Assembly (NCBI GenBank): GCA_024743195.1
Contig: JANSXE010000005.1
Location: 248,001 to 312,000, forward strand
Source of the DNA: Alphaproteobacteria bacterium
GTDB lineage: Bacteria; Pseudomonadota; Alphaproteobacteria; UBA8366; Aestuariispiraceae
Length of the DNA: 64,000 bases
Direction: 5' to 3'
The notes beneath the pieces were generated by a model. It searched no databases. It worked only from the letters and a program-made list of their open reading frames with translations, and had not been told where the DNA came from. Of the stretch, positions 1 through 64,000 are shown in pieces (within the stretch, counting starts at the first letter, position 1; each line of letters starts with the position of its first letter). Both the position numbers and the translations under genes were made by a program.

Positions 1-1
1 G

Positions 2-769
2 CGGTTGATCTTCGAGGTGCAGGGCCCGCTGGCCCGGCTGATCCAGCAGAGCCCCGCCTTCGCGGGGATCTCCGTCGCGCCGCGCGGCGCCCCGACGCCC
101 GCCCCCGCCGCCCACGCCCCGCTGTTGAGCCTGCCGCGGCTCCTGGGAACGCGGCTCGAGTCGGCGCCCGCCGGCGTCCCCTATCTTTCCGCCCCGGCCG
201 ACGCGCAGCGCCCGGCGACGCCGTCGGGCGCCTTGAATGTCGGCCTGTGCTGGGCGGGCAAGCCGAGCCACCGCAACGACCGCAACCGGTCGATCGGCGC
301 GGCCGGCTTTATGGCGCTGTTCGACCTGCCCGGCGCCTGCTTCCACTCGCTGCAGAAGGGTCCCGGAGCGCGACAGATCGCCGAGCACGGGTTGGAGGCG
401 TTGGTCGCCGACCTCGGCTCCAGCATGAAGGATTTCGCGGAAACGGCGGCGGCGGTCCAGGCGCTCGATCTAATCGTCACGGTCGACACCTCGGTCGCGC
501 ATCTGGCGGGCGCGCTCGGCAAGCCGGTCTGGGTGCTGCTGCCCTACGCGCCGGATTGGCGCTGGATGCTGCATCGCGACGACAGCCCCTGGTATCCAAC
601 CATGACGCTGTTCCGCCAGACCAGCCCCGGCGATTGGGACGAGGTGTTCCAGCGCGTGCGCGGCGCGCTGGCCGAGCGCATCGCGCAGAAGCTGCGCGGC
701 GGATCGCAGACCGCGCCGGCGGCGGGGGCCGAACCGGAAGCGGAAGCGGACGCGGACGCCCCGGCTTGA
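2..769 (+). CDS. C-terminal part of a GT9-like glycosyltransferase protein (5' truncated)
   Basis: The frame is open from the window edge to a TGA at 767-769, so the true start lies upstream. The visible 255 or so residues carry the nucleotide-sugar binding end of a GT-B fold related to family 9 (heptosyltransferase-like) enzymes: GLCWAGKPSH, then a conserved block around VDTSVAHLAGALGKPVWVLL and DWRWM. In the family this C-terminal domain commonly follows a long TPR repeat region, which would lie outside the window. The last 30 residues are Ala/Glu/Pro-rich and probably disordered. The sugar donor and acceptor cannot be told from this fragment; a role in glycosylating a cell-surface or secreted product is inference. 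Confidence 0.7.
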   Translation, partial: RLIFEVQGPLARLIQQSPAFAGISVAPRGAPTPAPAAHAPLLSLPRLLGTRLESAPAGVPYLSAPADAQRPATPSGALNVGLCWAGKPSHRNDRNRSIGAAGFMALFDLPGACFHSLQKGPGARQIAEHGLEALVADLGSSMKDFAETAAAVQALDLIVTVDTSVAHLAGALGKPVWVLLPYAPDWRWMLHRDDSPWYPTMTLFRQTSPGDWDEVFQRVRGALAERIAQKLRGGSQTAPAAGAEPEAEADADAPA

Positions 770-846
770 TCTGCGTCATGCGCACGTCACGCCCGCTCGG
801 CTAAGCTGCGCCGCACCCCTCCCCTCAGCGCATCGGCGCAATCCCC

Positions 847-3501
847 ATGCCCCAGACGTCCGAAAGCACAGGCCTGACCAGCGAGGAAGCCGCACGCCGG
901 TTGGCCGAAGCGGGTCCGAACCGCCTGCCGGAACCGAAACTCCCCGGCCCGGCGATGATCTTCCTGCGCCAGTTCCGCAACCCGTTCATCTATATCCTGA
1001 TCGTCGCGGCGATCGTCTCGCTGATCATCGGCCAGATCCCGAGCACGGTCTTCATCGTCGCCGTGCTGCTGCTCAACGCGGTGATCGGCGCCATCCAGGA
1101 ATACTCGGCGCAGAAGTCGGCCTCCGCGCTGCGCAAGATGGTGCGCGGCGCAACGCACGTGATCCGCGACGGCGTCGCCCAGACGATCGACGTCGAGGCC
1201 CTGGTTCCCGGCGATCTCGTGCTGCTCTCCTCCGGCGACAAGGCCCCGGCGGACATCCGCCTGACGCTGAGCCAGAACCTCGCCGTCGATGAATCCATGC
1301 TGACCGGCGAGTCGCTGGTCGTCACCAAGAACGCCGACGCCCGCCCGGCCGAGGACGCCCCGCTGGCGGAGCGTTTCAACCAGGCCTTCGCCGGGTCGAT
1401 CATCACCCGCGGGCGCGGGCGGGGCGTGGTGGCGGCGACCGGCCTCGGCACCCAGATCGGCAAGATCTCGAAGGTCGTCGGCGCGGAGCGGTTGAGCGAA
1501 CCGCCGTTGATGATCCGCATCCGACGCTTCACCTATCAGGTCGCCGGCGGGATTCTGGGCGCAATCGCCCTGCTGGTCGGGCTGATGCTCGTGATGGGCG
1601 GCTATGACGGCCAGGAGATGGCGCTGATGAGCATCGGGCTCGCCGTCTCGACCATTCCGGAGGGTCTGCCGGCGGCGCTGACGGTGGCGCTCGCCATCGG
1701 CATGGCGCGCATGGCGCACCGCAACGTCATCATCCGCAAGCTGGTGGCGGTGGAGGCGCTCGGCTCCTGCACCTTCATCTGCTCCGACAAGACCGGCACG
1801 CTGACGGTCAACGAGCTCACCATCCGCAAGGTCGTGCTGCCCGGCGGCCAGGTGTGCGAGGCGACCGGCTCCGGCGTCGCGCCCGGGACCGTCGAGGCCT
1901 ACGGCCAGGAGGAGCGGCTGAAGGACATCTGCGTCACCGGCGTGCTCGCGAACGAAAGCTATCTCGACTATTCCGGCGGCGAGTGGGTCTCGGACGGCGA
2001 CATCGTCGACGTCGCCTTCCTGGTGCTGGCGAAGAAGCTGGGGCTCTCCGTCTCGCAGATCCGCGAGCGCGAGCGGCAGCTCGACCTGATCCCCTACGAG
2101 TCGGAGCGCGCCTTTTCCGGCAGCCTGACCCGCGGCGGCGACGGCGACGGCGCGATCCTGCACGTCAAGGGCAGCCCGGAGAAGATGCTCGCGCTCTCCA
2201 CCCACATGCTGACCCGCGAGGGGCGGCTGCCGATCGACCGGACGGCGATCGAGACGCAGTTCGAAGCGCTGGCGTCGGAGGGATTCCGGGTGATCGCGCT
2301 GGCCCGGCGCGAGGCGCTGGAGCCGGATGCGGAGGATCCGGAGGCGCTCGACCATCTGGAGGCGCTGACCTTCCTCGGCATGGTCGCGATGATCGATCCG
2401 ATCCGCCCGGACGCGAAGGAGGCGGTGCAGCGCTGCCGCAGCGGCGGCGTGCAGGTGGCGATGGTGACCGGCGACCATCCGGCCACCGCCCGCGCGATCG
2501 CGCGCGACCTCGGCCTGATCGATCCGGAGGACCCGGTCGTCACCGGCGCCGACATCCGCCATGCGGCCCCGGAGGCGCTGCCCGACCTGATTCGAGGCGC
2601 GCGCGTCTTCGCGCGCATCGAGCCGATGCAGAAACAGACCATCGTCGAGACCTTCATGGCCGACGGTCACTTCGTCGCCGTCACCGGCGACGGGGTCAAC
2701 GACGCGCCGGCCATGCGTCGGGCCAACGCCGGCGTGGCGATGGGCAAGCGCGGCACCGATGTGGCGAAGGAGGCGGCCGACCTGATCATCACCGACGACA
2801 AGTTCTCCTCCATCGTCGCGGGGATCGAGCAGGGCCGCATCGTCTACAACAACATCCGCAAGGTGATCGCGCTTCTGATCGCGACCGGCGCGTCGGCGCT
2901 GATCCTGTTCTTCCTGTCGGTGCTGGCGGGTCTGCCGATGCCGCTGACGGCGGTGCAGCTCTTGTGGCTGAACCTCGTCGCCAACGGGCTGCAGGATGTG
3001 GCGCTCGCCTTCGAGCCGAAGGAGGGCGGCGAACTCGACCGTCCGCCGCGCCGGCCGAACGAGCCGATCTTCGAACGCCGCATCCTGGAGCACGTCCTGA
3101 TCGCCGGCGGCGCGATGGGCGTGCTGGCCTTCCTGGTCTTCTGGGGCCTGAACGCGCAGGATGCGCCGGTCGAGGAGGCGCGCAACCTGACGCTCATGCT
3201 GATGGTGCTGTTCGGCAACATCCATGCGCTCTCCAGCCGGTCGGAGACGCGCTCGCTGTTCCAAATCCGCTTCTTCGCCAACCCCTTCCTGGTGCTGGCG
3301 GTTCCGGGGGCGCAGCTCGTCCATATCGGGGCGATGTACACGCCGGGCCTCGGCGACGTGCTGGCGCTTAACCCGATCGGGCTCCTGGAGTGGCTGGGGC
3401 TCGCAGCCGTCGCCCTGCTGCTGCTCGCGGTGGAGGAGGCGCACAAGGCGCATCTGCGCCACAAGGTGGCGCAGGCCGCGGAGCGCGCCGCCCGCGCCTG
3501 A
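847..3501 (+). CDS. P2-type cation-transporting ATPase
   Basis: An 884-residue P-type ATPase of the size expected for Ca2+/Na+-like pumps without an N-terminal metal-binding domain. It has the actuator TGES loop (about 152-155), the M4 motif TIPEGLP (269-275), the phosphorylation motif DKTGTLT with Asp314 as phosphoacceptor, and the hinge TGDGVNDAPA (about 613-622). About ten membrane helices are expected. Glu272 in M4 matches the Ca2+-site glutamate of SERCA-like pumps. In M6 the sequence is NLVANGLQD (709-717): the place of the SERCA aspartate in NLVTDG is taken by Asn713, so the transported ion is uncertain. It stands alone between a glycosyltransferase-like gene and the convergent pdxY. 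The ATG at 847 is the first start before the N-terminal cation-ATPase domain. Confidence 0.93.
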   Translation: MPQTSESTGLTSEEAARRLAEAGPNRLPEPKLPGPAMIFLRQFRNPFIYILIVAAIVSLIIGQIPSTVFIVAVLLLNAVIGAIQEYSAQKSASALRKMVRGATHVIRDGVAQTIDVEALVPGDLVLLSSGDKAPADIRLTLSQNLAVDESMLTGESLVVTKNADARPAEDAPLAERFNQAFAGSIITRGRGRGVVAATGLGTQIGKISKVVGAERLSEPPLMIRIRRFTYQVAGGILGAIALLVGLMLVMGGYDGQEMALMSIGLAVSTIPEGLPAALTVALAIGMARMAHRNVIIRKLVAVEALGSCTFICSDKTGTLTVNELTIRKVVLPGGQVCEATGSGVAPGTVEAYGQEERLKDICVTGVLANESYLDYSGGEWVSDGDIVDVAFLVLAKKLGLSVSQIRERERQLDLIPYESERAFSGSLTRGGDGDGAILHVKGSPEKMLALSTHMLTREGRLPIDRTAIETQFEALASEGFRVIALARREALEPDAEDPEALDHLEALTFLGMVAMIDPIRPDAKEAVQRCRSGGVQVAMVTGDHPATARAIARDLGLIDPEDPVVTGADIRHAAPEALPDLIRGARVFARIEPMQKQTIVETFMADGHFVAVTGDGVNDAPAMRRANAGVAMGKRGTDVAKEAADLIITDDKFSSIVAGIEQGRIVYNNIRKVIALLIATGASALILFFLSVLAGLPMPLTAVQLLWLNLVANGLQDVALAFEPKEGGELDRPPRRPNEPIFERRILEHVLIAGGAMGVLAFLVFWGLNAQDAPVEEARNLTLMLMVLFGNIHALSSRSETRSLFQIRFFANPFLVLAVPGAQLVHIGAMYTPGLGDVLALNPIGLLEWLGLAAVALLLLAVEEAHKAHLRHKVAQAAERAARA

Positions 3502-3513
3502 CCCTGTTTCCGC

Positions 3514-4371
3514 TCAGTCCAGCGGCCGCGCGGAGAAGCGGGCCGGCGGATCGGCCAACGCCGCCTGCGCCGACTCGAGCGCCAGTTCGCGCCGGCCGAG
3601 CCGCAACGTCTCCGCCAGCGTCGCGAAGACCGCCGCCGCCGTCTTGGCGAGCGCCTCCGGCGGGGCCTCGCCGGCCAGCAGCCGCCCGGTGAAGAGCGCC
3701 GCCGTCAGATCGCCCGCGCCGTTCGGGGCGATCGGGAAGTGGAGCCGCGGCGTCTCGACCAGCCAGGCGCCGTCGGCCGTCGCCACCAGCATCTCGATCG
3801 CGTCCGCCGGGCCGTCCGCGCGCTCCAGACTGGTGACCACGACGATCCTGGGCCCCCGTGCGCGCAAACCGTCGGCGGCGGCGCGGAGGTCGGCCAGCGT
3901 CTCCAGCCGCCGACCGGAGAGCAGTTCCAGCTCGAAATGGTTCGGCAGGGCGGCGTCGGCGGCGGGAACCGCGTGATCGCGCATGAAGGGCGGCACGTCG
4001 TCGCGCACATAGACGCCGTGCCCCCGGTCCCCCATCACCGGATCGCAGACATAGAGGGCGGCCGGATTGGCCCGCTTGGCCGCGGCCGCCGCCTCCAGGA
4101 TCGCCGCGCCGAGCGCGGCGTCGCCGATATAGCCGGAGAGCACCGCCTCGCAACGCTCCATCACCCCGCGCTCCGCGATCCCCTGCAGCACGGCGCGCAC
4201 CGTCTCGACCGGCGTCACGGCGCCGCGGAACCCGTCATAGCCGGGATGGTTGGAGAACTGCACGGTATGCACCGGCCACACCTCCCAGCCCAACCGCTGC
4301 AACGGGAAGACGGCGGCCGAATTGCCGACATGGCCGTAGGCGACATGGCTCTGAATCGACAGGATGGGCAT
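3514..4371 (-). CDS. pdxY: Pyridoxal kinase
   Basis: A 285-residue ribokinase-fold enzyme phosphorylating pyridoxal (vitamin B6 salvage) with ATP in the cytoplasm. It opens with SIQSHVAYGHVGNSAA, the PdxK/PdxY substrate-binding signature, has CDPVMGD at 109-115, and the anion-hole/catalytic motif GAGD at 218-221 with Asp221 as the expected base. Length is normal for PdxY. I start at the ATG at 4369-4371 because GGAGA lies six bases upstream and the protein then begins right at the conserved strand; an upstream in-frame extension of 18 residues is low-complexity. It converges on the P-type ATPase (12 bp between stops) and is divergent from the DMT transporter. No operon partner is evident. Confidence 0.92.
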   Translation of the reverse strand: MPILSIQSHVAYGHVGNSAAVFPLQRLGWEVWPVHTVQFSNHPGYDGFRGAVTPVETVRAVLQGIAERGVMERCEAVLSGYIGDAALGAAILEAAAAAKRANPAALYVCDPVMGDRGHGVYVRDDVPPFMRDHAVPAADAALPNHFELELLSGRRLETLADLRAAADGLRARGPRIVVVTSLERADGPADAIEMLVATADGAWLVETPRLHFPIAPNGAGDLTAALFTGRLLAGEAPPEALAKTAAAVFATLAETLRLGRRELALESAQAALADPPARFSARPLD

Positions 4372-4549
4372 GCCGTCTCCGGCGGCGGGTCGGCCGCAGT
4401 GGGGGGCTAGGGGGCGAGGTCGCATGGCGACAGGCCCCTCGACGACCGGCCGCCGGCGGGACTTTAATGCCCACGGGCCGGCCTCGCCAGCCCCGCCGCC
4501 CCGCCGTTCCGCCGTTCGCCGCCCCGCCGCGCATGAGGACCGCCTGCCG

Positions 4550-5494
4550 ATGGCCGAGCCCGCCGCCCCGATCGCGCCGCCGATCCGACCGAGGAACCTA
4601 ACCGGCGCCGCCTATGTGACGCTGTGCTGCGCCTTCATCGCGGGCTCGACGCTCTGCGCAAAGGCGCTGGGCGCGGCGCGGGAGATCGAGATCGAGGGCC
4701 TGCTGCAGCAGGCGGCGGCGCTGCATCCCTTGCAGATCGCCTTCGGGCGCTTCTTCTTCGGCTTCCTCGTCATCCTTCCCGTCGCGCTTTGGAAACGCGT
4801 AAGCCTTGCGGGCGCGCCGTGGCGGCTGCATGCGGGCCGCGTGGTCGCGGGGTGGCTGGGGGTGAGCTTCATGTTCGCGGCCGTGAGCTTCCTGCCGCTC
4901 GCCGACGCCACGGCGATCAGTTTCCTGAGCCCGCTCTTCGCGATGGGTCTCGCGATCCTGTTCCTGGGGGAGCGGGTCGGACCCTGGCGCTGGGCGGCGG
5001 CCGCAATCGCCTTCGCCGGCGCGGCGGTGGTGGCCCAGCCGGGCGCGGCCTCCTTCCAATCGGCCGCCTTCCTGGCGCTGGCCGCCGCGGCCTCGATGGG
5101 GGCGGAGCTGGTGCTGATCAAGCGCCTGGCGGACCGGGAGCCGGCCCTGCGCATCCTCCTGCTGAACAACGCGCTCGCCGCGCTGCTGGCCGGCGCCGCG
5201 GCGCTCTTCGTGTGGAGCCCGCCGACGGGCGCGCAATGGCTGCTGCTCGCCGGTACGGGCGTCTTCATGGTGACGGCGCAAAGCCTCAATCTGCGGGGCA
5301 TGGCGGTGGCGGAGGCGAGCTTCATCGCGCCCTTCTTCTACGCCACCCTGCTTTACGCTGCGCTCTACGACTGGCTGATCTTCCACGAGATTCCGGCGCT
5401 GACGACGGGCCTCGGCGCCGCGCTGATCGTCGCCGGCGCGCTCATCCTCGGCTGGCGCGAGCGTCGGGCGGCGACGCACGCGCTCAAGTGCTGA
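4550..5494 (+). CDS. EamA/DMT-family transporter
   Basis: A 314-residue integral membrane protein with about ten hydrophobic helices in two EamA repeats, the normal architecture of drug/metabolite transporters. Helix-rich blocks such as SFMFAAVSFLPLADATAISF and the Gly/Ala-rich second half fit the family. The substrate (amino acid, nucleoside or another small solute) cannot be predicted. The ATG at 4550 is chosen because the sequence before it is Arg/Pro-rich and unlike a membrane protein, and an AGGA lies about ten bases upstream. It is divergent from pdxY and is followed about 100 bp later by the CoA-ester lyase in the same direction. Confidence 0.85.
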   Translation: MAEPAAPIAPPIRPRNLTGAAYVTLCCAFIAGSTLCAKALGAAREIEIEGLLQQAAALHPLQIAFGRFFFGFLVILPVALWKRVSLAGAPWRLHAGRVVAGWLGVSFMFAAVSFLPLADATAISFLSPLFAMGLAILFLGERVGPWRWAAAAIAFAGAAVVAQPGAASFQSAAFLALAAAASMGAELVLIKRLADREPALRILLLNNALAALLAGAAALFVWSPPTGAQWLLLAGTGVFMVTAQSLNLRGMAVAEASFIAPFFYATLLYAALYDWLIFHEIPALTTGLGAALIVAGALILGWRERRAATHALKC

Positions 5495-5591
5495 GGCGAC
5501 ACGCGCCCGAGACGGATTGTGTTTTCCGGCTGTCGGAATAGATTTCGCGAACCGTTTCGCACACCCGATCCCAGTCTCGAGGAGGCTTCGC

Positions 5592-6482
5592 ATGCCCGCC
5601 CCGATCCGTCCCCGCCGCTCCGTGCTCTACATGCCGGGCTCGAACGCCCGGGCCCTGGAGAAGGGGCGCTCGCTGCCCGCCGACGCGCTGATCCTCGATC
5701 TGGAGGATTCGGTCTCGCCGGAGGCCAAGCAGACGGCCCGCGAGACGGTGGCGCGCGCGCTGGCCGAAGGCGGCTATGGGCGGCGCGAGATCCTGGTGCG
5801 CGTCAACGCGCTGGAGACGCCCTGGGGGCGCGACGATCTGGCGGCGGTCGCGCGGATGCGCGCCGACGCGGTGCTGTTGCCGAAGATCGAGAGCGCGGAC
5901 GCGGTGCGCAAGGCCGTGCGCATCCTGGAGGAGGCCGGCGCGCCCGACACGATGTCGGTCTGGTGCATGATGGAGACGCCGCTCGGCGTCCTGAACGCGC
6001 AGGCGATCGCGTCTGCCCATTCGCGCCTCGGCGGGTTCGTGATGGGGACCAGCGACCTGGCGAAGGACCTGCACTGCCTGCACACGCCCGAGCGCACGCC
6101 GTTCCTGGCGAGCCTCAGCCACGTCATCCTGTGCGCCCGGGCCTATGGGCTGGGGGCGCTGGACGGGGTGCATCTGGATCTGGACGACGCGGAGGGCTTC
6201 GCCGCGCAGTGCCGCCAGGGGCTTGAGCTTGGCTTCGACGGCAAGACGCTGATCCACCCGAAGACCATCGCCGCCGCGAACGCGACCTTCGGCCCGACCG
6301 ACGACGACCTGGCCGAGGCCCGCGCCATGATCGACGCCTTCGAGGCCGCCAAGAAGGACGGGCTGGGCGTCGCCGTCCTGAACGGCAAGCTGGTCGAGAA
6401 CCTGCATGTCGAGAATGCGCGCCGGCTGTTGTTCCTGGCCGAAATGATCGAGGCGCTTGAGGGCGAGAGCGCCGCCGCGTAA
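5592..6482 (+). CDS. HpcH/HpaI-family CoA-ester lyase (CitE / malyl-CoA lyase-like)
   Basis: A 296-residue TIM-barrel protein of the citrate-lyase beta/CitE-like family. It begins RRSVLYMPGSNARALEK, carries LDLEDSVSPEAK (35 onward), the PKIESADAV strand and the METPLGVLNA and GTSDLAKD metal/acyl-CoA site motifs. Family members cleave malyl-CoA, methylmalyl-CoA or citramalyl-CoA, or hydrolyse malyl-CoA. Because a mesaconyl-CoA hydratase follows after 37 bp, I infer action on (methyl)malyl-CoA in glyoxylate or ethylmalonyl-CoA metabolism; lyase versus thioesterase cannot be told. The ATG at 5592 is set by an ideal ribosome site (GAGGAGG, five bases upstream). The two genes look co-transcribed. 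Confidence 0.85.
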   Translation: MPAPIRPRRSVLYMPGSNARALEKGRSLPADALILDLEDSVSPEAKQTARETVARALAEGGYGRREILVRVNALETPWGRDDLAAVARMRADAVLLPKIESADAVRKAVRILEEAGAPDTMSVWCMMETPLGVLNAQAIASAHSRLGGFVMGTSDLAKDLHCLHTPERTPFLASLSHVILCARAYGLGALDGVHLDLDDAEGFAAQCRQGLELGFDGKTLIHPKTIAAANATFGPTDDDLAEARAMIDAFEAAKKDGLGVAVLNGKLVENLHVENARRLLFLAEMIEALEGESAAA

Positions 6483-6519
6483 GACTGATCGCAGGTTGGT
6501 CTGGCAGGAGAAGAGACGG

Positions 6520-7620
6520 ATGAGCGACGCCGACGTGCTGAGCCGCCAGAAATCGTCGCGCGGCCGGGTGTTCGAGGATTTCTCGCTGGGCGAGGTGATC
6601 GAGCACGCCAGCCCCCGCACCATCGGCGACGGCGAGGTTTCGATCTACCACGCCCTCACCGGCAACCGGTTCACGCTGCAGGTCTCGGACCCCTTCGCGC
6701 GCGACGTCGGCTATCACGCGGCGCCGGTCGACGACTTTCTCGTCTTCAACATGGTCTTCGGCCAGTCGGTGCCGGACATCTCCTCCAACGCGATCGCCAA
6801 TCTCGGCTATGCGGAGGTCGATTTCCTCTCCCAGCTCTATGTCGGGGAGACGGTCCGCGCGCGCTCCGAGGTGATCGGCCTGAAGGAGAACTCCTCCGGC
6901 GAGACCGGCGTCGTCTATGTCCGCACGGAGGGGCTCGACGCCCGCGGCACGCCCGTGCTGCGCTTCGTGCGCTGGGTGATGGTGCCGACGCGCGCCGGGG
7001 CCGCGGCGAAGGGCGCGTCGGGCGCGGCCGGCGAGTCCATCCCGCCCCTGGCCGCCCAGGTCGCCCCGCTGACCATCCCGCGCCACCGCCTGAACAAGTT
7101 CTGGAGCGACCGCGACACCGGCTCGCCGCACCGCTGGGAGGACTACGAGGCCGGCGAGAAGATCGACCATCTGAGCGGCGTCACGGTCGAGGAGGCGGAG
7201 CACATGATGGCCACCCGCCTCTATCTCAACAACTCGCACACCCATTTCGACGGCCACGCGATGAAGTCGACCCCCTTCGGACGGCGCGTCGTCTATGGCG
7301 GGCACGTCATCTCGATTGCCCGGGCGCTGACCCATAACGGGCTCGCCAACGCCTGCATCGTCAGCGCGATCCACGGCGGGCGGCACGCCAATCCGACCTT
7401 CGCGGGCGACACGCTCTACGCCTGGACCGAGGTGCTGGAGAAGCAGGAGCTCGACCGCCGGCAGGACATCGGCGCGCTGCGCCTGCGCACCACGGCGACC
7501 AAGAACCTGCCCTGCGCCGGCTTCCCGCGCCTGCCGGAGACGAAGGGCGCGAAAAAGACGCCCGAGTCCGAGGCCATCGTCCTCGAGCTCGACTACACGG
7601 TCATCCTGCCGCGGCGCTGA
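6520..7620 (+). CDS. mch: Mesaconyl-CoA hydratase (double MaoC domain)
   Basis: A 366-residue double hot-dog (MaoC-type) hydratase. From memory of the Rhodobacter mesaconyl-CoA hydratase, several stretches agree closely: PRTI near the N-terminus, VFGQSVPDISSNAIANLGYA, GETGVVYV, RWVMV, EDYEAGEKIDHLSGVTVEEA, FGRRVVYGGHVISIARAL and a terminal DYTVILPRR. The reaction is interconversion of mesaconyl-CoA and beta-methylmalyl-CoA in the ethylmalonyl-CoA pathway. The ATG at 6520 has AGGAG about nine bases upstream. The upstream CoA-ester lyase is the natural partner, splitting methylmalyl-CoA to glyoxylate and propionyl-CoA. A hairpin follows the stop. The function is strongly suggested, but MaoC proteins with other substrates exist. 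Confidence 0.87.
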   Translation: MSDADVLSRQKSSRGRVFEDFSLGEVIEHASPRTIGDGEVSIYHALTGNRFTLQVSDPFARDVGYHAAPVDDFLVFNMVFGQSVPDISSNAIANLGYAEVDFLSQLYVGETVRARSEVIGLKENSSGETGVVYVRTEGLDARGTPVLRFVRWVMVPTRAGAAAKGASGAAGESIPPLAAQVAPLTIPRHRLNKFWSDRDTGSPHRWEDYEAGEKIDHLSGVTVEEAEHMMATRLYLNNSHTHFDGHAMKSTPFGRRVVYGGHVISIARALTHNGLANACIVSAIHGGRHANPTFAGDTLYAWTEVLEKQELDRRQDIGALRLRTTATKNLPCAGFPRLPETKGAKKTPESEAIVLELDYTVILPRR

Positions 7621-7638
7621 GCGCCGCCTGGAAAGAGA

Positions 7639-7680
7639 AGAGGCCCCGGCGGCGCCCGAAGGCGCGCGGCCGAGGCCTCT
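7639..7680 (+). terminator. Hairpin after the lyase-hydratase pair
   Basis: AGAGGCC (7639-7645) pairs with GGCCTCT (7674-7680) around an inner GCGCC-CGAA-GGCGC stem, 18 bases after the mch stop. There is no T-run, so it may be a weak terminator or a 3' end stabiliser. Confidence 0.45.
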
Positions 7681-8665
7681 CCCTGGTCCGCAGGCCGGCG
7701 CCCCCGAAGGGTCGTCGTCCCGAAGGACCCGGCGATCCGGCGGGATCGCCTTCAGGTCGCGGACGCCTCGGGGCGGCTGCGTCCGGGCCGCTCGGGGGCC
7801 GAAACCCCCGGGCCGTCCGTCCGCCGTCGTCCGCCGCGCGTCGGGCGGGATCGGTTTCCAGTCGGCGCGCCGTCCGTTGTCCCGGTCACCCTGGCAAAGC
7901 ACCAAGAATCCGGTCGGCCGCCCAAGAACCCGATCCGAATCGCCCGCGCGTCGCGGTCGGCCGCCGTCGCATCGTCTCCCGTCCGGTCCCGCCGCACGTC
8001 GCCGCGCCACTGACCAAGCCGGGGCCGATCCGCCGGCCCGTCCCGAACCAAGCGCCGCCGCAGCAGGTCCGAAACATGCGGGACGAGCCCGCACCCCTCG
8101 ATGACTCCGCCGCACCCGACCGCCGCGCGCCCGCCGCCCGTCCGCCGGTCACACCCCCTGAGGGAGCGCATCCGACGCCCGAACCGCACGGGAGCCGCCG
8201 GCCGCCGCCTTCCGGTTGCAGGATCCGCCCGGACCGCGCGCCGCGCATCCGAAGATGCGCGAGGCCCGCGGCCGTGTGGGCTGGATCAAGCCCGTCCGGC
8301 GGGGCGCCGCCCCCGATCCGCCGGCCGACGCCCGCCTTGCGACGGGACGTCGAACGTCGAGCCGGGGACTGCGGTTCCCCGTCGGCCGCCCGAAGACGGC
8401 CGCCGGAACAGAGCGCGCCGATCCCCGCCTTGCGGCGGAGGGGCCGGTCCGCCGGGGGTGAGCCCGGCCGCCTGACCCGACGGCTCCGCGACCCCGCAAG
8501 GTCGCTTCGCCGCCCGCGGGCGCGCTCCCCGACGCCTCGCTGCGCCCCTCCGCTTCGGCGGTCCCGGCGCCGAAGCGCCCTTATCCGACCGAAACCGAAC
8601 GACGCCGCTTATCGTCGGCGCATCCGCGTGAGAAATAGTCTGAGCCAGGGCTTGACCGCCTGTCC
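7681..8665. other. Gene-free, very GC-rich block of about 1 kb
   Basis: No convincing gene is seen on either strand. Frames open here translate to Arg/Pro/Gly-rich sequence without any family signature and coexist on both strands, as expected from GC-rich non-coding DNA. GANTC sites (CcrM-type methylation targets) occur at 7906-7910, 7937-7941 and 8103-8107. I recognise no tRNA, tmRNA, RNase P or SRP RNA consensus. The block runs directly into the AT-rich DnaA-box segment that follows. Confidence 0.55.
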
Positions 8666-8790
8666 ATGAAAAAGTAAAACCCGCCCTGTATTTCTTGTTG
8701 ATAAAGAATTTTCTTCATCACATCTTAATAACAATTTATCAACAGACTTATCCACAGGCCATTGATTTCATCAAGAGCGTCAAATACTTC
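8666..8790. other. AT-rich segment with DnaA-box cluster and a CtrA-like site; candidate replication origin
   Basis: Bases 8691-8750 are about 23% GC, inside surroundings of roughly 70%. A perfect DnaA box TTATCCACA lies at 8748-8756. TTATCAACA at 8736-8744 and its reverse complement TGTTGATAA at 8696-8704 form an inverted pair. TTAA-N7-TTAT (8725-8739), one mismatch from the CtrA consensus TTAA-N7-TTAA, overlaps the middle DnaA box, as CtrA and DnaA sites do in the Caulobacter origin. A weaker TTATCCGAC lies near 8580. Clustered boxes, a low-melting stretch and over 1 kb without genes together fit an origin. Against it: the usual alphaproteobacterial neighbours (hemE, rho, parAB, dnaA) are not within this window. 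Confidence 0.45.
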
Positions 8791-8999
8791 CCGCACCGCA
8801 ACACGCGTTGCCGCCGTGGGGCGCGCCGAGCCGGACCCGCCCGGACGCCGTCAGCCGTCGACCCCGGGGCCGCGAGGACCGGGGCTTCCGCACGGCGCCC
8901 CTCGCCATCGGGCGCCTGCGGGCCGTCGCGGAGGCGAGATTTCGCGCGCCGGCGCGGGTCGCGTGCGGGCGTCCCGACGGACGCTCCCGCATCCTTGTG

Positions 9000-9043
9000 C
9001 TGCAGTGCAAAAGCTTTGACAGACCGGGCAATCGGCTTAGGTT
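9000..9043 (+). promoter_or_regulatory. Probable sdh promoter with upstream TGC-rich element
   Basis: TTGACA at 9016-9021 is followed after 16 bp by TAGGTT (9038-9043), a plausible sigma-70 promoter about 50 bp upstream of sdhC. Just upstream, CTGC-AGT-GCAA (9000-9010) resembles the CTGC-N3-GCAG sites bound by PhaR-type regulators and shares TGCAGTGCA with the phasin promoter at 37.48 kb. Confidence 0.5.
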
Positions 9044-9091
9044 ACGCACCCTAGTTAGCTTGACGCGCACCGTTTCGAGGGGGCTTTCGCC

Positions 9092-9478
9092 ATGAAAAGC
9101 CAGAACCGCCCGCTGTCCCCGCATCTTCAGATCTATCGCTGGCAGTGGACGATGCTGTACTCGATCCTGCATCGGGCCACCGGGATTGCGCTCGGCGCCG
9201 GAACCCTGTTGCTGGTCTGGTGGTTGCTGGCGCTGGCTGGCGGACCGGACGCCTTCGCCGCAGCGAACGGCTTCATCGGGAGCATCCTGGGGCAATTGAT
9301 GCTGCTCGGCTGGACCTGGGCCCTGATGTATCACTTCGGGAACGGGGTGCGGCATCTGGTTTGGGACGCGGGCTACGGCTTCGATCTCGACGTCGCGCGG
9401 CTGAGCGGTCACGCAATGGCCGCGATCTCCGGCGCGCTGACGGTCCTGATCTGGATCGTCGGCTATGCGACGCTCTGA
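9092..9478 (+). CDS. sdhC: Succinate dehydrogenase cytochrome b556 subunit
   Basis: A 128-residue membrane anchor of complex II. It has the signature SPHLQIYRWQW near residues 9-19, three hydrophobic helices and HFGNGVRHLVWD at about 86-97, whose first His is the expected haem b axial ligand. It binds haem and, with SdhD, the quinone site in the inner membrane. The start has GAGGGGG eight bases upstream. It is first of sdhC-sdhD-sdhA-sdhB, with 27 bp to sdhD. The promoter at about 9016-9043 probably drives the operon. Confidence 0.95.
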   Translation: MKSQNRPLSPHLQIYRWQWTMLYSILHRATGIALGAGTLLLVWWLLALAGGPDAFAAANGFIGSILGQLMLLGWTWALMYHFGNGVRHLVWDAGYGFDLDVARLSGHAMAAISGALTVLIWIVGYATL

Positions 9479-9505
9479 CGGCCCGGCGACGAGGAGGAGG
9501 ATGCG

Positions 9506-9886
9506 ATGAGCCTGAAAACCCCGCTCGGCGCCGCGCGCGGCCTGGGGTCCGCCAAGAACGGGACCCATCACTGGATCATGCAGCGCATCACCGCGATCGC
9601 GCTGGTTCCGCTGACGATCTGGTTCGTGCTCAGCGCCATCGCGCTGGCCGGCGGCGGCTACGCGGAGGCGTCGGCCTGGCTCGCGCGCCCACTCAACGCG
9701 GTGCTCATGCTGCTGCTGGTTGCGGCCACGTTCCATCATCTGCAGCTTGGCCTGCAGGTGGTGATCGAAGATTACGTCCACGGCGAGGGCGCGAAGATCG
9801 CGGCCCTTCTGGCGGTCAAGCTGGCCGCCGTCGCGCTCGGCGTCGCGGCCGCCTTCGCGGTCTTGAAGGTGGCCTTCACGGTCTGA
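9506..9886 (+). CDS. sdhD: Succinate dehydrogenase hydrophobic membrane anchor subunit
   Basis: A 126-residue protein with the SdhD pattern: N-terminal [20 protein letters not shown] leading into helix 1, a second helix with [15 protein letters not shown] (His as candidate haem ligand, Asp-Tyr near the quinone site) and a third C-terminal helix. With SdhC it anchors complex II and passes electrons to ubiquinone. A strong ribosome site (GAGGAGGAGG) precedes the ATG. It is followed by 115 bp before sdhA. Confidence 0.93.
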
Positions 9887-10001
9887 GCGGGCGGGCCGGA
9901 GCCGGCGGACGATCCGCCGCACCCGCTTTTCCCCGAGGCGGCGCGCGCTAAGCTTTAACGCGGAGCCGTTTCGAACGAGTTGCAAGACGAGGCTGAACGC
10001 C

Positions 10002-11795
10002 ATGACCGAGTCCTACGAGATCATCGACCACACCTACGACGTCGTCGTCGTCGGCGCCGGCGGCGCGGGCCTGCGGGCCACCTTCGGACTGGCCGAGGCC
10101 GGGCTGAAGACCGCCTGCATCACCAAGGTCTTCCCGACGCGCAGTCACACGGTGGCGGCGCAGGGCGGCGTCTCGGCGGCGCTCGGCAATATGGGGCCGG
10201 ACGATTGGCGCTGGCACATGTACGACACGGTCAAGGGCTCCGACTGGCTCGGCGACCAGGATTCGATCGAGTACATGGTGCGCGAGGCCGCGCCGGCGAT
10301 CATCGAGCTCGAGCATTACGGCGTGCCCTTCAGCCGCACCGAGGACGGCAAGATCTATCAGCGCCCCTTCGGCGGCATGACGACGAAGTTCGGCGAAGGC
10401 CCGCCGGCCCAGCGCACCTGCGCCGCCGCCGACCGCACCGGGCACGCCATGCTGCACACGCTCTACCAGCAGGCGATCAAGCATAACGCGGAATTCTATA
10501 TCGAGTATTTCGCGGTCGATCTGATCATGGACGAGGACGGCGCCTGCCGCGGCGTGCTCGCCTGGAACCTGGACGACGGCACGCTGCACCGCTTTGCGGC
10601 CAAGCAGACGGTGTTGGCGACGGGCGGCTACGGCCGGGTCTATTTCTCGGCCACCAGCGCCCACACCTGCACCGGCGACGGCGGCGGCATGGTGCTGCGC
10701 GCCGGCCTGCCGCTGCAGGACAGCGAGTTCGTGCAGTTCCACCCGACCGGCATCTACGGCGCGGGCTGCCTGATCACCGAGGGCGTGCGCGGCGAAGGCG
10801 GCTATCTGACCAATTCCGAGGGCGAGCGCTTCATGGAGCGCTACGCCCCCTCCGCCAAGGACCTGGCCAGCCGCGACGTGGTCAGCCGCTCCATGACCAT
10901 CGAGATTCGCGAGGGCCGCGGCGTCGGCGCCAACAACGACCACATCCATCTGCATCTGGAGCATCTGCCGCCGGAAGTGATCAACGAGCGCCTGCCCGGC
11001 ATCGCGGAGACGGCGAAGATCTTCGCCGGCGTCGACGTCACCAAGGAGCCGATCCCGGTGCTGCCGACCTGCCACTACAATATGGGCGGCATCCAGACGA
11101 ACTATCACGGCGAGGTCGTCACCCTGAAGAACGGCGACCCGAACAGCGTCGTCCCGGGCCTGATGGCGGCGGGCGAGAGCGCCTGCGTCTCGGTGCACGG
11201 CGCCAACCGGCTGGGCTCCAACTCGCTGCTCGACCTGGTGGTGTTCGGCCGCTCGGTCGCGCTGCATTGCGCGGAGACGCTGGACCCGGCCGACAAGACG
11301 CGGCCGCTCGACAAGGGCGCCGGCGAGGAAGCCATCGCGCGCCTCGACCGGCTGCGGCACGCCCAGGGCTCGACCCCCACGGCGGACCTGCGCGCGCAGA
11401 TGCAGCAGACCATGCAGAACAACTGCGCCGTCTTCCGGACCGGCGAGGTCCTGGACGAAGGCGTGCAGAAGATGCAGGAGGTCTGGCGCGGCTTCGAAGA
11501 CGTGCGCGTGTCCGACTCCAGCATGATCTGGAACTCCGACCTCGTCGAAACGCTGGAGTTCGAGAACCTGATCGGCAACGCGATGGTCACCATCGTCGGC
11601 GCGGCCAACCGGACCGAAAGCCGCGGCGCCCACGCCCGCGAGGACTATCCGGACCGCAACGACGACGACTGGATGAAGCACACGCTCGCCTGGTGCGACG
11701 ACAAGGGCCAGGTGAAGATCGACTATCGCCCGGTGACGCTCAAGCCGATGACGAACGACGTGCAGGCCTTCCCGCCGAAGGCGCGGGTCTACTGA
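10002..11795 (+). CDS. sdhA: Succinate dehydrogenase flavoprotein subunit
   Basis: A 597-residue flavoprotein oxidising succinate to fumarate in the TCA cycle and respiratory chain. The FAD Rossmann motif [16 protein letters not shown] lies near residue 15; the covalent-FAD His is in [39 protein letters not shown] and [19 protein letters not shown] form the rest of the FAD and dicarboxylate sites. The length is typical. The C-terminal KARVY ending is also typical. A short tandem 13-bp repeat begins immediately after the stop, and sdhB follows after 86 bp. Confidence 0.97.
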
Positions 11796-11834
11796 GGCGG
11801 AACACCTTGGCGGAACACCTTGGCGGAGCATTGG
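11796..11834. repeat. 13-bp tandem repeat after the sdhA stop codon
   Basis: Unit GGCGGAACACCTT occurs at 11796-11808 and 11809-11821, with a degraded third copy at 11822-11834. It begins on the base after the sdhA TGA and is non-coding. Confidence 0.85.
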
Positions 11835-11881
11835 GCGCCGCGCCGGTCCGCGGCGCCCTGATAAGCAGGATGTGAGGGACC

Positions 11882-12664
11882 ATGGCTGAATTCGCGCTGC
11901 CCGCGAACTCCAAGATCGGCAAGGGCAAGACGTGGCCGACCAAGGACGGCGGCAAGAAGGTCAAGCGCTTCAACGTCTATCGCTGGAACCCGGATTCGGG
12001 CGAGACGCCGACGGTCGACACCTACGAGATCGACCTGGAGGCCTGCGGTCCGATGGTTCTGGACGCGCTGATCAAGATCAAGAACGAGGTCGATCAGACG
12101 CTCACCTTCCGCCGCTCCTGCCGCGAGGGCATCTGCGGTTCCTGCGCCATGAACATCGACGGGACGAACACGCTCGCCTGCACCAAGTTCATCGACGAGG
12201 TCGACGGCGACGTCGCCATCTACCCGCTGCCGCATATGGAGGTGGTCAAGGATCTGGTGCCGGATCTGACGCGCGCCTATGCGCAGCTTTCCGCGATCGA
12301 GCCGTGGCTCAAGACCGCGAGCCCCACGCCGCCGGACAAGGAGCGCCTGCAGGCGCCGGAGGACCGCAAGAAGCTCGACGGGCTCTATGAGTGCATCCTG
12401 TGCTTCTGCTGCCAGACCTCCTGCCCGAGCTACTGGTGGAACGGCGAGCGCTATCTCGGCCCGGCGATCCTGCTGCAGGCCTATCGCTGGCTGGCGGACA
12501 GCCGCGACGAGATGACGGGAGAGCGGCTCGACCAGCTCGAGGATCCGTTCCGGCTCTATCGCTGCCACACCATCATGAACTGCTCCAAGACCTGCCCGAA
12601 GGGCCTGAACCCGGCCAAGGCGATCGCGGAGATCAAGAAGATGATGTTGGCGCGCCAGGCGTAG
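11882..12664 (+). CDS. sdhB: Succinate dehydrogenase iron-sulfur subunit
   Basis: A 260-residue ferredoxin-type subunit carrying electrons from SdhA-FAD to the membrane quinone. It shows all three cluster motifs: [16 protein letters not shown] with a downstream Cys for [2Fe-2S], [17 protein letters not shown] for [4Fe-4S], and [17 protein letters not shown] for the [3Fe-4S] cluster. Length and motif order are standard, and the SPSYWW-type quinone-site tryptophans are kept. It ends the sdh operon; a REP-like palindrome lies about 45 bp downstream. Confidence 0.97.
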
Positions 12665-12708
12665 CCCGCGCGCCCCGCCGGGCGGAGCGCGGGAAAGCCG
12701 ACCGAAAA

Positions 12709-12768
12709 CGCCGTCGCCCGCGGCTCCTGGATCCCGGATCGGCCTGGCGGCCGTCCGGGATGACGGCG
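12709..12768. repeat. REP-like compound palindrome
   Basis: Outer arms CGCCGTC (12709-12715) and GACGGCG (12762-12768) enclose an inner hairpin TCCCGGA...GGCC/GGCC...TCCGGGA (12732-12760). Its wording resembles dispersed intergenic palindromes common in alphaproteobacteria. It may also serve as a terminator for sdhCDAB. Confidence 0.6.
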
Positions 12769-12800
12769 GCGCCTCTATATTTCGGCGACACTAATTCGGG

Positions 12801-12863
12801 GACATAATTCGGGGACACAATACTTTTTTCTAGACATAATTCGGGGACACAATACTTTTTTCT
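12801..12863. repeat. Direct repeat of the GGGGACACAATAC family (two perfect 31-bp copies)
   Basis: A 31-bp sequence starting GACATAATTCGGGGACACAA and ending in a T-run occurs at 12801-12831 and again at 12833-12863. A shorter AATTCGGGGACA lies just before (12793-12804). The same word recurs as an inverted repeat at 43133-43212. In other genomes such words are linked with REP-associated (Y1/IS200-like) transposases; none is encoded here. Confidence 0.85.
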
Positions 12864-12903
12864 CCGATCGTCGGGCGGCGCGCAATCGGCTCATCCCCGT
12901 CGA

Positions 12904-13806
12904 TCAACGCCGCATCGCGGCGCCGGGCCGCACCGCCGGCGCCAGGAAGACGGCGGCCAGCACCAGCACCGCGGCCAGCGCTTCGCGCAGCCCCGCGACC
13001 TCCCCGAAGGCCAGCCACCCAACGGCGATCATCGTCGGCAGCTCCACACTGCCGGCGGCGGCCGATCGCGCCGGCCCGACCCGCGGCGCGGCCACGGTAT
13101 AGAGCATCTGCGGGATCAGCGCCGTGGCGACGCCGAGGCCCGCGACCAGCAGCCAGCCGTCGACCGTGACCGGGAGCGCCGCCGCCTCCTGGGTCAGCGT
13201 CAGCGGCGCCAATCCGGCGAGCGCGCCCAACATGCCGCAGGCCATGCGCTCCAGCACCGTCAGGCGGCGCAGCATGGCGCTCAACACCACGACGATGAGG
13301 CCGAAAGCCATCGGCGCCGGCACGGAAAGCAACAGCGCCCAGGCCGCCTCGGCGCCCAAGGCCTGCGGGTCGAGCACCAGCGCCGCCGCACCCAGGATCA
13401 AGAGCCCCGCGCCCAGCGCCCGCGCGCCCGGCCGCTGCCGGCACAGGATCCAGGCGAACAGCACCGCGAACAGGGGGTAGGACATGTAGATCACCCCGGC
13501 GGCGGCGACCGGCGCACGCTCGATCGCTTCAAGATAGGCGATCCAGCCGAGCCCCATCAGGAAGCCGGCGCCGCCGATCCACAGCGCCTCCGCCCGCTTC
13601 TCCCGGGCGCGCGGCAGGAAGGGCAGAAGCACCGCCGCGCTGAAGACGTAGCGATAGAGCGCGATCGCCGCCGAGCCGATCCCGAGCGCCTGAAGCTCGC
13701 GCGCGAAGAGCGGGACGAGCCCGAAGCAGATCGCCGTGAAGGCGATCACGGCCGTCGCGGCGGCGGGACCGAAACTCAGGCGGGCTGTCAGGGCGGCGTT
13801 GGTCAT
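12904..13806 (-). CDS. EamA/DMT-family transporter
   Basis: A 300-residue membrane protein with about ten helices in two EamA halves. The first half includes RYVFSAAVLLPFL and MSYPLFAVLFAW, the second PAPMAFGLIVVVLSA and GSVELPTMIAVGWLAFGE, matching the conserved end-of-repeat helices of the family. The substrate is unknown; export of an amino acid or metabolite is the usual role. It is divergent from a LysR-type regulator with only about 57-78 bp between them, the classic arrangement in which the regulator controls the exporter. The GGGGACAC repeats lie just beyond its 3' end. Confidence 0.87.
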   Translation of the reverse strand: MTNAALTARLSFGPAAATAVIAFTAICFGLVPLFARELQALGIGSAAIALYRYVFSAAVLLPFLPRAREKRAEALWIGGAGFLMGLGWIAYLEAIERAPVAAAGVIYMSYPLFAVLFAWILCRQRPGARALGAGLLILGAAALVLDPQALGAEAAWALLLSVPAPMAFGLIVVVLSAMLRRLTVLERMACGMLGALAGLAPLTLTQEAAALPVTVDGWLLVAGLGVATALIPQMLYTVAAPRVGPARSAAAGSVELPTMIAVGWLAFGEVAGLREALAAVLVLAAVFLAPAVRPGAAMRR

Positions 13807-13863
13807 ACCCCCGATCTAGGGTCGTTTCGTGAATTAGGGAAATTCCAAGTTTTCACGCTCTGC

Positions 13864-13878
13864 ATGAAATGCTTTCAT
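13864..13878. promoter_or_regulatory. Palindrome at the LysR/DMT divergent promoter
   Basis: ATGAAA-TGC-TTTCAT is a perfect 6-bp inverted repeat in the divergent intergenic space, just upstream of the preferred LysR start at 13885. It could be the autoregulatory LysR site, although it lacks the T-N11-A spacing. Confidence 0.35.
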
Positions 13879-13884
13879 CATTGG

Positions 13885-14841
13885 ATGATCCCGAGATTGA
13901 CCCTGAACCATCTCAGCGTGCTCTCCGCCCTGGCGCAGACCGGCAGCGTGACGGCGTCCGCGTCGCGGTTGGGCGTGACGCAATCGGCCGTCTCGCATCG
14001 GCTGCGCGAGGCGGAGCGCCGGCTCGGCGTCAAGCTGGTCCAACGCACGGAGGCCGGCGTCGCGCTCACGCCGGAGGCGGAACGTCTGCGCGCGCTCGCC
14101 GACCGGTTCCTGGACGAATTGGGCCGGCTGGAGCAGGAGCTGGAGACGGAGCACAGCGGCGGCCAGACGTTGGTGCGTCTCGGTCAGGCGACCTACAGCC
14201 GCTATCACTGGCTGCCGGACTTCCTGTCTTATCTGCATGCGCAAGAGCCGAGCCTGAGCGTCGATCTGTCGGGCCGGGCGGCGACGCGGCCCTTCGCGGC
14301 CCTCGTCGACGGCTCGGTGGACGTCTCCACGGTCTATGGGCGGCCCTCGACAGCGCCGCGCTTCCGCTGGCGCAAGCTGGCGACCGATCCGCTGGTCGTC
14401 GTCGTCGCGCCCTCCCACCGTTTGGCGGACGCGCCCTATCTGGACAGCGGGATGATCGGCGACGAACGCTACTACACCTATCCGCTCTCCGCCGAGCCGG
14501 GTTTCGAGTGGGAAACCCTGACCGGGGCGCCCAGCACGCCCTTCCGGCGGCTGACCCCGATGCCGACGCCGGAGGCGGTGATCGATCTGGTGCGGGCCGG
14601 CTTCGGCATCGGCATCTTCAGCCGCTGGGCCGTGCGGCCGGAGCTGGCGAGCGGCGCCCTCGTGGAAAAGCCGATGGGTCCGGAAGGGCTTGCGCTCGAC
14701 TGGTGGGCGGTGACCCGCGCCGCCGATCCCGAGGACGGACCGGCGGAGCGATTGGCCCTCGCTCTGGCGCGCTGGAGCCAGCGCAGCGCCGAGGGTCTGT
14801 CGACGCTCGCCTTCGGTCGGGAGGAGGCGCCGGACGGCTAG
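13885..14841 (+). CDS. LysR-family transcriptional regulator
   Basis: A 318-residue LTTR. The N-terminal winged helix-turn-helix spans about residues 3-62, with recognition helix region TASASRLGVTQSAVSHRL and the linker EAERRLGVKLVQR; the remainder is a periplasmic-binding-like effector domain. I prefer the ATG at 13885 (MIPRLTLNHL) because the family begins a few residues before the first helix; an in-frame ATG at 13864 would add seven residues and overlap a palindrome. No strong ribosome site precedes either. It is divergent from the EamA transporter, its likely target, and the effector would then be that exporter's substrate. Confidence 0.85.
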   Translation: MIPRLTLNHLSVLSALAQTGSVTASASRLGVTQSAVSHRLREAERRLGVKLVQRTEAGVALTPEAERLRALADRFLDELGRLEQELETEHSGGQTLVRLGQATYSRYHWLPDFLSYLHAQEPSLSVDLSGRAATRPFAALVDGSVDVSTVYGRPSTAPRFRWRKLATDPLVVVVAPSHRLADAPYLDSGMIGDERYYTYPLSAEPGFEWETLTGAPSTPFRRLTPMPTPEAVIDLVRAGFGIGIFSRWAVRPELASGALVEKPMGPEGLALDWWAVTRAADPEDGPAERLALALARWSQRSAEGLSTLAFGREEAPDG

Positions 14842-14844
14842 CGC

Positions 14845-15318
14845 CTAGTTCGCGGAGCCCTCGGGCGCCTGCGCGGGGTCGAGCGGCGGGGCGAGCGTCG
14901 GCGCCGCGCCCAACTCGGGCGCCGGCGCGCCGGGCGCCGGGTCGTGCGGATCGACCGCCGGACCGGCCGCCGGGGCGATCTCCATCAGTTCTTCCGCGCG
15001 CTCGATCTCCGCCAAGTCGGGCTCGCCGCTGACGCGCAGGATCAGGCCGAGGGCGGCCACCGCCAGCACCAGCATCGCCGCGACCGCTGCCCGGGTCAGG
15101 CTCAGGCGCGTGTGACGCAGAAGCGCGAGCCGAGACGCGCGCGACGCCCGCGGCGCCCGCATCGACGGGCGCCCTGCGCCGCGCGCCGCCGGCTTGCGCC
15201 GCGCCGTATCGACCGCCCGCGCGTCCAACGCCATTCCGACGTCGGCTTGCGTCATGCCGCGATCCTTGAGCGCCTGCTCAAGGCCCCGGCGCGGCCGGTT
15301 CAGATAGGGACTCGTCAC
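14845..15318 (-). CDS. Conserved hypothetical membrane-anchored protein with SPYLNRP motif
   Basis: I do not recognise a characterised family. The 157 residues begin TSPYLNRPRRGLEQALKDRG, a motif I associate with short uncharacterised alphaproteobacterial proteins; a basic region follows, then one hydrophobic helix (around AAVAAMLVLAVAALGLILRV) and a Pro/Ala/Gly-rich C-terminal tail of about 60 residues. This suggests a single-pass inner-membrane protein with a cytoplasmic N-terminus and an extended periplasmic tail. I choose the GTG at 15316-15318 because GGGAG lies about nine bases upstream; an ATG at 15375 would add 19 residues. It converges on the LysR gene, with stops three bases apart. 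Confidence 0.6.
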   Translation of the reverse strand: MTSPYLNRPRRGLEQALKDRGMTQADVGMALDARAVDTARRKPAARGAGRPSMRAPRASRASRLALLRHTRLSLTRAAVAAMLVLAVAALGLILRVSGEPDLAEIERAEELMEIAPAAGPAVDPHDPAPGAPAPELGAAPTLAPPLDPAQAPEGSAN

Positions 15319-15680
15319 CCCCGCGTTCTCCCGCCAGACCGTCAACCTCGGCGCCCCGAAGCGCACCCCGGTCAACGCCGCCGTCCCGCCGCCTTAAAGC
15401 GGGACGCCCCCGTTCACATCGACGCCGGCCCCTTGGGCCGGTCTGTCCGCGCATCGCGCCGCGTCGGCCGCATCAGCGACACGACACGCCGAACAATGCG
15501 CGTTCTTTTGACTCTGAGGCGTGTCTTCTGAGGCGCCTTAGGGGGCGCACCGCGCGGCGCGCCCGGCCCCTTCTGGGCGGTACCGCGTGTGGCGTAGCAT
15601 ATTTTACGCGGAGAATGAAGCGCCGACGCGCCAAAGGTGCGCTCGACAGCGACCGGACGAAGCGGTAAGTCTCGCGCGCC
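15319..15680. other. Intergenic stretch before rarD
   Basis: No gene is seen. It holds the 5' regions of two divergent genes. TTTTGACT near 15505 and TAGCATATTTTACG near 15595 are the only AT-rich, promoter-like spots. CTGAGGCG occurs twice about 15 bp apart near 15515-15535. Confidence 0.4.
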
Positions 15681-16610
15681 ATGTCCCCCCCAGACACCCT
15701 CTCTCCGGCGCAGGATCGAAACCGCGCCGCCGGCTATGGTTTCGCGCTGTCGGCCTTCGTCACCTGGGCCTTGTTCCCCTTGTTCTGGAACCTGTTGGAC
15801 GGGGTCTCCGCGCTGGAGATCCTGGCGCATCGGGTGCTTTGGACGCTGCCGGTCTGCGCCCTGGCTCTGTTGGCGGTGCGCCGCTTCGCAGAGATACGCG
15901 CGGCGCTCTCAAGCCCGCGCACGCTTCTCTTCCTGGGGCTCAGCACGGCGCTGATTTCGGTCAATTGGGGCGTCTACATCCATGCGGTGACGAGCGGCCA
16001 CGTGCTGGACGCCAGCCTCGGCTACTTCCTCAATCCGCTGGTCAATGTGCTGGCCGGCATGCTGCTGTTCGGGGAGCGGCTGCGCCCCCTGCAATGGGCG
16101 GCGATCGCCTGCGCGGCGTCAGGCGTCGCCGGGGCCGCGATCGCGGTGGGCGAGGTGTCCTGGATCGGCCTCGCCGTCGCCTTCAGCTTCGGCGGCTACG
16201 GGGCGGTGCGCAAATTGATCGACACCCCGGCGATCCCGGGCCTCCTGGTCGAGACGCTGCTGTTGCTGCCGCTGACCGCGGGATACGTGATCTGGCTCGG
16301 CGTCGAGGGCTCGGGCGTCTTTCTCCAAGGCGACCGGTCTGTCGATCTGCTGCTGATCGCCTCCGGCCTGGTCACGGCGGCGCCGTTGATGTTCTACGTC
16401 GCCGGGGCGCGGCGGCTGCCGATGTCGACCATGGGCATGCTGTTCTATCTGACGCCGACCGGGCTCTTCCTGCTCGGGACCCTGCTGTACGGCGAACCGG
16501 TGGGCGCGGGCGACATGATCAGCTTCGGCCTGATCTGGCTCGGCCTCGCCGTCTTCAGTTACGATCTGCAGCGATACGCCCGGCGCAAGAACCGGGCGAC
16601 CGCCATCTGA
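15681..16610 (+). CDS. rarD: RarD-type EamA transporter
   Basis: A 309-residue DMT-superfamily protein of the RarD subfamily (chloramphenicol-sensitive protein). Diagnostic segments include AGYGFALSAFVTWALFPLFW, EILAHRVLWTLP, ISVNWGVYIHAVTSGHVLDA, SLGYFLNPLVNVLAGML and STMGMLFYLTPTGLFLLG. About ten membrane helices are expected. The physiological substrate is not established in general. The ATG at 15681 lacks a strong Shine-Dalgarno but gives the normal N-terminus. It converges on the cytochrome b gene (six bp between stops). Confidence 0.9.
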   Translation: MSPPDTLSPAQDRNRAAGYGFALSAFVTWALFPLFWNLLDGVSALEILAHRVLWTLPVCALALLAVRRFAEIRAALSSPRTLLFLGLSTALISVNWGVYIHAVTSGHVLDASLGYFLNPLVNVLAGMLLFGERLRPLQWAAIACAASGVAGAAIAVGEVSWIGLAVAFSFGGYGAVRKLIDTPAIPGLLVETLLLLPLTAGYVIWLGVEGSGVFLQGDRSVDLLLIASGLVTAAPLMFYVAGARRLPMSTMGMLFYLTPTGLFLLGTLLYGEPVGAGDMISFGLIWLGLAVFSYDLQRYARRKNRATAI

Positions 16611-16616
16611 TCCGCT

Positions 16617-17168
16617 TCACCGCTTCTTGCGCCCGGTCAGCATGGCGCGGATCAGGTTTTCGCGGTGCATCAAACTCATGCCCACCGCGGCGGCCGCGTG
16701 GATCAGCACGGCGACCAGCGTAGCGTTGGCCAAGGCCTCGTGCAGCTCCTCCGCCGCCTCGCCGTAGAGGCCGCCCCCGCCGGCGATCGACAGCCAGCCC
16801 GTGATCCCCGTCGCCGCGACGAGGATCAGCAGCAGCACCGCGAAGAAGCCGCCCGCGGGATTGTGGCCGACATGCCGCGCCGGCCGACCCGTCGCGAGTC
16901 CGCGCAGATAGCGGAAGATGGCGCCCGGCCCCCGAACGAAATCGGAGAAGCGGGCCCGCTCGGACCCGACCGCGCCCCAGACGAGCCGCAGCCCCACGAT
17001 CGCGACGGCGGCGAAGCCCGCCAGTTCGTGCACCGTCATCCACTCGTCCCCGGTGGCGTAGGCGAGCGCGAACGCGCCCGCCAAACCCCAGTGTAGACCG
17101 CGCACGGCCAGGTCCCAAACCCGAACCGTGCGCGGGCCGCCGTCATGAGGCAGCGCGTCAGTCATCAT
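16617..17168 (-). CDS. Cytochrome b561-type membrane protein
   Basis: A 183-residue four-helix cytochrome b. It starts VRVWDLAVRGLHWGLAG, the usual b561/Ni-hydrogenase cytochrome b entry; His26, His47, His143 and His157 are placed to act as haem ligands, and GHNPAGG (101-107) is characteristic. It would move electrons between the quinone pool and a periplasmic partner. Its start overlaps the end of the upstream PepSY gene by 11 bp, so the two are translationally coupled. Cytochrome b561/PepSY pairs next to OmpR-type two-component genes are common in proteobacteria, often linked to redox or metal stress. The specific electron partner is unknown. Confidence 0.87.
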   Translation of the reverse strand: MMTDALPHDGGPRTVRVWDLAVRGLHWGLAGAFALAYATGDEWMTVHELAGFAAVAIVGLRLVWGAVGSERARFSDFVRGPGAIFRYLRGLATGRPARHVGHNPAGGFFAVLLLILVAATGITGWLSIAGGGGLYGEAAEELHEALANATLVAVLIHAAAAVGMSLMHRENLIRAMLTGRKKR

Positions 17169-17526
17169 AGCCCTGCTTCAGGAGGGCGCCGGTGGCCGCG
17201 TCGAGATAGATCTCGACCTTGCGGCCCTGGGCGTCGAAGCCCTCGATCTCGTAGCGGCCATGCTCGTACTCGGCTTCGCGGATGCTCGTGAACCCGAGCG
17301 CGCCGGCGCGCTCGACCGCCTGGGCGAGCGTCATCTGCGGCCCGGCGGCGGGGCCGGCGACCGAGCGGTCGTCGTCGCCGTCGCGGTCCAGCCGCTGCTC
17401 CTGCGCCTGGGCGTAGCGTTGCTCCCCGCCGCCCGCGCTTGGGAGGTCGGTCGAGGCGACGGCGTAGCCGGTCCCAGCCAGAAGCACGAGGCCGGCGGCG
17501 CCGAAGACTGCATCCATGATTTTCAT
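17158..17526 (-). CDS. Periplasmic PepSY-domain protein
   Basis: A 122-residue protein with an N-terminal signal or anchor (hydrophobic residues 7-23, AVFGAAGLVLLAGTGYAVA), an acidic linker rich in Asp/Arg, and a C-terminal PepSY fold: LAQAVERAGALGFTSIREAEYE, then YEIEGFDAQGRKVEIYLDAATGALL. The final LDAATGALL strand is the PepSY hallmark. It is probably periplasmic, acting as a regulatory or metal-linked partner of the cytochrome b encoded just downstream with an 11-bp overlap. It is divergent from a second PepSY gene (see 17662). Confidence 0.8.
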   Translation of the reverse strand: MKIMDAVFGAAGLVLLAGTGYAVASTDLPSAGGGEQRYAQAQEQRLDRDGDDDRSVAGPAAGPQMTLAQAVERAGALGFTSIREAEYEHGRYEIEGFDAQGRKVEIYLDAATGALLKQGYDD

Positions 17527-17598
17527 TTCTGTCTCTCCATCTCTCGGGCGAACCCCGTCGGTCCGCGCATCCGATGGCCGGGTTATCGCAGAACCCGT

Positions 17599-17637
17599 CT
17601 GAACCGGCCCTGAACGGCCTATTCATCTTCAGTTCAG
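17599..17637. promoter_or_regulatory. Repeated CTGAAC / TTCAG boxes between divergent PepSY genes
   Basis: CTGAAC occurs at 17599-17604 and 17610-17615, exactly 11 bp apart (one helical turn). TTCAGTTCAG at 17628-17637 repeats the inverse half-site in tandem, with another TTCA at 17622. Phased direct repeats are typical binding sites of OmpR/PhoB-type regulators, so the response regulator encoded at 18050 probably controls both directions. Confidence 0.6.
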
Positions 17638-17661
17638 CTTCGCGGCCGTAAGTTCGGACGC

Positions 17662-17997
17662 ATGATGAAACGCACCCCCTCTCCCGCCCCCTTCCGACTG
17701 GCGCTCGGCGCGTTGTCGCTCGCGCTCGCCCTCTTCGTCGGCCTGAGCGGCCACGCGCATGCGGGCGACCACGACCGCGCGCGCGAGGCGCTGGAGCGCG
17801 GCGAGATCCTGCCGCTGCGCCAGATTCTAGACGCGGCGCAGACGCATCACCCCGGCGAAATCATCGAGGTCGAGCTCGAGCGCGACGACGGGCGCTGGAT
17901 CTATGAGTTGAAGCTTCTGGGCGAACAGGGTCTGCTCCTGGAAATGGAGCTGGACGCCGCCACCGGCGCGCTGATCGAGTTGGAGCGCGACCGCTGA
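17662..17997 (+). CDS. Secreted PepSY-domain protein
   Basis: A 111-residue protein with a clear signal peptide: basic start (MMKRTP), hydrophobic core around LALGALSLALALFVGL and a cleavage-like HAHA-G near residues 31-35. The mature part (DHDRAREALERGEILPLRQIL... IIEVELERDDGRWIYELKLL... ELDAATGALIELERD) is a single PepSY domain. It starts the plus-strand unit PepSY - response regulator - histidine kinase, and is likely a periplasmic accessory or sensor modulator of the kinase. The gap to the response regulator is 52 bp. Confidence 0.85.
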   Translation: MMKRTPSPAPFRLALGALSLALALFVGLSGHAHAGDHDRAREALERGEILPLRQILDAAQTHHPGEIIEVELERDDGRWIYELKLLGEQGLLLEMELDAATGALIELERDR

Positions 17998-18049
17998 CGC
18001 GGCGCCGCCCGGCTTCCCCGCCCACGACGCGACGCAGAGACCTGCAACC

Positions 18050-18712
18050 ATGCGCCTTCTTCTGGTCGAGGACGACGAGACGCTGGCCGGCCGCCTCCGG
18101 GACGCGTTGGAGCGGGCCGGCTACGCCGTCGACGTCAGCGGCGACGGCGAGGACGCCGCCTTCCTCGGCGAGACGGAGCCCTATCAGCTGATCGTGCTCG
18201 ATCTCGGCCTGCCGACGCTGGACGGGCTCAGCGTCCTGAAGCAGTGGCGCGCCGCCGGCGTGGAGACGCCCGTACTGATCCTGACCGCGCGCAGCGCCTG
18301 GACCGACAAGGTCGAGGGCATGGACGCCGGCGCCGACGATTATCTGGCCAAACCTTTCCAGCCGGAGGAGCTGCTGGCGCGGCTGCGGGCGCTCGCGCGC
18401 CGCGCGCACGGCCGCGCGGCGCCGGTCCTCACATGCGGGCGCATCCGCCTCGACCCGCGCGCGGCGAGCGTGACGTTGGACGGCGCGGCGGTGCAACTGA
18501 CCGGGCAGGAATACCGGCTGCTGCACCACCTGATGCTCAATCCGGACCACACCGTCTCGCGCACGGAGTTGACCGAGCAGCTTTACGCCCAGGACTTCGA
18601 CCGCGACAGCAACACCATCGAGGTGTTCGTCGCCCGCCTGCGCCGCAAGCTCGGGGCGCAGGCGATCGAAACGGTGCGCGGCCTCGGCTACCGGCTCGGA
18701 ACCTGCGAATGA
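18050..18712 (+). CDS. OmpR/PhoP-family response regulator
   Basis: A 220-residue two-domain regulator. The receiver has the acidic pair EDD (7-9), the phosphoacceptor Asp51 in IVLDLGLP, Thr in LTAR and the Lys in AKPF; the C-terminal winged helix includes LTGQEYRLLHHL and SNTIEVFVARLRRKL. Family members bind phased direct repeats; the CTGAAC/TTCAG boxes upstream of the PepSY genes are natural targets. The last codons overlap the kinase start (ATGA), indicating coupled translation with the cognate histidine kinase. Confidence 0.93.
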   Translation: MRLLLVEDDETLAGRLRDALERAGYAVDVSGDGEDAAFLGETEPYQLIVLDLGLPTLDGLSVLKQWRAAGVETPVLILTARSAWTDKVEGMDAGADDYLAKPFQPEELLARLRALARRAHGRAAPVLTCGRIRLDPRAASVTLDGAAVQLTGQEYRLLHHLMLNPDHTVSRTELTEQLYAQDFDRDSNTIEVFVARLRRKLGAQAIETVRGLGYRLGTCE

Positions 18713-20070
18713 CCGGGGGGCCGGACGACGGCCGGGCGCCGGCCAGCGGCTCGCTCCGCCTGCGCCTCGTCATCGGCGGCGCGGCGTGGATCCTGCTCGC
18801 GCTGCTGGCGGCGGGCGCCTTTCTCAGTTGGCAGTTCCGCACCTCCGCGACGACCGAATTCGACCGCGCGCTCGGCGCGCAGTTGGAGCGCCTGACGGCG
18901 GCCCTGGTGGTGGCGCCCTCGGGCGCGGTCGGGCTGAGCGAGGCGCCGGTCGATCCGCGCTTCCGGGAGCCCTATTCCGGCCTCTACTGGCAGATCGGGC
19001 GCGGGGACGCGGTGCTGCGCAGCTCGCGCTCGCTCTGGGACGCCCGCCTGCCGCTGCCCGACGACGACCTGCGCCCGGGCGAGGTGCATCGGCACACCGG
19101 TCCGGGCCCCAACGGCGAACCGCTGGTGCTGATGGAGCAGGTCGTGCGGATTCCGGGCCGAGCGGAGGGACTGCGCCTCACCGTGGGGCGCGACGCCCGC
19201 GAGTTGGAGGCGGCGATCGCGCGGTTCGACCGGACGCTGGCGGTCGCGCTGGGCGGGTTGGCGGCGGCGCTGGGGCTTGCGCTCTTGCTGCAGGTGCGCG
19301 TCGGCCTGCGGCCGCTTGCCCGGCTGCGGCGCGCGCTGACGCGGCTCGGCGCGGGCGAGGCGATACGGGTCGAGGGCCGCTATCCAAGCGAGATCGCGCC
19401 CGCCGTCGACGATCTGAACGCCATGCTGACGCGCAACGAGACGCTGATCGCCGGCGCCAGGCGCCAGGCCGGCGACCTGGCCCATGCGCTGAAGACGCCG
19501 CTCGCCGTCGCGGCGACCGGCCTGAAGCCGGAGGATGCGGAGGCGGCCCGGGCGCTGGAGGAGATGCGCCGCCTGATCGACCACCACACGGCCCGCGCCC
19601 GCGCGGTGGGCGGGCGGACGCGCGTCGGCCTCAAGACCCCGCTCGCGCCGCTGCTGCAGCGTCTGGCGCAGGCGCTCGGCCGACTGCATCAGGATCGCGG
19701 ACTGTCGGTCGCCGTGCAGGCGCCGGAGGGGCTGGCGGTCGCCGCCGACCCGGACGATCTGAACGAGCTGGTCGGCGCGCTCCTCGACAACGCCTGCAAA
19801 TGGGCGGCGGGCCGGGTTCGGCTGAGCGCGGCGGCCGAGGGCGGTTCGGTCGCGATCGAGATCGCCGACGACGGTCCGGGCGTGCCCCAGGCCGCGCGCG
19901 CCCGGGTTCGAGAGGCCGGCCAACGGTTGGACGAGAGCGCGCCGGGCACGGGCCTCGGCCTCGCCATCGCGGGCGATCTGATCGCCCTCTATGGCGGCGA
20001 GATGCGGCTGGCGGACAGCGATCTCGGCGGCCTGTCGGTCACGGTGACGCTGCCCCGCGCCGGACTCTGA
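18709..20070 (+). CDS. Sensor histidine kinase (PhoQ/FeuQ-like)
   Basis: A 453-residue inner-membrane kinase. Helix 1 lies near residues 20-43, a periplasmic sensor of about 125 residues follows, then helix 2 (ALGGLAAALGLALLLQV) and a HAMP-like linker. The dimerisation motif is DLAHALKTPLAV with His259 as phosphorylation site; LLDNACKWA is the N box and DDGPGV and GTGLGLAIAGDL the G boxes. The ATG at 18709 overlaps the regulator stop by four bases. The signal is unknown; the neighbouring PepSY and cytochrome b genes suggest a redox, metal or envelope cue. Confidence 0.9.
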   Translation: MTGGPDDGRAPASGSLRLRLVIGGAAWILLALLAAGAFLSWQFRTSATTEFDRALGAQLERLTAALVVAPSGAVGLSEAPVDPRFREPYSGLYWQIGRGDAVLRSSRSLWDARLPLPDDDLRPGEVHRHTGPGPNGEPLVLMEQVVRIPGRAEGLRLTVGRDARELEAAIARFDRTLAVALGGLAAALGLALLLQVRVGLRPLARLRRALTRLGAGEAIRVEGRYPSEIAPAVDDLNAMLTRNETLIAGARRQAGDLAHALKTPLAVAATGLKPEDAEAARALEEMRRLIDHHTARARAVGGRTRVGLKTPLAPLLQRLAQALGRLHQDRGLSVAVQAPEGLAVAADPDDLNELVGALLDNACKWAAGRVRLSAAAEGGSVAIEIADDGPGVPQAARARVREAGQRLDESAPGTGLGLAIAGDLIALYGGEMRLADSDLGGLSVTVTLPRAGL

Positions 20071-20097
20071 CGGACCACCCGTCTTACCTCAGGCGCC

Positions 20098-21477
20098 TCA
20101 GCTCATCCGGCGGGCGTAGAGCGCCGCGACCCGGCGGCCGGCCGTCTCGACCACCTCCAGCCGATAGGCGCCGACCTCCACCGTCGCCCCGGCCTCCGGC
20201 ACCCGGTTCAGCGCGTGCAGCATGAAGCCGGCCATGGTGCTGTAGGGCCCGTCGCGCGGGATCGGGGCGTCCGTGCGGTCGGCGAATTCGTCCACCGGCA
20301 TCCAGCCGGCCACCCAGAGCGTCCCGCCCGGCAGGCGACGCATCGCCGGGCCGCGCGCGTCGGACACCGCCGCCCCGACCTCCGCCGCCCCAACCTCCGC
20401 CGCCCCAACCTCCGCCGCCTTCGACCGTGGCGGATCGTCCGACGATGCGGTCCCCAGGATCGTCTCCAGCACGTCGCCGGCCGTGACGACGCCTTCGAAA
20501 TGGCCGTACTCGTCGAAGACAAGCGCCATGTGGGGCGGCGCCGCGCGCAGCCGACGCATGACGTCGAGCGCGCGCGCCGTGTCCGCCACGACGGGGGCCC
20601 GCCGGACCAGCGCGCGCAGATCGAGCGGCGCGCTCGACCCGCCGCCTTGGTCCGCGGCCGCCGCCGCCAACACGTCGCGGGCGTAGACCACCCCGATCAC
20701 ATCGTCGGCGCCGCCGTCGCGCACCGGCAGGCGCGAGCGCGCGGTCGCGCGCACCTGCGCCAGAACCGCCTCCGGCGGGTCGGCGAGATCGACTGTCTCG
20801 ACGGCGCCGCGCGGCGTCATCAGGCCCCGCGCCCGCCGGTCGGCCAGGCGCATGACGCCGCCGATCATCTCCTTCTCGTCGGATTCGAGGATTCCGGCGC
20901 TCTCCGCCTCGGCGACGACCGCGCGCACCTCCTCCTCGGTGACGCCGGCCTGCGCCTCGCCCCCCTGGCCCAGCAGGACCAACAGCGCCCGGCTCGACCG
21001 GTCGAGCAGCCAGACGGCCGGCGCCGCCAGCTTCGACAGCGCCAGCATCGCCGGCGCTGTCAGGATCGCCATCGCCTCGGCCCGGTTGAGCGCGATCCGC
21101 TTCGGCGCCAGTTCGCCTACGATCAGCGAGAAGTAGGTCACCGCCACGACGACCGCCCCCACGCCGAGCGCGTCGGCGAGCCCGTCCGGCGCGCCTTGGG
21201 CGATCAACCAATCCGTCAGACGCACGCCCAACGTGGCGCCCGAGAAGGCCCCGGCCAGCACGCCGACGAGCGTGATCCCGATCTGAACCGTAGCGAGAAA
21301 CCGGCCCGGATCCGCCGCCAGCCGCAACGCCGCGGCGGCCCCGCGCGCACGCGCCCCGCCCGACGCGGACGCCGCCTTCAACCGCGCCGGCCTAGCCGAG
21401 ACGATGGCCAGTTCCGACAGGGCGAAGACCCCGTTGAGCAGGATCAGCGCCGCCAGGGAAACCAGTTCGAAAACCAC
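20098..21477 (-). CDS. CNNM/CBS/CorC_HlyC-domain protein (hemolysin C family)
   Basis: A 459-residue protein of the HlyC/CorC (YtfL/YfjD-like) family. The N-terminal CNNM transmembrane region spans about 1-180 (LNGVFALSELAIVSARPARLKA; VAVTYFSLIVGELAPKRIAL), followed by two CBS domains (LMTPRGAVETV; MALVFDEYGHFEGVVTAGDVLE) and a C-terminal CorC_HlyC transporter-associated domain (GWMPVDEFADR). CNNM members are linked with Mg2+/Co2+ efflux; true hemolysis is not implied. Between the CBS pair and the CorC domain is a linker of about 30 residues with the pentapeptide EVGAA three times, encoded by a 15-bp tandem repeat. It converges on the histidine kinase. Confidence 0.88.
   Translation of the reverse strand: MVFELVSLAALILLNGVFALSELAIVSARPARLKAASASGGARARGAAAALRLAADPGRFLATVQIGITLVGVLAGAFSGATLGVRLTDWLIAQGAPDGLADALGVGAVVVAVTYFSLIVGELAPKRIALNRAEAMAILTAPAMLALSKLAAPAVWLLDRSSRALLVLLGQGGEAQAGVTEEEVRAVVAEAESAGILESDEKEMIGGVMRLADRRARGLMTPRGAVETVDLADPPEAVLAQVRATARSRLPVRDGGADDVIGVVYARDVLAAAAADQGGGSSAPLDLRALVRRAPVVADTARALDVMRRLRAAPPHMALVFDEYGHFEGVVTAGDVLETILGTASSDDPPRSKAAEVGAAEVGAAEVGAAVSDARGPAMRRLPGGTLWVAGWMPVDEFADRTDAPIPRDGPYSTMAGFMLHALNRVPEAGATVEVGAYRLEVVETAGRRVAALYARRMS
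20371..20415. repeat. In-frame 15-bp tandem repeat (three copies)
   Basis: CGCCCCGACCTCCGC (20371-20385) and two copies of CGCCCCAACCTCCGC (20386-20400, 20401-20415) encode the EVGAA repeats in the linker of the CNNM-CBS protein on the minus strand. The length is a multiple of three, so copy number can change without a frameshift. Confidence 0.9.
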
Positions 21478-21639
21478 CGCTCCGCCCGCATTCCCCCGTA
21501 TCCCATCGTGGACCGGTCCGGCCGGCGCACGCAGCGCGCGACCGGCTGCCGCGCATTCTCCGGGCCGCGGCGTGCGCTGGCAAGCGCAACCGGAGACCGC
21601 CGAACACCAGCGCCGGGAGCCTGCGCCGAGCCGCCCCCT

Positions 21640-22596
21640 TCAGAGCTGCGCGAAGGCGAGCGCGGTTCCGAACAGATTCTCGGACGGGACGATCAGGCCC
21701 GCGGGCGCCCAGCGCGTCTCGACCCCCCGCCCGATCAGCAGCTTCTCCACCGCCGCCAGATCCGAGACGCCGACGCGGAAGGCCGCGAAATGCGGGCTCG
21801 CCGGCGCATCGGCGCGCGGCGGCTCGCCATAGGCCTCGCGATAGGCGTCGGGCGACAGCACCAGCACGGCGCCGCGCGCCGTCTCCACGCTCAGCCCGCC
21901 GTCGGCGCGCTCGGCCACCGCGTCGGGTCCCTGCACGCCCTCCCAATAGGACCGAAGCGCCGCCGGCTCGTCGGCGACCATGACGACCTCCGCGATCTCC
22001 CGGGCGCCGTTCTCGTGCCGCTGATAGTCGGGCTTCCAGAAATGCTGCGGGGCGTGCTGCTGGCAGGTGAAGACCGCCGCCTCCGGCGCGTCCGCGGGCG
22101 GGACGAAGGCCAGGCTGAAGGCGACCGTGACCCGTTCGCCCGACGGAAGCGTCGCCTGGCGCTGGAAATCGAAAGGCTCGAGATCGGCGAGGCCCTTGGC
22201 GGCGAACTCGTCCCGGTCGGCGCGCGCGTCGGCCGCGTCGAAGACCAGCATGGAAAAGCCCTCGCGGCGCGCCAGATAGTCGCGATTATGGGCGCCGAAG
22301 CTGAAGCGGCGCGCTCCGTGCTCCGGAATGAGGTCCGGCGCCGCCACGGTCAGCACCTCGAGGAAACTGCGGCGCTCGAACTGCACCAGCCGGTTGGCGG
22401 TGCCCCAATCGTGCTGCGCGCGCGGCGTAACCGTGAAGCCGAGGCGCTCGTAGCGCGCGCCGGCCGCCTCGAGATCCGCTACGCAGAGCACCAGATGGTC
22501 GACGCCCCGCGCCGGGCGGCGACTCTGAGAGTCGCGATCGCGCACGCCCTCGCCCGGAATCGGGGCGGGCGGCGGCGCGGGGGCGGCGTCGGTCAT
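21640..22596 (-). CDS. VOC-family (glyoxalase-like) protein
   Basis: A 318-residue protein with an N-terminal glyoxalase-like domain (VDHLVLCVADLEAAGARYERLGFTV, with His as candidate metal ligand; GTANRLVQF; FLEVL) and a second half (HFWKPDYQRHENGAREIAEV) typical of the two-module Glyoxalase_3-type VOC proteins. Metal-dependent isomerase or dioxygenase chemistry is possible but the substrate is unknown. I choose the ATG at 22594-22596; a GTG at 22608 overlapping the rhodanese stop would add four residues. It follows the rhodanese gene with at most an eight-base gap and is probably co-transcribed. Confidence 0.75.
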   Translation of the reverse strand: MTDAAPAPPPAPIPGEGVRDRDSQSRRPARGVDHLVLCVADLEAAGARYERLGFTVTPRAQHDWGTANRLVQFERRSFLEVLTVAAPDLIPEHGARRFSFGAHNRDYLARREGFSMLVFDAADARADRDEFAAKGLADLEPFDFQRQATLPSGERVTVAFSLAFVPPADAPEAAVFTCQQHAPQHFWKPDYQRHENGAREIAEVVMVADEPAALRSYWEGVQGPDAVAERADGGLSVETARGAVLVLSPDAYREAYGEPPRADAPASPHFAAFRVGVSDLAAVEKLLIGRGVETRWAPAGLIVPSENLFGTALAFAQL

Positions 22597-22604
22597 GCGA
22601 TGCG

Positions 22605-22988
22605 TCACCCCTGCTCGATGTCGCCGCCGACGGCCTTATAGTCCTCGAACCCGCCGGCCATATTGACCGGCTTGGCGATCCCCATCGCCTTCGCCGTCGC
22701 GGCCGCCAGGGCGGAGCGTCCGCCGACGGCGCAATAGAAGATGATCCGCTTGTCCATCAGAAGCTGCGGATTGTGCCCGGGGCTGTCCTCCGCGATGGCG
22801 TATTCCAGCACCCCGCGCGGGATCGCCAGCGCGCCCGGCACCTTGCCCTCGCGCGCGATCTCCACCGGCTCGCGCACATCGACGAACAGGACGTCGTCGC
22901 CGCCCACCAGATCGGCCGCCGTTTCGGCGTCGATCACCTCGACCGACGCGTTGGCCTCGTTCACCATCTCCCGGATGCTCTTTGTCAT
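22605..22988 (-). CDS. Rhodanese-like sulfurtransferase
   Basis: A 127-residue single-domain rhodanese. It has VDVREPVEIAREGKVPGALAIPRG, the substrate loop region with DVRE, and the active-site loop FYCAVGGRSALAA, in which the Cys should carry the persulfide. Such proteins transfer sulfane sulfur in the cytoplasm; no specific acceptor is indicated. I start at the ATG of MTKSIREM at 22988; the 17 residues before it are Arg/His-rich and unconserved in appearance. It is upstream of, and nearly overlaps, the VOC-family gene. Confidence 0.88.
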   Translation of the reverse strand: MTKSIREMVNEANASVEVIDAETAADLVGGDDVLFVDVREPVEIAREGKVPGALAIPRGVLEYAIAEDSPGHNPQLLMDKRIIFYCAVGGRSALAAATAKAMGIAKPVNMAGGFEDYKAVGGDIEQG

Positions 22989-23145
22989 CGCCTCGCTCTG
23001 CCTGTCCCTGGTCCAGTGATGCGGGCGCGCGCGGTGCATGGCCGCGCCGTTCTCCCGCGCCGCCCGCGACGGGCGGCCCGTCTATCCTGCCGGATCGAGC
23101 GGCCGGGCGAAAGGGGCGTCGGACCGGCGCGGGTCCGCGCCGGTC

Positions 23146-23181
23146 GGCTCAGACCCGGGCTCAGGCCCCGGCTCAGACGTT
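23146..23181. repeat. 12-bp tandem repeat across the ychF stop codon
   Basis: GGCTCA starts at 23146, 23158 and 23170 in units GGCTCAGACCCG, GGCTCAGGCCCC and GGCTCAGACGTT. On the minus strand each unit carries TGA in the same frame, so ychF ends in three stacked in-frame stops (23173-23175, 23161-23163, 23149-23151). Confidence 0.8.
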
Positions 23182-24273
23182 GAAGCGGAAATGGAAGACG
23201 TCGCCGTCCTGGACCACGTAGTCGCGGCCTTCGAGGCGCATCTTGCCCGTCTCCTTGGCGCCGGTCTCGCCGCCGCAGGCGACATAGTCGGCGTAGGAGA
23301 TGGTCTCGGCCGCGATGAAGCCGCGGGTGAAGTCGGTGTGGATCACGCCCGCGGCCTCCGGCGCCTTGGCGCCGCGGCGCACGGTCCAGGCCCGCGCCTC
23401 CTTCGGACCGGCGGTGAAGAAGGTGATCTGGTCGAGCAGCCGGTAACCGGCCTTGATGACGCGGGCGAGCCCGGTTTCCTCCAGCCCCATCTCGCCGAGG
23501 AACTCGGCCTTTTCCGCCGGATCGTCGAGCTGGGCCACCTCCGCCTCGATCGCCGCCGAGATGACCACCGCCTGCGCGCCTTCGGCGGCCGCCTTCTCGA
23601 AGACCTTGGCGGAGTGGACGTTGCCCTCGGCCGCGGCCTCCTCCTCGACATTGCAGATATAGAGGATCGGCTTAGCGGTGAGCAGCGTCAGGCGTTTGAA
23701 GAGCGTCGCCTCCTCCGGCGCGATGTCGGCGAGCCGCGCCGGCTTGCCGTCGCGCAGCAGGTCGAGCGCCTTCTGCATCACCGCCACTTCGGCCTTGGCG
23801 TCCTTCTCGCCGGACTTGGCTTTCTTCTCGAGCGGGACGATGCGGCGCTCCAGGCTCTCCAGATCGGCCAGCATCAGCTCGGTCTCGACCGTCTCCGCGT
23901 CGCGCAGCGGGTCGACCGACCCCTCGACATGGGTGATGTCGCCCGAGTCGAAACAGCGCAGCACGTGGCAGACCGCGTCAACCTCCCGGATGTTGGCGAG
24001 GAACTGGTTGCCCAGCCCCTCGCCCTTGGAGGCGCCCTTCACCAGGCCCGCGATGTCGACGAATTCGAGCTGGGTCGGGATCACCTTCGCCGACTTCGCC
24101 AGTTCGGCGAGCTTCTCCAGGCGCTCGTCCGGGACGGCGACCCGGCCCGTATTGGGCTCGATCGTGCAGAAGGGGAAATTCGCCGCCTGCGCCGCCTGGG
24201 TCTCCGTCAGCGCGTTGAAGAGCGTCGACTTGCCCACATTGGGCAGCCCCACGATGCCGAGATTGAAGCCCAT
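23173..24273 (-). CDS. ychF: Redox-regulated ATPase YchF (Obg-like)
   Basis: A 366-residue TRAFAC-class P-loop protein that hydrolyses ATP rather than GTP and associates with ribosomes. It has the P-loop GLPNVGKSTLFNAL near residues 8-21, the switch region with FPFCTIEPNTG, FVDIAGLVKGASKGEGLGNQFL, the C-terminal TGS domain (TFFTAGPKEARAWTV) and the conserved ending around YVVQDGDVFHFRFNV. The length is exactly that of the family. The start at 24273 gives the universal MGFNLGIVG N-terminus. It follows pth after eight bases, the usual rplY-pth-ychF order. Confidence 0.97.
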   Translation of the reverse strand: MGFNLGIVGLPNVGKSTLFNALTETQAAQAANFPFCTIEPNTGRVAVPDERLEKLAELAKSAKVIPTQLEFVDIAGLVKGASKGEGLGNQFLANIREVDAVCHVLRCFDSGDITHVEGSVDPLRDAETVETELMLADLESLERRIVPLEKKAKSGEKDAKAEVAVMQKALDLLRDGKPARLADIAPEEATLFKRLTLLTAKPILYICNVEEEAAAEGNVHSAKVFEKAAAEGAQAVVISAAIEAEVAQLDDPAEKAEFLGEMGLEETGLARVIKAGYRLLDQITFFTAGPKEARAWTVRRGAKAPEAAGVIHTDFTRGFIAAETISYADYVACGGETGAKETGKMRLEGRDYVVQDGDVFHFRFNV

Positions 24274-24281
24274 GGCCGGTC

Positions 24282-25004
24282 CTAATCCTTGCTGAACAGG
24301 TTCTTCAGTTTGCGGGCGAGGCCGTCCGACGGCGTCGCCTCCTCCGCCTTGCGCGCCTCCAGCAGACGCTCGGCCGCGCTCTTGCCCGCCCCCGCTTTCG
24401 GCGCGGGCGCGTCGGCCTTGCCCGCGGACGGCTGCGCCGCGCCGACGTCCTGCGCCGCCTTCGACATGAAGTCGGGCGCGTTGCCGGCGACGAGGAGCGG
24501 CATGTGGTGCGCGACCGCCTCCAGCACCCGCTCGACCACCGGCTCTTCCGCCTTGGCGAAGTCGCCCAGCACGTGGCCGATCACCTTCTCCTTGGCGCCG
24601 GGATGGCCGATGCCGAGGCGCAGGCGCCAATAGGCCTTGCCGATATGGGCGTCGATCGATTTCAACCCGTTATGTCCGCCGTGCCCGCCGTCCTGCTTGA
24701 CGCGCAGCTTGCCGAGCGCGAGATCGAGCTCGTCATAGATCACCAGCACGTCGGCCGGATCGAGCTTGAAGAAGCGGACCGCTTCGCCGACGGCGCGGCC
24801 GGACTCGTTCATGAAAGTGGCCGGCTTCAGAAGCAGGATCTTCTCGCCGCCGATCGAACCGTCGGCCGTCTGGCCCTGGAAGCGCGCGCGCCAGGGTCCG
24901 ACGTCATAACGGCGGACCAACCGGTCCGCCGCCATGAAGCCGATATTGTGCCGATTGCCCTCGTATTTCGGGCCCGGGTTGCCGAGTCCGACGATGAGGC
25001 GCAT
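24282..25004 (-). CDS. pth: Peptidyl-tRNA hydrolase
   Basis: A 240-residue enzyme releasing peptides from peptidyl-tRNA dropped by the ribosome. The core shows MRLIVGLGNPGPKYEGNRHN with the catalytic His in RHNIGF, LLKPATFMNESG, YDELDLALG with the conserved Asp, and GGHGGHNGLKSI. The C-terminal 50 residues (Ala/Gly/Lys-rich, ending LARKLKNLFSKD) are an extension beyond the E. coli length, common in alphaproteobacteria. It sits 42 bp after rplY and eight bases before ychF, so it is part of a translation-quality operon. Confidence 0.96.
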   Translation of the reverse strand: MRLIVGLGNPGPKYEGNRHNIGFMAADRLVRRYDVGPWRARFQGQTADGSIGGEKILLLKPATFMNESGRAVGEAVRFFKLDPADVLVIYDELDLALGKLRVKQDGGHGGHNGLKSIDAHIGKAYWRLRLGIGHPGAKEKVIGHVLGDFAKAEEPVVERVLEAVAHHMPLLVAGNAPDFMSKAAQDVGAAQPSAGKADAPAPKAGAGKSAAERLLEARKAEEATPSDGLARKLKNLFSKD

Positions 25005-25046
25005 GGCCGCTGCTCCCTGCCAAGCCGGCGGGTCGGCGGCGGAGGA

Positions 25047-25742
25047 TCACTCCTCCGCCTTCTCCTCGCCCGCCTCTTCGGCGGCCTCCTCTTCGGCGGC
25101 CTCCTCGGGCTCGGCGCCGTACTCCTCGCCGGCCTCCTGATCCTCGGCCTCAATCTCCTCGACCGCCTCGGCGGTGCGCGCGGCCGCGATGTTGCAGACG
25201 ACCGGATCGCGGTCGGTGATCGCCGAGATCACGCCCTCCGGCAGCTTCAGATCGGAGATGTGGATCGTATCGCCGATCTCGCGGCCGGTCAGATCGCACT
25301 CCACCGTTTCGGGGATGTCGTCGGCGGCGCAGTAGAGTTCGACCTCGTAGCGCACGACGTTCATCACCCCGCCCTGCGACAAGCCCGGGCTGTCGTCCTC
25401 GTTGACGAAGGTGACCGGCACGGCGACGCTGATCATGGTCGACTTGCTGACGCGCAGGAAATCCACATGCAGCGGCAGATCCGTCACCGGATGCATCTGC
25501 ATGTCGCGGGGCAGCGCCCGCTCCTTGCCGCCGCCGTCGACCTCAAGGTCGTAGACGGTGTTGTAGAAATGGCCAGCCATCAGCTCGCGCAACAGATGGC
25601 GGGGCTCGATGGAGATCATCAGGGGATCTTTGCCGGCGCCGTAGACCACGCAGGGAACCATCCCCGCCCGACGCACCGCACGAGCCGCCCCCTTGCCAGC
25701 CCGCTCCCGCTTGATCGCGGGCAGAACCGCTTGCTCAGACAT
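25047..25742 (-). CDS. rplY: 50S ribosomal protein L25 / stress protein Ctc
   Basis: A 231-residue L25 of the long (CTC/TL5) type, which binds 5S rRNA in the large subunit. The N-terminal domain has LPAIKRERAGKGAARAVRR and VPCVVYGAGKDPLMISI; the TL5 beta domain follows (DLPLHVDFLRVSKSTMISV, VVRYEVELYCAADDIPETV). The tail after about residue 190 is almost purely Glu/Ala, a usual acidic extension. I choose the ATG at 25742 (MSEQAVL) because AGGAG lies about nine bases upstream; a TTG two codons earlier is less likely. It is first in rplY-pth-ychF, downstream of prs but separated by a terminator-like hairpin. Confidence 0.95.
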   Translation of the reverse strand: MSEQAVLPAIKRERAGKGAARAVRRAGMVPCVVYGAGKDPLMISIEPRHLLRELMAGHFYNTVYDLEVDGGGKERALPRDMQMHPVTDLPLHVDFLRVSKSTMISVAVPVTFVNEDDSPGLSQGGVMNVVRYEVELYCAADDIPETVECDLTGREIGDTIHISDLKLPEGVISAITDRDPVVCNIAAARTAEAVEEIEAEDQEAGEEYGAEPEEAAEEEAAEEAGEEKAEE

Positions 25743-25836
25743 TGCCAATCGCTCCTATCGCTTCGTTGGCGTCATGATCCCGGCCCGACCTCCAGGGGTG
25801 TCGGCGCCGGACTTGATCCGGGAGCGAGAGGCCGTG

Positions 25837-25874
25837 AAAAAGCCGCGGCGGCCGCGTCGCAGTCGATGCGGCCG
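25837..25874 (-). terminator. Probable intrinsic terminator of prs
   Basis: Reading the minus strand, CGGCCGC and GCGGCCG (25874-25868 and 25855-25849) form a stem; a further GC-rich stretch precedes a T-run (complement of A at 25837-25841). It lies about 50-80 bp after the prs stop. Confidence 0.55.
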
Positions 25875-25920
25875 GCGGGGTCGCCCTCGCGCCTTCCCGG
25901 AAAGCGGCGGTCTTTTACAC

Positions 25921-26856
25921 TTAATCGAACAGGCTGGAAACCGATTTCTCTTCAGAAATCCGGCGGATCGCCTCGGCAAGAAGCGGGGCGATCGTCACCT
26001 GACGCACGGTCTGGGAGACGCGCACCGCCTCCGTCGCCATGATCGAATCGGTGATGACCAGGGATTCCAGCGGCGAGGCGGACACCCGCGCCACCGCGCC
26101 GCCGGACAGCACCCCGTGCGTGACGTAGGCCGAGACCGACTTGGCGCCCGCGTCGATCAGCGCCTGGGCCGCGTTGCACAGCGTGCCGGCGCTGTCGACG
26201 ATGTCGTCGATCAAGACGCAGCGCCGGCCTTCCGGCTCGCCGATGATGTTCATCACCTCGGAATGGCCGGCCTTCTCGCGCCGTTTGTCGATGATGGCGA
26301 GGTCGCACTCCATGCGCTTGGCGAGCGAGCGCGCGCGCACCACGCCGCCCACGTCGGGGGAGACGACCAGCATCTCCTCATCGCCGTTCATCTGCTCCTG
26401 CAAGTCGCTGTGCAGCACCGGCAGGGCGAAGAGGTTGTCCGTCGGGACTTCGAAGAAGCCTTGGATCTGGCCGGCGTGCAGATCGATCGTCAGCACCCGG
26501 TTGGCGCCCGCCTTCTCGATCAGGTTCGCGACCAGCTTGGCGGAGATCGGCGTGCGCGGGCCGGTCTTGCGATCCTGGCGCGCGTAGCCGTAATAGGGGA
26601 TGACCGCGGTGATGCGCCGGGCCGAGCCGCGGCGCAGCGCGTCGATCATCACCAGCAGCTCCATCAGATTGTCGTTTGCGGGGAAGTTCGTCGACTGCAT
26701 GACGAACACGTCCTCGCCGCGCACGTTCTCCAGGATCTCGACGAAGATCTCCATGTCGGAGAACCGTCGGATCGACGCCTTGGTCAGCGGCACGTTGAGA
26801 TAGGCGGAGATGGCCTCGGCCAGCGGCCGATTGGAGTTCCCAGCGAGGATCTTCAT
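25921..26856 (-). CDS. prs: Ribose-phosphate pyrophosphokinase
   Basis: A 311-residue PRPP synthetase, making phosphoribosyl pyrophosphate from ribose 5-phosphate and ATP for nucleotides, His, Trp and NAD. Visible motifs: [19 protein letters not shown] site YARQDRK, the divalent-cation signature region [18 protein letters not shown], the flexible-loop region [19 protein letters not shown], and the PRPP loop [17 protein letters not shown]. The length is standard for class I. A good sigma-70 promoter lies about 110 bp upstream, and a hairpin separates it from rplY. Confidence 0.97.
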
Positions 26857-26972
26857 GCGGTGCGGTTCCCCAAAGCGGCGATCGCGGCTCGATCGGAGCG
26901 CTGCGCAACGTCGACCGCTGCGGCCGACCCTCCCACTCTGTCCGCGCAGCCTGCGTCCGCGACGCGGTCGAT

Positions 26973-27001
26973 CCTATATCAAGGCGGTCCCAGAGTGTAA
27001 A
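26973..27001 (-). promoter_or_regulatory. Sigma-70-type promoter for prs
   Basis: On the minus strand, TTTACA (complement of 26996-27001), a 17-bp spacer and TATAGG (complement of 26973-26978) form a near-consensus promoter. The transcript would start near 26966, leaving a leader of about 110 bases before the prs ATG. Confidence 0.65.
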
Positions 27002-27034
27002 CGCCCCGGGACCGCGTACGCCCGTTTGCGCAGC

Positions 27035-27904
27035 CTATTGCGACCCGAGACTGCGCGCCACCGCATCCGCGACCGGATAGGCGATGTCGTAGGCGAGCGG
27101 GCCGAAGCCGTCGCGCACCGGGTCGCCGGGCGCCGCGTTGTTCTGGATGAGCGAGCCGACCACGGCCCCGTCGGCGTCCAGGAGCCACCATTCGATCGTC
27201 ACCGGCGTCGACGCGCCGTCGCCCGGGTCCCGGGTCGGGGCCGCGTCGAGGCGGCCCTGGATCAGAAGCGTCGCCTCGGCCGCGTCGTCGGTCAACGGCG
27301 CGCCCAGATCGTCGAGCAACGCCGTCAGCGCCCGCTGCAGCTCCCGCGCCGGGCGCGCGGCCGGCCCCTCGACCTCCATCACATGCACGGCCTCGGGCCG
27401 CGCCGGCCCCTGATCGGCCGCGGCGGCCGCGCGCAGGGACGCCGGGGTGAGCGCGCGCGACACCGCCGCCGACGCCTCGGCCGCGAGCGCCGCGATCACC
27501 GCGTCGTCGCCGGCGTCGAACGCCGCGCGCTGGGCGTCGGCTTGGACCCGGCCGGTCTCGACCGTCTCGCCCGTCGGGTCGCTCAGCCGCCAGACGTAGG
27601 CGGCGGCGCCGGCGCGCCAGTCGACGGCGCCTTCCAACAGATAACCGCCGGTAAGGGCCGGGCCGCTCGACGCCGGCACCCCCGCCCAGCGCAGCCGCTC
27701 CGCCGTGCGGTCGGCCAGCGGACCGGTCAGCGCGGGCGGGCCCGCCTGCGCCGGCGCGACGGTGACGCCGACGCTGTCCGGCAGGGCGAGGAGGGGATTG
27801 GCCGCGCGGTCCGGGGCCGCCTGTTTGAAGGGGGTGGGAACGGGTCCGCAGGCCGCCGCGAGAAGCAACAGCGCCAGGGCGGCCATCCGGCTAGAGCAGG
27901 ACAC
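27035..27904 (-). CDS. Putative lipoprotein, unknown function
   Basis: No characterised family is recognised. The N-terminus has a lipoprotein signal (SSRMAALALLLLAAAC-G, lipobox LAAAC with Cys19 from the GTG start). The mature protein of about 270 residues is Ala/Asp/Pro-rich with alternating segments such as VTVAPAQAGPPALTGPLADR, YVWRLSDPTGETVETGRV and IEWWLLDADGAVVGSLIQNN, suggesting a beta-rich periplasmic or outer-membrane-attached protein. The GTG at 27904 supplies an Arg for the n-region and overlaps a tiny upstream reading frame; an ATG at 27886 is the alternative. It closes the hldD-lgt-MidA-pgeF-M24 gene string. Confidence 0.65.
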   Translation of the reverse strand: MSCSSRMAALALLLLAAACGPVPTPFKQAAPDRAANPLLALPDSVGVTVAPAQAGPPALTGPLADRTAERLRWAGVPASSGPALTGGYLLEGAVDWRAGAAAYVWRLSDPTGETVETGRVQADAQRAAFDAGDDAVIAALAAEASAAVSRALTPASLRAAAAADQGPARPEAVHVMEVEGPAARPARELQRALTALLDDLGAPLTDDAAEATLLIQGRLDAAPTRDPGDGASTPVTIEWWLLDADGAVVGSLIQNNAAPGDPVRDGFGPLAYDIAYPVADAVARSLGSQ

Positions 27905-27959
27905 AGCCCACCATCATCAACAGCAGGAAGAGGCCCGTCATCTGGATCAGCCACGGCAT
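27891..27959 (-). CDS. Possible 22-residue membrane peptide (small ORF)
   Basis: Between the M24 gene and the lipoprotein gene, an ATG at 27959 opens 22 codons: MPWLIQMTGLFLLLMMVGCV then two Leu and TAG. The product would be one hydrophobic helix with a Cys. A purine-rich AGGGCGGA precedes it by a few bases, and its end overlaps the GTG start of the lipoprotein gene in another frame, so it could be a coupling leader or a genuine small membrane protein. There is no homology evidence. Confidence 0.35.
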   Translation of the reverse strand: MPWLIQMTGLFLLLMMVGCVLL

Positions 27960-27974
27960 CGGTCCGCCCTTCGC

Positions 27975-29126
27975 CTAGCGCACGACGAGGTCGAGCGGAC
28001 GTTGGGACAGCACGTCCGCCCCGCGCTCGCCGACCAACGAACTGCGGCCGAGCGTCATCGCCAGCCCCGCGTCCGAATTGGCGATGATGATATGGATGAA
28101 GAAGACCATGCCCGGCTTCAGCTCCACCGGATTGCCGGCGTAGAACATCGGCCAGTCCATCCAGTTCGGCGCGAAACAGGTCCCCATGGCGTAGCCGCAG
28201 GCGTTCATCCGGTGCGCCTGAAGCCCATGCGCGTCGAGGACGCGGGCGTGCGCCTCGAACACCTCGCCCATCGCGGCGCCGGGCTTCAGCGCCTCTTCGC
28301 AGGCGAGCAGGGCCTCCTGCGCCGCGGCGTGCATCGCCTTGTGCGCGTCGGACGGCGCGCCCACCAGGAAGGTGTTCATCATGGCCGCATGGTAATGACG
28401 GTAGACGCCGGCCCATTCCAGCGTCAGCTGGTCCTGCGGGTCGAGCCTCCGCCGGCCGGCCTTGTAGCGACACAGCAGCGCGTCGCGGCCCGAGCCGATG
28501 ATGAACTCGTTGCCGGCATAGTCGCCGCCGCCTTCGAACACGGCGCCCTGCATGGCGGCGAGGATCGCGCCCTCGTCGGCGCCGGGGCCGGTCAACGCGA
28601 CCGCGCGGTCATAGGCGTCGTCGGCCAGTTCCGCCGCGCGGCGGACATAGGCGAGTTCGGCCTCGCTCTTCACCAGCCGCAGGCGCGAGACGAGCGTCGA
28701 GGCGTCCTCCAGATCGCAGAAGCCGTCCAGCGCATGCTCCAGCCGCCGGCCGTTGGCGGCGGTCAGGCCGTAGCTCTCCCACTCGACGCCCAGCTTCTTG
28801 CCGGACAGGCGCCGCTGGTGCAGCAGGTCGCGCAGCTCGCGCGCCGGATTGACGCCCTCCCGGTCGACCCAAACATGGATTTCCTCGACGACGCTGGTGT
28901 GCTGCGCCTGGCGCAGGTCCGGCGCGCGGGTCATCAGGAACATGTCCCCGTCGGCCCCGAGATAGAGGCACTGGAAATAGACGAAGCCGAAGGTGTCGTA
29001 GCCGGTCAGCCAATACATCGACTCCTGCCGGAAGATCAGCAGCCCGTCGAGCCCGTCCCGCGCCATCGCCCGGCACGCCGCCGCCCGGCGTCCGGCCAGT
29101 TCGTCCTCGGTGAAATGGATCGCCAT
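27975..29126 (-). CDS. M24-fold (creatinase/aminopeptidase P-like) hydrolase lacking the metal site
   Basis: A 383-residue pita-bread protein with an N-terminal creatinase-type domain (MYWLTGYDTFGFVYFQ) and a C-terminal M24 catalytic domain. The five metal ligands of M24 peptidases seem missing: the first Asp position is Glu237 in LTLEWAG, the Asp of the S-D-x-T-R-T-F motif is Ala in HAAMMNTF (246-253), the GHGIG-type His region reads NACGYAMG (308-315), the TIEP-type Glu region reads FIHII, and the final Glu region has none in place. It may therefore act like metal-independent creatinase or DoeA-type hydrolases on a small C-N bond, or be inactive. It lies 88 bp after pgeF in the same direction. 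Confidence 0.75.
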   Translation of the reverse strand: MAIHFTEDELAGRRAAACRAMARDGLDGLLIFRQESMYWLTGYDTFGFVYFQCLYLGADGDMFLMTRAPDLRQAQHTSVVEEIHVWVDREGVNPARELRDLLHQRRLSGKKLGVEWESYGLTAANGRRLEHALDGFCDLEDASTLVSRLRLVKSEAELAYVRRAAELADDAYDRAVALTGPGADEGAILAAMQGAVFEGGGDYAGNEFIIGSGRDALLCRYKAGRRRLDPQDQLTLEWAGVYRHYHAAMMNTFLVGAPSDAHKAMHAAAQEALLACEEALKPGAAMGEVFEAHARVLDAHGLQAHRMNACGYAMGTCFAPNWMDWPMFYAGNPVELKPGMVFFIHIIIANSDAGLAMTLGRSSLVGERGADVLSQRPLDLVVR

Positions 29127-29214
29127 CGGGTGCGCCTCGCCCTCGCCTGAAACTCCGCGGTGACGGTAGGTCGCCCGGGGCCTGCGGGCAAGTCAAAGCC
29201 CCCCTCTCCGGACG

Positions 29215-30033
29215 CTATTCGGCCAGCAGGATCGCGGAGAGCTGGCGGCCGTAGTCGGGCTCGCCGCGCTGGGTGGCGCGGCGGTAGCTGTAGAAGCGGG
29301 CGGCGTCCGGTAGGGTGTCGTGCGCGCAGGTTCGGTCCACGACGGCGAGGCCCAGCCCCTCCAGATGCGCGGCGACGAAGCCCGGCAGGTCGAACAGATG
29401 CTTCTGCGCGGCCGGCGCGGGCGCAAAGAAGCGCAGGCTCTCCGGATGCTCTTCCGCGAAGCGGGCGTGGAACTCCGGCCCCACCTCGTAGGAGGGCTGA
29501 TGGATCGTCGGGCCGAGGGCGGCGCGGATGCGCGACCGCCGGGCGCCCAAGCGCTCCATCGCCTCCACCGTCGCGGCCCCGACGCCGAGACAGGCGCCCT
29601 TCCAGCCGCTGTGCGCGGCGCCGATCACCCCGGCGGCCGCGTCCGCGAACAGGATCGGCGCGCAGTCGGCCGTCAGGATCCCCAGCGCGATCCCCGGCCG
29701 GTCGGTAACCAGCGCGTCGGCCTTCGGATTGTCCGCGCGCGGCCAGGGCGCGTCCACCGCGGCGACGGCGCGGCCGTGCACCTGATGGACGGTGACGAGC
29801 GGCGGCGGCGCCTCGGCCAGCGCGGCCATCGCGCGCCGCCGATTCTCCGCCACCGCATCCGCCGCGTCGTCGGAGCCGAAGCCGACATTCAGCCCGGCGT
29901 GAATCCCGCGCGAGACCCCGCCGCGGCGCGTGAAGAAGGCGGCGCGCACCGACCCGCCAACGAGCGCCGGCGGCTCCAGGAGCTCGACCGACTCGGCGGA
30001 TCGGCCAGCGTTCGGAACGGGAGTTGGCTCCAT
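29215..30033 (-). CDS. pgeF: Purine nucleoside phosphorylase / peptidoglycan editing factor (laccase-domain)
   Basis: A 272-residue YfiH/DUF152 protein. It has FFTRRGGVSRGIHAGLNVGF, the first His ligand in TVHQVHG, the Cys ligand in LTADCAPILF and the second His in GAAHSGWKG, the zinc/copper site of the family. Members are reported both to phosphorolyse nucleosides and to prevent mis-incorporation into peptidoglycan. Its start overlaps the MidA-like gene's stop (TGATG), so the two are coupled. The lgt-MidA-pgeF order is typical of alphaproteobacteria. Confidence 0.93.
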   Translation of the reverse strand: MEPTPVPNAGRSAESVELLEPPALVGGSVRAAFFTRRGGVSRGIHAGLNVGFGSDDAADAVAENRRRAMAALAEAPPPLVTVHQVHGRAVAAVDAPWPRADNPKADALVTDRPGIALGILTADCAPILFADAAAGVIGAAHSGWKGACLGVGAATVEAMERLGARRSRIRAALGPTIHQPSYEVGPEFHARFAEEHPESLRFFAPAPAAQKHLFDLPGFVAAHLEGLGLAVVDRTCAHDTLPDAARFYSYRRATQRGEPDYGRQLSAILLAE

Positions 30034-31130
30034 CAGCCCTCCAAGCCGGGCAGCGGCGGCGTCTGCGGGGCCGCGACGCCCAGCACCTTGAAGAGAGAGC
30101 CCATCGCGCCCTCTCCGATCAGCCGGTCCCGCGCGGCGGCGACCGCCGCCGGGTCGCCGGCCCTGGCGAGCGCGGCGGCCCGCATCTCGATCCCCAGCGC
30201 GCGCAGGAAATCGCCCTGCGCCGCGAGCGGCGCCGCGCGGCAGCCGGCCTCCGAGAACGCGCGGGCCAGCGCCTCGAAATCCACATGCGCGGTCAGATCG
30301 GCCTCTCCGGGACGATCCAGGACGTCAGAATAGCGGTGCGCGGCCACCGCCTGCAACGTGTCCCCGGGGGCGCTGAGCCCATGGCCGTAATCGACGATCA
30401 GCGCCGCCCCGCCGTCCGCCGCCAGCCGCCGGGCGAGCGCGCCGGCGACGCCCCAGGCGACGGGCGCGATCTCCACCACGTCGTCGGGCGCCGCGGCGCG
30501 GGCCGCGGCCTCGGGGATCAGCGCCGCCGCCGGCCCCGGGCCGGGGGCGAGGGTCCAGGCGAGCGCGTCGGTCTCGGGATCGAGCCCCACCAGCACCTCC
30601 CGCCAACCGGCCTCGGTCCGGCGCAGCTGGCGGATCGGCAGCGCGTCAAAGAACTCGTTGGCGACGATTAAGAGGGGCGCGCCGTCCTCCGGAATCGCGG
30701 CGACGCCGTCCGCCCAGCCGATCGGGACGGTCTCGTCGGCCAGCGTCTTTTCCTGCGCCGCACGCAGCGCCGGGCTCGTCTCCACCAGGGTGACGCGGAG
30801 CGCCTCGCGGAAACCCGGCGCCATGGCCCCCGCGCGCAGCAGGTCCGCCATCAGCGTGCCGCGCCCCGGCCCCAGTTCGACCAGCCGCACCGCATCGGGC
30901 GCGCCCATCTGGCGCCAGACCTCGGCGCACCAGAGGCCGATCAGCTCGCCGAACATCTGGCTGATCTCCGGCGCGGTGGTGAAGTCGCCGGCCGCGCCCA
31001 GCGGATCGCGGGTGGTGTAGTAGCCGTGCGTGGGGTCGCCGAGGGCGGCCGCCATGAAGTCGGCCACGGTCATCGGCCCGTCGAGCGCGATCCGCCGCTT
31101 CAGGCGTTCGGCGAGCGGCGTCTCAGCCAT
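30033..31130 (-). CDS. MidA/NDUFAF7-family SAM-dependent methyltransferase
   Basis: A 365-residue class I methyltransferase. The N-terminus MTVADFMAAALGDPTHGYYT is the family hallmark, DFTTAPEISQMFGELIG follows, and the SAM-binding loop is LVELGPGRGTLMADLLR; NEFFDALPIRQ is also conserved. The mitochondrial homologue NDUFAF7/MidA methylates an Arg of a complex I subunit, so a role in NADH dehydrogenase assembly is likely but inferred. It overlaps lgt by eight bases upstream and pgeF by the TGATG junction downstream, within one operon. Confidence 0.92.
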   Translation of the reverse strand: MAETPLAERLKRRIALDGPMTVADFMAAALGDPTHGYYTTRDPLGAAGDFTTAPEISQMFGELIGLWCAEVWRQMGAPDAVRLVELGPGRGTLMADLLRAGAMAPGFREALRVTLVETSPALRAAQEKTLADETVPIGWADGVAAIPEDGAPLLIVANEFFDALPIRQLRRTEAGWREVLVGLDPETDALAWTLAPGPGPAAALIPEAAARAAAPDDVVEIAPVAWGVAGALARRLAADGGAALIVDYGHGLSAPGDTLQAVAAHRYSDVLDRPGEADLTAHVDFEALARAFSEAGCRAAPLAAQGDFLRALGIEMRAAALARAGDPAAVAAARDRLIGEGAMGSLFKVLGVAAPQTPPLPGLEG

Positions 31131-31959
31131 CGGCGCGGCGCGCGCCGCCCGCCGCCGGCGCCGACAGCGCCGGCCGGGAGAAGGCCCGCCAGACCAGGTA
31201 AAGCCCGCCCAGCAGCATCGGCAGCGACAGGAGCTGGCCGTAGGTCACCCAGTCCGGCAGCCCGGCGAGCGGCACTTCCGGCGCGCGGAAAAATTCCGCG
31301 ATCGTGCGCCCGACGGCGTAGCCGACAAGGAACAGCCCCGAGATCAAACCCGGGCGTCTGAGCCCGCCCCAGAACCGCAAGGCCGCCAGCACCAACGCGA
31401 ACAGGACAAGCCCTTCAAGCGCCGCCTCGTAGAGCTGGCTGGGATGGCGCGGCAGGTCGCCGGCGCGCGGGAACACCACGGCCCAGGCGACATCGGTCGG
31501 CCGGCCCCAATGCTCGCCGTTGATGAAGTTGGCGACGCGGCCGAGGAAGATTCCGATCGGCGCGCCCGCGCAGACGATGTCGGTGAGCGAGAAGAGCGGC
31601 AGCCGATTGACCTTGACGAAGATCAGCATCGCGGCCAGCACGCCCAGCAGGCCGCCGTGGAACGACATGCCGCCCTTCCAGACCTTCACGATCTCGGCCG
31701 GGTTGGCGAGATAGTAGCCGGGATCGTAGAACAGCACCTGCCCCAGCCGCCCGCCGACGATGACCGCCACGATGGCCCAGGTCAGGAAGCGGTCGATATG
31801 GTCGGGCGCGATCCCGAGCGGGCTTTGCGCCGCCAGCCGCATGCCCCAGCGCCACGCCGCCAACAGCCCGACGATGTAGGCGAGCGCGTACCAGCGGATC
31901 GCGATCGGGCCGAGTTGGATCGCGACGGGATCGATGTCGTGGATGTAGAACGCCTCCAT
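31123..31959 (-). CDS. lgt: Prolipoprotein diacylglyceryl transferase
   Basis: A 278-residue, seven-helix inner-membrane enzyme transferring diacylglycerol from phosphatidylglycerol to the lipobox Cys. It carries the signature GRVANFINGEHWGRPTDV at 140-157 (Arg141 and Asn144 equivalent to essential E. coli residues) and SFHGG (99-103) with the conserved His101. The ATG at 31959 has a GGAAGGA about ten bases upstream and gives the normal N-terminus; a much longer in-frame extension is unlikely. It starts 30 bp after hldD and overlaps the MidA-like gene. It would process the lipoprotein encoded at the end of this operon. Confidence 0.96.
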   Translation of the reverse strand: MEAFYIHDIDPVAIQLGPIAIRWYALAYIVGLLAAWRWGMRLAAQSPLGIAPDHIDRFLTWAIVAVIVGGRLGQVLFYDPGYYLANPAEIVKVWKGGMSFHGGLLGVLAAMLIFVKVNRLPLFSLTDIVCAGAPIGIFLGRVANFINGEHWGRPTDVAWAVVFPRAGDLPRHPSQLYEAALEGLVLFALVLAALRFWGGLRRPGLISGLFLVGYAVGRTIAEFFRAPEVPLAGLPDWVTYGQLLSLPMLLGGLYLVWRAFSRPALSAPAAGGARRADG

Positions 31960-31988
31960 CGGCGCCGGTCCTTCCGGGCTGGATCGCC

Positions 31989-32972
31989 TCAGCGATAGGG
32001 GTCGTCCGTCGCCAGATACTCGCGCACATAGGCGGCCGCGCCGTCCTCCAGCGCGGTCGACGGCGCATCGTAGCCGGCGGCGCGCAGCCGCTCCATCTTC
32101 GCCTCGGTGAAATACTGGTAGTGGCGGCGGATCGCCTCCGGCGTGTCGACATAATCGATCTCCGGCGCGACGCCCAGGGCGGCGAACACGGCCTCCGCCA
32201 GGTCCTTGAAGCTGCGCGCCCGGCCGCTGCCGCAATTGAAGACGCCGCTAACGGTTCCGACGTCGTAGAGCCAGAGCATCACCGACACGCAGTCGCCGAC
32301 CCAGACGAAGTCGCGCATCTGTCCGCCGTCCGGATAGTCGGGATGATGCGACTTGAAGAGCGTGACCCGGCCGCGCTCGCGCACCTGTTCGAACAGCTGA
32401 TGGGCGACGGAGCGTTGGCCGCCCTTATGATACTCGTTGGGTCCGTAGACATTGAAGAACTTCAGGCCCGCCCATTGCGGCGGCGCGGCCCCCTGCTCCG
32501 CCAGCCGCACCGCGTTGCGGTCGAACAACTGCTTCGACCAGCCATAGGGGTTCAACGGGCGCAGCGCAGCCAGCGCGTCCGGCGCATTGTCGTCGTCGAA
32601 GCCCTGCGCGCCGTCGCCGTAGGTCGCCGCCGAGGAGGCGTAGATCAGGCGCACGTCGTTCTCCGCGCACCAGTACCAGAGCCGCATCGACAGCGTGAAG
32701 TTGCTGTCCAGGATGTGGTCGACGTCGCTCTCCACGGTGGAGCTGACCGCGCCCATGTGGAAGATGCAGGAGACGGCCGAGCCGTTCTCCGCCAGCCAGT
32801 CCATCAGCCCGTCGGGCGGGATGACCGCGGCGACCGGGTGCTTCGCCAGATTGCGCCATTTCTCGCCGGCGCCGAAATGATCGCACACGGCGATCGGCCC
32901 GAGACCGCGCGCGCCCAGCGCGGCGACGAGGTTCGAACCGATGAATCCGGCCCCGCCGGTGACGAGCAGCAT
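31989..32972 (-). CDS. hldD: ADP-L-glycero-D-manno-heptose 6-epimerase
   Basis: A 327-residue short-chain dehydrogenase-fold epimerase making the L,D-heptose of the LPS core. NADP site LLVTGGAGFIGSNLV at the N-terminus; catalytic SSAATYG (Ser113/114) and YGWSK with Tyr143 and Lys147; FNVYGPNEYHKGGQ is the HldD-specific block. I use the ATG at 32972, which has GGGAG eight bases upstream, rather than the ATG seven codons earlier. It heads the minus-strand operon continuing to lgt and is divergent from ubiK. Confidence 0.95.
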   Translation of the reverse strand: MLLVTGGAGFIGSNLVAALGARGLGPIAVCDHFGAGEKWRNLAKHPVAAVIPPDGLMDWLAENGSAVSCIFHMGAVSSTVESDVDHILDSNFTLSMRLWYWCAENDVRLIYASSAATYGDGAQGFDDDNAPDALAALRPLNPYGWSKQLFDRNAVRLAEQGAAPPQWAGLKFFNVYGPNEYHKGGQRSVAHQLFEQVRERGRVTLFKSHHPDYPDGGQMRDFVWVGDCVSVMLWLYDVGTVSGVFNCGSGRARSFKDLAEAVFAALGVAPEIDYVDTPEAIRRHYQYFTEAKMERLRAAGYDAPSTALEDGAAAYVREYLATDDPYR

Positions 32973-33046
32973 GAGGGTCGCTCCCTGAGACATCCAATCC
33001 GCCCATCCATACGCCGCGTCCCTGGCGCCCGCAAGGCGGCGCCCAG

Positions 33047-33082
33047 TCGCGGCGCCGGATCGCGGCGCCGGATCGCGGCGCG
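33047..33082. repeat. 13-bp tandem repeat in the hldD-ubiK intergenic region
   Basis: TCGCGGCGCCGGA occurs at 33047-33059 and 33060-33072 with a partial third copy (33073-33082). It lies just upstream of the ubiK promoter. Confidence 0.8.
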
Positions 33083-33083
33083 A

Positions 33084-33111
33084 TTGCCGAGGCGGGGCGC
33101 CCCTCTATATG
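33084..33111 (+). promoter_or_regulatory. Probable ubiK promoter
   Basis: TTGCCG (33084-33089), a 16-bp spacer and TATATG (33106-33111) lie 45 bp upstream of the ubiK ATG. Confidence 0.5.
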
Positions 33112-33156
33112 GTGGGGTAATCGGCAGTCCCGACGCGACGAGCGGAGCCCCTACGC

Positions 33157-33546
33157 ATGCAGACCAAGAGCAAACTGTTCGACGACATGGCCCGCGTGGC
33201 GAGCGGCGCGGCCGGCGCCCTGTCCGGCGTCCGGCACGAGGTGGAGGGGATCGTCAAGCAGCGCCTCGAACGCGTGCTGGCCGATATGGATCTGGTCACC
33301 CGCGACGAGTTCGAGGCCGTGCGCGAGGTCGCCGCAAAAGCCCGCCTGGAGCAGGAGGCGCTGGAGAAGCGCGTCGCAACGCTGGAGGCCGAGCTTTCGC
33401 AAGCCGCGACGCCGAAGGCCGCCGCGCCGCGCAAGGCCGAGGCCAAGAGCCGCGCGAAGAAGGCGGCGGCCAAGAAAACGGCGGCCAAGAAAACCACCGC
33501 CCAAAAGCCCGCCGACCCGCCGGCGAACGACCCCGCTGCGGACTGA
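33157..33546 (+). CDS. ubiK: Ubiquinone biosynthesis accessory factor UbiK (BMFP family)
   Basis: A 129-residue small protein. The N-terminal half matches the YqiC/BMFP family: an amphipathic start (KLFDDMARVASGAAGALSGV), HEVEGIVKQRLERVLADMDLV, VTRDEFEAVREVAAKAR and a coiled coil with EALEKRVATLEAEL. In E. coli UbiK assists the aerobic ubiquinone complex through membrane lipids. The C-terminal 40 residues are a Lys/Ala-rich tail (AKKAAAKKTAAKKTTA), probably disordered and basic. It is divergent from hldD-lgt, a common alphaproteobacterial arrangement. Confidence 0.9.
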   Translation: MQTKSKLFDDMARVASGAAGALSGVRHEVEGIVKQRLERVLADMDLVTRDEFEAVREVAAKARLEQEALEKRVATLEAELSQAATPKAAAPRKAEAKSRAKKAAAKKTAAKKTTAQKPADPPANDPAAD

Positions 33547-33585
33547 GCGGCGATCCGGCGGGCCGACGCCCGCGTATTCCTCCTC

Positions 33586-34623
33586 ATGACCCAACGCCTC
33601 ATTGCGGCGGTCCGCACCTGCGCCGCCGGACTCGTTCTTCTGCCGTTGCTGATCGGCGCCGCCCTTGCCGAGGCGCCGACTGCCGCGCCCGCCGGCGGTT
33701 GGCGGACGGAGATCCTGCGCGACCATCCGCTGACCGGCCGCCTCTACGACCTCACCGCCGAACGCTTCGCCGATCATGTGACGGTCCTGGACGATTTGGC
33801 CGGCGCGCGCTTCGTGTTGTTGGGGGAGAAGCACGACAATCCCGACCATCACGCGCTGCAGGCGGAGATCGTGCGCCGGCTCGGGCGCGAAGACGGCTTC
33901 GCGGCCGTGGTCTTCGAGATGCTCTCGCCCGAGCAAGCCGACGCCCTGCCGGCGCGCGGGGCCGCCGGCGTCGACCTGGACGCCTTGGCTCAGGCGATCG
34001 AGTGGGAGACCCGCGGCTGGCCGGACTGGCCCGCCTATCGGGCGATCTTCGCCGAGGCGCTGGCGGCGCGGATGGCTCTGCGCCCCGGCAACCCGCGGCG
34101 CGAGGCGGTGCTTGCGACGGTGCGAGAGGGGCTCGCCGCCGCCATGGACGAGGCGGAGCGCGCGCGATTCGCCCTCGACCGGCCGCTCGATCCGGCGGAC
34201 GCCGCGCGGCTGCTCGATCAGATCGAGGCCGCGCATTGCGGCTATGCGCCGCGCGACCGGTTGGCCCCGATGGTCGACGCGCAGCGGCTGAAGGACGCCG
34301 CGCTGGCCGACGCGCTGATCGCGGCGTCGGCCGAAGACGGCCCGGCCGTGCTGATCGCCGGCGGCGGCCATGTCCGGCGCGATTGGGCGGCGCCGCTCTA
34401 TCTCGCCCGGCGCGGCGCGGCGGAGAGCCGCATCCTGCTGTTCGTCGAGGTCGCGCCGGAGAGCGAGGACCCCGCCGCCTACGCCCCGCGCGACTCGACC
34501 GGATCGCCGGCCGCGGATTATCTCTGGTTCACGCCGCGCGTCGACCTCGACGATCCCTGCGCCCGATTCGCGCAGCAGCTCGAGCGCATGAAGACCTCGG
34601 GCGACCCGCCCGCCCCAGAGTGA
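33586..34623 (+). CDS. ChaN-family secreted protein
   Basis: A 345-residue protein with an N-terminal signal sequence (hydrophobic VRTCAAGLVLLPLLIGAALA) and a ChaN/haem-binding uptake domain: ARFVLLGEKHDNPDHHALQAEI, VVFEMLSPEQ, HCGYAPRDRLAPMVDAQRLKDAALA and LIAGGGHVRRDWAAPLYL. The family is associated with haem binding and iron acquisition, and is related to the EreA/ChaN fold. His residues in KHDNPDHH and HCGY are candidate ligands. The stop codon falls inside the first unit of a 15-bp tandem repeat. It lies 39 bp after ubiK, probably co-transcribed. Confidence 0.85.
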   Translation: MTQRLIAAVRTCAAGLVLLPLLIGAALAEAPTAAPAGGWRTEILRDHPLTGRLYDLTAERFADHVTVLDDLAGARFVLLGEKHDNPDHHALQAEIVRRLGREDGFAAVVFEMLSPEQADALPARGAAGVDLDALAQAIEWETRGWPDWPAYRAIFAEALAARMALRPGNPRREAVLATVREGLAAAMDEAERARFALDRPLDPADAARLLDQIEAAHCGYAPRDRLAPMVDAQRLKDAALADALIAASAEDGPAVLIAGGGHVRRDWAAPLYLARRGAAESRILLFVEVAPESEDPAAYAPRDSTGSPAADYLWFTPRVDLDDPCARFAQQLERMKTSGDPPAPE

Positions 34624-34674
34624 CGAGTCCCAGAGTGACGAGTTCCAGAGTGACGAGTTCCAGAGTAACGAGGT
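34615..34674. repeat. 15-bp tandem repeat (four copies) across the chaN-like stop
   Basis: CCAGAGTGACGAGTC, two copies of CCAGAGTGACGAGTT and CCAGAGTAACGAGGT fill 34615-34674 at an exact 15-bp period. Each carries TGA or TAA in the same frame (34621, 34636, 34651, 34666), giving four stacked in-frame stops. The last unit runs up to the next gene's ribosome-binding region. Confidence 0.92.
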
Positions 34675-34683
34675 TGTTACCCG

Positions 34684-35010
34684 ATGAAGACCCTGCCCTA
34701 CAGCGCCAGGACCGCCAGCGGCGACGTCTATGACGTCGAGTTCCCGCTGCACGCCGACACCGTCTCGCCGGTGCGCGTCGGTCAGCTCGTCAGCACGATC
34801 CTGGAGGCGGTGGAGCGCGACATGGCGCTCGCCGGCGAGACCAGCAACGGCGACGTGCTGCAGGCGGTCGCGATGGCGGCCGCGATCCGCGCGCGCATGA
34901 TCCACGCCCCGCCCGCGGTCACGGGCGCCATCGCCCGCGATCTGATGGAGCAGGCGCTCGAAGCGGCCGAGCGCGCCGCCCACAGGCCCGCGGCGTCCGG
35001 CCGCGCCTGA
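34684..35010 (+). CDS. Conserved-looking hypothetical protein
   Basis: A 108-residue protein of unknown function. It begins with a beta-like stretch (YSARTASGDVYDVEFPLHAD) and continues as mostly alpha-helical sequence (VGQLVSTILEAVERDMALA, GDVLQAVAMAAAIRARMIH, ARDLMEQALEAAERAAHR), with no signal peptide or membrane helix. Codon use matches its neighbours, supporting a real gene. It follows the chaN-like gene and the tandem repeat in the same direction, so it may be in the same transcript. I cannot name a family. Confidence 0.65.
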   Translation: MKTLPYSARTASGDVYDVEFPLHADTVSPVRVGQLVSTILEAVERDMALAGETSNGDVLQAVAMAAAIRARMIHAPPAVTGAIARDLMEQALEAAERAAHRPAASGRA

Positions 35011-35247
35011 GGCGGCAGGCCGGCGGTCCGTCGCGTCCACCCCGCGCCATCGCGCCACAAAACTTTCCCGAAAAAGGGCGTTGCCGCAGATTCCAGGCTG
35101 TGGCAGGCTAAATCTCGTGTTGCGGGGAGGAGTTTTCCACAAGATATCGCTATAGGCCCAAGATAACGGCTTGCGTCTGGCGATTTCGAAGCGCACACCT
35201 CCTACCGCGTCCACGAGCAGGCCGCCCGCCGGCCAAGGAGGAACTCG

Positions 35248-35751
35248 ATGACCGCCCTGCTGGTCGAAACCGCCGCCTCCGCAGCCAATCCCCTCGATGT
35301 CCTGGAAGCCATGTTCACGTCCAACGAATGGCCGTTCGAGCGGTCGGACGAGGACGAGATGGTCGTCGAGACGACCGGGGGATGGTGCGACTACCGGATG
35401 TTCTTCGCCTGGCGCGAGGATCTGCACGCCCTCTACTTCACCTGCGCCTTCGACCTGAAAATCCCGAAGGAGAAACGCAAGGGCGTCACGGAACTGCTGG
35501 CGCTGGTCAACGAGAAAATGTGGCTCGGCCATTTCGACCTCTGCTCGGAGGACGGCTCGCCGACCTTCCGCCACACGCTGCCGACCCGCGGGGTGAAGTG
35601 CTTCAGCGTCGAGCAGCTCGAGGACCTGATGGACATCGCGCTGGCGGAGTGCGAGCGCTTCTATCCGGCCTTCCAGTTCCTGCTGTGGGGCGGCTACAGC
35701 CCGGAGCAGGCGGTGGGCGCCGCGCTGATCGACTGCCGCGGCGAGGCCTGA
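35248..35751 (+). CDS. YbjN-domain protein
   Basis: A 167-residue cytoplasmic protein of the YbjN family (type III secretion chaperone-like fold). Typical segments: NPLDVLEAMFTSNEWPFERS, CDYRMFFAWREDLHALYFTC, KRKGVTELLALVNEKMWLGHFDL, FRHTLPTRG and LALAECERFYPAFQFLLWGG. In alphaproteobacteria it regularly sits between ubiK-like and proC genes, as here. Molecular function is not established; E. coli YbjN affects motility and stress responses. The start has an AGGAGG about eight bases upstream. Between this gene and the previous one (237 bp) is an AT-richer stretch (GATATCGCTATAGG near 35140) that may hold its promoter. Confidence 0.87.
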   Translation: MTALLVETAASAANPLDVLEAMFTSNEWPFERSDEDEMVVETTGGWCDYRMFFAWREDLHALYFTCAFDLKIPKEKRKGVTELLALVNEKMWLGHFDLCSEDGSPTFRHTLPTRGVKCFSVEQLEDLMDIALAECERFYPAFQFLLWGGYSPEQAVGAALIDCRGEA

Positions 35752-35755
35752 GCGC

Positions 35756-35798
35756 GCCGCTTTATCCCGCCGCTTTATCCCGCCGCTTTATCCCGCCG
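35756..35798. repeat. 13-bp tandem repeat between YbjN and proC
   Basis: GCCGCTTTATCCC is repeated three times (35756-35768, 35769-35781, 35782-35794), starting four bases after the YbjN stop, with a partial fourth copy. It is non-coding, ending about 55 bp before proC. Confidence 0.92.
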
Positions 35799-35850
35799 TC
35801 TGGCCCGGCTAGGCTCGCCCGCATCGAATCGCGAGGCGAGGAGCGAACTC

Positions 35851-36675
35851 ATGGCGAAGACGCTGACGCGCCCGTTGCTGCTGATCGGCTGCGGCAAGAT
35901 GGGCGGCGCGATGCTGGACGGCTGGCTCGGAAGCGGCGTCGCGGCCGGCGGGGTGCACATCGTCGATCCCGCGGGCGCCGCCCCGTTCCGCGGGCGGGAC
36001 GGCGTGAGCGTCCATGAAAGCGTCGAAACCCTGCCGGACGACCTCGCGCCCGAAGTCGTGGTGCTGGCGGTCAAACCGCAGCAAATGGACGGGGTGTTGG
36101 GCGCGCTCGCGCGCTTTGCAGGGCCGGACTGCCTCTTCGTCTCGATCGCCGCGGGCAAGACGATCGGCTATTTCGAAACGCATCTGGGCGAGACGGCGGC
36201 GGTCGTGCGCGCCATGCCGAACACGCCGGCCGCCATCGGCCGGGGGATCACCGTCTGCGCCCCGAACGCGCGCTGCAGCGCCGCGCAGACGGCGCTCGCC
36301 GAGCAGCTCCTGCGCGCCGTCGGCGAGGCGGAGACGGTCCGGGACGAAGGATTGATCGACGCCGTCACCGCGCTGTCCGGCGGCGGGCCGGCCTACACCT
36401 TCCTCCTGATCGAATGCATGGCCCAGGCCGGCGTCGCCGCGGGTCTGCCGGAAGAACTGTCGGCCAAGCTCGCGCTGCACACGGTCGCCGGCGCGGGCCA
36501 ACTGGCGCTGGAGAGCGACGAGGAGCCGGCGCAGCTGCGCCGCAACGTCACCTCGCCCGGCGGGACGACGCAGGAGGCGCTCGCGGTCCTGATGCGCGAG
36601 CCCGGCGGCCTCGCCCCGCTGATGGAGGAGGCGGTCGCCGCGGCGACGCGCCGCTCGCGCGAATTGGGCGGCTGA
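35851..36675 (+). CDS. proC: Pyrroline-5-carboxylate reductase
   Basis: A 274-residue enzyme reducing 1-pyrroline-5-carboxylate to proline with NAD(P)H. N-terminal dinucleotide fold LLIGCGKMGGAMLDGWL, VVLAVKPQQMDGVL, IAAGKTIGYFE, RAMPNTPAAIG, and the C-terminal catalytic/dimer domain ALSGGGPAYTFLLIEC and VTSPGGTTQEALAVL. The length is standard. An AGGAG precedes the ATG. Upstream is YbjN, downstream a TetR-type regulator. Confidence 0.96.
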   Translation: MAKTLTRPLLLIGCGKMGGAMLDGWLGSGVAAGGVHIVDPAGAAPFRGRDGVSVHESVETLPDDLAPEVVVLAVKPQQMDGVLGALARFAGPDCLFVSIAAGKTIGYFETHLGETAAVVRAMPNTPAAIGRGITVCAPNARCSAAQTALAEQLLRAVGEAETVRDEGLIDAVTALSGGGPAYTFLLIECMAQAGVAAGLPEELSAKLALHTVAGAGQLALESDEEPAQLRRNVTSPGGTTQEALAVLMREPGGLAPLMEEAVAAATRRSRELGG

Positions 36676-36760
36676 CCGGCTTGCCGGGCGCGGGCCGACG
36701 GCCCATCTCTCTTCACGACGGGCCGGGGTGGGCCCGGCGACACAGCGACGGATCGAGGCC

Positions 36761-37456
36761 ATGGCGGCGGCGAAGCGAGCGACATCCCCCGAGGCGCAGG
36801 AAAAGGCGGCGGCCGAGGCCGCCCTGCGCCTCGCCGGCCGGGAGGGCTGGCGGCGCGTGCGCTTGGAGGCCGTCGCCGAAGAGGCCGGCCTGACGCTGGG
36901 CGCGCTGCGCACCCTCGCGCGCGACAAGACGGACCTGCTGGTCCTGTTCCTGAAGCATGTGGACGCCGAGGTGCTGGCCGAAGACGCCGGCTTCCAACCG
37001 GAAGACAGCGTTCGCGATCGGCTGTTCGACCTGCTGATGCGCCGGCTGGACGGGCTGGAGCCGTTCAAACCCGGGGTCCAGTCCAGCGTCGAAGAGACGT
37101 TGCGCGATCCGCTGGCGCTCCTCGTCCTGGGACCGGCCGACCTGCGGGCGCTGTCCTGGTATCTGGAGGCGGCGGGCGTCTCCGCCGACGGGCCCTTGGG
37201 TGCGCTGCGGGTGAAGGGCCTGGCGGCGATCTGGCTCAGTACGCTGCGGACCTGGTTCGCCGACGAGAGCCCCGATCTGTCGAAGACCATGAAGACGCTG
37301 GACCAGGGACTGGCCCGCGCCGAGGCGGCGGCCGGCTGGATCGAGGGCCGCGGCCCCCGCGACCGGCGCGCGGCGGCTGACGCCGAAGACGGCGCGTCGC
37401 CCGAGGGCGAGGCCGAGGACGGGCGAACCGCGGGTGAAGATCCGGGCGAACGGTAG
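36761..37456 (+). CDS. TetR-family transcriptional regulator
   Basis: A 231-residue protein with an N-terminal TetR helix-turn-helix: ALRLAGREGWRRVRLEAVAEEAGLTLGALRTL spans about residues 18-52, followed by DKTDLLVLFLKHVD and an all-helical ligand/dimer domain. The last 45 residues are acidic and low-complexity. Regulators of this type between proC and a phasin may control fatty-acid or PHB-linked genes, but no target is proven. I start at the ATG at 36761; a GTG at 36728 would add 11 residues. There are 86 bp after proC. Confidence 0.78.
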   Translation: MAAAKRATSPEAQEKAAAEAALRLAGREGWRRVRLEAVAEEAGLTLGALRTLARDKTDLLVLFLKHVDAEVLAEDAGFQPEDSVRDRLFDLLMRRLDGLEPFKPGVQSSVEETLRDPLALLVLGPADLRALSWYLEAAGVSADGPLGALRVKGLAAIWLSTLRTWFADESPDLSKTMKTLDQGLARAEAAAGWIEGRGPRDRRAAADAEDGASPEGEAEDGRTAGEDPGER

Positions 37457-37483
37457 CGGCTCGTCTCAACCGCCGATATCTTT

Positions 37484-37559
37484 TTGCAGTGCAGCAATTA
37501 CCCCTTGACCATGAAGGGGCGGCCCCCATATAAGGCACCATCATGCTGCAGCGCAGCAT
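37484..37559 (+). promoter_or_regulatory. Phasin promoter flanked by two PhaR-type operators
   Basis: TTGACC (37505-37510), an 18-bp spacer and TATAAG (37529-37534) form the promoter. Upstream, TTGCAGTGCAGCAA (37484-37497) is TGC-rich; downstream, ATGCTGC-AGC-GCAGCAT (37543-37559) is a perfect inverted repeat containing CTGC-N3-GCAG, the recognised PhaR-type operator, placed near the expected transcription start. Repression relieved by PHB granules is the family model. phaR itself is not in the window. Confidence 0.72.
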
Positions 37560-37700
37560 GGGCGGGCTCCGGGGGTTTGGAGGCGGGACCCGCCGCCCGA
37601 GTGCGGCGCGCAGGACGCGCGAGGAGTGTCGTTCGACGGAGCCCGGCGACGACGGAGCCGCCCGGCCCGTTTCGCCAAGCGAGCCAGAGGGAGCGAGACC

Positions 37701-38213
37701 ATGGCCCAGCAGAAATCGCAGACCAATTTTTTCGATCCGAAGAACAACCCGTTCCTCGACCCGAAGAACAATCCGTTCCTGGATCCGAGCAAGAACCCCT
37801 TCCTCACGGCCGAGGTGGGCAAGCTGTTCGGCGGCTATCAGGGCCCTGAGATGAAGGACCTGATGGACAGCCAGCGCAAGAACTTCGAGGCGCTCGCCGC
37901 CGCGAACAAGACGGCGGTCGAGGGCTTCCAGGCCGTCTTCACGCGTCAGGGCGAAATCCTGAAGCAGGTGATGGACGAGGCCAACGCGATGCTTCAGTCG
38001 ATGAACGCCTCCGGCGGCAAGCCCGACGCCGCCGCGGCGCAAAACATCGATCACGTCAAGGACGCGCTCGAGCAGTCGGTCTCCAACATGCGCGAGTTGT
38101 CGGAGATGGTCTCGAAGTCCCAGCAGGAGGCTTTCGACATCCTGAACGGCCGCATGACCGAGATCCTGGAAGAGCTGAAGGACGCCGTCGACCAGCCGGC
38201 GCCGAAGAAGTAA
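37701..38213 (+). CDS. Phasin family protein (PHB granule-associated)
   Basis: A 170-residue phasin. The core helices match the phasin domain: [57 protein letters not shown] and [13 protein letters not shown]. These coat polyhydroxybutyrate granules and control their number and size. The N-terminus has three 8-residue repeats ([24 protein letters not shown]; codons 37734-37805), Pro/Asn-rich and probably disordered. The ATG at 37701 has GAGGGAG about ten bases upstream. The promoter carries PhaR-like sites, and a strong terminator follows at 38246. Confidence 0.92.
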
Positions 38214-38245
38214 GCCGACGCCTCGGCCTACAGACGGTTCGGATC

Positions 38246-38276
38246 AACCGCCCCGGCCCCCGCCGGGGCGGTTTTC
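38246..38276 (+). terminator. Intrinsic terminator after the phasin gene
   Basis: AACCGCCCCGGC (38246-38257), loop CCCC and GCCGGGGCGGTT (38262-38273) form a perfect 12-bp stem running into TTTT, 33 bp after the phasin stop. Confidence 0.9.
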
Positions 38277-38340
38277 CGTTGCGCCGGTTCATGGTAAGGC
38301 CTCCGCCGCATCCGGTTGCACGCTGCAGAGGACCTCGCCC

Positions 38341-38694
38341 ATGCCGACCGCGCCCGACATCCGCTTCGACGATTTCCTGAAGGTGGATGTCCGCGTCGGG
38401 ACGGTGCTCCGTGCGGAGCCCTACCCCGAGGCCCGCAAGCCGGCGATCAAGCTGTGGATCGACTTCGGACCGGAGATCGGGGAACGCAAGACCTCGGCCC
38501 AGATCACCAAGCACTACGACCCCGAGGGGCTCGTCGGCCGGCAGGTCTGTGCGGTGGTGAATTTCCCGGCCAAGCAGATCGGAAAGTTCATGTCCGAATG
38601 CCTGGTGCTGGGCTTCGACGATGGCGAAGGCGACGGCGGAATCGTGCTGATCCGACCGGACCGCACGGTTCCGAACGGCGGCCGGCTGCACTGA
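38341..38694 (+). CDS. csaA: CsaA-type tRNA-binding/chaperone-like protein
   Basis: A 117-residue OB-fold (EMAP-II-like) protein. It starts [25 protein letters not shown], then [42 protein letters not shown], and ends with the [16 protein letters not shown] block typical of CsaA. Homologues bind tRNA and show chaperone activity linked to export in Bacillus. The length is typical. It stands alone after the phasin terminator, with the GFA gene converging 12 bp beyond. Confidence 0.92.
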
Positions 38695-38706
38695 CGGACG
38701 CGCGCG

Positions 38707-39147
38707 TCAGGCGTCCTCTCCGCCGCCGGTCACGCCGCCCGGACCGGTCTCGCGATCGGGCAGCGCGTCGATCCGGCGCAGCCAAGCCACCCGACTTTCG
38801 ACGCCGTAGTTGAAGCGCGGCGCCACGGCGTCCGGGTCGTCCAGGCTTCCGATCGTGACGTCGATCCAATCGCCGTCCAGGTGACGGAAACTGAGCGGCG
38901 TTCCGCACGCCGCGCAAAAGCCGCGCGCGGCGTGCGCCGAGCTTCGGCGTTCGCTCGGCGCGCCCCGGGTCCAGTCCATGTCCGCCCGCCGGACCGGCGC
39001 CAAGGCCGCGAACGGGCCCCCCGTGGCGCGTTGGCACATGCGGCAATGGCAGAGATGCACCCGCTCGGGCGCCGCATAGAGCGCGTAGCGCACAGCGCCG
39101 CATTGACAGCCGCCGGTTAACAGCGGGGTGCGGGTGCGGGCGGGCAT
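38707..39147 (-). CDS. GFA/CENP-V zinc-binding protein
   Basis: A 146-residue protein with the GFA (glutathione-dependent formaldehyde-activating) fold. Cysteines are in the family pattern: Cys14 and Cys16 in GGCQCGAVRY, Cys33, Cys35 and Cys38 in HLCHCRMCQ, and Cys78 and Cys81 in FCAACGTPLSF, enough for two zinc sites; NYGVESR-like and IGSLDDP segments follow. Enzymatic activity in this family is mostly unproven, so the formaldehyde link should not be assumed. It sits just downstream of the EnvZ-like kinase on the same strand. Confidence 0.88.
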   Translation of the reverse strand: MPARTRTPLLTGGCQCGAVRYALYAAPERVHLCHCRMCQRATGGPFAALAPVRRADMDWTRGAPSERRSSAHAARGFCAACGTPLSFRHLDGDWIDVTIGSLDDPDAVAPRFNYGVESRVAWLRRIDALPDRETGPGGVTGGGEDA

Positions 39148-39177
39148 CCCCCAAAACCCTCCTTCAGCCCAACCGAC

Positions 39178-40497
39178 TTACATCGGAAGGCGGATGCGCG
39201 CGCGCAGTCCGCCATGCGGGCTGTCCTCGAGGACCAGGTCGCCGCCGTGGACGCGCGCGACGTCGAGCGAGATCGACAGGCCCAACCCCGTCCCCCCCGT
39301 CTCCGGGTTGCGCGAACGGTCCAGGCGATAGAAGGGCCGGAAGGCTTCCGCACGCTGCTCCGGCGGGATTCCCGGGCCGTCGTCGTCGACGGTGACCTCG
39401 ATCGCGTCTCCCCGCTTGCCGGCCCGAATCCAGACCGTCTCGCCGTAGCGGGACGCGTTGGCGACCAGATTGTCGACGCCGCGCCGGAAGGCGTTGGGCT
39501 TCAGCCAGGCGTGGACCACGCCCTCCACATGGCAATCGACGGAGACGCCGCCCGCCTTCCACTTCTCCGCGACGTCCCGCACCAGCGCCGTGAGGTCGGT
39601 CTCGACCGAGCGCTCGCCGCCTTCGCCGCGCGCGAAGGTCAGGTAGCCCTCGATCATCTTCTCCATCTCGACGACGTTCTCCTTGAGCTCGCAAATCTCG
39701 GGATTGTCTCCGAGCATGGCGAGTTGCAGGCGCATACGCGTCAAGGGCGTGCGCAGGTCGTGGCTGACGCCGGAGAGCATGTCGGTGCGTTGGCGGATCT
39801 GGCGGCGGATGCGCTCGGCCATGATGTTGAAGGCGGTCGCGGCCTGCCGGACTTCCAGCGCGCCTTCGAGCTTGTGCTCCTCCTCCATCTCGCGGCCTTT
39901 GCCGAACCGGTCGGCCGCGAGCGCCAGCCGCCGCAGCGGGCGCACCTGATTGCGCATGAAGATCGACGCGACCGCGAACAGGATCAGCGAGGTGCCGACC
40001 ATCCAGAGGATGAAGATGTAGGTGGTGGAGGAGAAGAGCCGGCTGCCGGGCACGATGACGGTCAAGACCGCGTCGGCGAGCTGCACGTCGATCACCACGC
40101 GCTCCTCGAACTGGGAGCTGTCGATCCGGTAGGGGCGCTTCACCCGCTCGTCCAGCGCCTTGGCCAGCAGCGCGTCGATGAAGCCGTAGTCAGCGGGCTC
40201 CTCCCGATTGGGCAGAATCTCGCCCGGCTTGAGCGAGAGCTTGAGCTCCATCGCGCGGCCGGCGTCCTCGAAGATGCGCTCGACCGCGTCCGGTTCGCGG
40301 CGAATCTGCTGCATCACGTTGGCGACGTCGCCGGCGAGCGAGGAGGTCAGACGCCAGGTGATGGTGTCCCAATGCCGGTCGTAGAAGACGTAGGCTGAGA
40401 CGATCTGCAGCAGGATCAACGGGCTGACGATGATCAAGAGCGAGCGGCCGAGCAGCGTCTTCGGCAGGAACCGCTTGACGAACGCGCGCAGTTTCAT
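39178..40497 (-). CDS. EnvZ-like sensor histidine kinase
   Basis: A 439-residue inner-membrane kinase. Helix 1 (SLLIIVSPLILLQIVSAYVF) and helix 2 (around YIFILWMVGTSLILFAVASIF) bracket a periplasmic domain of about 120 residues; a HAMP linker follows (NQVRPLRRLALAADRFGKG). The phosphorylation motif is GVSHDLRTPLTRMRL with His246, the N box LVANASRYG, and the G boxes DDDGPGIP and GGTGLGLSIS. Organisation and helix sequences resemble EnvZ. It follows the cognate OmpR-like regulator after 24 bp. The signal could be osmotic, but that is inference. Confidence 0.92.
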   Translation of the reverse strand: MKLRAFVKRFLPKTLLGRSLLIIVSPLILLQIVSAYVFYDRHWDTITWRLTSSLAGDVANVMQQIRREPDAVERIFEDAGRAMELKLSLKPGEILPNREEPADYGFIDALLAKALDERVKRPYRIDSSQFEERVVIDVQLADAVLTVIVPGSRLFSSTTYIFILWMVGTSLILFAVASIFMRNQVRPLRRLALAADRFGKGREMEEEHKLEGALEVRQAATAFNIMAERIRRQIRQRTDMLSGVSHDLRTPLTRMRLQLAMLGDNPEICELKENVVEMEKMIEGYLTFARGEGGERSVETDLTALVRDVAEKWKAGGVSVDCHVEGVVHAWLKPNAFRRGVDNLVANASRYGETVWIRAGKRGDAIEVTVDDDGPGIPPEQRAEAFRPFYRLDRSRNPETGGTGLGLSISLDVARVHGGDLVLEDSPHGGLRARIRLPM

Positions 40498-40521
40498 GCG
40501 CTCGAGCCTCCCGCGCGCCGA

Positions 40522-41226
40522 TCAGTCGGGCCGCAGCACATAGCCGCGCCCCCGCACCGTCTGGAGATATTGCGGCAGACGGGGATCGGGCTCGATCTTC
40601 CGCCGCAGCCGGTTGACCTGGACGTCGACGGTGCGGTCGCCGCCCTCGATATCGCACAGATGCGTCAGTTCCTCGCGGCTCATGATCCGGCCCGGCTCGC
40701 CGGCGAGCGCGCGCAACAGCGCCGTCTCCGTCGTGGTCAGCCGCACCGGCGCCTCCCCCGCCAACAGCAGTTCGCGGTTCAGATCGAACCGCACGCCGCC
40801 GAGGCGGACCATGCTCGGGCGCGCCGGCAGGTCCGGAGCGGGCGTCCGGCGCAGGATCGACTGGATGCGCAGCACCAGCTCGCGCGGCTCGAAGGGTTTG
40901 GGCAGGTAGTCGTCGGCGCCGGCCTCCAGCCCTTCGATACGGCTTTCGGCGTCGCCCATGGCGGTCAGCATCAGGATCGGCACGCCGCTCTCCCGACGGA
41001 GCGAGCGGGCGAGGTCGAGACCGCTCTCCCCCGGCATCATGACGTCGAGCACCAGGAGATCGAAGGCGAACGCGGCCATCCGCGCGCGCGCGTCGAGCGC
41101 GTCCCGGGCGGTGGTCACCCGGAATCCCTCCTGCGTCAGATAACCCTTCAGGAGGTCGCGCAACCGCGTGTCGTCGTCGACGACCAGCACGTGCACATCC
41201 ACCTCCGGGGCCGCGTCGGCCATCAT
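40522..41226 (-). CDS. OmpR-like response regulator
   Basis: A 234-residue regulator. Receiver motifs: VVDDDTRLRDLL, phosphoacceptor Asp61 in LVLDVMMPGESG, LTAMGD with the Thr, and LPKPFEPREL with the Lys. The C-terminal winged helix includes TTTETALLRALAGEPG, SREELTHLC and DRTVDVQVNRLRRKIE, followed by YLQTVRGRGYVLRPD. It pairs with the EnvZ-like kinase 24 bp downstream. The start is ambiguous among three nearby ATGs (41244, 41226, 41223); CGGA precedes the chosen one. The regulator, kinase, marR and ilvE grouping is common in Rhodospirillales. Confidence 0.92.
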   Translation of the reverse strand: MMADAAPEVDVHVLVVDDDTRLRDLLKGYLTQEGFRVTTARDALDARARMAAFAFDLLVLDVMMPGESGLDLARSLRRESGVPILMLTAMGDAESRIEGLEAGADDYLPKPFEPRELVLRIQSILRRTPAPDLPARPSMVRLGGVRFDLNRELLLAGEAPVRLTTTETALLRALAGEPGRIMSREELTHLCDIEGGDRTVDVQVNRLRRKIEPDPRLPQYLQTVRGRGYVLRPD

Positions 41227-41305
41227 GCGCGTTCCGTCATCCAAGCAGCCCGTCGCAGCGCGCCCACATCCATGCGCCGCACTATAGACCGCCGTCGCCC
41301 TGCGT

Positions 41306-41388
41306 GCGAGCGCCGGGCGGGGGGCGAGCGCCGGGCGGGGGCTCAGCGGCGGGGGGCTCAGCGGCGGGGGCTCAGCGGCGGGGGGGGG
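41306..41388. repeat. G-rich tandem repeats spanning the marR stop
   Basis: An 18-bp unit GCGAGCGCCGGGCGGGGG occurs at 41306-41323 and 41324-41341, followed by three copies of GCTCAGCGGCGGGG (starting 41341, 41356 and 41370; spacing 15 and 14). The marR stop is the TCA at 41372-41374 inside the third copy. On the minus strand each copy carries a TGA. Confidence 0.85.
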
Positions 41389-41935
41389 CGGCGTCGAACT
41401 TCGCCCGATCGTCCGGATCGTTCATGATCCCCATCATCACCTTGCGAAAGCCCTCCACCGCCTCCGCGCCGGCCTCGCGATAGGCGCGGGCGATGCGGAT
41501 GCGCTGGTTCTCGGTCAGCGCCTGTTCCAGTTCGCGCCCGCGCTCCGTCAATTCGAGAAGCCGTTGCCGGCGATCCGTCACGCCGGGCGTCTGGCGGATG
41601 TAGCCTTCCTGGACGAGTTGGCCGAGCACGCGGCTCAGGCTCTGCTTCGTGATCTTCAGGATGTCGAGCAGCGCCGAGACATGCAGGCCCGGATGGCGCC
41701 CGACGAAGTAGATCACCCGGTGGTGCGCGCGTCCCAGACCGCGCTCCGCCAACATCGCATCCGGCTCCGCGATGAAGTCGCGATAGGCGTAGAACAGCAT
41801 CTCGACGCCCTGGCGCAACTCCTCCTCGCGCAGGAACAGCGGGTTCGCTCCGGCCTTGCCGGCGGGCTTGATCGTCGCCGCCCCGATGGACGGGGCCGCG
41901 AGCGTCGACGCGCCTTTGAAATTTTGGTCAGTCAT
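41372..41935 (-). CDS. MarR-family transcriptional regulator
   Basis: A 187-residue regulator with a MarR winged helix: ELRQGVEMLFYAYRDFIAEPD, GRAHHRVIYFVGRHPGLHVSALLDIL, recognition helix KITKQSLSRVLGQLVQEGYI and wing DRRQRLLELTERG. The first 35 residues are a low-complexity extension. It is divergent from ilvE and likely binds the 180-bp shared promoter region, where a CGGCGTAA...TTACGCCG inverted repeat lies. The effector is unknown. The last codons are Arg/Pro-rich and overlap a G-rich tandem repeat. Confidence 0.9.
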   Translation of the reverse strand: MTDQNFKGASTLAAPSIGAATIKPAGKAGANPLFLREEELRQGVEMLFYAYRDFIAEPDAMLAERGLGRAHHRVIYFVGRHPGLHVSALLDILKITKQSLSRVLGQLVQEGYIRQTPGVTDRRQRLLELTERGRELEQALTENQRIRIARAYREAGAEAVEGFRKVMMGIMNDPDDRAKFDAAPPRR

Positions 41936-42001
41936 GTTGACTTATATGCCTTAGGATGTTACGCAGCGCAAGGTTGGGACGCAACAGATCGTGGCAAATG
42001 C

Positions 42002-42030
42002 CGGCGTAAATTGATAACAAAATTACGCCG
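42002..42030. promoter_or_regulatory. Inverted repeat in the marR-ilvE divergent region
   Basis: CGGCGTAA (42002-42009) and TTACGCCG (42023-42030) are perfect 8-bp arms separated by 13 AT-rich bases, in an otherwise AT-rich 180-bp intergenic segment. It could be an operator for the MarR protein or for another regulator of ilvE; as RNA it would also fold. Confidence 0.5.
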
Positions 42031-42116
42031 AATTTGCAAAAGGTCGAAAAATCAACAGCCTGCCCGCTTTCACCCAGGTCGCATGCGGGCGGAGAAACCG
42101 ATAGCGGAGTGAAGCC

Positions 42117-43031
42117 ATGTCGCTGATGCCCTTCGACGATCGTGACGGTTGGATCTGGCTGGACGGCGAAATGACGCCGTGGCGCGAGGCCGATCTGCAC
42201 ATCCTCTCCCACGGTCTGCATTACGCCTCGGCCGTCTTCGAGGGGGAGCGGGTCTATGGCGGCGAGATCTTCAAGCTGACGGAGCATAGCGAGCGGCTGG
42301 CCTACTCGGCGAGCCTGCTCGATTTCGAGCTGCCCTATTCGATCGCGGAGATCGATCAGGCCTGCCGCGACGTCGTGGCGATGAACGGGATCGAGGACGG
42401 CTATGTGCGCCCGGTGGCCTGGCGCGGCTCGGGCATGATGGGCGTTTCGGCCCAGAAGGCCGGCGTCAACGTGGCGATCGCCGCCTGGGAATGGCCGGCC
42501 TATTTTTCGCCGGAGGCGCGCATGCGCGGCCTCAAGATGCGCATCTCCGACTGGAAGCGTCCCTCGCCGGAAACGGCGCCGACGCGCTCAAAGGCGGCCG
42601 GGCTCTACATGATCTGCACGCTCTCCAAGCACAAGGCGGAGGCGGAGGGCTATCACGACGCGCTGATGCTCGACTGGCGCGGCTATGTGGCGGAGGCGAC
42701 CGGCGCCAACATCTTCTTCCTGATGCAGGACGGCAAGCTGCACACGCCGACGCCGGACTGCTTCCTCGACGGCATCACCCGGCGCACCGTGATCGATCTG
42801 GCGAAGCGCCGCGGCTACGAGATCGTCGAGCGCCACATCCTGCCGGAGGAGATGGCGAACGCGACGGAAGCCTTCCTGACCGGCACCGCGGTCGAGGTCA
42901 CCCCCATCGCCTCGATCGGGGACTACGGCTTCCAGCCGGGCGAGACCTGCCGAACGCTGATGGACGATTACGACGCGGAAGTCCGCCGTCCCTCGAAGCA
43001 GGCGGCGCTGATCTCCGGCTCGGCGGCCTGA
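42117..43031 (+). CDS. ilvE: Branched-chain amino acid aminotransferase
   Basis: A 304-residue fold type IV PLP enzyme for the last step of Leu/Ile/Val synthesis or the first step of their breakdown. It has IWLDGEMTPWREADLHILSH, GLHYASAVFEGERVYGG, the catalytic Lys159 in APTRSKAAGLYM, YVAEATGANIFF and FLDGITRRTVIDLA, and TGTAVEVTPIASIG at the cofactor-phosphate end. The length is normal. It is divergent from marR. The TGA lies in an 11-bp duplicated sequence and is followed by a strong hairpin. Confidence 0.95.
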   Translation: MSLMPFDDRDGWIWLDGEMTPWREADLHILSHGLHYASAVFEGERVYGGEIFKLTEHSERLAYSASLLDFELPYSIAEIDQACRDVVAMNGIEDGYVRPVAWRGSGMMGVSAQKAGVNVAIAAWEWPAYFSPEARMRGLKMRISDWKRPSPETAPTRSKAAGLYMICTLSKHKAEAEGYHDALMLDWRGYVAEATGANIFFLMQDGKLHTPTPDCFLDGITRRTVIDLAKRRGYEIVERHILPEEMANATEAFLTGTAVEVTPIASIGDYGFQPGETCRTLMDDYDAEVRRPSKQAALISGSAA

Positions 43032-43043
43032 CGGCGGCCTGAC
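43022..43043. repeat. 11-bp tandem duplication across the ilvE stop
   Basis: GGCGGCCTGAC occurs at 43022-43032 and 43033-43043. The first copy contains the ilvE TGA (43029-43031) and the second repeats TGA in another frame. Confidence 0.75.
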
Positions 43044-43052
43044 GGCGGGCGC

Positions 43053-43083
43053 CCTCTCCCTCTCCCGCCGGGAGAGGGAGAGG
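43053..43083 (+). terminator. 14-bp perfect hairpin after ilvE
   Basis: CCTCTCCCTCTCCC (43053-43066), loop GCC, GGGAGAGGGAGAGG (43070-43083). There is no T-run. The same CTCTCCC/GGGAGAG wording recurs at 61969-61991, so it belongs to a dispersed hairpin family that may also end transcripts. Confidence 0.6.
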
Positions 43084-43132
43084 TGCAGCGGGTCAATCGA
43101 GACGGCGGTCGCCGCCCCTTCATCCGCGGCGA

Positions 43133-43212
43133 AAAAAGTATTATGTCCCCAAAAAGATTTGTCCCCAAAAAGATTTTGTGTCCCCAATAAAAACGGGGAC
43201 ACAATACTTTTT
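43133..43212. repeat. Inverted repeat of the GGGGACACAATAC family
   Basis: AAAAAGTATTATGTCCCC (43133-43150) and GGGGACACAATACTTTTT (43195-43212) are 18-bp arms with one mismatch, enclosing two more GTCCCC-AAAAAGATT-type copies. It is the same family as the direct repeat at 12801-12863. No transposase gene is present. Confidence 0.85.
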
Positions 43213-43277
43213 AAGGATCTTGCGAGCGTGGGCGCTGACGGTCGTCAGCGCAAGGGTCTTCGGACGGCTTGGCGGCG

Positions 43278-43760
43278 CTACAGTTCCCGCTTCAGGAAGC
43301 CGCCGGCGCCGATGAAGCCCTCGCGGTCGTAGAAGGCGCGGGTGCGGGCCCATTCGGCGCCGTCGGGGATATTGACCTCCAAGAGCGACCAGCCGCGCTC
43401 CGCGCCGATGCGGACGGCCTCGGCCACCAGCCGCTCGCCGACGCCGGCGGAGCGGGCGTCGGGCACCACATAGAGCTCCATGATGATCCCGAAGCGGCCG
43501 TTGGCGTAAAGCGCCACCGCCTCGTTCAGGGTCATCACCCCGACGGGCCGCCGCGCGCCGTCGAAAGCGAGCAGCGCCTGGAAGCGGCCATCCTCCGCCA
43601 GCAGCTCGCGGCAGACGCGGTGAATGTCCTCGTCGGACAGGGGCTCGCGCCACTGCGCCACCTCGCGCAGCAGCCGGTCGACCATGATGGCGACCAGGTC
43701 GGCGTCATTCTCGCCGGCCTCGACGATGGTGAAGTCGGCGTGGGCGACGGCCTCCTTCAC
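43278..43760 (-). CDS. GNAT-family N-acetyltransferase
   Basis: A 160-residue acetyltransferase. The acetyl-CoA fold is seen in FQALLAFDGARRPVGVMTLN, ELYVVPDARSAGVGERLVAEAVRIG (motif A, with the R-x-x-G-x-G-type loop SAGVGE) and EWARTRAFYDREGFI (motif B). The substrate is unknown. It uses a GTG start at 43760 overlapping the moaE stop by four bases (GTGA), with a GGGGGAAG ribosome site. Translational coupling to moaE suggests it is read with the molybdopterin genes, though no direct link to the cofactor is known. Confidence 0.82.
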   Translation of the reverse strand: MKEAVAHADFTIVEAGENDADLVAIMVDRLLREVAQWREPLSDEDIHRVCRELLAEDGRFQALLAFDGARRPVGVMTLNEAVALYANGRFGIIMELYVVPDARSAGVGERLVAEAVRIGAERGWSLLEVNIPDGAEWARTRAFYDREGFIGAGGFLKREL

Positions 43761-44242
43761 AGGCTTCCCCCCGCCTTCTCCGCCCAACGGGCGGCGGCGG
43801 CGTCGTCGCTGTCGCGCGCCTCGACCCAGCGGGCGGCGCCGTCGTCCGTCTCCTCCACCTTCCAGAAGGGGGCCTTGGTCTTCAGCCAATCGATCAGGAA
43901 ATGGCAGGCTTCGAAGGCGGCTTCGCGATGCGGGCTGGCGGTCGCGACCAGCACGATGCGCTCGCCCGGCTCCATCCGGCCGTAACGATGGATGATCAGC
44001 GAAGCCTCCAGCGGCCAGCGGCGATGCGCCTCCGCCTCGATCTCTTCGAGCTGTTTCTCCGTCATGCCGGGATAATGCTCCAGCGTCATCGCCTCGACGC
44101 CGCTCTTCGCGCCCGCGACCTCGTTCATGTCGCGCACGAGCCCGACAAAGGAGCAGAGGCCGCCCACGCGACGATTGCCGACGGACAAGGCGTCGAGTTC
44201 CCGACCCACGTCGAAATCCTCGCGCTGCACCCGGATCGCCAT
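43757..44242 (-). CDS. moaE: Molybdopterin synthase catalytic subunit
   Basis: A 161-residue large subunit of molybdopterin synthase, inserting two sulfurs into cyclic pyranopterin monophosphate. It has the N-terminal FDVGRELDAL, GGLCSFVGLVRDMNE, LEHYPGMTEKQL, IIHRYGRMEPGE, SPHREAAFEACHFLIDWLK and the catalytic KTKAPFWKVE with Lys121, Lys123 and Lys128. The C-terminal 30 residues are an Ala/Asp-rich extension. It follows moaD after 27 bp, its obligate partner, and overlaps the GNAT gene. Confidence 0.95.
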   Translation of the reverse strand: MAIRVQREDFDVGRELDALSVGNRRVGGLCSFVGLVRDMNEVAGAKSGVEAMTLEHYPGMTEKQLEEIEAEAHRRWPLEASLIIHRYGRMEPGERIVLVATASPHREAAFEACHFLIDWLKTKAPFWKVEETDDGAARWVEARDSDDAAAARWAEKAGGSL

Positions 44243-44269
44243 CGCCTCGTCTCCTCTCCTCTCTTCTCC

Positions 44270-44521
44270 TCAGCCGCCGGTCACCGGCGGGAAGAAGGCC
44301 ACCTCGTCGCCGGCCTTGATCGGGTGATCGAGGCCCGCATACTCCTGATTGACCGCCAGCTTGATCGAGTCCAGGTCCCGGAACGCCTGGGCGTAGCCGT
44401 CGCCGCGCCCCTTCAACCACTCGACCAGACCGCGCACGTCGGCGATCTCCGGCGGCGGCTCGACGGCCTCCTCCCCGACGCCGATCTTCTGACGCAGCCA
44501 GGCAAAGTACAGAAGCTTCAT
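44270..44521 (-). CDS. moaD: Molybdopterin synthase sulfur carrier subunit
   Basis: An 83-residue ubiquitin-like protein beginning MKLLYFAWLRQKIG and ending in the required Gly-Gly (FFPPVTGG), which is thiocarboxylated and delivers sulfur to MoaE. The loop VNQEYAGLDHPIKAGDEVAF is typical. Its start overlaps the moeA stop (ATGA), indicating coupled translation. No activating MoeB is found inside the window. Confidence 0.95.
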   Translation of the reverse strand: MKLLYFAWLRQKIGVGEEAVEPPPEIADVRGLVEWLKGRGDGYAQAFRDLDSIKLAVNQEYAGLDHPIKAGDEVAFFPPVTGG

Positions 44522-45828
44522 GACAGAACCTCGTTGAAGGACAGGAAGCCGGCGGTCTCGCCTTCCGCTATGTGGGTGCGGTCCTCGGCCAATTCCACGA
44601 ATCCGTCGGCGCCGACCAGGGAGGAGAGCATCCCCGCCCCGCCGCGCCCATGCTTGTGCGCGATCGGAAGACGCCCCGAGGCCGCGGCCTCGCCCCCCGG
44701 ATCGGCCGCCAGGCGCACCCGCACATATTCCCGCCGCCCGGTCTTCTTCCTGTAGGCGAAGCCGAGCGTCACCGGGTGCAAGCGCGGCGGCTCAACGGCC
44801 TCCCCCTGCAGGGTCTGCAACAGGGGGCGGGCGAGCGCGATGAAGGTGGTCACGGCCGCGACCGGGTTGCCGGGCAGCCCGACGAAGGGGGTGAAGCCGT
44901 CGCGCCCGTCGGGGATCGTCCCCATGCCGACGGGCCGCCCCGGCTTGATGGCGATGCGCCAGAAGGCGAGCCGCCCCAGCCCCTCGATCGCGGCGCGCAC
45001 GTGATCCTCCTCGCCCATCGACATGCCGCCGGTGGAGATCACGGCGTCGGCCTGCGCCGCGGCGTCGGCGATCGCCGCGTCGATCGCCTCGCGCCGGTCG
45101 GGCAGGATGCCGAGATCGCGCACCTCCATGCCGAGCGCGCGCACCGCCGCGCCGACGGTGAAGCGATTCGAATCGTAAAGCCGTCCGGGCGGCAGGTCCC
45201 GTCCCGGCTCGGTGACCTCGTCGCCGGTCGAGAAGACGGCGACGGCGAGCGGCCGGCGCACCGGCGCCGTCGCGCGCCCGACCGCCGCCAGCATGCCGAC
45301 ATCCTGCGGCGCCAGCCGACGGCCCGCGGCCAAGGCGCGCGCGCCGGCGGCCACGTCCTCGCCCGCCTGGCGCGTGTTCGCGCCGCGCTTGAGGCCGGGC
45401 GCGAGCGCGACGCGACCCTCCTCGGCCCGGCAATCCTCCAGCATCATGACGGTGTCCGGCCCCGGGGCGCCGCCCTCCCCCTCGGGCAATGGCGCGCCGG
45501 TGAAGATCTGCACCGCCTCGCCGCGGCGCTGCGGACGGCCCAGCGGATGGCCCGCGGCGACGCGACCCCCGATCGGCAGCACGGTCTGCGTGGTCTCCGA
45601 CAAATCGTCGGCGTAGACCGCATAGCCGTCGACCGCCGAATTGTCGTAAGGCGGGACGGGCGCCGCGGCCGTCACGTCCTCCGCCAGCACGCGCCCCAGG
45701 GCGTCGGCCAGGGGGACGCTCTCCGCCGCGGCGATCGGCTCCACCCGCTCCAGCAGCAGCCGTCGCGCCGCGTCGACCGCGATCAGCGGGCCGTCGAAGG
45801 CGAAGCAGTCGTCGGTGAGCTGCGCCAT
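44518..45828 (-). CDS. moeA: Molybdopterin molybdotransferase
   Basis: A 436-residue enzyme inserting molybdate into adenylylated molybdopterin. Domains in order: N-terminal DAARRLLLERVEPI with PPYDNSAVDGYAV, the linker domain, the MoCF-binding domain (VAVFSTGDEV, YDSNRFTVGAAV, DAVISTGGMSMGEEDHV, PGRPVGMG, VGLPGNPVAAVTTF) and the C-terminal domain IV. All are in their usual places. The length is slightly long because of short Gly/Ala insertions. It sits between mobB (seven bp) and moaD (ATGA overlap). Confidence 0.95.
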   Translation of the reverse strand: MAQLTDDCFAFDGPLIAVDAARRLLLERVEPIAAAESVPLADALGRVLAEDVTAAAPVPPYDNSAVDGYAVYADDLSETTQTVLPIGGRVAAGHPLGRPQRRGEAVQIFTGAPLPEGEGGAPGPDTVMMLEDCRAEEGRVALAPGLKRGANTRQAGEDVAAGARALAAGRRLAPQDVGMLAAVGRATAPVRRPLAVAVFSTGDEVTEPGRDLPPGRLYDSNRFTVGAAVRALGMEVRDLGILPDRREAIDAAIADAAAQADAVISTGGMSMGEEDHVRAAIEGLGRLAFWRIAIKPGRPVGMGTIPDGRDGFTPFVGLPGNPVAAVTTFIALARPLLQTLQGEAVEPPRLHPVTLGFAYRKKTGRREYVRVRLAADPGGEAAASGRLPIAHKHGRGGAGMLSSLVGADGFVELAEDRTHIAEGETAGFLSFNEVLS

Positions 45829-45835
45829 CGCCGCC

Positions 45836-46366
45836 TCACCCCGTCGCCCGCGCGGCCGCCCAGTCGCGCACGAAATCGGCGATCGCGTCGAGATCGTTCA
45901 GGTCCAGGCGCGGAACCGCAAGACCGGGGAGCTCCGCGTCGCTCGCCACCGCCACGACGTGCGGGTCGCCCGCGGCCAGCAGCGGCTTGCCGAGCGCCGG
46001 GCGGTGCACCTCGAGCTTGGGGTGCGTCCCGTGCTTCCAACCCTCGACCAAGACCAGATCGACGGGCGCCAGCTTCTCCAGAAGCGCGTCCAGCCCCGGC
46101 TCATCGTCGCCCCGATGCTCGTGCATCAGCGCCCAGCGCGCCGCCGAGCCGATCAACACCTCGCGCGCGCCGGCGGCGCGGTGCTCGTAGGAGTCCTTAC
46201 CGGGCCGGTCGACGTCGAAGGCGTGATGGGCGTGCTTCACCGTCGAGACGCCGAGCCCGCGCGCGACGAGCGCCGGGATCAGCTTCACCGTCAGCGTCGT
46301 CTTGCCGCTGCCGCTGTAGCCGGCGATTCCAAGAACGGCCCGCGCGCCGCCGCTCATCCCGCTCAT
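45836..46366 (-). CDS. mobB: Molybdopterin-guanine dinucleotide biosynthesis protein B
   Basis: A 176-residue GTP-binding protein that assists attachment of GMP to molybdopterin. P-loop GYSGSGKTTL at 17-26, TVKHAHHAFDVDRPGKDSY, and VLVEGWKHGTHPKLEV are diagnostic. The ATG at 46366 overlaps the pgsA stop (ATGA) and has GGAGG six bases upstream. MobB implies use of the guanine dinucleotide form of the cofactor (DMSO reductase-type enzymes); mobA is not in the window. Confidence 0.93.
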   Translation of the reverse strand: MSGMSGGARAVLGIAGYSGSGKTTLTVKLIPALVARGLGVSTVKHAHHAFDVDRPGKDSYEHRAAGAREVLIGSAARWALMHEHRGDDEPGLDALLEKLAPVDLVLVEGWKHGTHPKLEVHRPALGKPLLAAGDPHVVAVASDAELPGLAVPRLDLNDLDAIADFVRDWAAARATG

Positions 46367-46929
46367 CCCGGGCCTCCCGTCATATGACGCAGCCCGGCGC
46401 GCAGATAGTCGAAGCCGGTGACCAGGGTCAGCGCGGCGGCGATCCACACCAGCCCCTCGCCGATCAGCTGCGAGGGGATCGTCGCCGGCGACGCGGGCCC
46501 GACGATCAGGAAGCCGAAGGAGAACATCTGGCTCGTCGTTTTCCATTTGGCGAGCTTCGAGACCGGCATGCCGACCTGCACCTCGGCCAGGAACTCCCGA
46601 AGGCCGGAGACGGTGATCTCGCGCAGCAGGATCACCACGCCCGCCAACACCACGAGGCCCTCCAACCCGCCGACCGCGACCAGCATGCAGATGATCGCGG
46701 CGATCAGCAGCTTGTCCGCGATCGGGTCGAGAAACCGGCCGAACGGCGAGACCTGGTTCATCGAGCGCGCCACATAGCCGTCGAAGAAATCGGTGATGCA
46801 GGCGAAGGCGTAGAGCGCGAGCGCGGTCCAGCGGGCCCAATCGAACTCGAAGAAGAAGAACAGCCCTATGATCGGCGGAATCACCAAAATCCGCGTGAAT
46901 GTTAGGATGTTGGCCAGGTTGAACAGCAT
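46363..46929 (-). CDS. pgsA: CDP-diacylglycerol--glycerol-3-phosphate 3-phosphatidyltransferase
   Basis: A 188-residue inner-membrane CDP-alcohol phosphotransferase making phosphatidylglycerophosphate. The full motif D-x2-D-G-x2-A-R-x8-G-x3-D-x3-D is present at Asp47, Asp50, Gly51, Ala54, Arg55, Gly64, Asp68 and Asp72. It begins LANILTFTRILVIPPII, and has LREITVSGLREFLA. About six helices are expected. It is coupled to mobB by an ATGA overlap; the uvrC-pgsA-moaD-moaE neighbourhood is usual in proteobacteria. Confidence 0.95.
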   Translation of the reverse strand: MLFNLANILTFTRILVIPPIIGLFFFFEFDWARWTALALYAFACITDFFDGYVARSMNQVSPFGRFLDPIADKLLIAAIICMLVAVGGLEGLVVLAGVVILLREITVSGLREFLAEVQVGMPVSKLAKWKTTSQMFSFGFLIVGPASPATIPSQLIGEGLVWIAAALTLVTGFDYLRAGLRHMTGGPG

Positions 46930-47063
46930 GGCCCGCGCCGGACCTCCCGTGATGCGTGGGCGCGGCGCCCAACGGGTCTAGGACTTCGACCCGCCGACGG
47001 CGTAGACGGGTCCCGTCGATATGTACTAGCGCGTCCGCGCGCGCGCAACGCGGGCGGATCGGG

Positions 47064-47681
47064 TCAGACGGCGGAGCGGAGGACGTCCTCGAACGTGTCG
47101 TCTACGCCGTAGCCGAGGTCGATGAGGTCGCGGCGGGCGATTTCCGCCCCCAGAAGCGTTCCGGCGCGCGCCAGCGGCGGCGCGCGCCCGACCTCGGAAT
47201 CGGAGAAGAGAATGAAGCCTTGGACGCCGGATTCCAGCGCGGTCAGGGGAACGGCCAGACATTCGATCACCCGGTCGCGGCCGTCGCTGTAATGCTGCGC
47301 CACGAGGGCGCGGAAGCCGCACGGCTGCTCGACCGTCATCGCCATCGCGCGGCGCGCGGTCTCGCGCCGGGCCGAGGGGACGAAATCGTAATAGTTCCGA
47401 CCGACCGGGTTGAAGCCGATCCGTTGCTGGACCGCCTCCCCTGCGAGGCGATAAACGCATCGATCCGACCTGTCGATCGCGCACAACACGAGGTGCGGCA
47501 TGATCGCCGCGAACTCGGTCAGATCGAGTCCGTTCTTCGCGGGAATGCCCGGCGGGTTCGCCGCGCGCATCAAGCCTGCGTAGGCGCGGGCCAGCCGGCG
47601 CGCGGCGTCGGTCTGAAGCAGGTCCTGCATCGCCTCGAGCGACCAGACGCCCGCCGGCCTTTGTCGGATCCAGCCCGCCAT
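47064..47681 (-). CDS. PAS-domain protein (PAS_5 type), unknown function
   Basis: A 205-residue protein with a single PAS-like domain of the alphaproteobacterial PAS_5 group: a helical N-terminus (LEAMQDLLQTDAARRLARAY), GLDLTEFAAIMPHLVLCAID, CVYRLAGEAVQQRIGFNPVGRNYYDFV and ECLAVPLTALESGVQGFILF. There is no output domain, signal peptide or membrane helix. Such proteins may sense a small molecule or redox state, but partners are unknown. The ATG at 47681 is preceded by an AGGGGGCGGGG run; an upstream in-frame extension is Arg-rich. It lies between uvrC and pgsA, all on the minus strand. Confidence 0.75.
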   Translation of the reverse strand: MAGWIRQRPAGVWSLEAMQDLLQTDAARRLARAYAGLMRAANPPGIPAKNGLDLTEFAAIMPHLVLCAIDRSDRCVYRLAGEAVQQRIGFNPVGRNYYDFVPSARRETARRAMAMTVEQPCGFRALVAQHYSDGRDRVIECLAVPLTALESGVQGFILFSDSEVGRAPPLARAGTLLGAEIARRDLIDLGYGVDDTFEDVLRSAV

Positions 47682-47764
47682 CCCCGCCCCCTGGTTGGTT
47701 TTCCGGCGGACAGTAAACCGACGCGCGCAGAATCTAGCGGCGCCTGAGTACCGCGGCCGCCGTT

Positions 47765-49771
47765 TCAACCGTTCGGGTGGAAATGGTCGTAGATGCGCCG
47801 CGCCACCGTTGCCGAGACCCCGTCGACCCGCTGCAGATCGGCCAGACCGGCGCGCGCCACCGCCTTGGCCGATCCGAAATGCAGCAGCAGCGCTTTCTTG
47901 CGCTTCGCCCCGACGCCCGGCACCTCGTCCAGCGGCGAGTCGCCCAGGGCCTTTGTGCGCCGTTGCCGGTGGGAGCCGATCGCGAAGCGGTGCGCCTCGT
48001 CGCGCAGACGCTGGATGAAATAGAGCACCGGATCGCGCGGCGGCAGCAGGATCGGCCGGTCGCGGCCGGGCAGGATCAGACGCTCGCGCCCCGCCTCGCG
48101 TTCAGGCCCCTTGGCCACGGCCAGGATCGGCACCTCGCCGGCGAGTCCGAGGTCCTCCAGCACCGCGACGGCGCTGGAGAGCTGGCCCTTGCCGCCGTCG
48201 ATCAGCACCAGATCCGGCCAGCTTCCGCCGTCGCGATCCGGGTCCTCCTTCAAGGCGCGGCCGAAGCGCCGTTCGAACACCTCGCGCATCATGGCGTAAT
48301 CGTCGGCCGATTGCGCCGCCGGCGCGTCGACGGCGTCGCGCGACCGGCCGGCGCGGATGTTGAACTTGCGGTACTCCTTCTTCTGCAAGCCGTCGGGGCC
48401 GGCGACGATCATCGCGCCCACCGGCTTGGTTCCGGCGATGTGGCTGTTGTCGTAGACCTCGACCCGTTCGATCCCGCCGCCGATCCCCGCCAGTTCGGCC
48501 AGACCGTCGAGCAGCCTGCGCTGGCTCGCGCTTTCGGCCAGCCGGCGCTCGAGCGCTTCGCGCGCGTTGGTCTCCGCATGCTGGACGACGCTGCGCCGGC
48601 CGCCGCGCTTGGGCGCGACGACCTCCACCTTGCGGCCCGCCTTCAGAGCCAGCGCCTCCTCGAGGAGCGCGCGCTCGGCCGGCTCCTGGTTGAGCAGCAC
48701 CAGCTTCGGCGGCGGCCGGTCCTCGTAGAACTGCCCCAGGAAGGCGGCGATCAGCTGGTCGCGCTCCATCTTCGAATCGTGGCTCGGGAAGTAGGCGCGG
48801 TTCCCGTTGTTGCGGCCGCCGCGAAAGAAGAAGGCCTGGATGCAGCTCTGCCCGCCGGCCTGGTGCAGCGCCACAATGTCGGCGTCGGCGACGCCCTCCA
48901 CATTGATGTCCTGGTGCGACTGCACATGGGCTATGGCGCGAATGCGGTCGCGCAGCAGCGCCGCGCGCTCGAAGTCGAGCGCCTCCGAGGCCGCCTGCAT
49001 GTCGGCCGCCAACCGGTCGTGGATCTCCTTGCCGCGGCCGGAGAGAAAGGCCTTCGCCTGCGCGACCGTCTCGGCGTAGTCCGCCTCGCCGATCCGCCCG
49101 ACGCAGGGCGCGGAGCAACGCTTGATCTGGTACTGCAGGCAGGGTCGGGTGCGGTTGGCGAAGACCGCGTCCGAACAGTTCCGCAACAGGAAGGCCCGCT
49201 GCAGCATGTTGAGCATGCGGTTGACGGCGCCGGCCGAGGCGAAGGGGCCGAAATACGCCCCCGGCTCGCGCCGCGCCCCCCGGTGCTTCAGGATCTGCGG
49301 ATAGGGATGGTCGGTGCGGATCCAGATGTCCGGGAAGGTCTTGTCGTCGCGCAGCAGCACATTGTAGCGCGGCGCCAGGCGCTTGATCAGATTGTTCTCG
49401 AGCAGCAGCGCCTCGACTTCGCTGGCGGTCGAGACGAACTCCATCGAGGCGGTTTCGGCCACCATGCGCTGCAGGCGGATCGGCAGCCGCTCGGGCCGCG
49501 CGTAGGTCGCGACCCGATTGCGCAGATTGGACGCCTTGCCGACATAGAGCGGCTCGCCCTTCGCGTTCAGCATGCGGTAGACGCCGGGTCCGGTTCCGAG
49601 CCGGCCGAGATAGCCGCGCACCACCGCCGCGCCGGCGGCCAGGCGCGCGCCGACGGCCGGCGCGGGCGCCGCCGAGGCCGAGCGGCCCATATTGGCGGGG
49701 CCCGGCTCCGCCTCCCGAGCGGCCTTGTCGGCGCGTCGGCCGGGGCCGGTCTCAATCGCGTCTTTACCCAT
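47765..49771 (-). CDS. uvrC: Excinuclease ABC subunit C
   Basis: A 668-residue nuclease making both incisions in nucleotide excision repair. The N-terminal GIY-YIG domain is seen in [20 protein letters not shown]; then [25 protein letters not shown], the Cys-containing [19 protein letters not shown], a UVR motif ([18 protein letters not shown]), the RNase H-like 3'-incision domain ([13 protein letters not shown]... [13 protein letters not shown]... [12 protein letters not shown]) and C-terminal helix-hairpin-helix ([36 protein letters not shown]). I choose the ATG at 49771 (MGKDAIET); 33 further residues upstream would overlap a palindromic regulatory region. Confidence 0.94.
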
Positions 49772-50131
49772 CGATCCGATCTGCCTGCGACCTGCGGCGT
49801 CTATCCACGATTCTTGTGGATAAGCCTGTTGGCAACCCCGGTGTGAGAGCCGAGCCCCCCGGATTCCCAAGGGCTCGCACCTGTTTGCCTAAGAATTGGG
49901 CAAAAATATTCAACCCATTGGTTTCGAACATATTTTTGTATGTCAACAGCGTTTCAAACCCAAGCTCTGTACGCGGCATCGGTGCTTCGGGGCCCGAAAA
50001 CTGCGGCCTAACCCGCTTGTGCAAAACTCCGGCGGATCGCCGCTGACGGGGGATTTTTTCTTGAGGAGTCAGATCGTTATCGCCCTATTCCTCAATTCCG
50101 AGATTGCACCCGCTGGAGGGACGCACGCGCC
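49772..50131. other. Intergenic region upstream of uvrC with a DnaA-box-like hairpin
   Basis: No gene is supported. TATCCAC (49802-49808) and GTGGATA (49816-49822) form a hairpin or palindrome; the second arm lies in TGTGGATAA (49815-49823), a perfect DnaA box, continuing as AGCCTGTTGG. A related TGTGGATAAGTCTGTTG is the reverse complement of 8740-8756. A GC hairpin (GGTGTGAG...CTCGCACC, about 49839-49882) and an AT-rich stretch (49885-49965) follow. It probably contains the uvrC promoter. Confidence 0.45.
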
Positions 50132-50923
50132 TCATTCGACCGCCGCCGCGCCGTCCGAATCCTGGCGCCAGCCGAGATGTTCGCCGCCATCCAGCGCGAG
50201 CATCTGCCCGGTGACAGCCCGCGCGCCGGCGAGATAGAGGACGGCGTCGGCCACTTCCTCAGGCTGCGTCTGGCGGGCCAGCGGCACCGCGCGCCACTGC
50301 GCCTCGAATTGCCCGGCCGTCTGGCGCGCCCCCTGCAGCGTCGGCCCCGGGCCGACCGCGTTGACCCGGATGCGGGGCGCCAGCGCCAGCGCCATCTGAC
50401 GCGTCGCCGCCCAGAGCGCCGCCTTGGACGCCGTATAGGCCGGGAAATGCGGCGTCAGGTTCCAGACCCGCTGGTCGATCAGATTGACGATCGCGCCCGC
50501 GGCGTCGTCCGGCAGCGCGCGCGCGAAATCCTGCATCAGCAAGAGGGGCGCGCGGAAATTGACCGCCATGTGCGCGTCGATCTCCGCCGCCGTCATGGCC
50601 CGCCAGTCGGGCCCTTCGAAGATCGAGGCGTTGTTGACCAGCAGGCCGACCGGGCCGAGCGTTGCGGCGACGGCGGGCAACAGGCCCGCAGCCTCGTCCG
50701 CCTCGCCCAGGTCGGCGCGGATCGGCGCGGCGGCGCCCCCGGCGGCCTCGACCTCGCGGCAGACGGCTTCGGCCTCCGCGCGGGACGTCGCGTAGTGCAC
50801 GCCGACGGACCATCCCGCCCGGCCGAGCGCCAGCGCGATCGCGCGGCCGATGCGCTTGCCCCCGCCGGTGACCAGGGCGGTGTTGGGGATCGCGCCGTCC
50901 CGGGAGGCTTCGCGCTGCATCAT
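50132..50923 (-). CDS. SDR-family oxidoreductase (FolM/pteridine reductase-like)
   Basis: A 263-residue short-chain dehydrogenase. The cofactor site [20 protein letters not shown] with an Arg after the Gly-Lys fits NADPH; NNASIFE and the active-site Tyr-x3-Lys ([20 protein letters not shown]) are present; [10 protein letters not shown] and [11 protein letters not shown] close the fold. The [12 protein letters not shown] loop and [12 protein letters not shown] wording resemble FolM/pteridine reductases that reduce dihydromonapterin or dihydrofolate, so a pterin substrate is my inference. The ATG at 50923 overlaps the uvrB stop (ATGA). A pterin-linked role would suit the nearby molybdopterin genes, though that is speculative. 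Confidence 0.82.
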
Positions 50924-53124
50924 CGCCCGCGCCCCTTGCGCGCCTTGCCGCCCTTCGCGCCGCGCCGCCCCTTGGGCACGGCGTCGGGCGCCTTGCTGAT
51001 CAGTTGCGCGGCGATGGCGGGGTCGAGCGGCGCCTGATGCGCCGGCATCTCCAGATCGTAGGCCTCCAGCCGCTTGATCTCGTCGCGCATCTTGGCGGCG
51101 GTCTCGAATTCCAGATCGGCGGCGGCCTGACGCATCCTGGTCTCGAGATCGCGGATGTAGCTCTGCAGGTCCACGCCGACGAGGTTGGCCTGATCGGCGT
51201 CGCCGGTCGCGACCGTCATATGGTCGCGCTCGTAGACGCTCTCCAGGATGTCGCCGATCGACTTGCGCACGCTCTCGGGCGTGATGCCGTGCTCGACATT
51301 GTAGGCCTGTTGCTTCTCGCGCCGGCGGTTGGTCTCGTCGATCGCGTATTGCAGGCTGTCGGTCATGCGGTCGGCGTAGAGGATCACCCGGCCGTCCACG
51401 TTGCGCGCCGCGCGCCCGATGGTCTGCACGAGCGAGGTGCGCGAGCGCAGATAGCCCTCCTTGTCCGCATCCAGGATCGCGACCAGCGCGCATTCCGGGA
51501 TGTCGAGCCCCTCGCGCAGGAGGTTGATGCCGACCAGGATGTCGAAGGCGCCGAGCCGCAGATCGCGGATGATCTCGATGCGCTCCAACGTGTCGACGTC
51601 GGAGTGCAGGTAGCGCACCTTCAGACCGGCCTCGCCCATGTATTCGGTCAGGTCCTCCGCCATGCGCTTGGTCAGCGTGGTGACCAGCACGCGCTGGCTC
51701 TTCTCGACGCAGGCGCGGCATTCGTCCAGCAGATCGTCGACCTGATGCTCTGTCGGGCGCACCTCGCAGACCGGATCGATCAGACCGGTCGGCCGGACCA
51801 GCTGCTCGACGATGACGCCGCCGGTGCGCTCCAGCTCCCACGGGCCCGGGGTCGCGGAGACGTAGATCGTCTGCGGGCGCATCGCGTCCCATTCCTCGAA
51901 CTTCAGGGGCCGGTTGTCGACGCAGGACGGCAGCCGGAAGCCGTACTCCGCCAGCGTCGACTTGCGGGCGTAGTCGCCGCGGAACATGCCGCCGACCTGC
52001 GGCACGGTGACGTGGCTTTCGTCCACCACCAGCAGCGCGTCGTCCGGCAGGTATTCGAACAGGGTCGGCGGCGGCTCGCCCGCATTGCGGCCGGTGAGAT
52101 AGCGCGAGTAGTTCTCGATCCCCGCGCAGGAGCCGGTCGCCGCCAGCATCTCCAGATCGAAGGTGGTGCGCTGCTCGAGGCGCTGCGCCTCCAACAGGCG
52201 CCCGGCCGCCTCGAACTCGGCGAGCCGCCGCTTCAACTCGACCTTGATCTTCTCCGAGGCCTGGCGAAGCGTCGGCTTGGGCGTGACGTAATGGGAGTTG
52301 GCGTAGATTCGCGCCTCCTCCAGGGCCGACCGCTTCTCGCCGGTCAGCGGATCGAACTCGTGGATCGCATCGACCTCGTCGCCGAAGAAGCTGAAGCGCC
52401 AGGCGGTGTCCTCATAGTGCGCGGGAAACACCTCCACCGTGTCGCCGCGGACCCGGAAGGCGCCGCGCTGGAAGTTGTTGTCGTTGCGCTTGTACTGCAG
52501 CTCGACCAGCGAGCGCTGGAAGTCGCGCACGTCGAGCCGCGCGCCCGCCTTCACCGGCACAACCATGTTGGAATAGGTCTCCGGCGAGCCGATGCCGTAG
52601 ATGCAGGAGACGGAGGCGACGATCACCACGTCCTCGCGCTCGAACAAGGCGCGCGTCGCGCTGTGGCGCATGCGGTCGATCTGCTCGTTGATGGAGCTTT
52701 CCTTCTCGACGAAGGTGTCGGTGCGCGGGACGTAGGCCTCCGGCTGGTAGTAGTCGTAGTAGGAGACGAAATACTCCACCGCATTGTCGGGGAAGAAGCT
52801 CTTCATCTCGCCATAGAGCTGGGCGGCCAGCGTCTTGTTCGGCGCCAGCACCAGGGTCGGGCGCTGCACGCGCTGGATCGCGTGGGCGATGGTGAAGGTC
52901 TTGCCGGAGCCGGTGACGCCCAGCAGCACCTGATCGCGCTCGCCGGATTCGATCCCCGCGGTCAGCTCCCGGATCGCCTCCGGCTGGTCGCCCGCGGGCG
53001 CGAAGTCGGACTGGATCTCGAAGCGCCGGCCGCCCTCGCTCAGCGGGCGGTCGACCGCATGCGACAGGCGCACGGCGCGGCCCTCCGGCATCGGGGGCTT
53101 CAGATCGACGGATGCATCGGCCAT
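50920..53124 (-). CDS. uvrB: Excinuclease ABC subunit B
   Basis: A 734-residue DNA helicase-like damage-verification subunit. Walker [11 protein letters not shown]; the beta-hairpin region [39 protein letters not shown]-like DESHVT; helicase motifs [22 protein letters not shown]-type [40 protein letters not shown] and QTIGRAARN; the C-terminal UVR motif ([21 protein letters not shown]) binds UvrC. The C-terminal tail is Lys/Arg/Gly-rich. Upstream TCTATATAGG lies close to the start and may be its -10. No clear alphaproteobacterial LexA box (GTTC-N7-GTTC) was seen. Confidence 0.97.
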
Positions 53125-53180
53125 GAGGGCCTATATAGACCCGTCGGCCGGCCGCGAACAGGCGTCGTGCGGCATAACCG

Positions 53181-53753
53181 TCAACGCGCCGCCCGGTCGG
53201 CCGGCCAGGCGGTGACGACGAAGCGCTCGGGTCCCAGGGCGGCGGCCGCCTCGAACGGCCAGCAGGTGACCAGGACCAGCGCCGCCGGGTCGTCCGGCGC
53301 GGTCAGGCTGCGCGCGTCGGCGATGCGCGTCTCGCGCACCACATAGCGGCGCGGCACGCGGTCCTCGCCGGTGTAGGTGAGCGTCATGCCGGGCGCGACC
53401 CGGGCGAGGAATCGAAAATGCGTGTCGCGATGGCCGAACAGGACGGTCGGCCTGAGCGGCCCGGCGCCGGAAAGCCGCGCCGGCCCGAAGGCCAGCACCC
53501 GCGCGCTCGCCCCGCCCAGCACGTAGCGCACCACGCCCAGGTCGGGCGCGCTCAGCACGCCCACCGGCCGGCCGTCGGCCCAGGGCCAGGGCTGCGGCGC
53601 CGGGGTCTCGGGTCCGCCGGCCTCCCAGGCCCGCTCGATCAGCGCCGGGGCGGCCCAGGCCTTGGTCCAGAGCAAGGCGGGGCGCGCCAGGCTCGCCGCG
53701 CCGGCCGCGATCAGCAGGAGCGCGAGCGCGATCCCGAGCCGACGCGCGCTCAC
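53181..53753 (-). CDS. Class GN sortase (marine proteobacterial sortase)
   Basis: A 190-residue sortase with one N-terminal membrane helix (LGIALALLLIAAGAASLA) and an extracytoplasmic domain. The catalytic triad is complete: His108 in LFGHRDTHF, Cys164 in LVTCWPF and Arg177 in ERFVVTAW. Gram-negative class GN sortases are encoded beside a single dedicated substrate, and here the start overlaps the stop of the VIT/vWA protein gene by four bases (ATGA). It would cleave or transpeptidate that partner at its C-terminal sorting signal, in the periplasm. Confidence 0.93.
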   Translation of the reverse strand: MSARRLGIALALLLIAAGAASLARPALLWTKAWAAPALIERAWEAGGPETPAPQPWPWADGRPVGVLSAPDLGVVRYVLGGASARVLAFGPARLSGAGPLRPTVLFGHRDTHFRFLARVAPGMTLTYTGEDRVPRRYVVRETRIADARSLTAPDDPAALVLVTCWPFEAAAALGPERFVVTAWPADRAAR

Positions 53754-55915
53754 AGCCGCAGCCTTGTCGAAAGCCTCGCGCGCACCGGGACGCCGCGCCC
53801 GCCGAGGCGGAGTAACAGAAGCAGGCCGACGCCCAATCCCACGAGCGCGAGCCCCAGCGCCGTCGCCCGATCGAGGCCGAGCGCCGTCTGCGGCCCGGCG
53901 ATGCGCAGCATCGCCTGCTGCGGGGCTGCGGCGGCGCGCGCCGCGCCATCCGGCGCCGCGGCGTCCTGCGCGCCGGCCGGGTCGGACGGCGCGGCGGGCG
54001 GCGAACGCTCGACCGCGACGAAGCTCGTCCAGCGGCTCATCAGCCGGTGGGCGAGCGCGGTCTCGAGAACCGCCTCGCGCACCGCGGGCTCCTGGGCGCC
54101 GAGCGGCAGGCGGTCCATCAGCGCGGCGATGCGCTGACGCGCCCAGAGGCGGGCGACGCCCTCGCCCTCCTGAAAGGCCGCCGCCTCGATCCGCACGGAG
54201 AAGGGACGACCGTTCTCGGACCCGGTGAGCGCCAAGGCGTCGGGCGTCCGGTCGAGCCGCATGGCGAAGCTCAGCGGCTCGCCGCGATAGAGGTCCGGCA
54301 TCCGTGCGGGATAGCGGATCGCGACGCCCGCGTCGCCTTCGCTCACCAGCGCGATGTCGGTCAGCGCCGGATGGGCGATGCGCCGGTAGAAGGCGGCCAT
54401 GCGCGCCTCCGCCTGCGCCGCGTCGGCGATGCGCAAGGTTGCGCCCCGGCCGAACTCGGCCGCCTTGCGCAGGAACCAGTCGTTCGGCGCGGGCCCGAGC
54501 CCGATGGTGAAGAGCCGCGCCGGGCCCAGGTCGCGCGCGACCAGGGCGAAGAGATCGACCTCATTGCCGACCGCCCCGTCGGTCAGGAAGACGATCTGCC
54601 GGAGCGCCCCCGCCTGCGGCGCGTCGGCCAGCGCCGAGGCCAGGGCCGGCGCCATCTCGGTGCCGCCGTCGGCGTCGATCCGGGCGAGCGCGGCGAGGGC
54701 CTGCGCGCGCGCTGCGGCGTCGGCCGGGCGCGTCGCGCCGAACAGGCGCGAATAGCCGGAGGCGAAGCGGATCACGTCGAACCGGTCCTGCGGCGACAGC
54801 GCGTCCACCGCCTGCGCCAGCGCGCGCTTGGCCTGCGCGATCGGCTCGCCATGCATCGAGCCGGAGCTGTCGAGGATGAAGGTCACGTCGCGCGGCGGCG
54901 CACGATCGAGCGCGGCGTCCCGCGCCGGCGGCAGGATCTGACCCAACAGATAGACGCCGTCCTCCCGGCGCTCCACGAAGACGCTGGCGCCGGGCGCGTC
55001 CGCGGCTTCGGGGCGCCAACGCAGCACGACGTCGCCGGTCGCCGCCGCCGGCCCGTCGGCGAAGCGAATCAGATAGGCGCCGTCCGGCCCCTCCATCCGG
55101 TCGATGGCCAAGCGGTGCGTCGGCGAGGCGACGCCGGCCAGCGGCGCCCCCGCCTGCAAGCGCACCAGCAAATCCAGCGCGTGGCCGCCCGTGCGCAGGG
55201 CGCCGTCGCCGACGCCGGCGTTCTGCGAGATGTCGATCGCCGCGCGATCCGCGAGATCCTCCGCGAAGCGCCGCCAGAGCGTCTCCTCCGGCGCATCCAG
55301 CGCGACGCTCAGCGCGGGGGTGTAGCGGCGGGTCACGACCTGAGGCAGGGTGAGTTCGTACTCCCCGTCGACCCAGCGTGCGGTCTGTTGGAAGGCCAGC
55401 TCGACCGCCACCTCCGCGCCCGCCGGAATGTTGGCGAAGCGGGTGGTGAAGAGGTTCGGGCGCTGCTGGTCGACCAGGCCGGCGCGGCGACCCGACCGCT
55501 GCGCTTCGCGATAGACGCGGCGGGCGGCCTCGCGCTCGCGGATCTCGCCCTCGATCACCCGCTCGCCGATGCGGATCGTCATGCGGTGCACCGCGGCGTC
55601 CGGCGGCAGGGGGAAGAGGTAGACGGCCTCGGACCGGGCGGGTCCGTCGTTCCGGAAAATCTGGCGCAGGCGGGCCTCCACCACGAGCCCGGAAATCGAC
55701 ACCGCCATCTCGCCCGCGACCAGCCGGGCCGCCTCGGCCGGCGCCGGCGTCGCACCGTCGCCGCCCGGCTCCGCCGCCGGAACCGACGGGCTCATCAGCA
55801 GGCCGCGGTCCGGCGCCGGTGCAGCGCGACCCTGCCCGCTCAGCAGCAGCCCGACAGCGGCCGCGGCCATCAGCGCGAGGGCTCCTCGCCCAAACACATA
55901 GCGTCTCCGTCGCAT
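53750..55915 (-). CDS. VIT/vWA-domain sortase target protein
   Basis: A 721-residue exported protein. Signal or anchor near residues 12-32 (ALALMAAAAVGLLLSGQGRA); VIT domain about 60-190 (VSISGLVVEARLRQIFRNDG, EAVYLFPLPPDAAVHRMTI); vWA domain from about 340 with the MIDAS motif DSSGSMHGEP (Asp349), GGTEMAP and LTDGAVGNE. The C-terminus has a sortase signal: GPQTA (674-678) in place of LPxTA, then a hydrophobic helix and an Arg-rich tail. It matches the marine proteobacterial sortase target family, encoded directly before its sortase with an ATGA overlap. The ATG at 55915 follows GAGGAG by about eight bases. It probably mediates metal-dependent adhesion at the outer surface. Confidence 0.92.
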   Translation of the reverse strand: MRRRRYVFGRGALALMAAAAVGLLLSGQGRAAPAPDRGLLMSPSVPAAEPGGDGATPAPAEAARLVAGEMAVSISGLVVEARLRQIFRNDGPARSEAVYLFPLPPDAAVHRMTIRIGERVIEGEIREREAARRVYREAQRSGRRAGLVDQQRPNLFTTRFANIPAGAEVAVELAFQQTARWVDGEYELTLPQVVTRRYTPALSVALDAPEETLWRRFAEDLADRAAIDISQNAGVGDGALRTGGHALDLLVRLQAGAPLAGVASPTHRLAIDRMEGPDGAYLIRFADGPAAATGDVVLRWRPEAADAPGASVFVERREDGVYLLGQILPPARDAALDRAPPRDVTFILDSSGSMHGEPIAQAKRALAQAVDALSPQDRFDVIRFASGYSRLFGATRPADAAARAQALAALARIDADGGTEMAPALASALADAPQAGALRQIVFLTDGAVGNEVDLFALVARDLGPARLFTIGLGPAPNDWFLRKAAEFGRGATLRIADAAQAEARMAAFYRRIAHPALTDIALVSEGDAGVAIRYPARMPDLYRGEPLSFAMRLDRTPDALALTGSENGRPFSVRIEAAAFQEGEGVARLWARQRIAALMDRLPLGAQEPAVREAVLETALAHRLMSRWTSFVAVERSPPAAPSDPAGAQDAAAPDGAARAAAAPQQAMLRIAGPQTALGLDRATALGLALVGLGVGLLLLLRLGGRGVPVRARLSTRLRL

Positions 55916-56467
55916 GGCGCCGCTCCTCGTCGATTGCCGGACGCGGACAGCAGAGCGCCGCAATCGGGCCGAAGACGGCGCCGGCCGTCGGCGATTTCCG
56001 GGTCCTTTTGCGGCGGGTTTGGGGCGGGGTCGACCGCGTTAAGGGTGCGATCAATAAAACTAATCGAATCGGTTAGGTCAGCTATCATAAGGGGTTATCC
56101 CGCGGATTCGGCTTGGACATTTCGCCGGGGCGTGTTCTGATAGCCCCGCTTCAAGGCGTTCGATCCAAGAGATCGGCTTTCTTCATCGCACCCGCATCAG
56201 CGGGTGGGCGGGTCGGCCGAGCGCATCAGCGCAACAACCAGGACGCCAGGCGAACAGGGACGACGGCGCCGTCGATGACGGAACGCACCCCATACGGCCT
56301 TCGGGCCATCCAGCCGGACCGCGGGCCCTGCAATGGGCCCCAGGCGGTTGTTTCGCGTTGCAGGCGCCGACCGACGCGCGTCGGGCGACGACGGCCATAG
56401 CCTCGGCGGGGCTCCAATCGGGCGCGCGGATCGCCGCCGCCCCGAACGACAACAGGAGAGCAGGACG
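55916..56467. other. Intergenic region between the sortase locus and the ABC importer
   Basis: About 550 bp without a supported gene. It contains the near-perfect 17-bp palindrome CTAATCGAATCGGTTAG (56060-56076, one mismatched pair) in an AT-rich patch, a hairpin CACCCGC-ATCA-GCGGGTG (56189-56206) and GC-rich leader sequence before the binding-protein gene. Promoters for both divergent units should be here, but I cannot place them confidently. Confidence 0.5.
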
Positions 56468-58057
56468 ATGACCATGAAGGAGCTTGAGCGGCTCTACGCA
56501 GCCAACAAGATCAGCCGGCGCGACTTCCTGGCCGGCGCGGCGGCGGTCGGCGCGCTGGGCGCCGCCGGAACGCTGGGCGCGCCGTCGGCCCGGGCCGCGA
56601 CGCCGAAGAAGGGCGGGCACATGCGTGTCGGCCTGGGCACCGGCTCGACCTCGGACGTGCTGGACCCGGCGACCTTCGACACGACCTTCAACCAGGTTCT
56701 GGGCTACGGCACGCTGCGCAGCTCCTTGACCGAGGTGACGCCGGAGGGCGACATCGGGCCGGAGATCGCGGAGAGTTGGGAGGCCTCGCCCGACGCCAAG
56801 ACCTGGGTCTTCAAGCTGCGCCAGGGCGTCGAGTTCCACGACGGCAAGAGCATGACCGTCGACGACGTCATCGCCTCGCTCAACCATCACCGCGGCGAGG
56901 AGACCCAGTCCGCGGCCAAGCCGCTCCTGGCCTCGGTCGAGGAGATCCGCGCCGACGGCCCGGACACGCTGGTCGTCCAGCTCGCGGCCGGCAACGCCGA
57001 CTTCCCCTACTACATGACCGACTACCACCTCGCGATCCTGCCGTCGGACGGCGAGGGCAAGGTCGACGCCACGTCGGGCAACGGCACCGGCCCCTACAAG
57101 CTCGAGAGTTTCGAGCCGGGCGTCAGCGCCATGACCTCGCGCTTCGAGAACTACTTCAAGGGCGGCGACCGGCAGCATTTCGATTCGTTCGAGATGCTGG
57201 CGCTGACCGACACGGCCGCGCGCACCAACGCCATGACGACCGGCGAGGTCGACTACATGGAGCGCGCGGACCTGAAAACCGTGCATCTGCTGGAGCGGCG
57301 CCCGGGCGTCGCGGTGCTGAAGACCGACGGCACCCAGCACTACACCATGCCGATGATCACGACCCAGGACCCCTACACGGACAACAATGTCCGCCTGGCC
57401 CTGAAGCACGCGATCAACCGCGAGGATCTGCTGGAGAAGGTGCTGCGCGGCTACGGCGCGGTCGGCAACGACCATCCGATCGGCACGGCCAACCGCTACC
57501 ACGCCGACATCGAGCAGCGCACCTACGATCCGGATAAGGCCAGGTTCTACGCCAAGCAGGCGGGGATGGAGAATCTGGCGGTCAATCTGAGCGCGGCCGA
57601 CGCGGCTTTCGCGGGCGCGGTCGACGCGGCGGTCCTGTTCCGCGAGCACGCGGCCGCGGCCGGCATCGACGTCACCGTCGTGCGCGAGCCGAACGACGGC
57701 TACTGGTCGGACGTCTGGATGGTGAAGCCCTTCAGCATGTGCTACTGGGGCGGCCGACCGACCGAGGACCAGATGTTCACCACGGCCTACGCCGACGGCG
57801 TGCCCTGGAACGACACCTTCTGGAGCCACGAGCGCTTCAACAGCCTGCTGGTCGAGGCGCGCGCCGTCCTCGACGAGGCCAAGCGCGCCGAGATGTACTA
57901 CGAAATGCAGCAGATCGTGCGCGACGAAGGCGGCGTGATCGTGCCGCTGTTCGCCAGCTACGTGGACGCGCACACCGACAAGCTGGCCCACGGGGCGGTC
58001 GGCTCCAACTACGCGCTCGACGGCTTCAAGCTGGCCGAGCGCTGGTGGTGGGCGTAA
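56468..58057 (+). CDS. ABC transporter substrate-binding protein (peptide/nickel family 5)
   Basis: A 530-residue periplasmic binding protein. It has a twin-arginine signal (SRRDFLAGAAAVGALG, Arg17-Arg18) with likely cleavage after ARA at 41-43. Family 5 features: LDPATFDTTFNQVLGYGTLRS, EIAESWEASPDAKTWVFKLR, GVEFHDGKSMTVDDV, GNGTGPYKLESFEPG and NNVRLALKHAINREDLLEKV. Ligands of this family include peptides, nickel chelates and glycosides; the ligand here is unknown. The ATG at 56468 has AGGAG upstream. It starts the importer operon; a tandem repeat begins exactly on its stop codon and a long hairpin separates it from the permease genes. Confidence 0.9.
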   Translation: MTMKELERLYAANKISRRDFLAGAAAVGALGAAGTLGAPSARAATPKKGGHMRVGLGTGSTSDVLDPATFDTTFNQVLGYGTLRSSLTEVTPEGDIGPEIAESWEASPDAKTWVFKLRQGVEFHDGKSMTVDDVIASLNHHRGEETQSAAKPLLASVEEIRADGPDTLVVQLAAGNADFPYYMTDYHLAILPSDGEGKVDATSGNGTGPYKLESFEPGVSAMTSRFENYFKGGDRQHFDSFEMLALTDTAARTNAMTTGEVDYMERADLKTVHLLERRPGVAVLKTDGTQHYTMPMITTQDPYTDNNVRLALKHAINREDLLEKVLRGYGAVGNDHPIGTANRYHADIEQRTYDPDKARFYAKQAGMENLAVNLSAADAAFAGAVDAAVLFREHAAAAGIDVTVVREPNDGYWSDVWMVKPFSMCYWGGRPTEDQMFTTAYADGVPWNDTFWSHERFNSLLVEARAVLDEAKRAEMYYEMQQIVRDEGGVIVPLFASYVDAHTDKLAHGAVGSNYALDGFKLAERWWWA

Positions 58058-58106
58058 GCGCCGACCATAAGCGCCGACCATAAGCGCTGACCATAAGCGC
58101 TGATTG
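58055..58106. repeat. 13-bp tandem repeat starting at the binding-protein stop codon
   Basis: TAAGCGCCGACCA occurs at 58055-58067 and 58068-58080, and as TAAGCGCTGACCA at 58081-58093, with a fourth TAAGCGCTGATTG at 58094-58106. Each unit starts with TAA; because 13 is not a multiple of three, the stops lie in all three frames. Confidence 0.93.
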
Positions 58107-58112
58107 GGGGAT

Positions 58113-58149
58113 CGGTCGCCGGGCCGCATGGGGCGCGGCCCGGCGACCG
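58113..58149 (+). terminator. 15-bp hairpin between the binding-protein and permease genes
   Basis: CGGTCGCCGGGCCGC (58113-58127) pairs perfectly with GCGGCCCGGCGACCG (58135-58149) around a 7-base loop. Without a T-run it is more likely a transcript-stabilising or partial-termination hairpin that raises binding-protein mRNA over the permease mRNA, as in many ABC importer operons. Confidence 0.7.
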
Positions 58150-58303
58150 CCTCGATTTCAGGTCGTTCGATAACAGGGCCGGGATAGAACCGGCCGACGC
58201 CCTTACGGGGCGCCGTCTCGGACCGCCACCGGGTCGGGACGGCAGGGACGAACAGGCGAGACGAACAGCCGGGACGAACGGCGGGGGACAGGTGGGTGCA
58301 GGC

Positions 58304-59260
58304 ATGAGCGCAATTCTCAAGATGATCAGCCAGCGTCTGGCCCTGGGGCTGCTGACGCTTTGGGTGGTCACGATCATCATCTTCATGGCGGTGGAGCTGC
58401 TGCCCGGCGACTTCGCGGAAGCGCTGCTGGGTCAGGCGGCGACCGAGGAGACGGTCGCCGCGATCCGCCGCGAACTCGGCCTCGATCAGCCCGCCTTCAC
58501 CCGCTACTTCCTCTGGCTGGGCGACGTGCTGCAGGGCGACTTCGGACGCTCGCTCGCCAGCGACCGGCTGATCTCCGAGCTGGTCGGGCCGCGGGTCTAC
58601 AACACCCTGTTCCTCGCCGCCTACGCCGCCGTGATCGCGGTGCCGGTCGCGTTGACGCTCGGCGTGCTGGCGGCGCTCTATCGCAACAGCCTCTACGACC
58701 GCTCGGTCAATGTGGGCGCGCTGGCCGCGATCTCCTCGCCGGAATTCTTCGCCGCCTACATCCTGGTCTACTTCTTCGCGGTCCAGAACGCCTGGTTCCC
58801 GGCGATCGCGCGGGTTTCAGAGACGACGGGCTTCGGGGCCCGGCTTGAGATGCTGTTCCTGCCGGCGGTCACGCTGACGCTCGTCACCATGGCGCATATG
58901 ATGCGCATGACGCGGGCCGCCATCATCAATCTGATGGCCAGCCCCTATATCGAGATGGCGCGCCTCAAGGGCGTTCCGCGCGGCCGGATCATCACCAAGC
59001 ACGCGCTGCCCAACGCGCTCTCGCCGATCATCAACGTGGTGGCGCTGAACCTCGCCTATCTGATCGTGGGCGTGGTGGTGGTCGAGGTGGTGTTCGCCTA
59101 TCCGGGCCTCGGCCAATTGCTGGTGGACAGCGTCGCCAAGCGCGACATGCCGGTGGTCCAGGCCTCATGCCTGGTCTTCGCCGTCACCTACATCCTGCTG
59201 AACCTGCTCGCCGACATCCTGTCGATCCTGAGCAACCCGCGCCTGCTGCATCCGCGCTAA
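58304..59260 (+). CDS. ABC transporter permease (OppB/DppB type)
   Basis: A 318-residue inner-membrane permease with about six helices. N-terminal ISQRLALGLLTLWVVTIIIF and the extracellular GDFGRSL segment fit the OppB/DppB group; the ATPase-contact EAA loop is EMARLKGVPRGRIITKHALPNAL. The ATG at 58304 is preferred over a GTG four codons upstream. It pairs with the second permease just downstream. Its stop lies inside the first unit of a 13-bp tandem repeat. Confidence 0.92.
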   Translation: MSAILKMISQRLALGLLTLWVVTIIIFMAVELLPGDFAEALLGQAATEETVAAIRRELGLDQPAFTRYFLWLGDVLQGDFGRSLASDRLISELVGPRVYNTLFLAAYAAVIAVPVALTLGVLAALYRNSLYDRSVNVGALAAISSPEFFAAYILVYFFAVQNAWFPAIARVSETTGFGARLEMLFLPAVTLTLVTMAHMMRMTRAAIINLMASPYIEMARLKGVPRGRIITKHALPNALSPIINVVALNLAYLIVGVVVVEVVFAYPGLGQLLVDSVAKRDMPVVQASCLVFAVTYILLNLLADILSILSNPRLLHPR

Positions 59261-59305
59261 GAGGGCGCGCTAAAAGGGCGCGCTAAGAGGGCGCGCTAAG
59301 AGGGA
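59254..59305. repeat. 13-bp tandem repeat across the first permease stop
   Basis: GCGCTAAGAGGGC, GCGCTAAAAGGGC, GCGCTAAGAGGGC and GCGCTAAGAGGGA fill 59254-59305. TAA recurs at 59258, 59271, 59284 and 59297 in all three frames, and each unit also holds a ribosome-site-like AAGAGGG or AAAAGGG; the last one lies just upstream of the next permease ATG. Confidence 0.93.
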
Positions 59306-59312
59306 CCGGACG

Positions 59313-60158
59313 ATGGCGACCGCAACACACAACGCCTGGAAGCTGTTTAAGACCGCGCCGCCGACGGCCTGGTTCGGTCTGATCGTCGTGTCGATCTACG
59401 TGATCGTCGCGCTGCTGGCCCCGTTTTTCGCGCCCTATGGCGAGACCGAGATCGTCGACGTCGCCGGTCTCGGCGTCGGCGACAGCGAGAAATTCCTGCT
59501 CGGCACCGACCATATCGGCCGCGACGTGCTCTCCCGCATCATCTACGGCGCGCGCAACACGGTCGGCATCGCCTTCGTGACCACGCTGGTCACCTTCCTG
59601 ATCGGCGCGGTGGCGGGATTGCTCGCCGCGGTGCTCGGCGGCTGGGTCGACCAGATCCTGAGCCGCATCGTCGACACGCTGATGGCGATCCCGCCGCTGA
59701 TCTTCGCGCTGCTGATCCTGACCATCGTCGGCACGTCGGTGCTCAACATGATCATCGTGATCGCGATCCTGGATTCGACGCGCGTCTTCCGGCTGGCGCG
59801 CGCGGTCGGCATGAATGTCGTGGTGATGGACTATGTCGAGGTGGCGAAGCTGCGCGGCGAAGGCCTGTGGTGGATCATCCGCTACGAGGTGCTGCCCAAC
59901 ATCTCCGCCCCACTGGCGGCGGAGTTCGGGCTGCGCTTCTGCTTCGTCTTCCTGTTCATCGCCTCGCTGAGCTTCCTGGGCCTCGGCCTGCAGCCGCCGA
60001 CGGCCGACTGGGGCTCGATGGTGCGCGAGATGTCGACCCTGATCACCTTCGGGCTGCCGACGCCGCTGTTCCCGGCGGCGGCGGTGGCGCTGCTGACCGT
60101 GTCGGTCAATTTCGTAGTCGACTGGTTCCTGCACAAGACCAGCGGGCTGAAAACGTGA
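59313..60158 (+). CDS. ABC transporter permease (OppC/DppC type)
   Basis: A 281-residue inner-membrane permease of the DppC group. N-terminal TAWFGLIVVSIYVIVALLAP, the signature LLGTDHIGRDVLSRIIYGAR, and the EAA loop EVAKLRGEGLWWIIRYEVLPNI are present, with five to six helices, ending LGLGLQPPTADWGSMVREM. It begins eight bases after the tandem repeat whose last unit may serve as its ribosome-binding region. The ATPase gene follows after 10 bp. Confidence 0.93.
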   Translation: MATATHNAWKLFKTAPPTAWFGLIVVSIYVIVALLAPFFAPYGETEIVDVAGLGVGDSEKFLLGTDHIGRDVLSRIIYGARNTVGIAFVTTLVTFLIGAVAGLLAAVLGGWVDQILSRIVDTLMAIPPLIFALLILTIVGTSVLNMIIVIAILDSTRVFRLARAVGMNVVVMDYVEVAKLRGEGLWWIIRYEVLPNISAPLAAEFGLRFCFVFLFIASLSFLGLGLQPPTADWGSMVREMSTLITFGLPTPLFPAAAVALLTVSVNFVVDWFLHKTSGLKT

Positions 60159-60168
60159 GGAGCCGAGC

Positions 60169-61845
60169 ATGAGCGATCGGAGCCAATCGGGCGCCGGCGA
60201 GTCGCACGGCGCACAGGGCGACATCCTGCTGCGCATGAAGGGCCTGCGCATCGAGGGCCGCGCCGACGAGCAGTGGCTGGAGATCGTGCACGGCGTCGAC
60301 TTGACCCTGCGCCGCGGCGAGGTGCTGGGGCTGATCGGCGAATCCGGCGCCGGCAAGTCGACCATCGGACTCGCCGCCATGGGCTACGCCCGCGACGGCT
60401 GCCGCATCTCCGGCGGGGAGATCTGGTTCGACGGGGTCGACCTCGCCAAGGCGAGCGACGCGACGAAGCGCAAGCTGCGCGGCAGCCGCATCGCGTATGT
60501 GGCGCAGTCGGCCGCGGCCGCCTTCAACCCAGCGCACCGGCTGATCGACCAATACTGCGAGGCGCCCGTCCTGCACGGCGTGCTCAGCCGGCATGACGCG
60601 GAGGCGGCGGCGAAGGACCTCTACGCCCGCCTGCACCTGCCGCAGCCCGAGACCATCGGCTTCCGCTATCCGCACCAGGTTTCCGGCGGTCAGTTGCAGC
60701 GCATGATGACGGCGATGGCGATGAGCTGCCGGCCGGACCTGATCGTTTTCGACGAGCCGACGACGGCGCTCGACGTCACCACCCAGATCGAGGTGATGGC
60801 CGCCATCAAGGACATCGTGCGCCAGTTCAACACGGCCGCGATCTACGTCACCCACGACCTCGCCGTGGTCGCCCAGATGGCCGACCGCATCATGGTCATG
60901 CGCTACGGCGACTTGGTCGAGGAGGGCGAGACCCGCGCCATGCTCGACCACCCGAAGCAGGAGTATACGGGCCAGCTCCTCGCGGTCCGCGAACTCGCCA
61001 AGGAGGAGGCGAAGCGGCCGGAGGGCGCAACCCCGGTTCTGGCCGTGCGCAACGTCTCCGCCGCCTACGGCAAGGTCCCGGTGCTGTTCGACGTCAGCTT
61101 CGACGTGCCGAAGAAGCGCACCGTCGCCGTGGTCGGCGAATCCGGCTCGGGCAAGAGCACGACCGCGCGCGTCATCACTGGCCTGCTGCCGCCGAGCGAA
61201 GGCCATATCGAATTTAACGGCGAGCCGCTGCCGGCCGACTATCGCCAGCGCCCGAAGGATCATCTGCGCCGGATGCAGATGATCTATCAGATGCCGGACA
61301 CGGCGCTGAACCCTAAGCAGCGCATCCGCGACGTGATCGGCCGGCCGCTCAGCTTCTATCTCGGCCTGCAGGGCAAGCAGAAGGAGGCGCGCATCCGCGA
61401 CCTGCTCGCACTGATCGAGCTGGAGCCGGACGACTATATCGACCGGCTGGCGACCGAGCTTTCCGGTGGCCAGAAGCAGCGCATCTGCATCGCCCGCGCG
61501 CTCGCCGCCGAGCCCGAGGTGATCCTGTGCGACGAGGTGACGAGCGCGCTCGACCAGCTCGTCGCCGAGGGCATCCTGCGCCTGCTGATCCGCCTGCAGG
61601 ACGAGTTCGACCTCTCCTACATGTTCATCACCCACGATCTGGCGACCGTGAAGGCGATCGCGGACGAGGTGGTGGTGATGCAGAACGGCCGCGTGGTCGA
61701 AGCCGGCCCGAAGGGCGAGATGTTCCAGCCGCCGCACCACGACTACACCGACCTGCTCTTGAGCTCGGTCCCCGAGATGGACCCCGACTGGCTCGACCGC
61801 CTGCTCGCCGAACGCGGCGAACAGCTCCGCGACCGGGGGATCTAA
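60169..61845 (+). CDS. ABC transporter ATP-binding protein, two fused NBDs (DppD-DppF type)
   Basis: A 558-residue protein with two nucleotide-binding domains in one chain. NBD1: Walker A GESGAGKST (57-65), signature VSGGQLQRMM, Walker B LIVFDEPTTALD. NBD2: Walker A GESGSGKST (323-331), signature LSGGQKQRI, Walker B VILCDEVTSALD, where Val replaces the usual Pro after Glu. It powers the importer formed by the preceding binding protein and two permeases. Fused DppDF proteins are common in proteobacteria. The stop is followed by a GC-rich gap with a hairpin. Confidence 0.94.
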   Translation: MSDRSQSGAGESHGAQGDILLRMKGLRIEGRADEQWLEIVHGVDLTLRRGEVLGLIGESGAGKSTIGLAAMGYARDGCRISGGEIWFDGVDLAKASDATKRKLRGSRIAYVAQSAAAAFNPAHRLIDQYCEAPVLHGVLSRHDAEAAAKDLYARLHLPQPETIGFRYPHQVSGGQLQRMMTAMAMSCRPDLIVFDEPTTALDVTTQIEVMAAIKDIVRQFNTAAIYVTHDLAVVAQMADRIMVMRYGDLVEEGETRAMLDHPKQEYTGQLLAVRELAKEEAKRPEGATPVLAVRNVSAAYGKVPVLFDVSFDVPKKRTVAVVGESGSGKSTTARVITGLLPPSEGHIEFNGEPLPADYRQRPKDHLRRMQMIYQMPDTALNPKQRIRDVIGRPLSFYLGLQGKQKEARIRDLLALIELEPDDYIDRLATELSGGQKQRICIARALAAEPEVILCDEVTSALDQLVAEGILRLLIRLQDEFDLSYMFITHDLATVKAIADEVVVMQNGRVVEAGPKGEMFQPPHHDYTDLLLSSVPEMDPDWLDRLLAERGEQLRDRGI

Positions 61846-61968
61846 GCGGGGCGGCGGGAGGCGAGACGCGCCATCCCCGCCCAAATCGCCTCCAAGGGCT
61901 TCGCCGGCGCCGCTCAGGCATAGGCCCTGATTGTCATGGCGGGGGCGGGGCGTTCGAGCCGCGCGCCC

Positions 61969-61991
61969 CCCCTCTCCCCAGGGGAGAGGGG
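61969..61991 (+). terminator. CCCCTCTCCCC hairpin downstream of the ABC operon
   Basis: CCCCTCTCCCC (61969-61979), one base, GGGGAGAGGGG (61981-61991), then GAAAAGG. It is the same wording as the hairpin after ilvE, so a dispersed repeat that may also act at the 3' end of the importer transcript. The remaining gap (61846-62082) shows no gene. Confidence 0.5.
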
Positions 61992-62082
61992 AAAAGGGGC
62001 CCGGCCGCTTGGCGCTTGCGCCGGGCGGGGGTGCGGGCTTAGGTGGGGGCTCCCGCCCCGCCGTCGAAGGCCCCACGCGCCC

Positions 62083-63468
62083 GTGCATGACCGTCTGATC
62101 GGAAGTCTGTTGCTCGTTCTCTCCCTCGCCGTCGCGGCGGCGGAGTGGACGGATGCGCGCGATCTCTACCTCGCCGCGGGCGGCGGCGTGGCGTTGGCGG
62201 TCGTGCTGCTGCTGCCGACGGTTCCAAAGGCGCGCTGGCCGTTCCCCGCCGTTGCAGCGGGGTTGGCGCTTTGGGCGTTGATCGGGCGGGAGGGCGGGGC
62301 GGCGCTGGTCGAGACCGCGCTCTTGAGCGCCGGCTTCATCGCGGGCTTCTTCGTAGCGCTGGCCTGGCTGCGCAGCGCCGCCGCCGGATCGGCGGCGATC
62401 GCGCGCTGCGGCCAGTTCCTGGCCGACCAGCCGCCGGGCCGACGCTATGCGGCGCTGACGGCGGGCGGGCATCTCTTCGCGCTGGTCCTGAGTTATGGCG
62501 CGATCTCGCTTCTGGGCGGGTTGGCGGAGGCGAGCGCGCGGCGCGAGCCGAACCGCGAGATCGCCGAGATCCGCGTGCGCCGCATGCTGCTGGCGATCCA
62601 GCGCGGCTTCACCGCCACCCTGCCCTGGTCGCCCTTGGCCTTCGCGATGGCGGTGACGCTGACCCTGGTCCCCGGCGCGACCTGGTCGGCGGCGGCGCCC
62701 TGGTGCGTCGTCACGGCCGCGCTGATGATCGGGCTGGGCTGGGCGGTCGATACGATCGTGAAGCCGAAGCTCGCCGGCCCGCGGCCCGAACCGCGCCGCG
62801 CGGAAGGCGGCTGGGGGCGGCTCAAGCCGCTGCTGCTGCTGCTCGCGGTGATCGTCGGGACGGTGGGGCTCCTGCAGGCGGCGAGCGGGCTTGGCGCGAT
62901 CCCCGTCATCATGGTCGCCGTGCCGGCGATCAGCCTGGGCTGGATCGCGCTGCAGGCGCGCGCGGCGCCGGAGGGGGCGGGTGCGCATCTGGCGGGCCGG
63001 CTCGCGCGTTTCGTCGGGGTCGAGCTGCCGGGCTATCGTTCGGAGATCGTGCTGCTCACCACGGCCGGCTTCATCGGGACGCTGGGCTCGGCGCTGCTGG
63101 CGCCGCTGATCGCGGGGCTGGGGCTCGACCTCGCCGCGTTGCCGGGCTGGGCGCTGCTTCTGGCGGTGATGTGGCTGATTCCGATCGGCGGGCAGGTGGG
63201 GATGAACCCGATCCTGGCGGTCTCGCTGATCGCGCCGCTGCTGCCTCCGGCGCAGGCGTTGGGGGTGTCGCCGGCGGCGGTGGTGGTGGCGATCACGGCG
63301 GGCTGGGCGCTCTCGGGCGTGACCTCGCCCTATACGGCGACGACGCTGCTGGTCGGCTCCTTCGGCCATGTCAGCGCGCGCCGGGTCGGGCTGGTCTGGA
63401 ACGGCTTCTATGTGGCGGTCACGGTCGCGGCCTTGAGCGCCTGGGTGGTTTTCGTCGCGACCCGGTGA
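62083..63468 (+). CDS. Polytopic membrane protein, possibly an ion-transporter-superfamily permease
   Basis: A 461-residue protein with about eleven or twelve hydrophobic helices; no confident family name. The C-terminal region (MWLIPIGGQVGMNPILAVSL, VVVAITAGWALSGVTSPYTA) recalls ion-transporter-superfamily carriers, with a Gly/Asn/Pro-rich re-entrant-like loop and a SGVTSP turn near the end. A cytoplasmic loop around 225-245 is Arg/Pro-rich. I set the start at a GTG at 62083 (VHDRLIGSLLLVLSLAV) because sequence upstream is Arg/Gly-rich; no strong ribosome site is visible, so this is uncertain. It lies 237 bp after the ABC operon and 109 bp before the aminotransferase. The substrate is unknown. 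Confidence 0.65.
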   Translation: MHDRLIGSLLLVLSLAVAAAEWTDARDLYLAAGGGVALAVVLLLPTVPKARWPFPAVAAGLALWALIGREGGAALVETALLSAGFIAGFFVALAWLRSAAAGSAAIARCGQFLADQPPGRRYAALTAGGHLFALVLSYGAISLLGGLAEASARREPNREIAEIRVRRMLLAIQRGFTATLPWSPLAFAMAVTLTLVPGATWSAAAPWCVVTAALMIGLGWAVDTIVKPKLAGPRPEPRRAEGGWGRLKPLLLLLAVIVGTVGLLQAASGLGAIPVIMVAVPAISLGWIALQARAAPEGAGAHLAGRLARFVGVELPGYRSEIVLLTTAGFIGTLGSALLAPLIAGLGLDLAALPGWALLLAVMWLIPIGGQVGMNPILAVSLIAPLLPPAQALGVSPAAVVVAITAGWALSGVTSPYTATTLLVGSFGHVSARRVGLVWNGFYVAVTVAALSAWVVFVATR

Positions 63469-63532
63469 GCGCAGGCGCCCTTGAGCCAATTGATCGAGCG
63501 GCGCGGCGGGCCTATGGTGCGCCCCGGCCTAA

Positions 63533-64000
<468 letters not shown>

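Follow-up and report, generated by a model that had tools for sequence, protein, structure and literature searches.

A five-box DnaA-box array near sdhC, probably not a chromosome origin, and a DARS-core-like element upstream of uvrC in Alphaproteobacteria

Does an AT-rich cluster of DnaA boxes that lies away from hemE, the usual alphaproteobacterial oriC neighborhood, start replication, or does it act on DnaA in another way? DNA elements that control DnaA are best worked out in Escherichia coli, where datA removes or hydrolyses ATP-DnaA after initiation. The cluster described here was found in a 64,000-nucleotide stretch of DNA (the window; G000:C10:248001-312000) of a 4.17-Mb genome (G000) assembled in 31 contigs. 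Sequence inspection and a pattern search of the window placed three DnaA boxes inside 61 bp, 8696-8756, with TTATCCACA once on the + strand and TTATCAACA once on each strand, in exact agreement with the boxes named in the initial annotation. Two weak boxes and an upstream motif were added by alignment of related copies. The parts of the array, with offsets counted from box I, are:

8662..8673, + strand, motif GTCCA-N3-AAAA, 34 bp 5′ of box I and conserved in the alignment
8696..8704, − strand, DnaA box I, TTATCAACA, 1 mismatch, inverted
8714..8722, + strand, weak DnaA box II, TTCATCACA, offset +18; columns +23..+26 read C23 A27 C27 A26 among 27 copies
8725..8733, + strand, weak DnaA box III, TTAATAACA, offset +29; columns +34..+37 read C21 A25 C24 A21 among 27 copies
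8725-8739, CtrA-like TTAA-N7-TTAT, spanning box III into box IV
8736..8744, + strand, DnaA box IV, TTATCAACA, 1 mismatch, offset +40
8748..8756, + strand, DnaA box V, TTATCCACA, perfect, offset +52

Boxes are enriched in the window, with TTATCCACA at ≤1 mismatch found at 6 sites against 1.61 expected (0/100 shuffles reached 6). This three-box arrangement, spacing included, is unique in the window and was absent from all 100 shuffles at ≤3 mismatches. Starts of the direct boxes are 11, 11, and 12 bp apart, which leaves gaps of 2–3 bp. Weak boxes II and III preserve little beyond the CACA half, both in this sequence and in the aligned copies. The GC content of 8666-8790 is 32.8%, the minimum of all 125-bp stretches (next 42.4%; window 70.4%); the low-GC segment first described in DNA of about 70% GC is thus real, although its GC content is somewhat above the 23–30% claimed. 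Similarly, the reported 1 kb or so without genes agrees with the lack of any identified gene at 7621-9091, although mechanical ORFs cross the stretch. Between the left neighbor gene and the array (window 7650-8600), 100-bp windows have 67–83% GC, and pieces are similar in Marivibrio halodurans (L197). An Rfam search of the window returned no family at its cut-off and no RNA element match. ARAGORN predicted a tRNA-Pro (cgg) at window 871-951 on the − strand, overlapping long mechanical ORFs on both strands.

Conservation was examined with a 181-bp probe, which matched 33 of 98 genomes at E ≤ 0.1, own genome included. Among 30 probe loci (L003-L032), sdhC was found at 7, own included; the other 23 are weak matches outside sdhC. 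Matches in G001, the sole same-genus relative met, and in G005, G009, G011, G012, and G013 sit upstream of sdhC. To avoid selection on boxes, 134 loci were gathered by SdhC homology; 107 remained after 27 with no start motif or <250 bp upstream were dropped, and 93 after 14 near-duplicates were collapsed. An inverted box followed by direct boxes at +40 and +52 is present in 26 of these 93 sdhC-upstream regions (≤5 mismatches over three boxes), so the boxes are conserved in relatives, a check that had been proposed with the initial annotation. This spacing was the top of 720 tried, 561 of which gave zero, in a grid that is not fully independent because the geometry had already been noticed in relatives before the run. 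The runner-up, +29/+40 (18/93), belongs to the same array.

Alignment used 27 copies out of 28 listed sites (L138 dropped), and the copies are not independent because many come from related genomes. It adds the two direct boxes at +18 and +29, which retain mainly CACA, and the GTCCA-N3-AAAA motif (G21 T20 C24 C14 A25 at −34..−30; A16 A21 A23 A21 at −26..−23). The weak-box CACA columns and the −34 motif columns played no role in site selection. A class-wide search found the three-box pattern in 29/289 genomes (reversed control 4/289); the array is therefore the mark of a minority of families. The array lies near sdhC in 14 of the 29 pattern-bearing genomes, and 15 have no copy there. These 15 comprise three with sites upstream of uvrC (L332, L344, and L350), three with strong copies elsewhere (G043, G216, and G295), and nine others. 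Two of the nine, both small genomes, carry dense DnaA-box clusters that are possibly origins (G066:C78:2304-2364 and G250:C6:59026-59086). The pattern matches beside uvrC hint either that the boxes at two loci are related or that the patterns overlap.

The succinate dehydrogenase (sdh) features 3′ of the array, all on the + strand, are:

9016..9044, + strand, possible sdh promoter TTGACA-N17-AGGTTA, read by eye
9092..9478, + strand, sdhC, identified by its position ahead of sdhA and sdhB
10002-11795, + strand, sdhA, 3′ of sdhC
11882-12664, + strand, sdhB, 3′ of sdhA

The initial annotation set the array between mch and sdhC. The sdhC side holds, with the gene at 9092 before sdhA and sdhB, and the mch side is only compatible, as ORF 6457-7620 matches CoA-hydratase models below their cut-offs. 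The left neighbor in Marivibrio halodurans (Rhodospirillales, Aestuariispiraceae) is an aminotransferase-like ORF, judged by eye. As a fixed left neighbor mch was rejected, being found in 1/12 named loci and in 5/12 sdhC-carrying array loci (own included).

Proximity to sdhC raises the main rival to a role in tuning DnaA, namely control of the sdh operon. The array would then be a distal operator at which DnaA switches sdhCDAB in step with the cell cycle and so couples TCA-cycle flux to replication. This explanation is kept in consideration because the array is near sdhC in those 14 of 29 pattern genomes, to which the 26/93 sdhC loci and the TTGACA that follows the array in all seven family loci checked may be added. 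Box I stands 215–669 bp from the SdhC motif in the SdhC-homology loci. Against it, the distance from box V to TTGACA varies, at 259 bp here vs 90–117 bp in six relatives, a range of 90 to 259 bp within one family. The array is 3.7 kb upstream of sdhC in G311 and 5.9 kb upstream in G002, where the 650 bp before sdhC hold no boxes, and the strong copies in G043, G216, and G295 are on contigs without sdhC. The tie of the array to its neighbor genes is loose, and we regard control of sdh as rather unlikely.

Direct boxes 2–3 bp apart, with strong and weak boxes mixed, are the oriC layout for head-to-tail oligomers of ATP-DnaA. The direct strong and weak boxes of the array, with their close gaps, resemble the DnaA-oligomerization region of E. 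coli oriC, where boxes in the two oligomer-forming halves are separated by 2–4 bp (PMC5742627). Like datA, the array groups strong and weak DnaA boxes at a non-origin locus distant from oriC. Unlike datA, it has one inverted box, box I, and 11–12 bp spacing, and no IHF consensus was recognized in it by eye; in datA the essential boxes all point the same way, and an IHF site separates boxes 2 and 3 (PMC5742627). The likeness to datA would be one of role only, with a different build. According to a 2013 paper, nothing known at that time pointed to functional equivalents of datA on the chromosome of Caulobacter crescentus (PMC3836487).

We favor the reading of the array as a conserved non-origin DnaA site, a five-box oligomer array that titrates or inactivates DnaA in a datA-like role, and give it about an even chance. 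DnaA binding, its nucleotide dependence, and an effect on initiation are predicted here from sequence. Another account is a passive sink, in which titration of DnaA is all that the boxes do and catalysis plays no part. Strong boxes in a cluster would titrate DnaA, and in Bacillus subtilis and Streptomyces clusters of DnaA boxes are reported to repress initiation at the wrong time (PMC5742627). The strict phasing, the inversion of box I, and the −34 motif point instead to a defined complex, so titration as the whole function appears improbable.

The initial annotation gave first place to replication, listing an atypical chromosomal origin, a chromid origin, and a DnaA-regulated locus. Skew was sampled in two closed relatives. 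For G009 (4.64 Mb), the cumulative GC-skew minimum is at about 1.60–1.68 Mb (20-kb stretches, mostly every 80 kb), with gidA at 1.633 Mb, hemE at 1.655 Mb, and dnaA at 1.487 Mb; the keto-skew minimum falls slightly earlier, at 1.52 Mb. The element of G009 is at 2.510 Mb, and skew is positive on both sides of it. For G002 (20 stretches), the skew changes sign from 600001-620000 (−0.032) to 620001-640000 (+0.028), the two stretches in which gidA (616.5 kb) and hemE (626.1 kb) are located, and the array is at 3.981 Mb within a long run of negative skew. The skew minimum is thus at hemE/gidA, 0.86 and 1.0 Mb from the array in the two relatives. Skew on the own contig is weak, and 10-kb bins near the element go from about +0.006 to −0.015 and −0.037, in the opposite sense to an origin. 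By this sampled skew, taken from relatives since the own genome is in 31 contigs, the array is away from the GC-skew minimum, and the own hemE is on contig C29 with the element on C10.

By eye, DNA upstream of the own hemE is similar to the AT-rich region that precedes hemE in relatives. From this resemblance and the relatives' skew, we infer that oriC of the own genome is upstream of hemE. Against this placement, boxes at ≤1 mismatch are few near hemE, with two in the G009 locus (L110) and zero in that of the own genome (L112). A chromid origin is unlikely, as the element is on the single 4.4–4.9 Mb contig with which each of G002, G009, and G011 was assembled. The array also differs from E. 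coli oriC in its position away from the relatives' skew minimum and from hemE and in having no known unwinding element. An origin role for the array, whether as the main origin of the chromosome or as a second, accessory one, is very improbable: the direct boxes 2–3 bp apart, the adjoining AT-rich DNA, the lowest GC of the window, and the scarcity of boxes near the own hemE speak for it, against the skew minimum at hemE/gidA in both closed relatives, the single sign of skew on both sides of the element, and the slightly positive to negative course on the own contig.

The reading of the CtrA overlap as Caulobacter-like was also rejected. Caulobacter Cori is AT-rich DNA with DnaA boxes and CtrA sites, and the array shares with it AT-rich DNA, DnaA boxes, and one CtrA-like match, TTAA-N7-TTAT, which does overlap a DnaA box as first reported. 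Unlike Cori, the array has another gene context, and its CtrA match is unconserved, with exact TTAA-N7-TTAA in 3/27 aligned copies and ≤1 mismatch in 5/27. The match arises because boxes III and IV are two neighboring boxes 11 bp apart, at the box period.

A skew minimum elsewhere, together with no conservation of the boxes, had been named as evidence that would count against the origin. The minimum is indeed elsewhere in two relatives, although the boxes are conserved, and this conservation supports the last of the three options, a putative DnaA-bound non-origin locus. On the GC skew of the two closed relatives, the chromosome-origin reading was rejected, and the array is probably not the chromosome origin. 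It probably tunes DnaA instead of starting replication because the row of boxes is kept though replication starts elsewhere in these relatives.

A scan for tandem boxes across the own genome led to a second DnaA-box element of the window. No two perfect boxes 1–30 bp apart were found in that genome. The features at this locus, 41 kb from the sdhC array, are:

47765..49771, − strand, uvrC, TIGR00194, 517.9 bits, start placed at ATG 49771
49801..49835, + strand, DARS-core-like element, CTATCCACG-5 bp-TGTGGATAA-3 bp-TGTTGGCAA, 0 mismatches to the pattern

The element is about 30 bp before the likely uvrC start; the longest uvrC ORF extends to 49870 and would overlap it. Compared with TT[AT]TNCACA, box I has 2 mismatches and box III has 3, and the element was found in 0/100 shuffles at ≤3 mismatches. 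In E. coli, DARS1 lies upstream of uvrB and has the sequence TTATCCACT, 5 bp, TGTGGATAA, 3 bp, TGTGTATTA; the core of DARS2, located between rppH and mutH, has identical spacing (gaps measured on E. coli K-12). The published DARS core likewise consists of three boxes, of which box I faces the opposite way to boxes II and III, and the two copies are spaced alike (PMC5742627). The 49801-49835 element has this structure, with box I opposite boxes II and III and the same 5-bp and 3-bp gaps, and like DARS1 it is upstream of an excinuclease gene. It is a DARS core by structure, and ADP-release activity is predicted. The sdhC array was tried as a DARS core and rejected. It has the 3-bp gap between boxes IV and V, but unlike DARS1 and DARS2, it has no convergent box 3′ of box V, where columns +61..+75 carry ≤0.4 bit in the 27 aligned copies.

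One form of the DARS-like pattern is present in 13/14 family genomes (control 0), with G002 as the exception. A slightly different form, at ≤2 mismatches, is present in 128/289 alphaproteobacterial genomes (reversed control 0). uvrC adjoins the site in 13/14 family loci and 23/30 class loci, the 44 places tested. One DARS-like site, G270:C4:137853-137887, is on contig C4, perhaps on another replicon. The uvrC element may be partly foreseen because a review reports that many proteobacteria conserve DARS1-like and DARS2-like sequences (PMC10380432).

The two loci suggest a model for how they may work together. At the sdhC array, boxes IV and V would anchor DnaA, and the weak boxes II and III would fill only when ATP-DnaA is plentiful, as DnaA spreads from the strong boxes. 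The DnaA complex would then meet a partner at the −34 motif GTCCA-N3-AAAA. After the hemE origin fires, the complex would remove DnaA from circulation or stimulate its ATP hydrolysis, and the DARS-like element at uvrC would do the opposite by recharging ADP-DnaA. An on/off cycle of DnaA in Alphaproteobacteria with these two elements, in which the uvrC DARS core recharges ADP-DnaA and, in some families, the five-box array near sdhC inactivates ATP-DnaA with a partner at GTCCA-N3-AAAA, is put forward tentatively, at somewhat less than even confidence. As a separate observation, a second ORF with the DnaA C-terminal domain, besides dnaA, is present in two of ten genomes searched (G000:C15:395224-395427 and G001:C17:84900-85088); it could be an HdaB-like protein.

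In the open-access literature, the titles and abstracts among the matches listed held no report of this array or of a uvrC-upstream DARS in Alphaproteobacteria. The five-box array looks like a new form of non-origin DnaA-box cluster. With a candidate DARS core in 128 of 289 genomes and, near sdhC, a further conserved DnaA array, DnaA recycling in Alphaproteobacteria would become open to direct tests.
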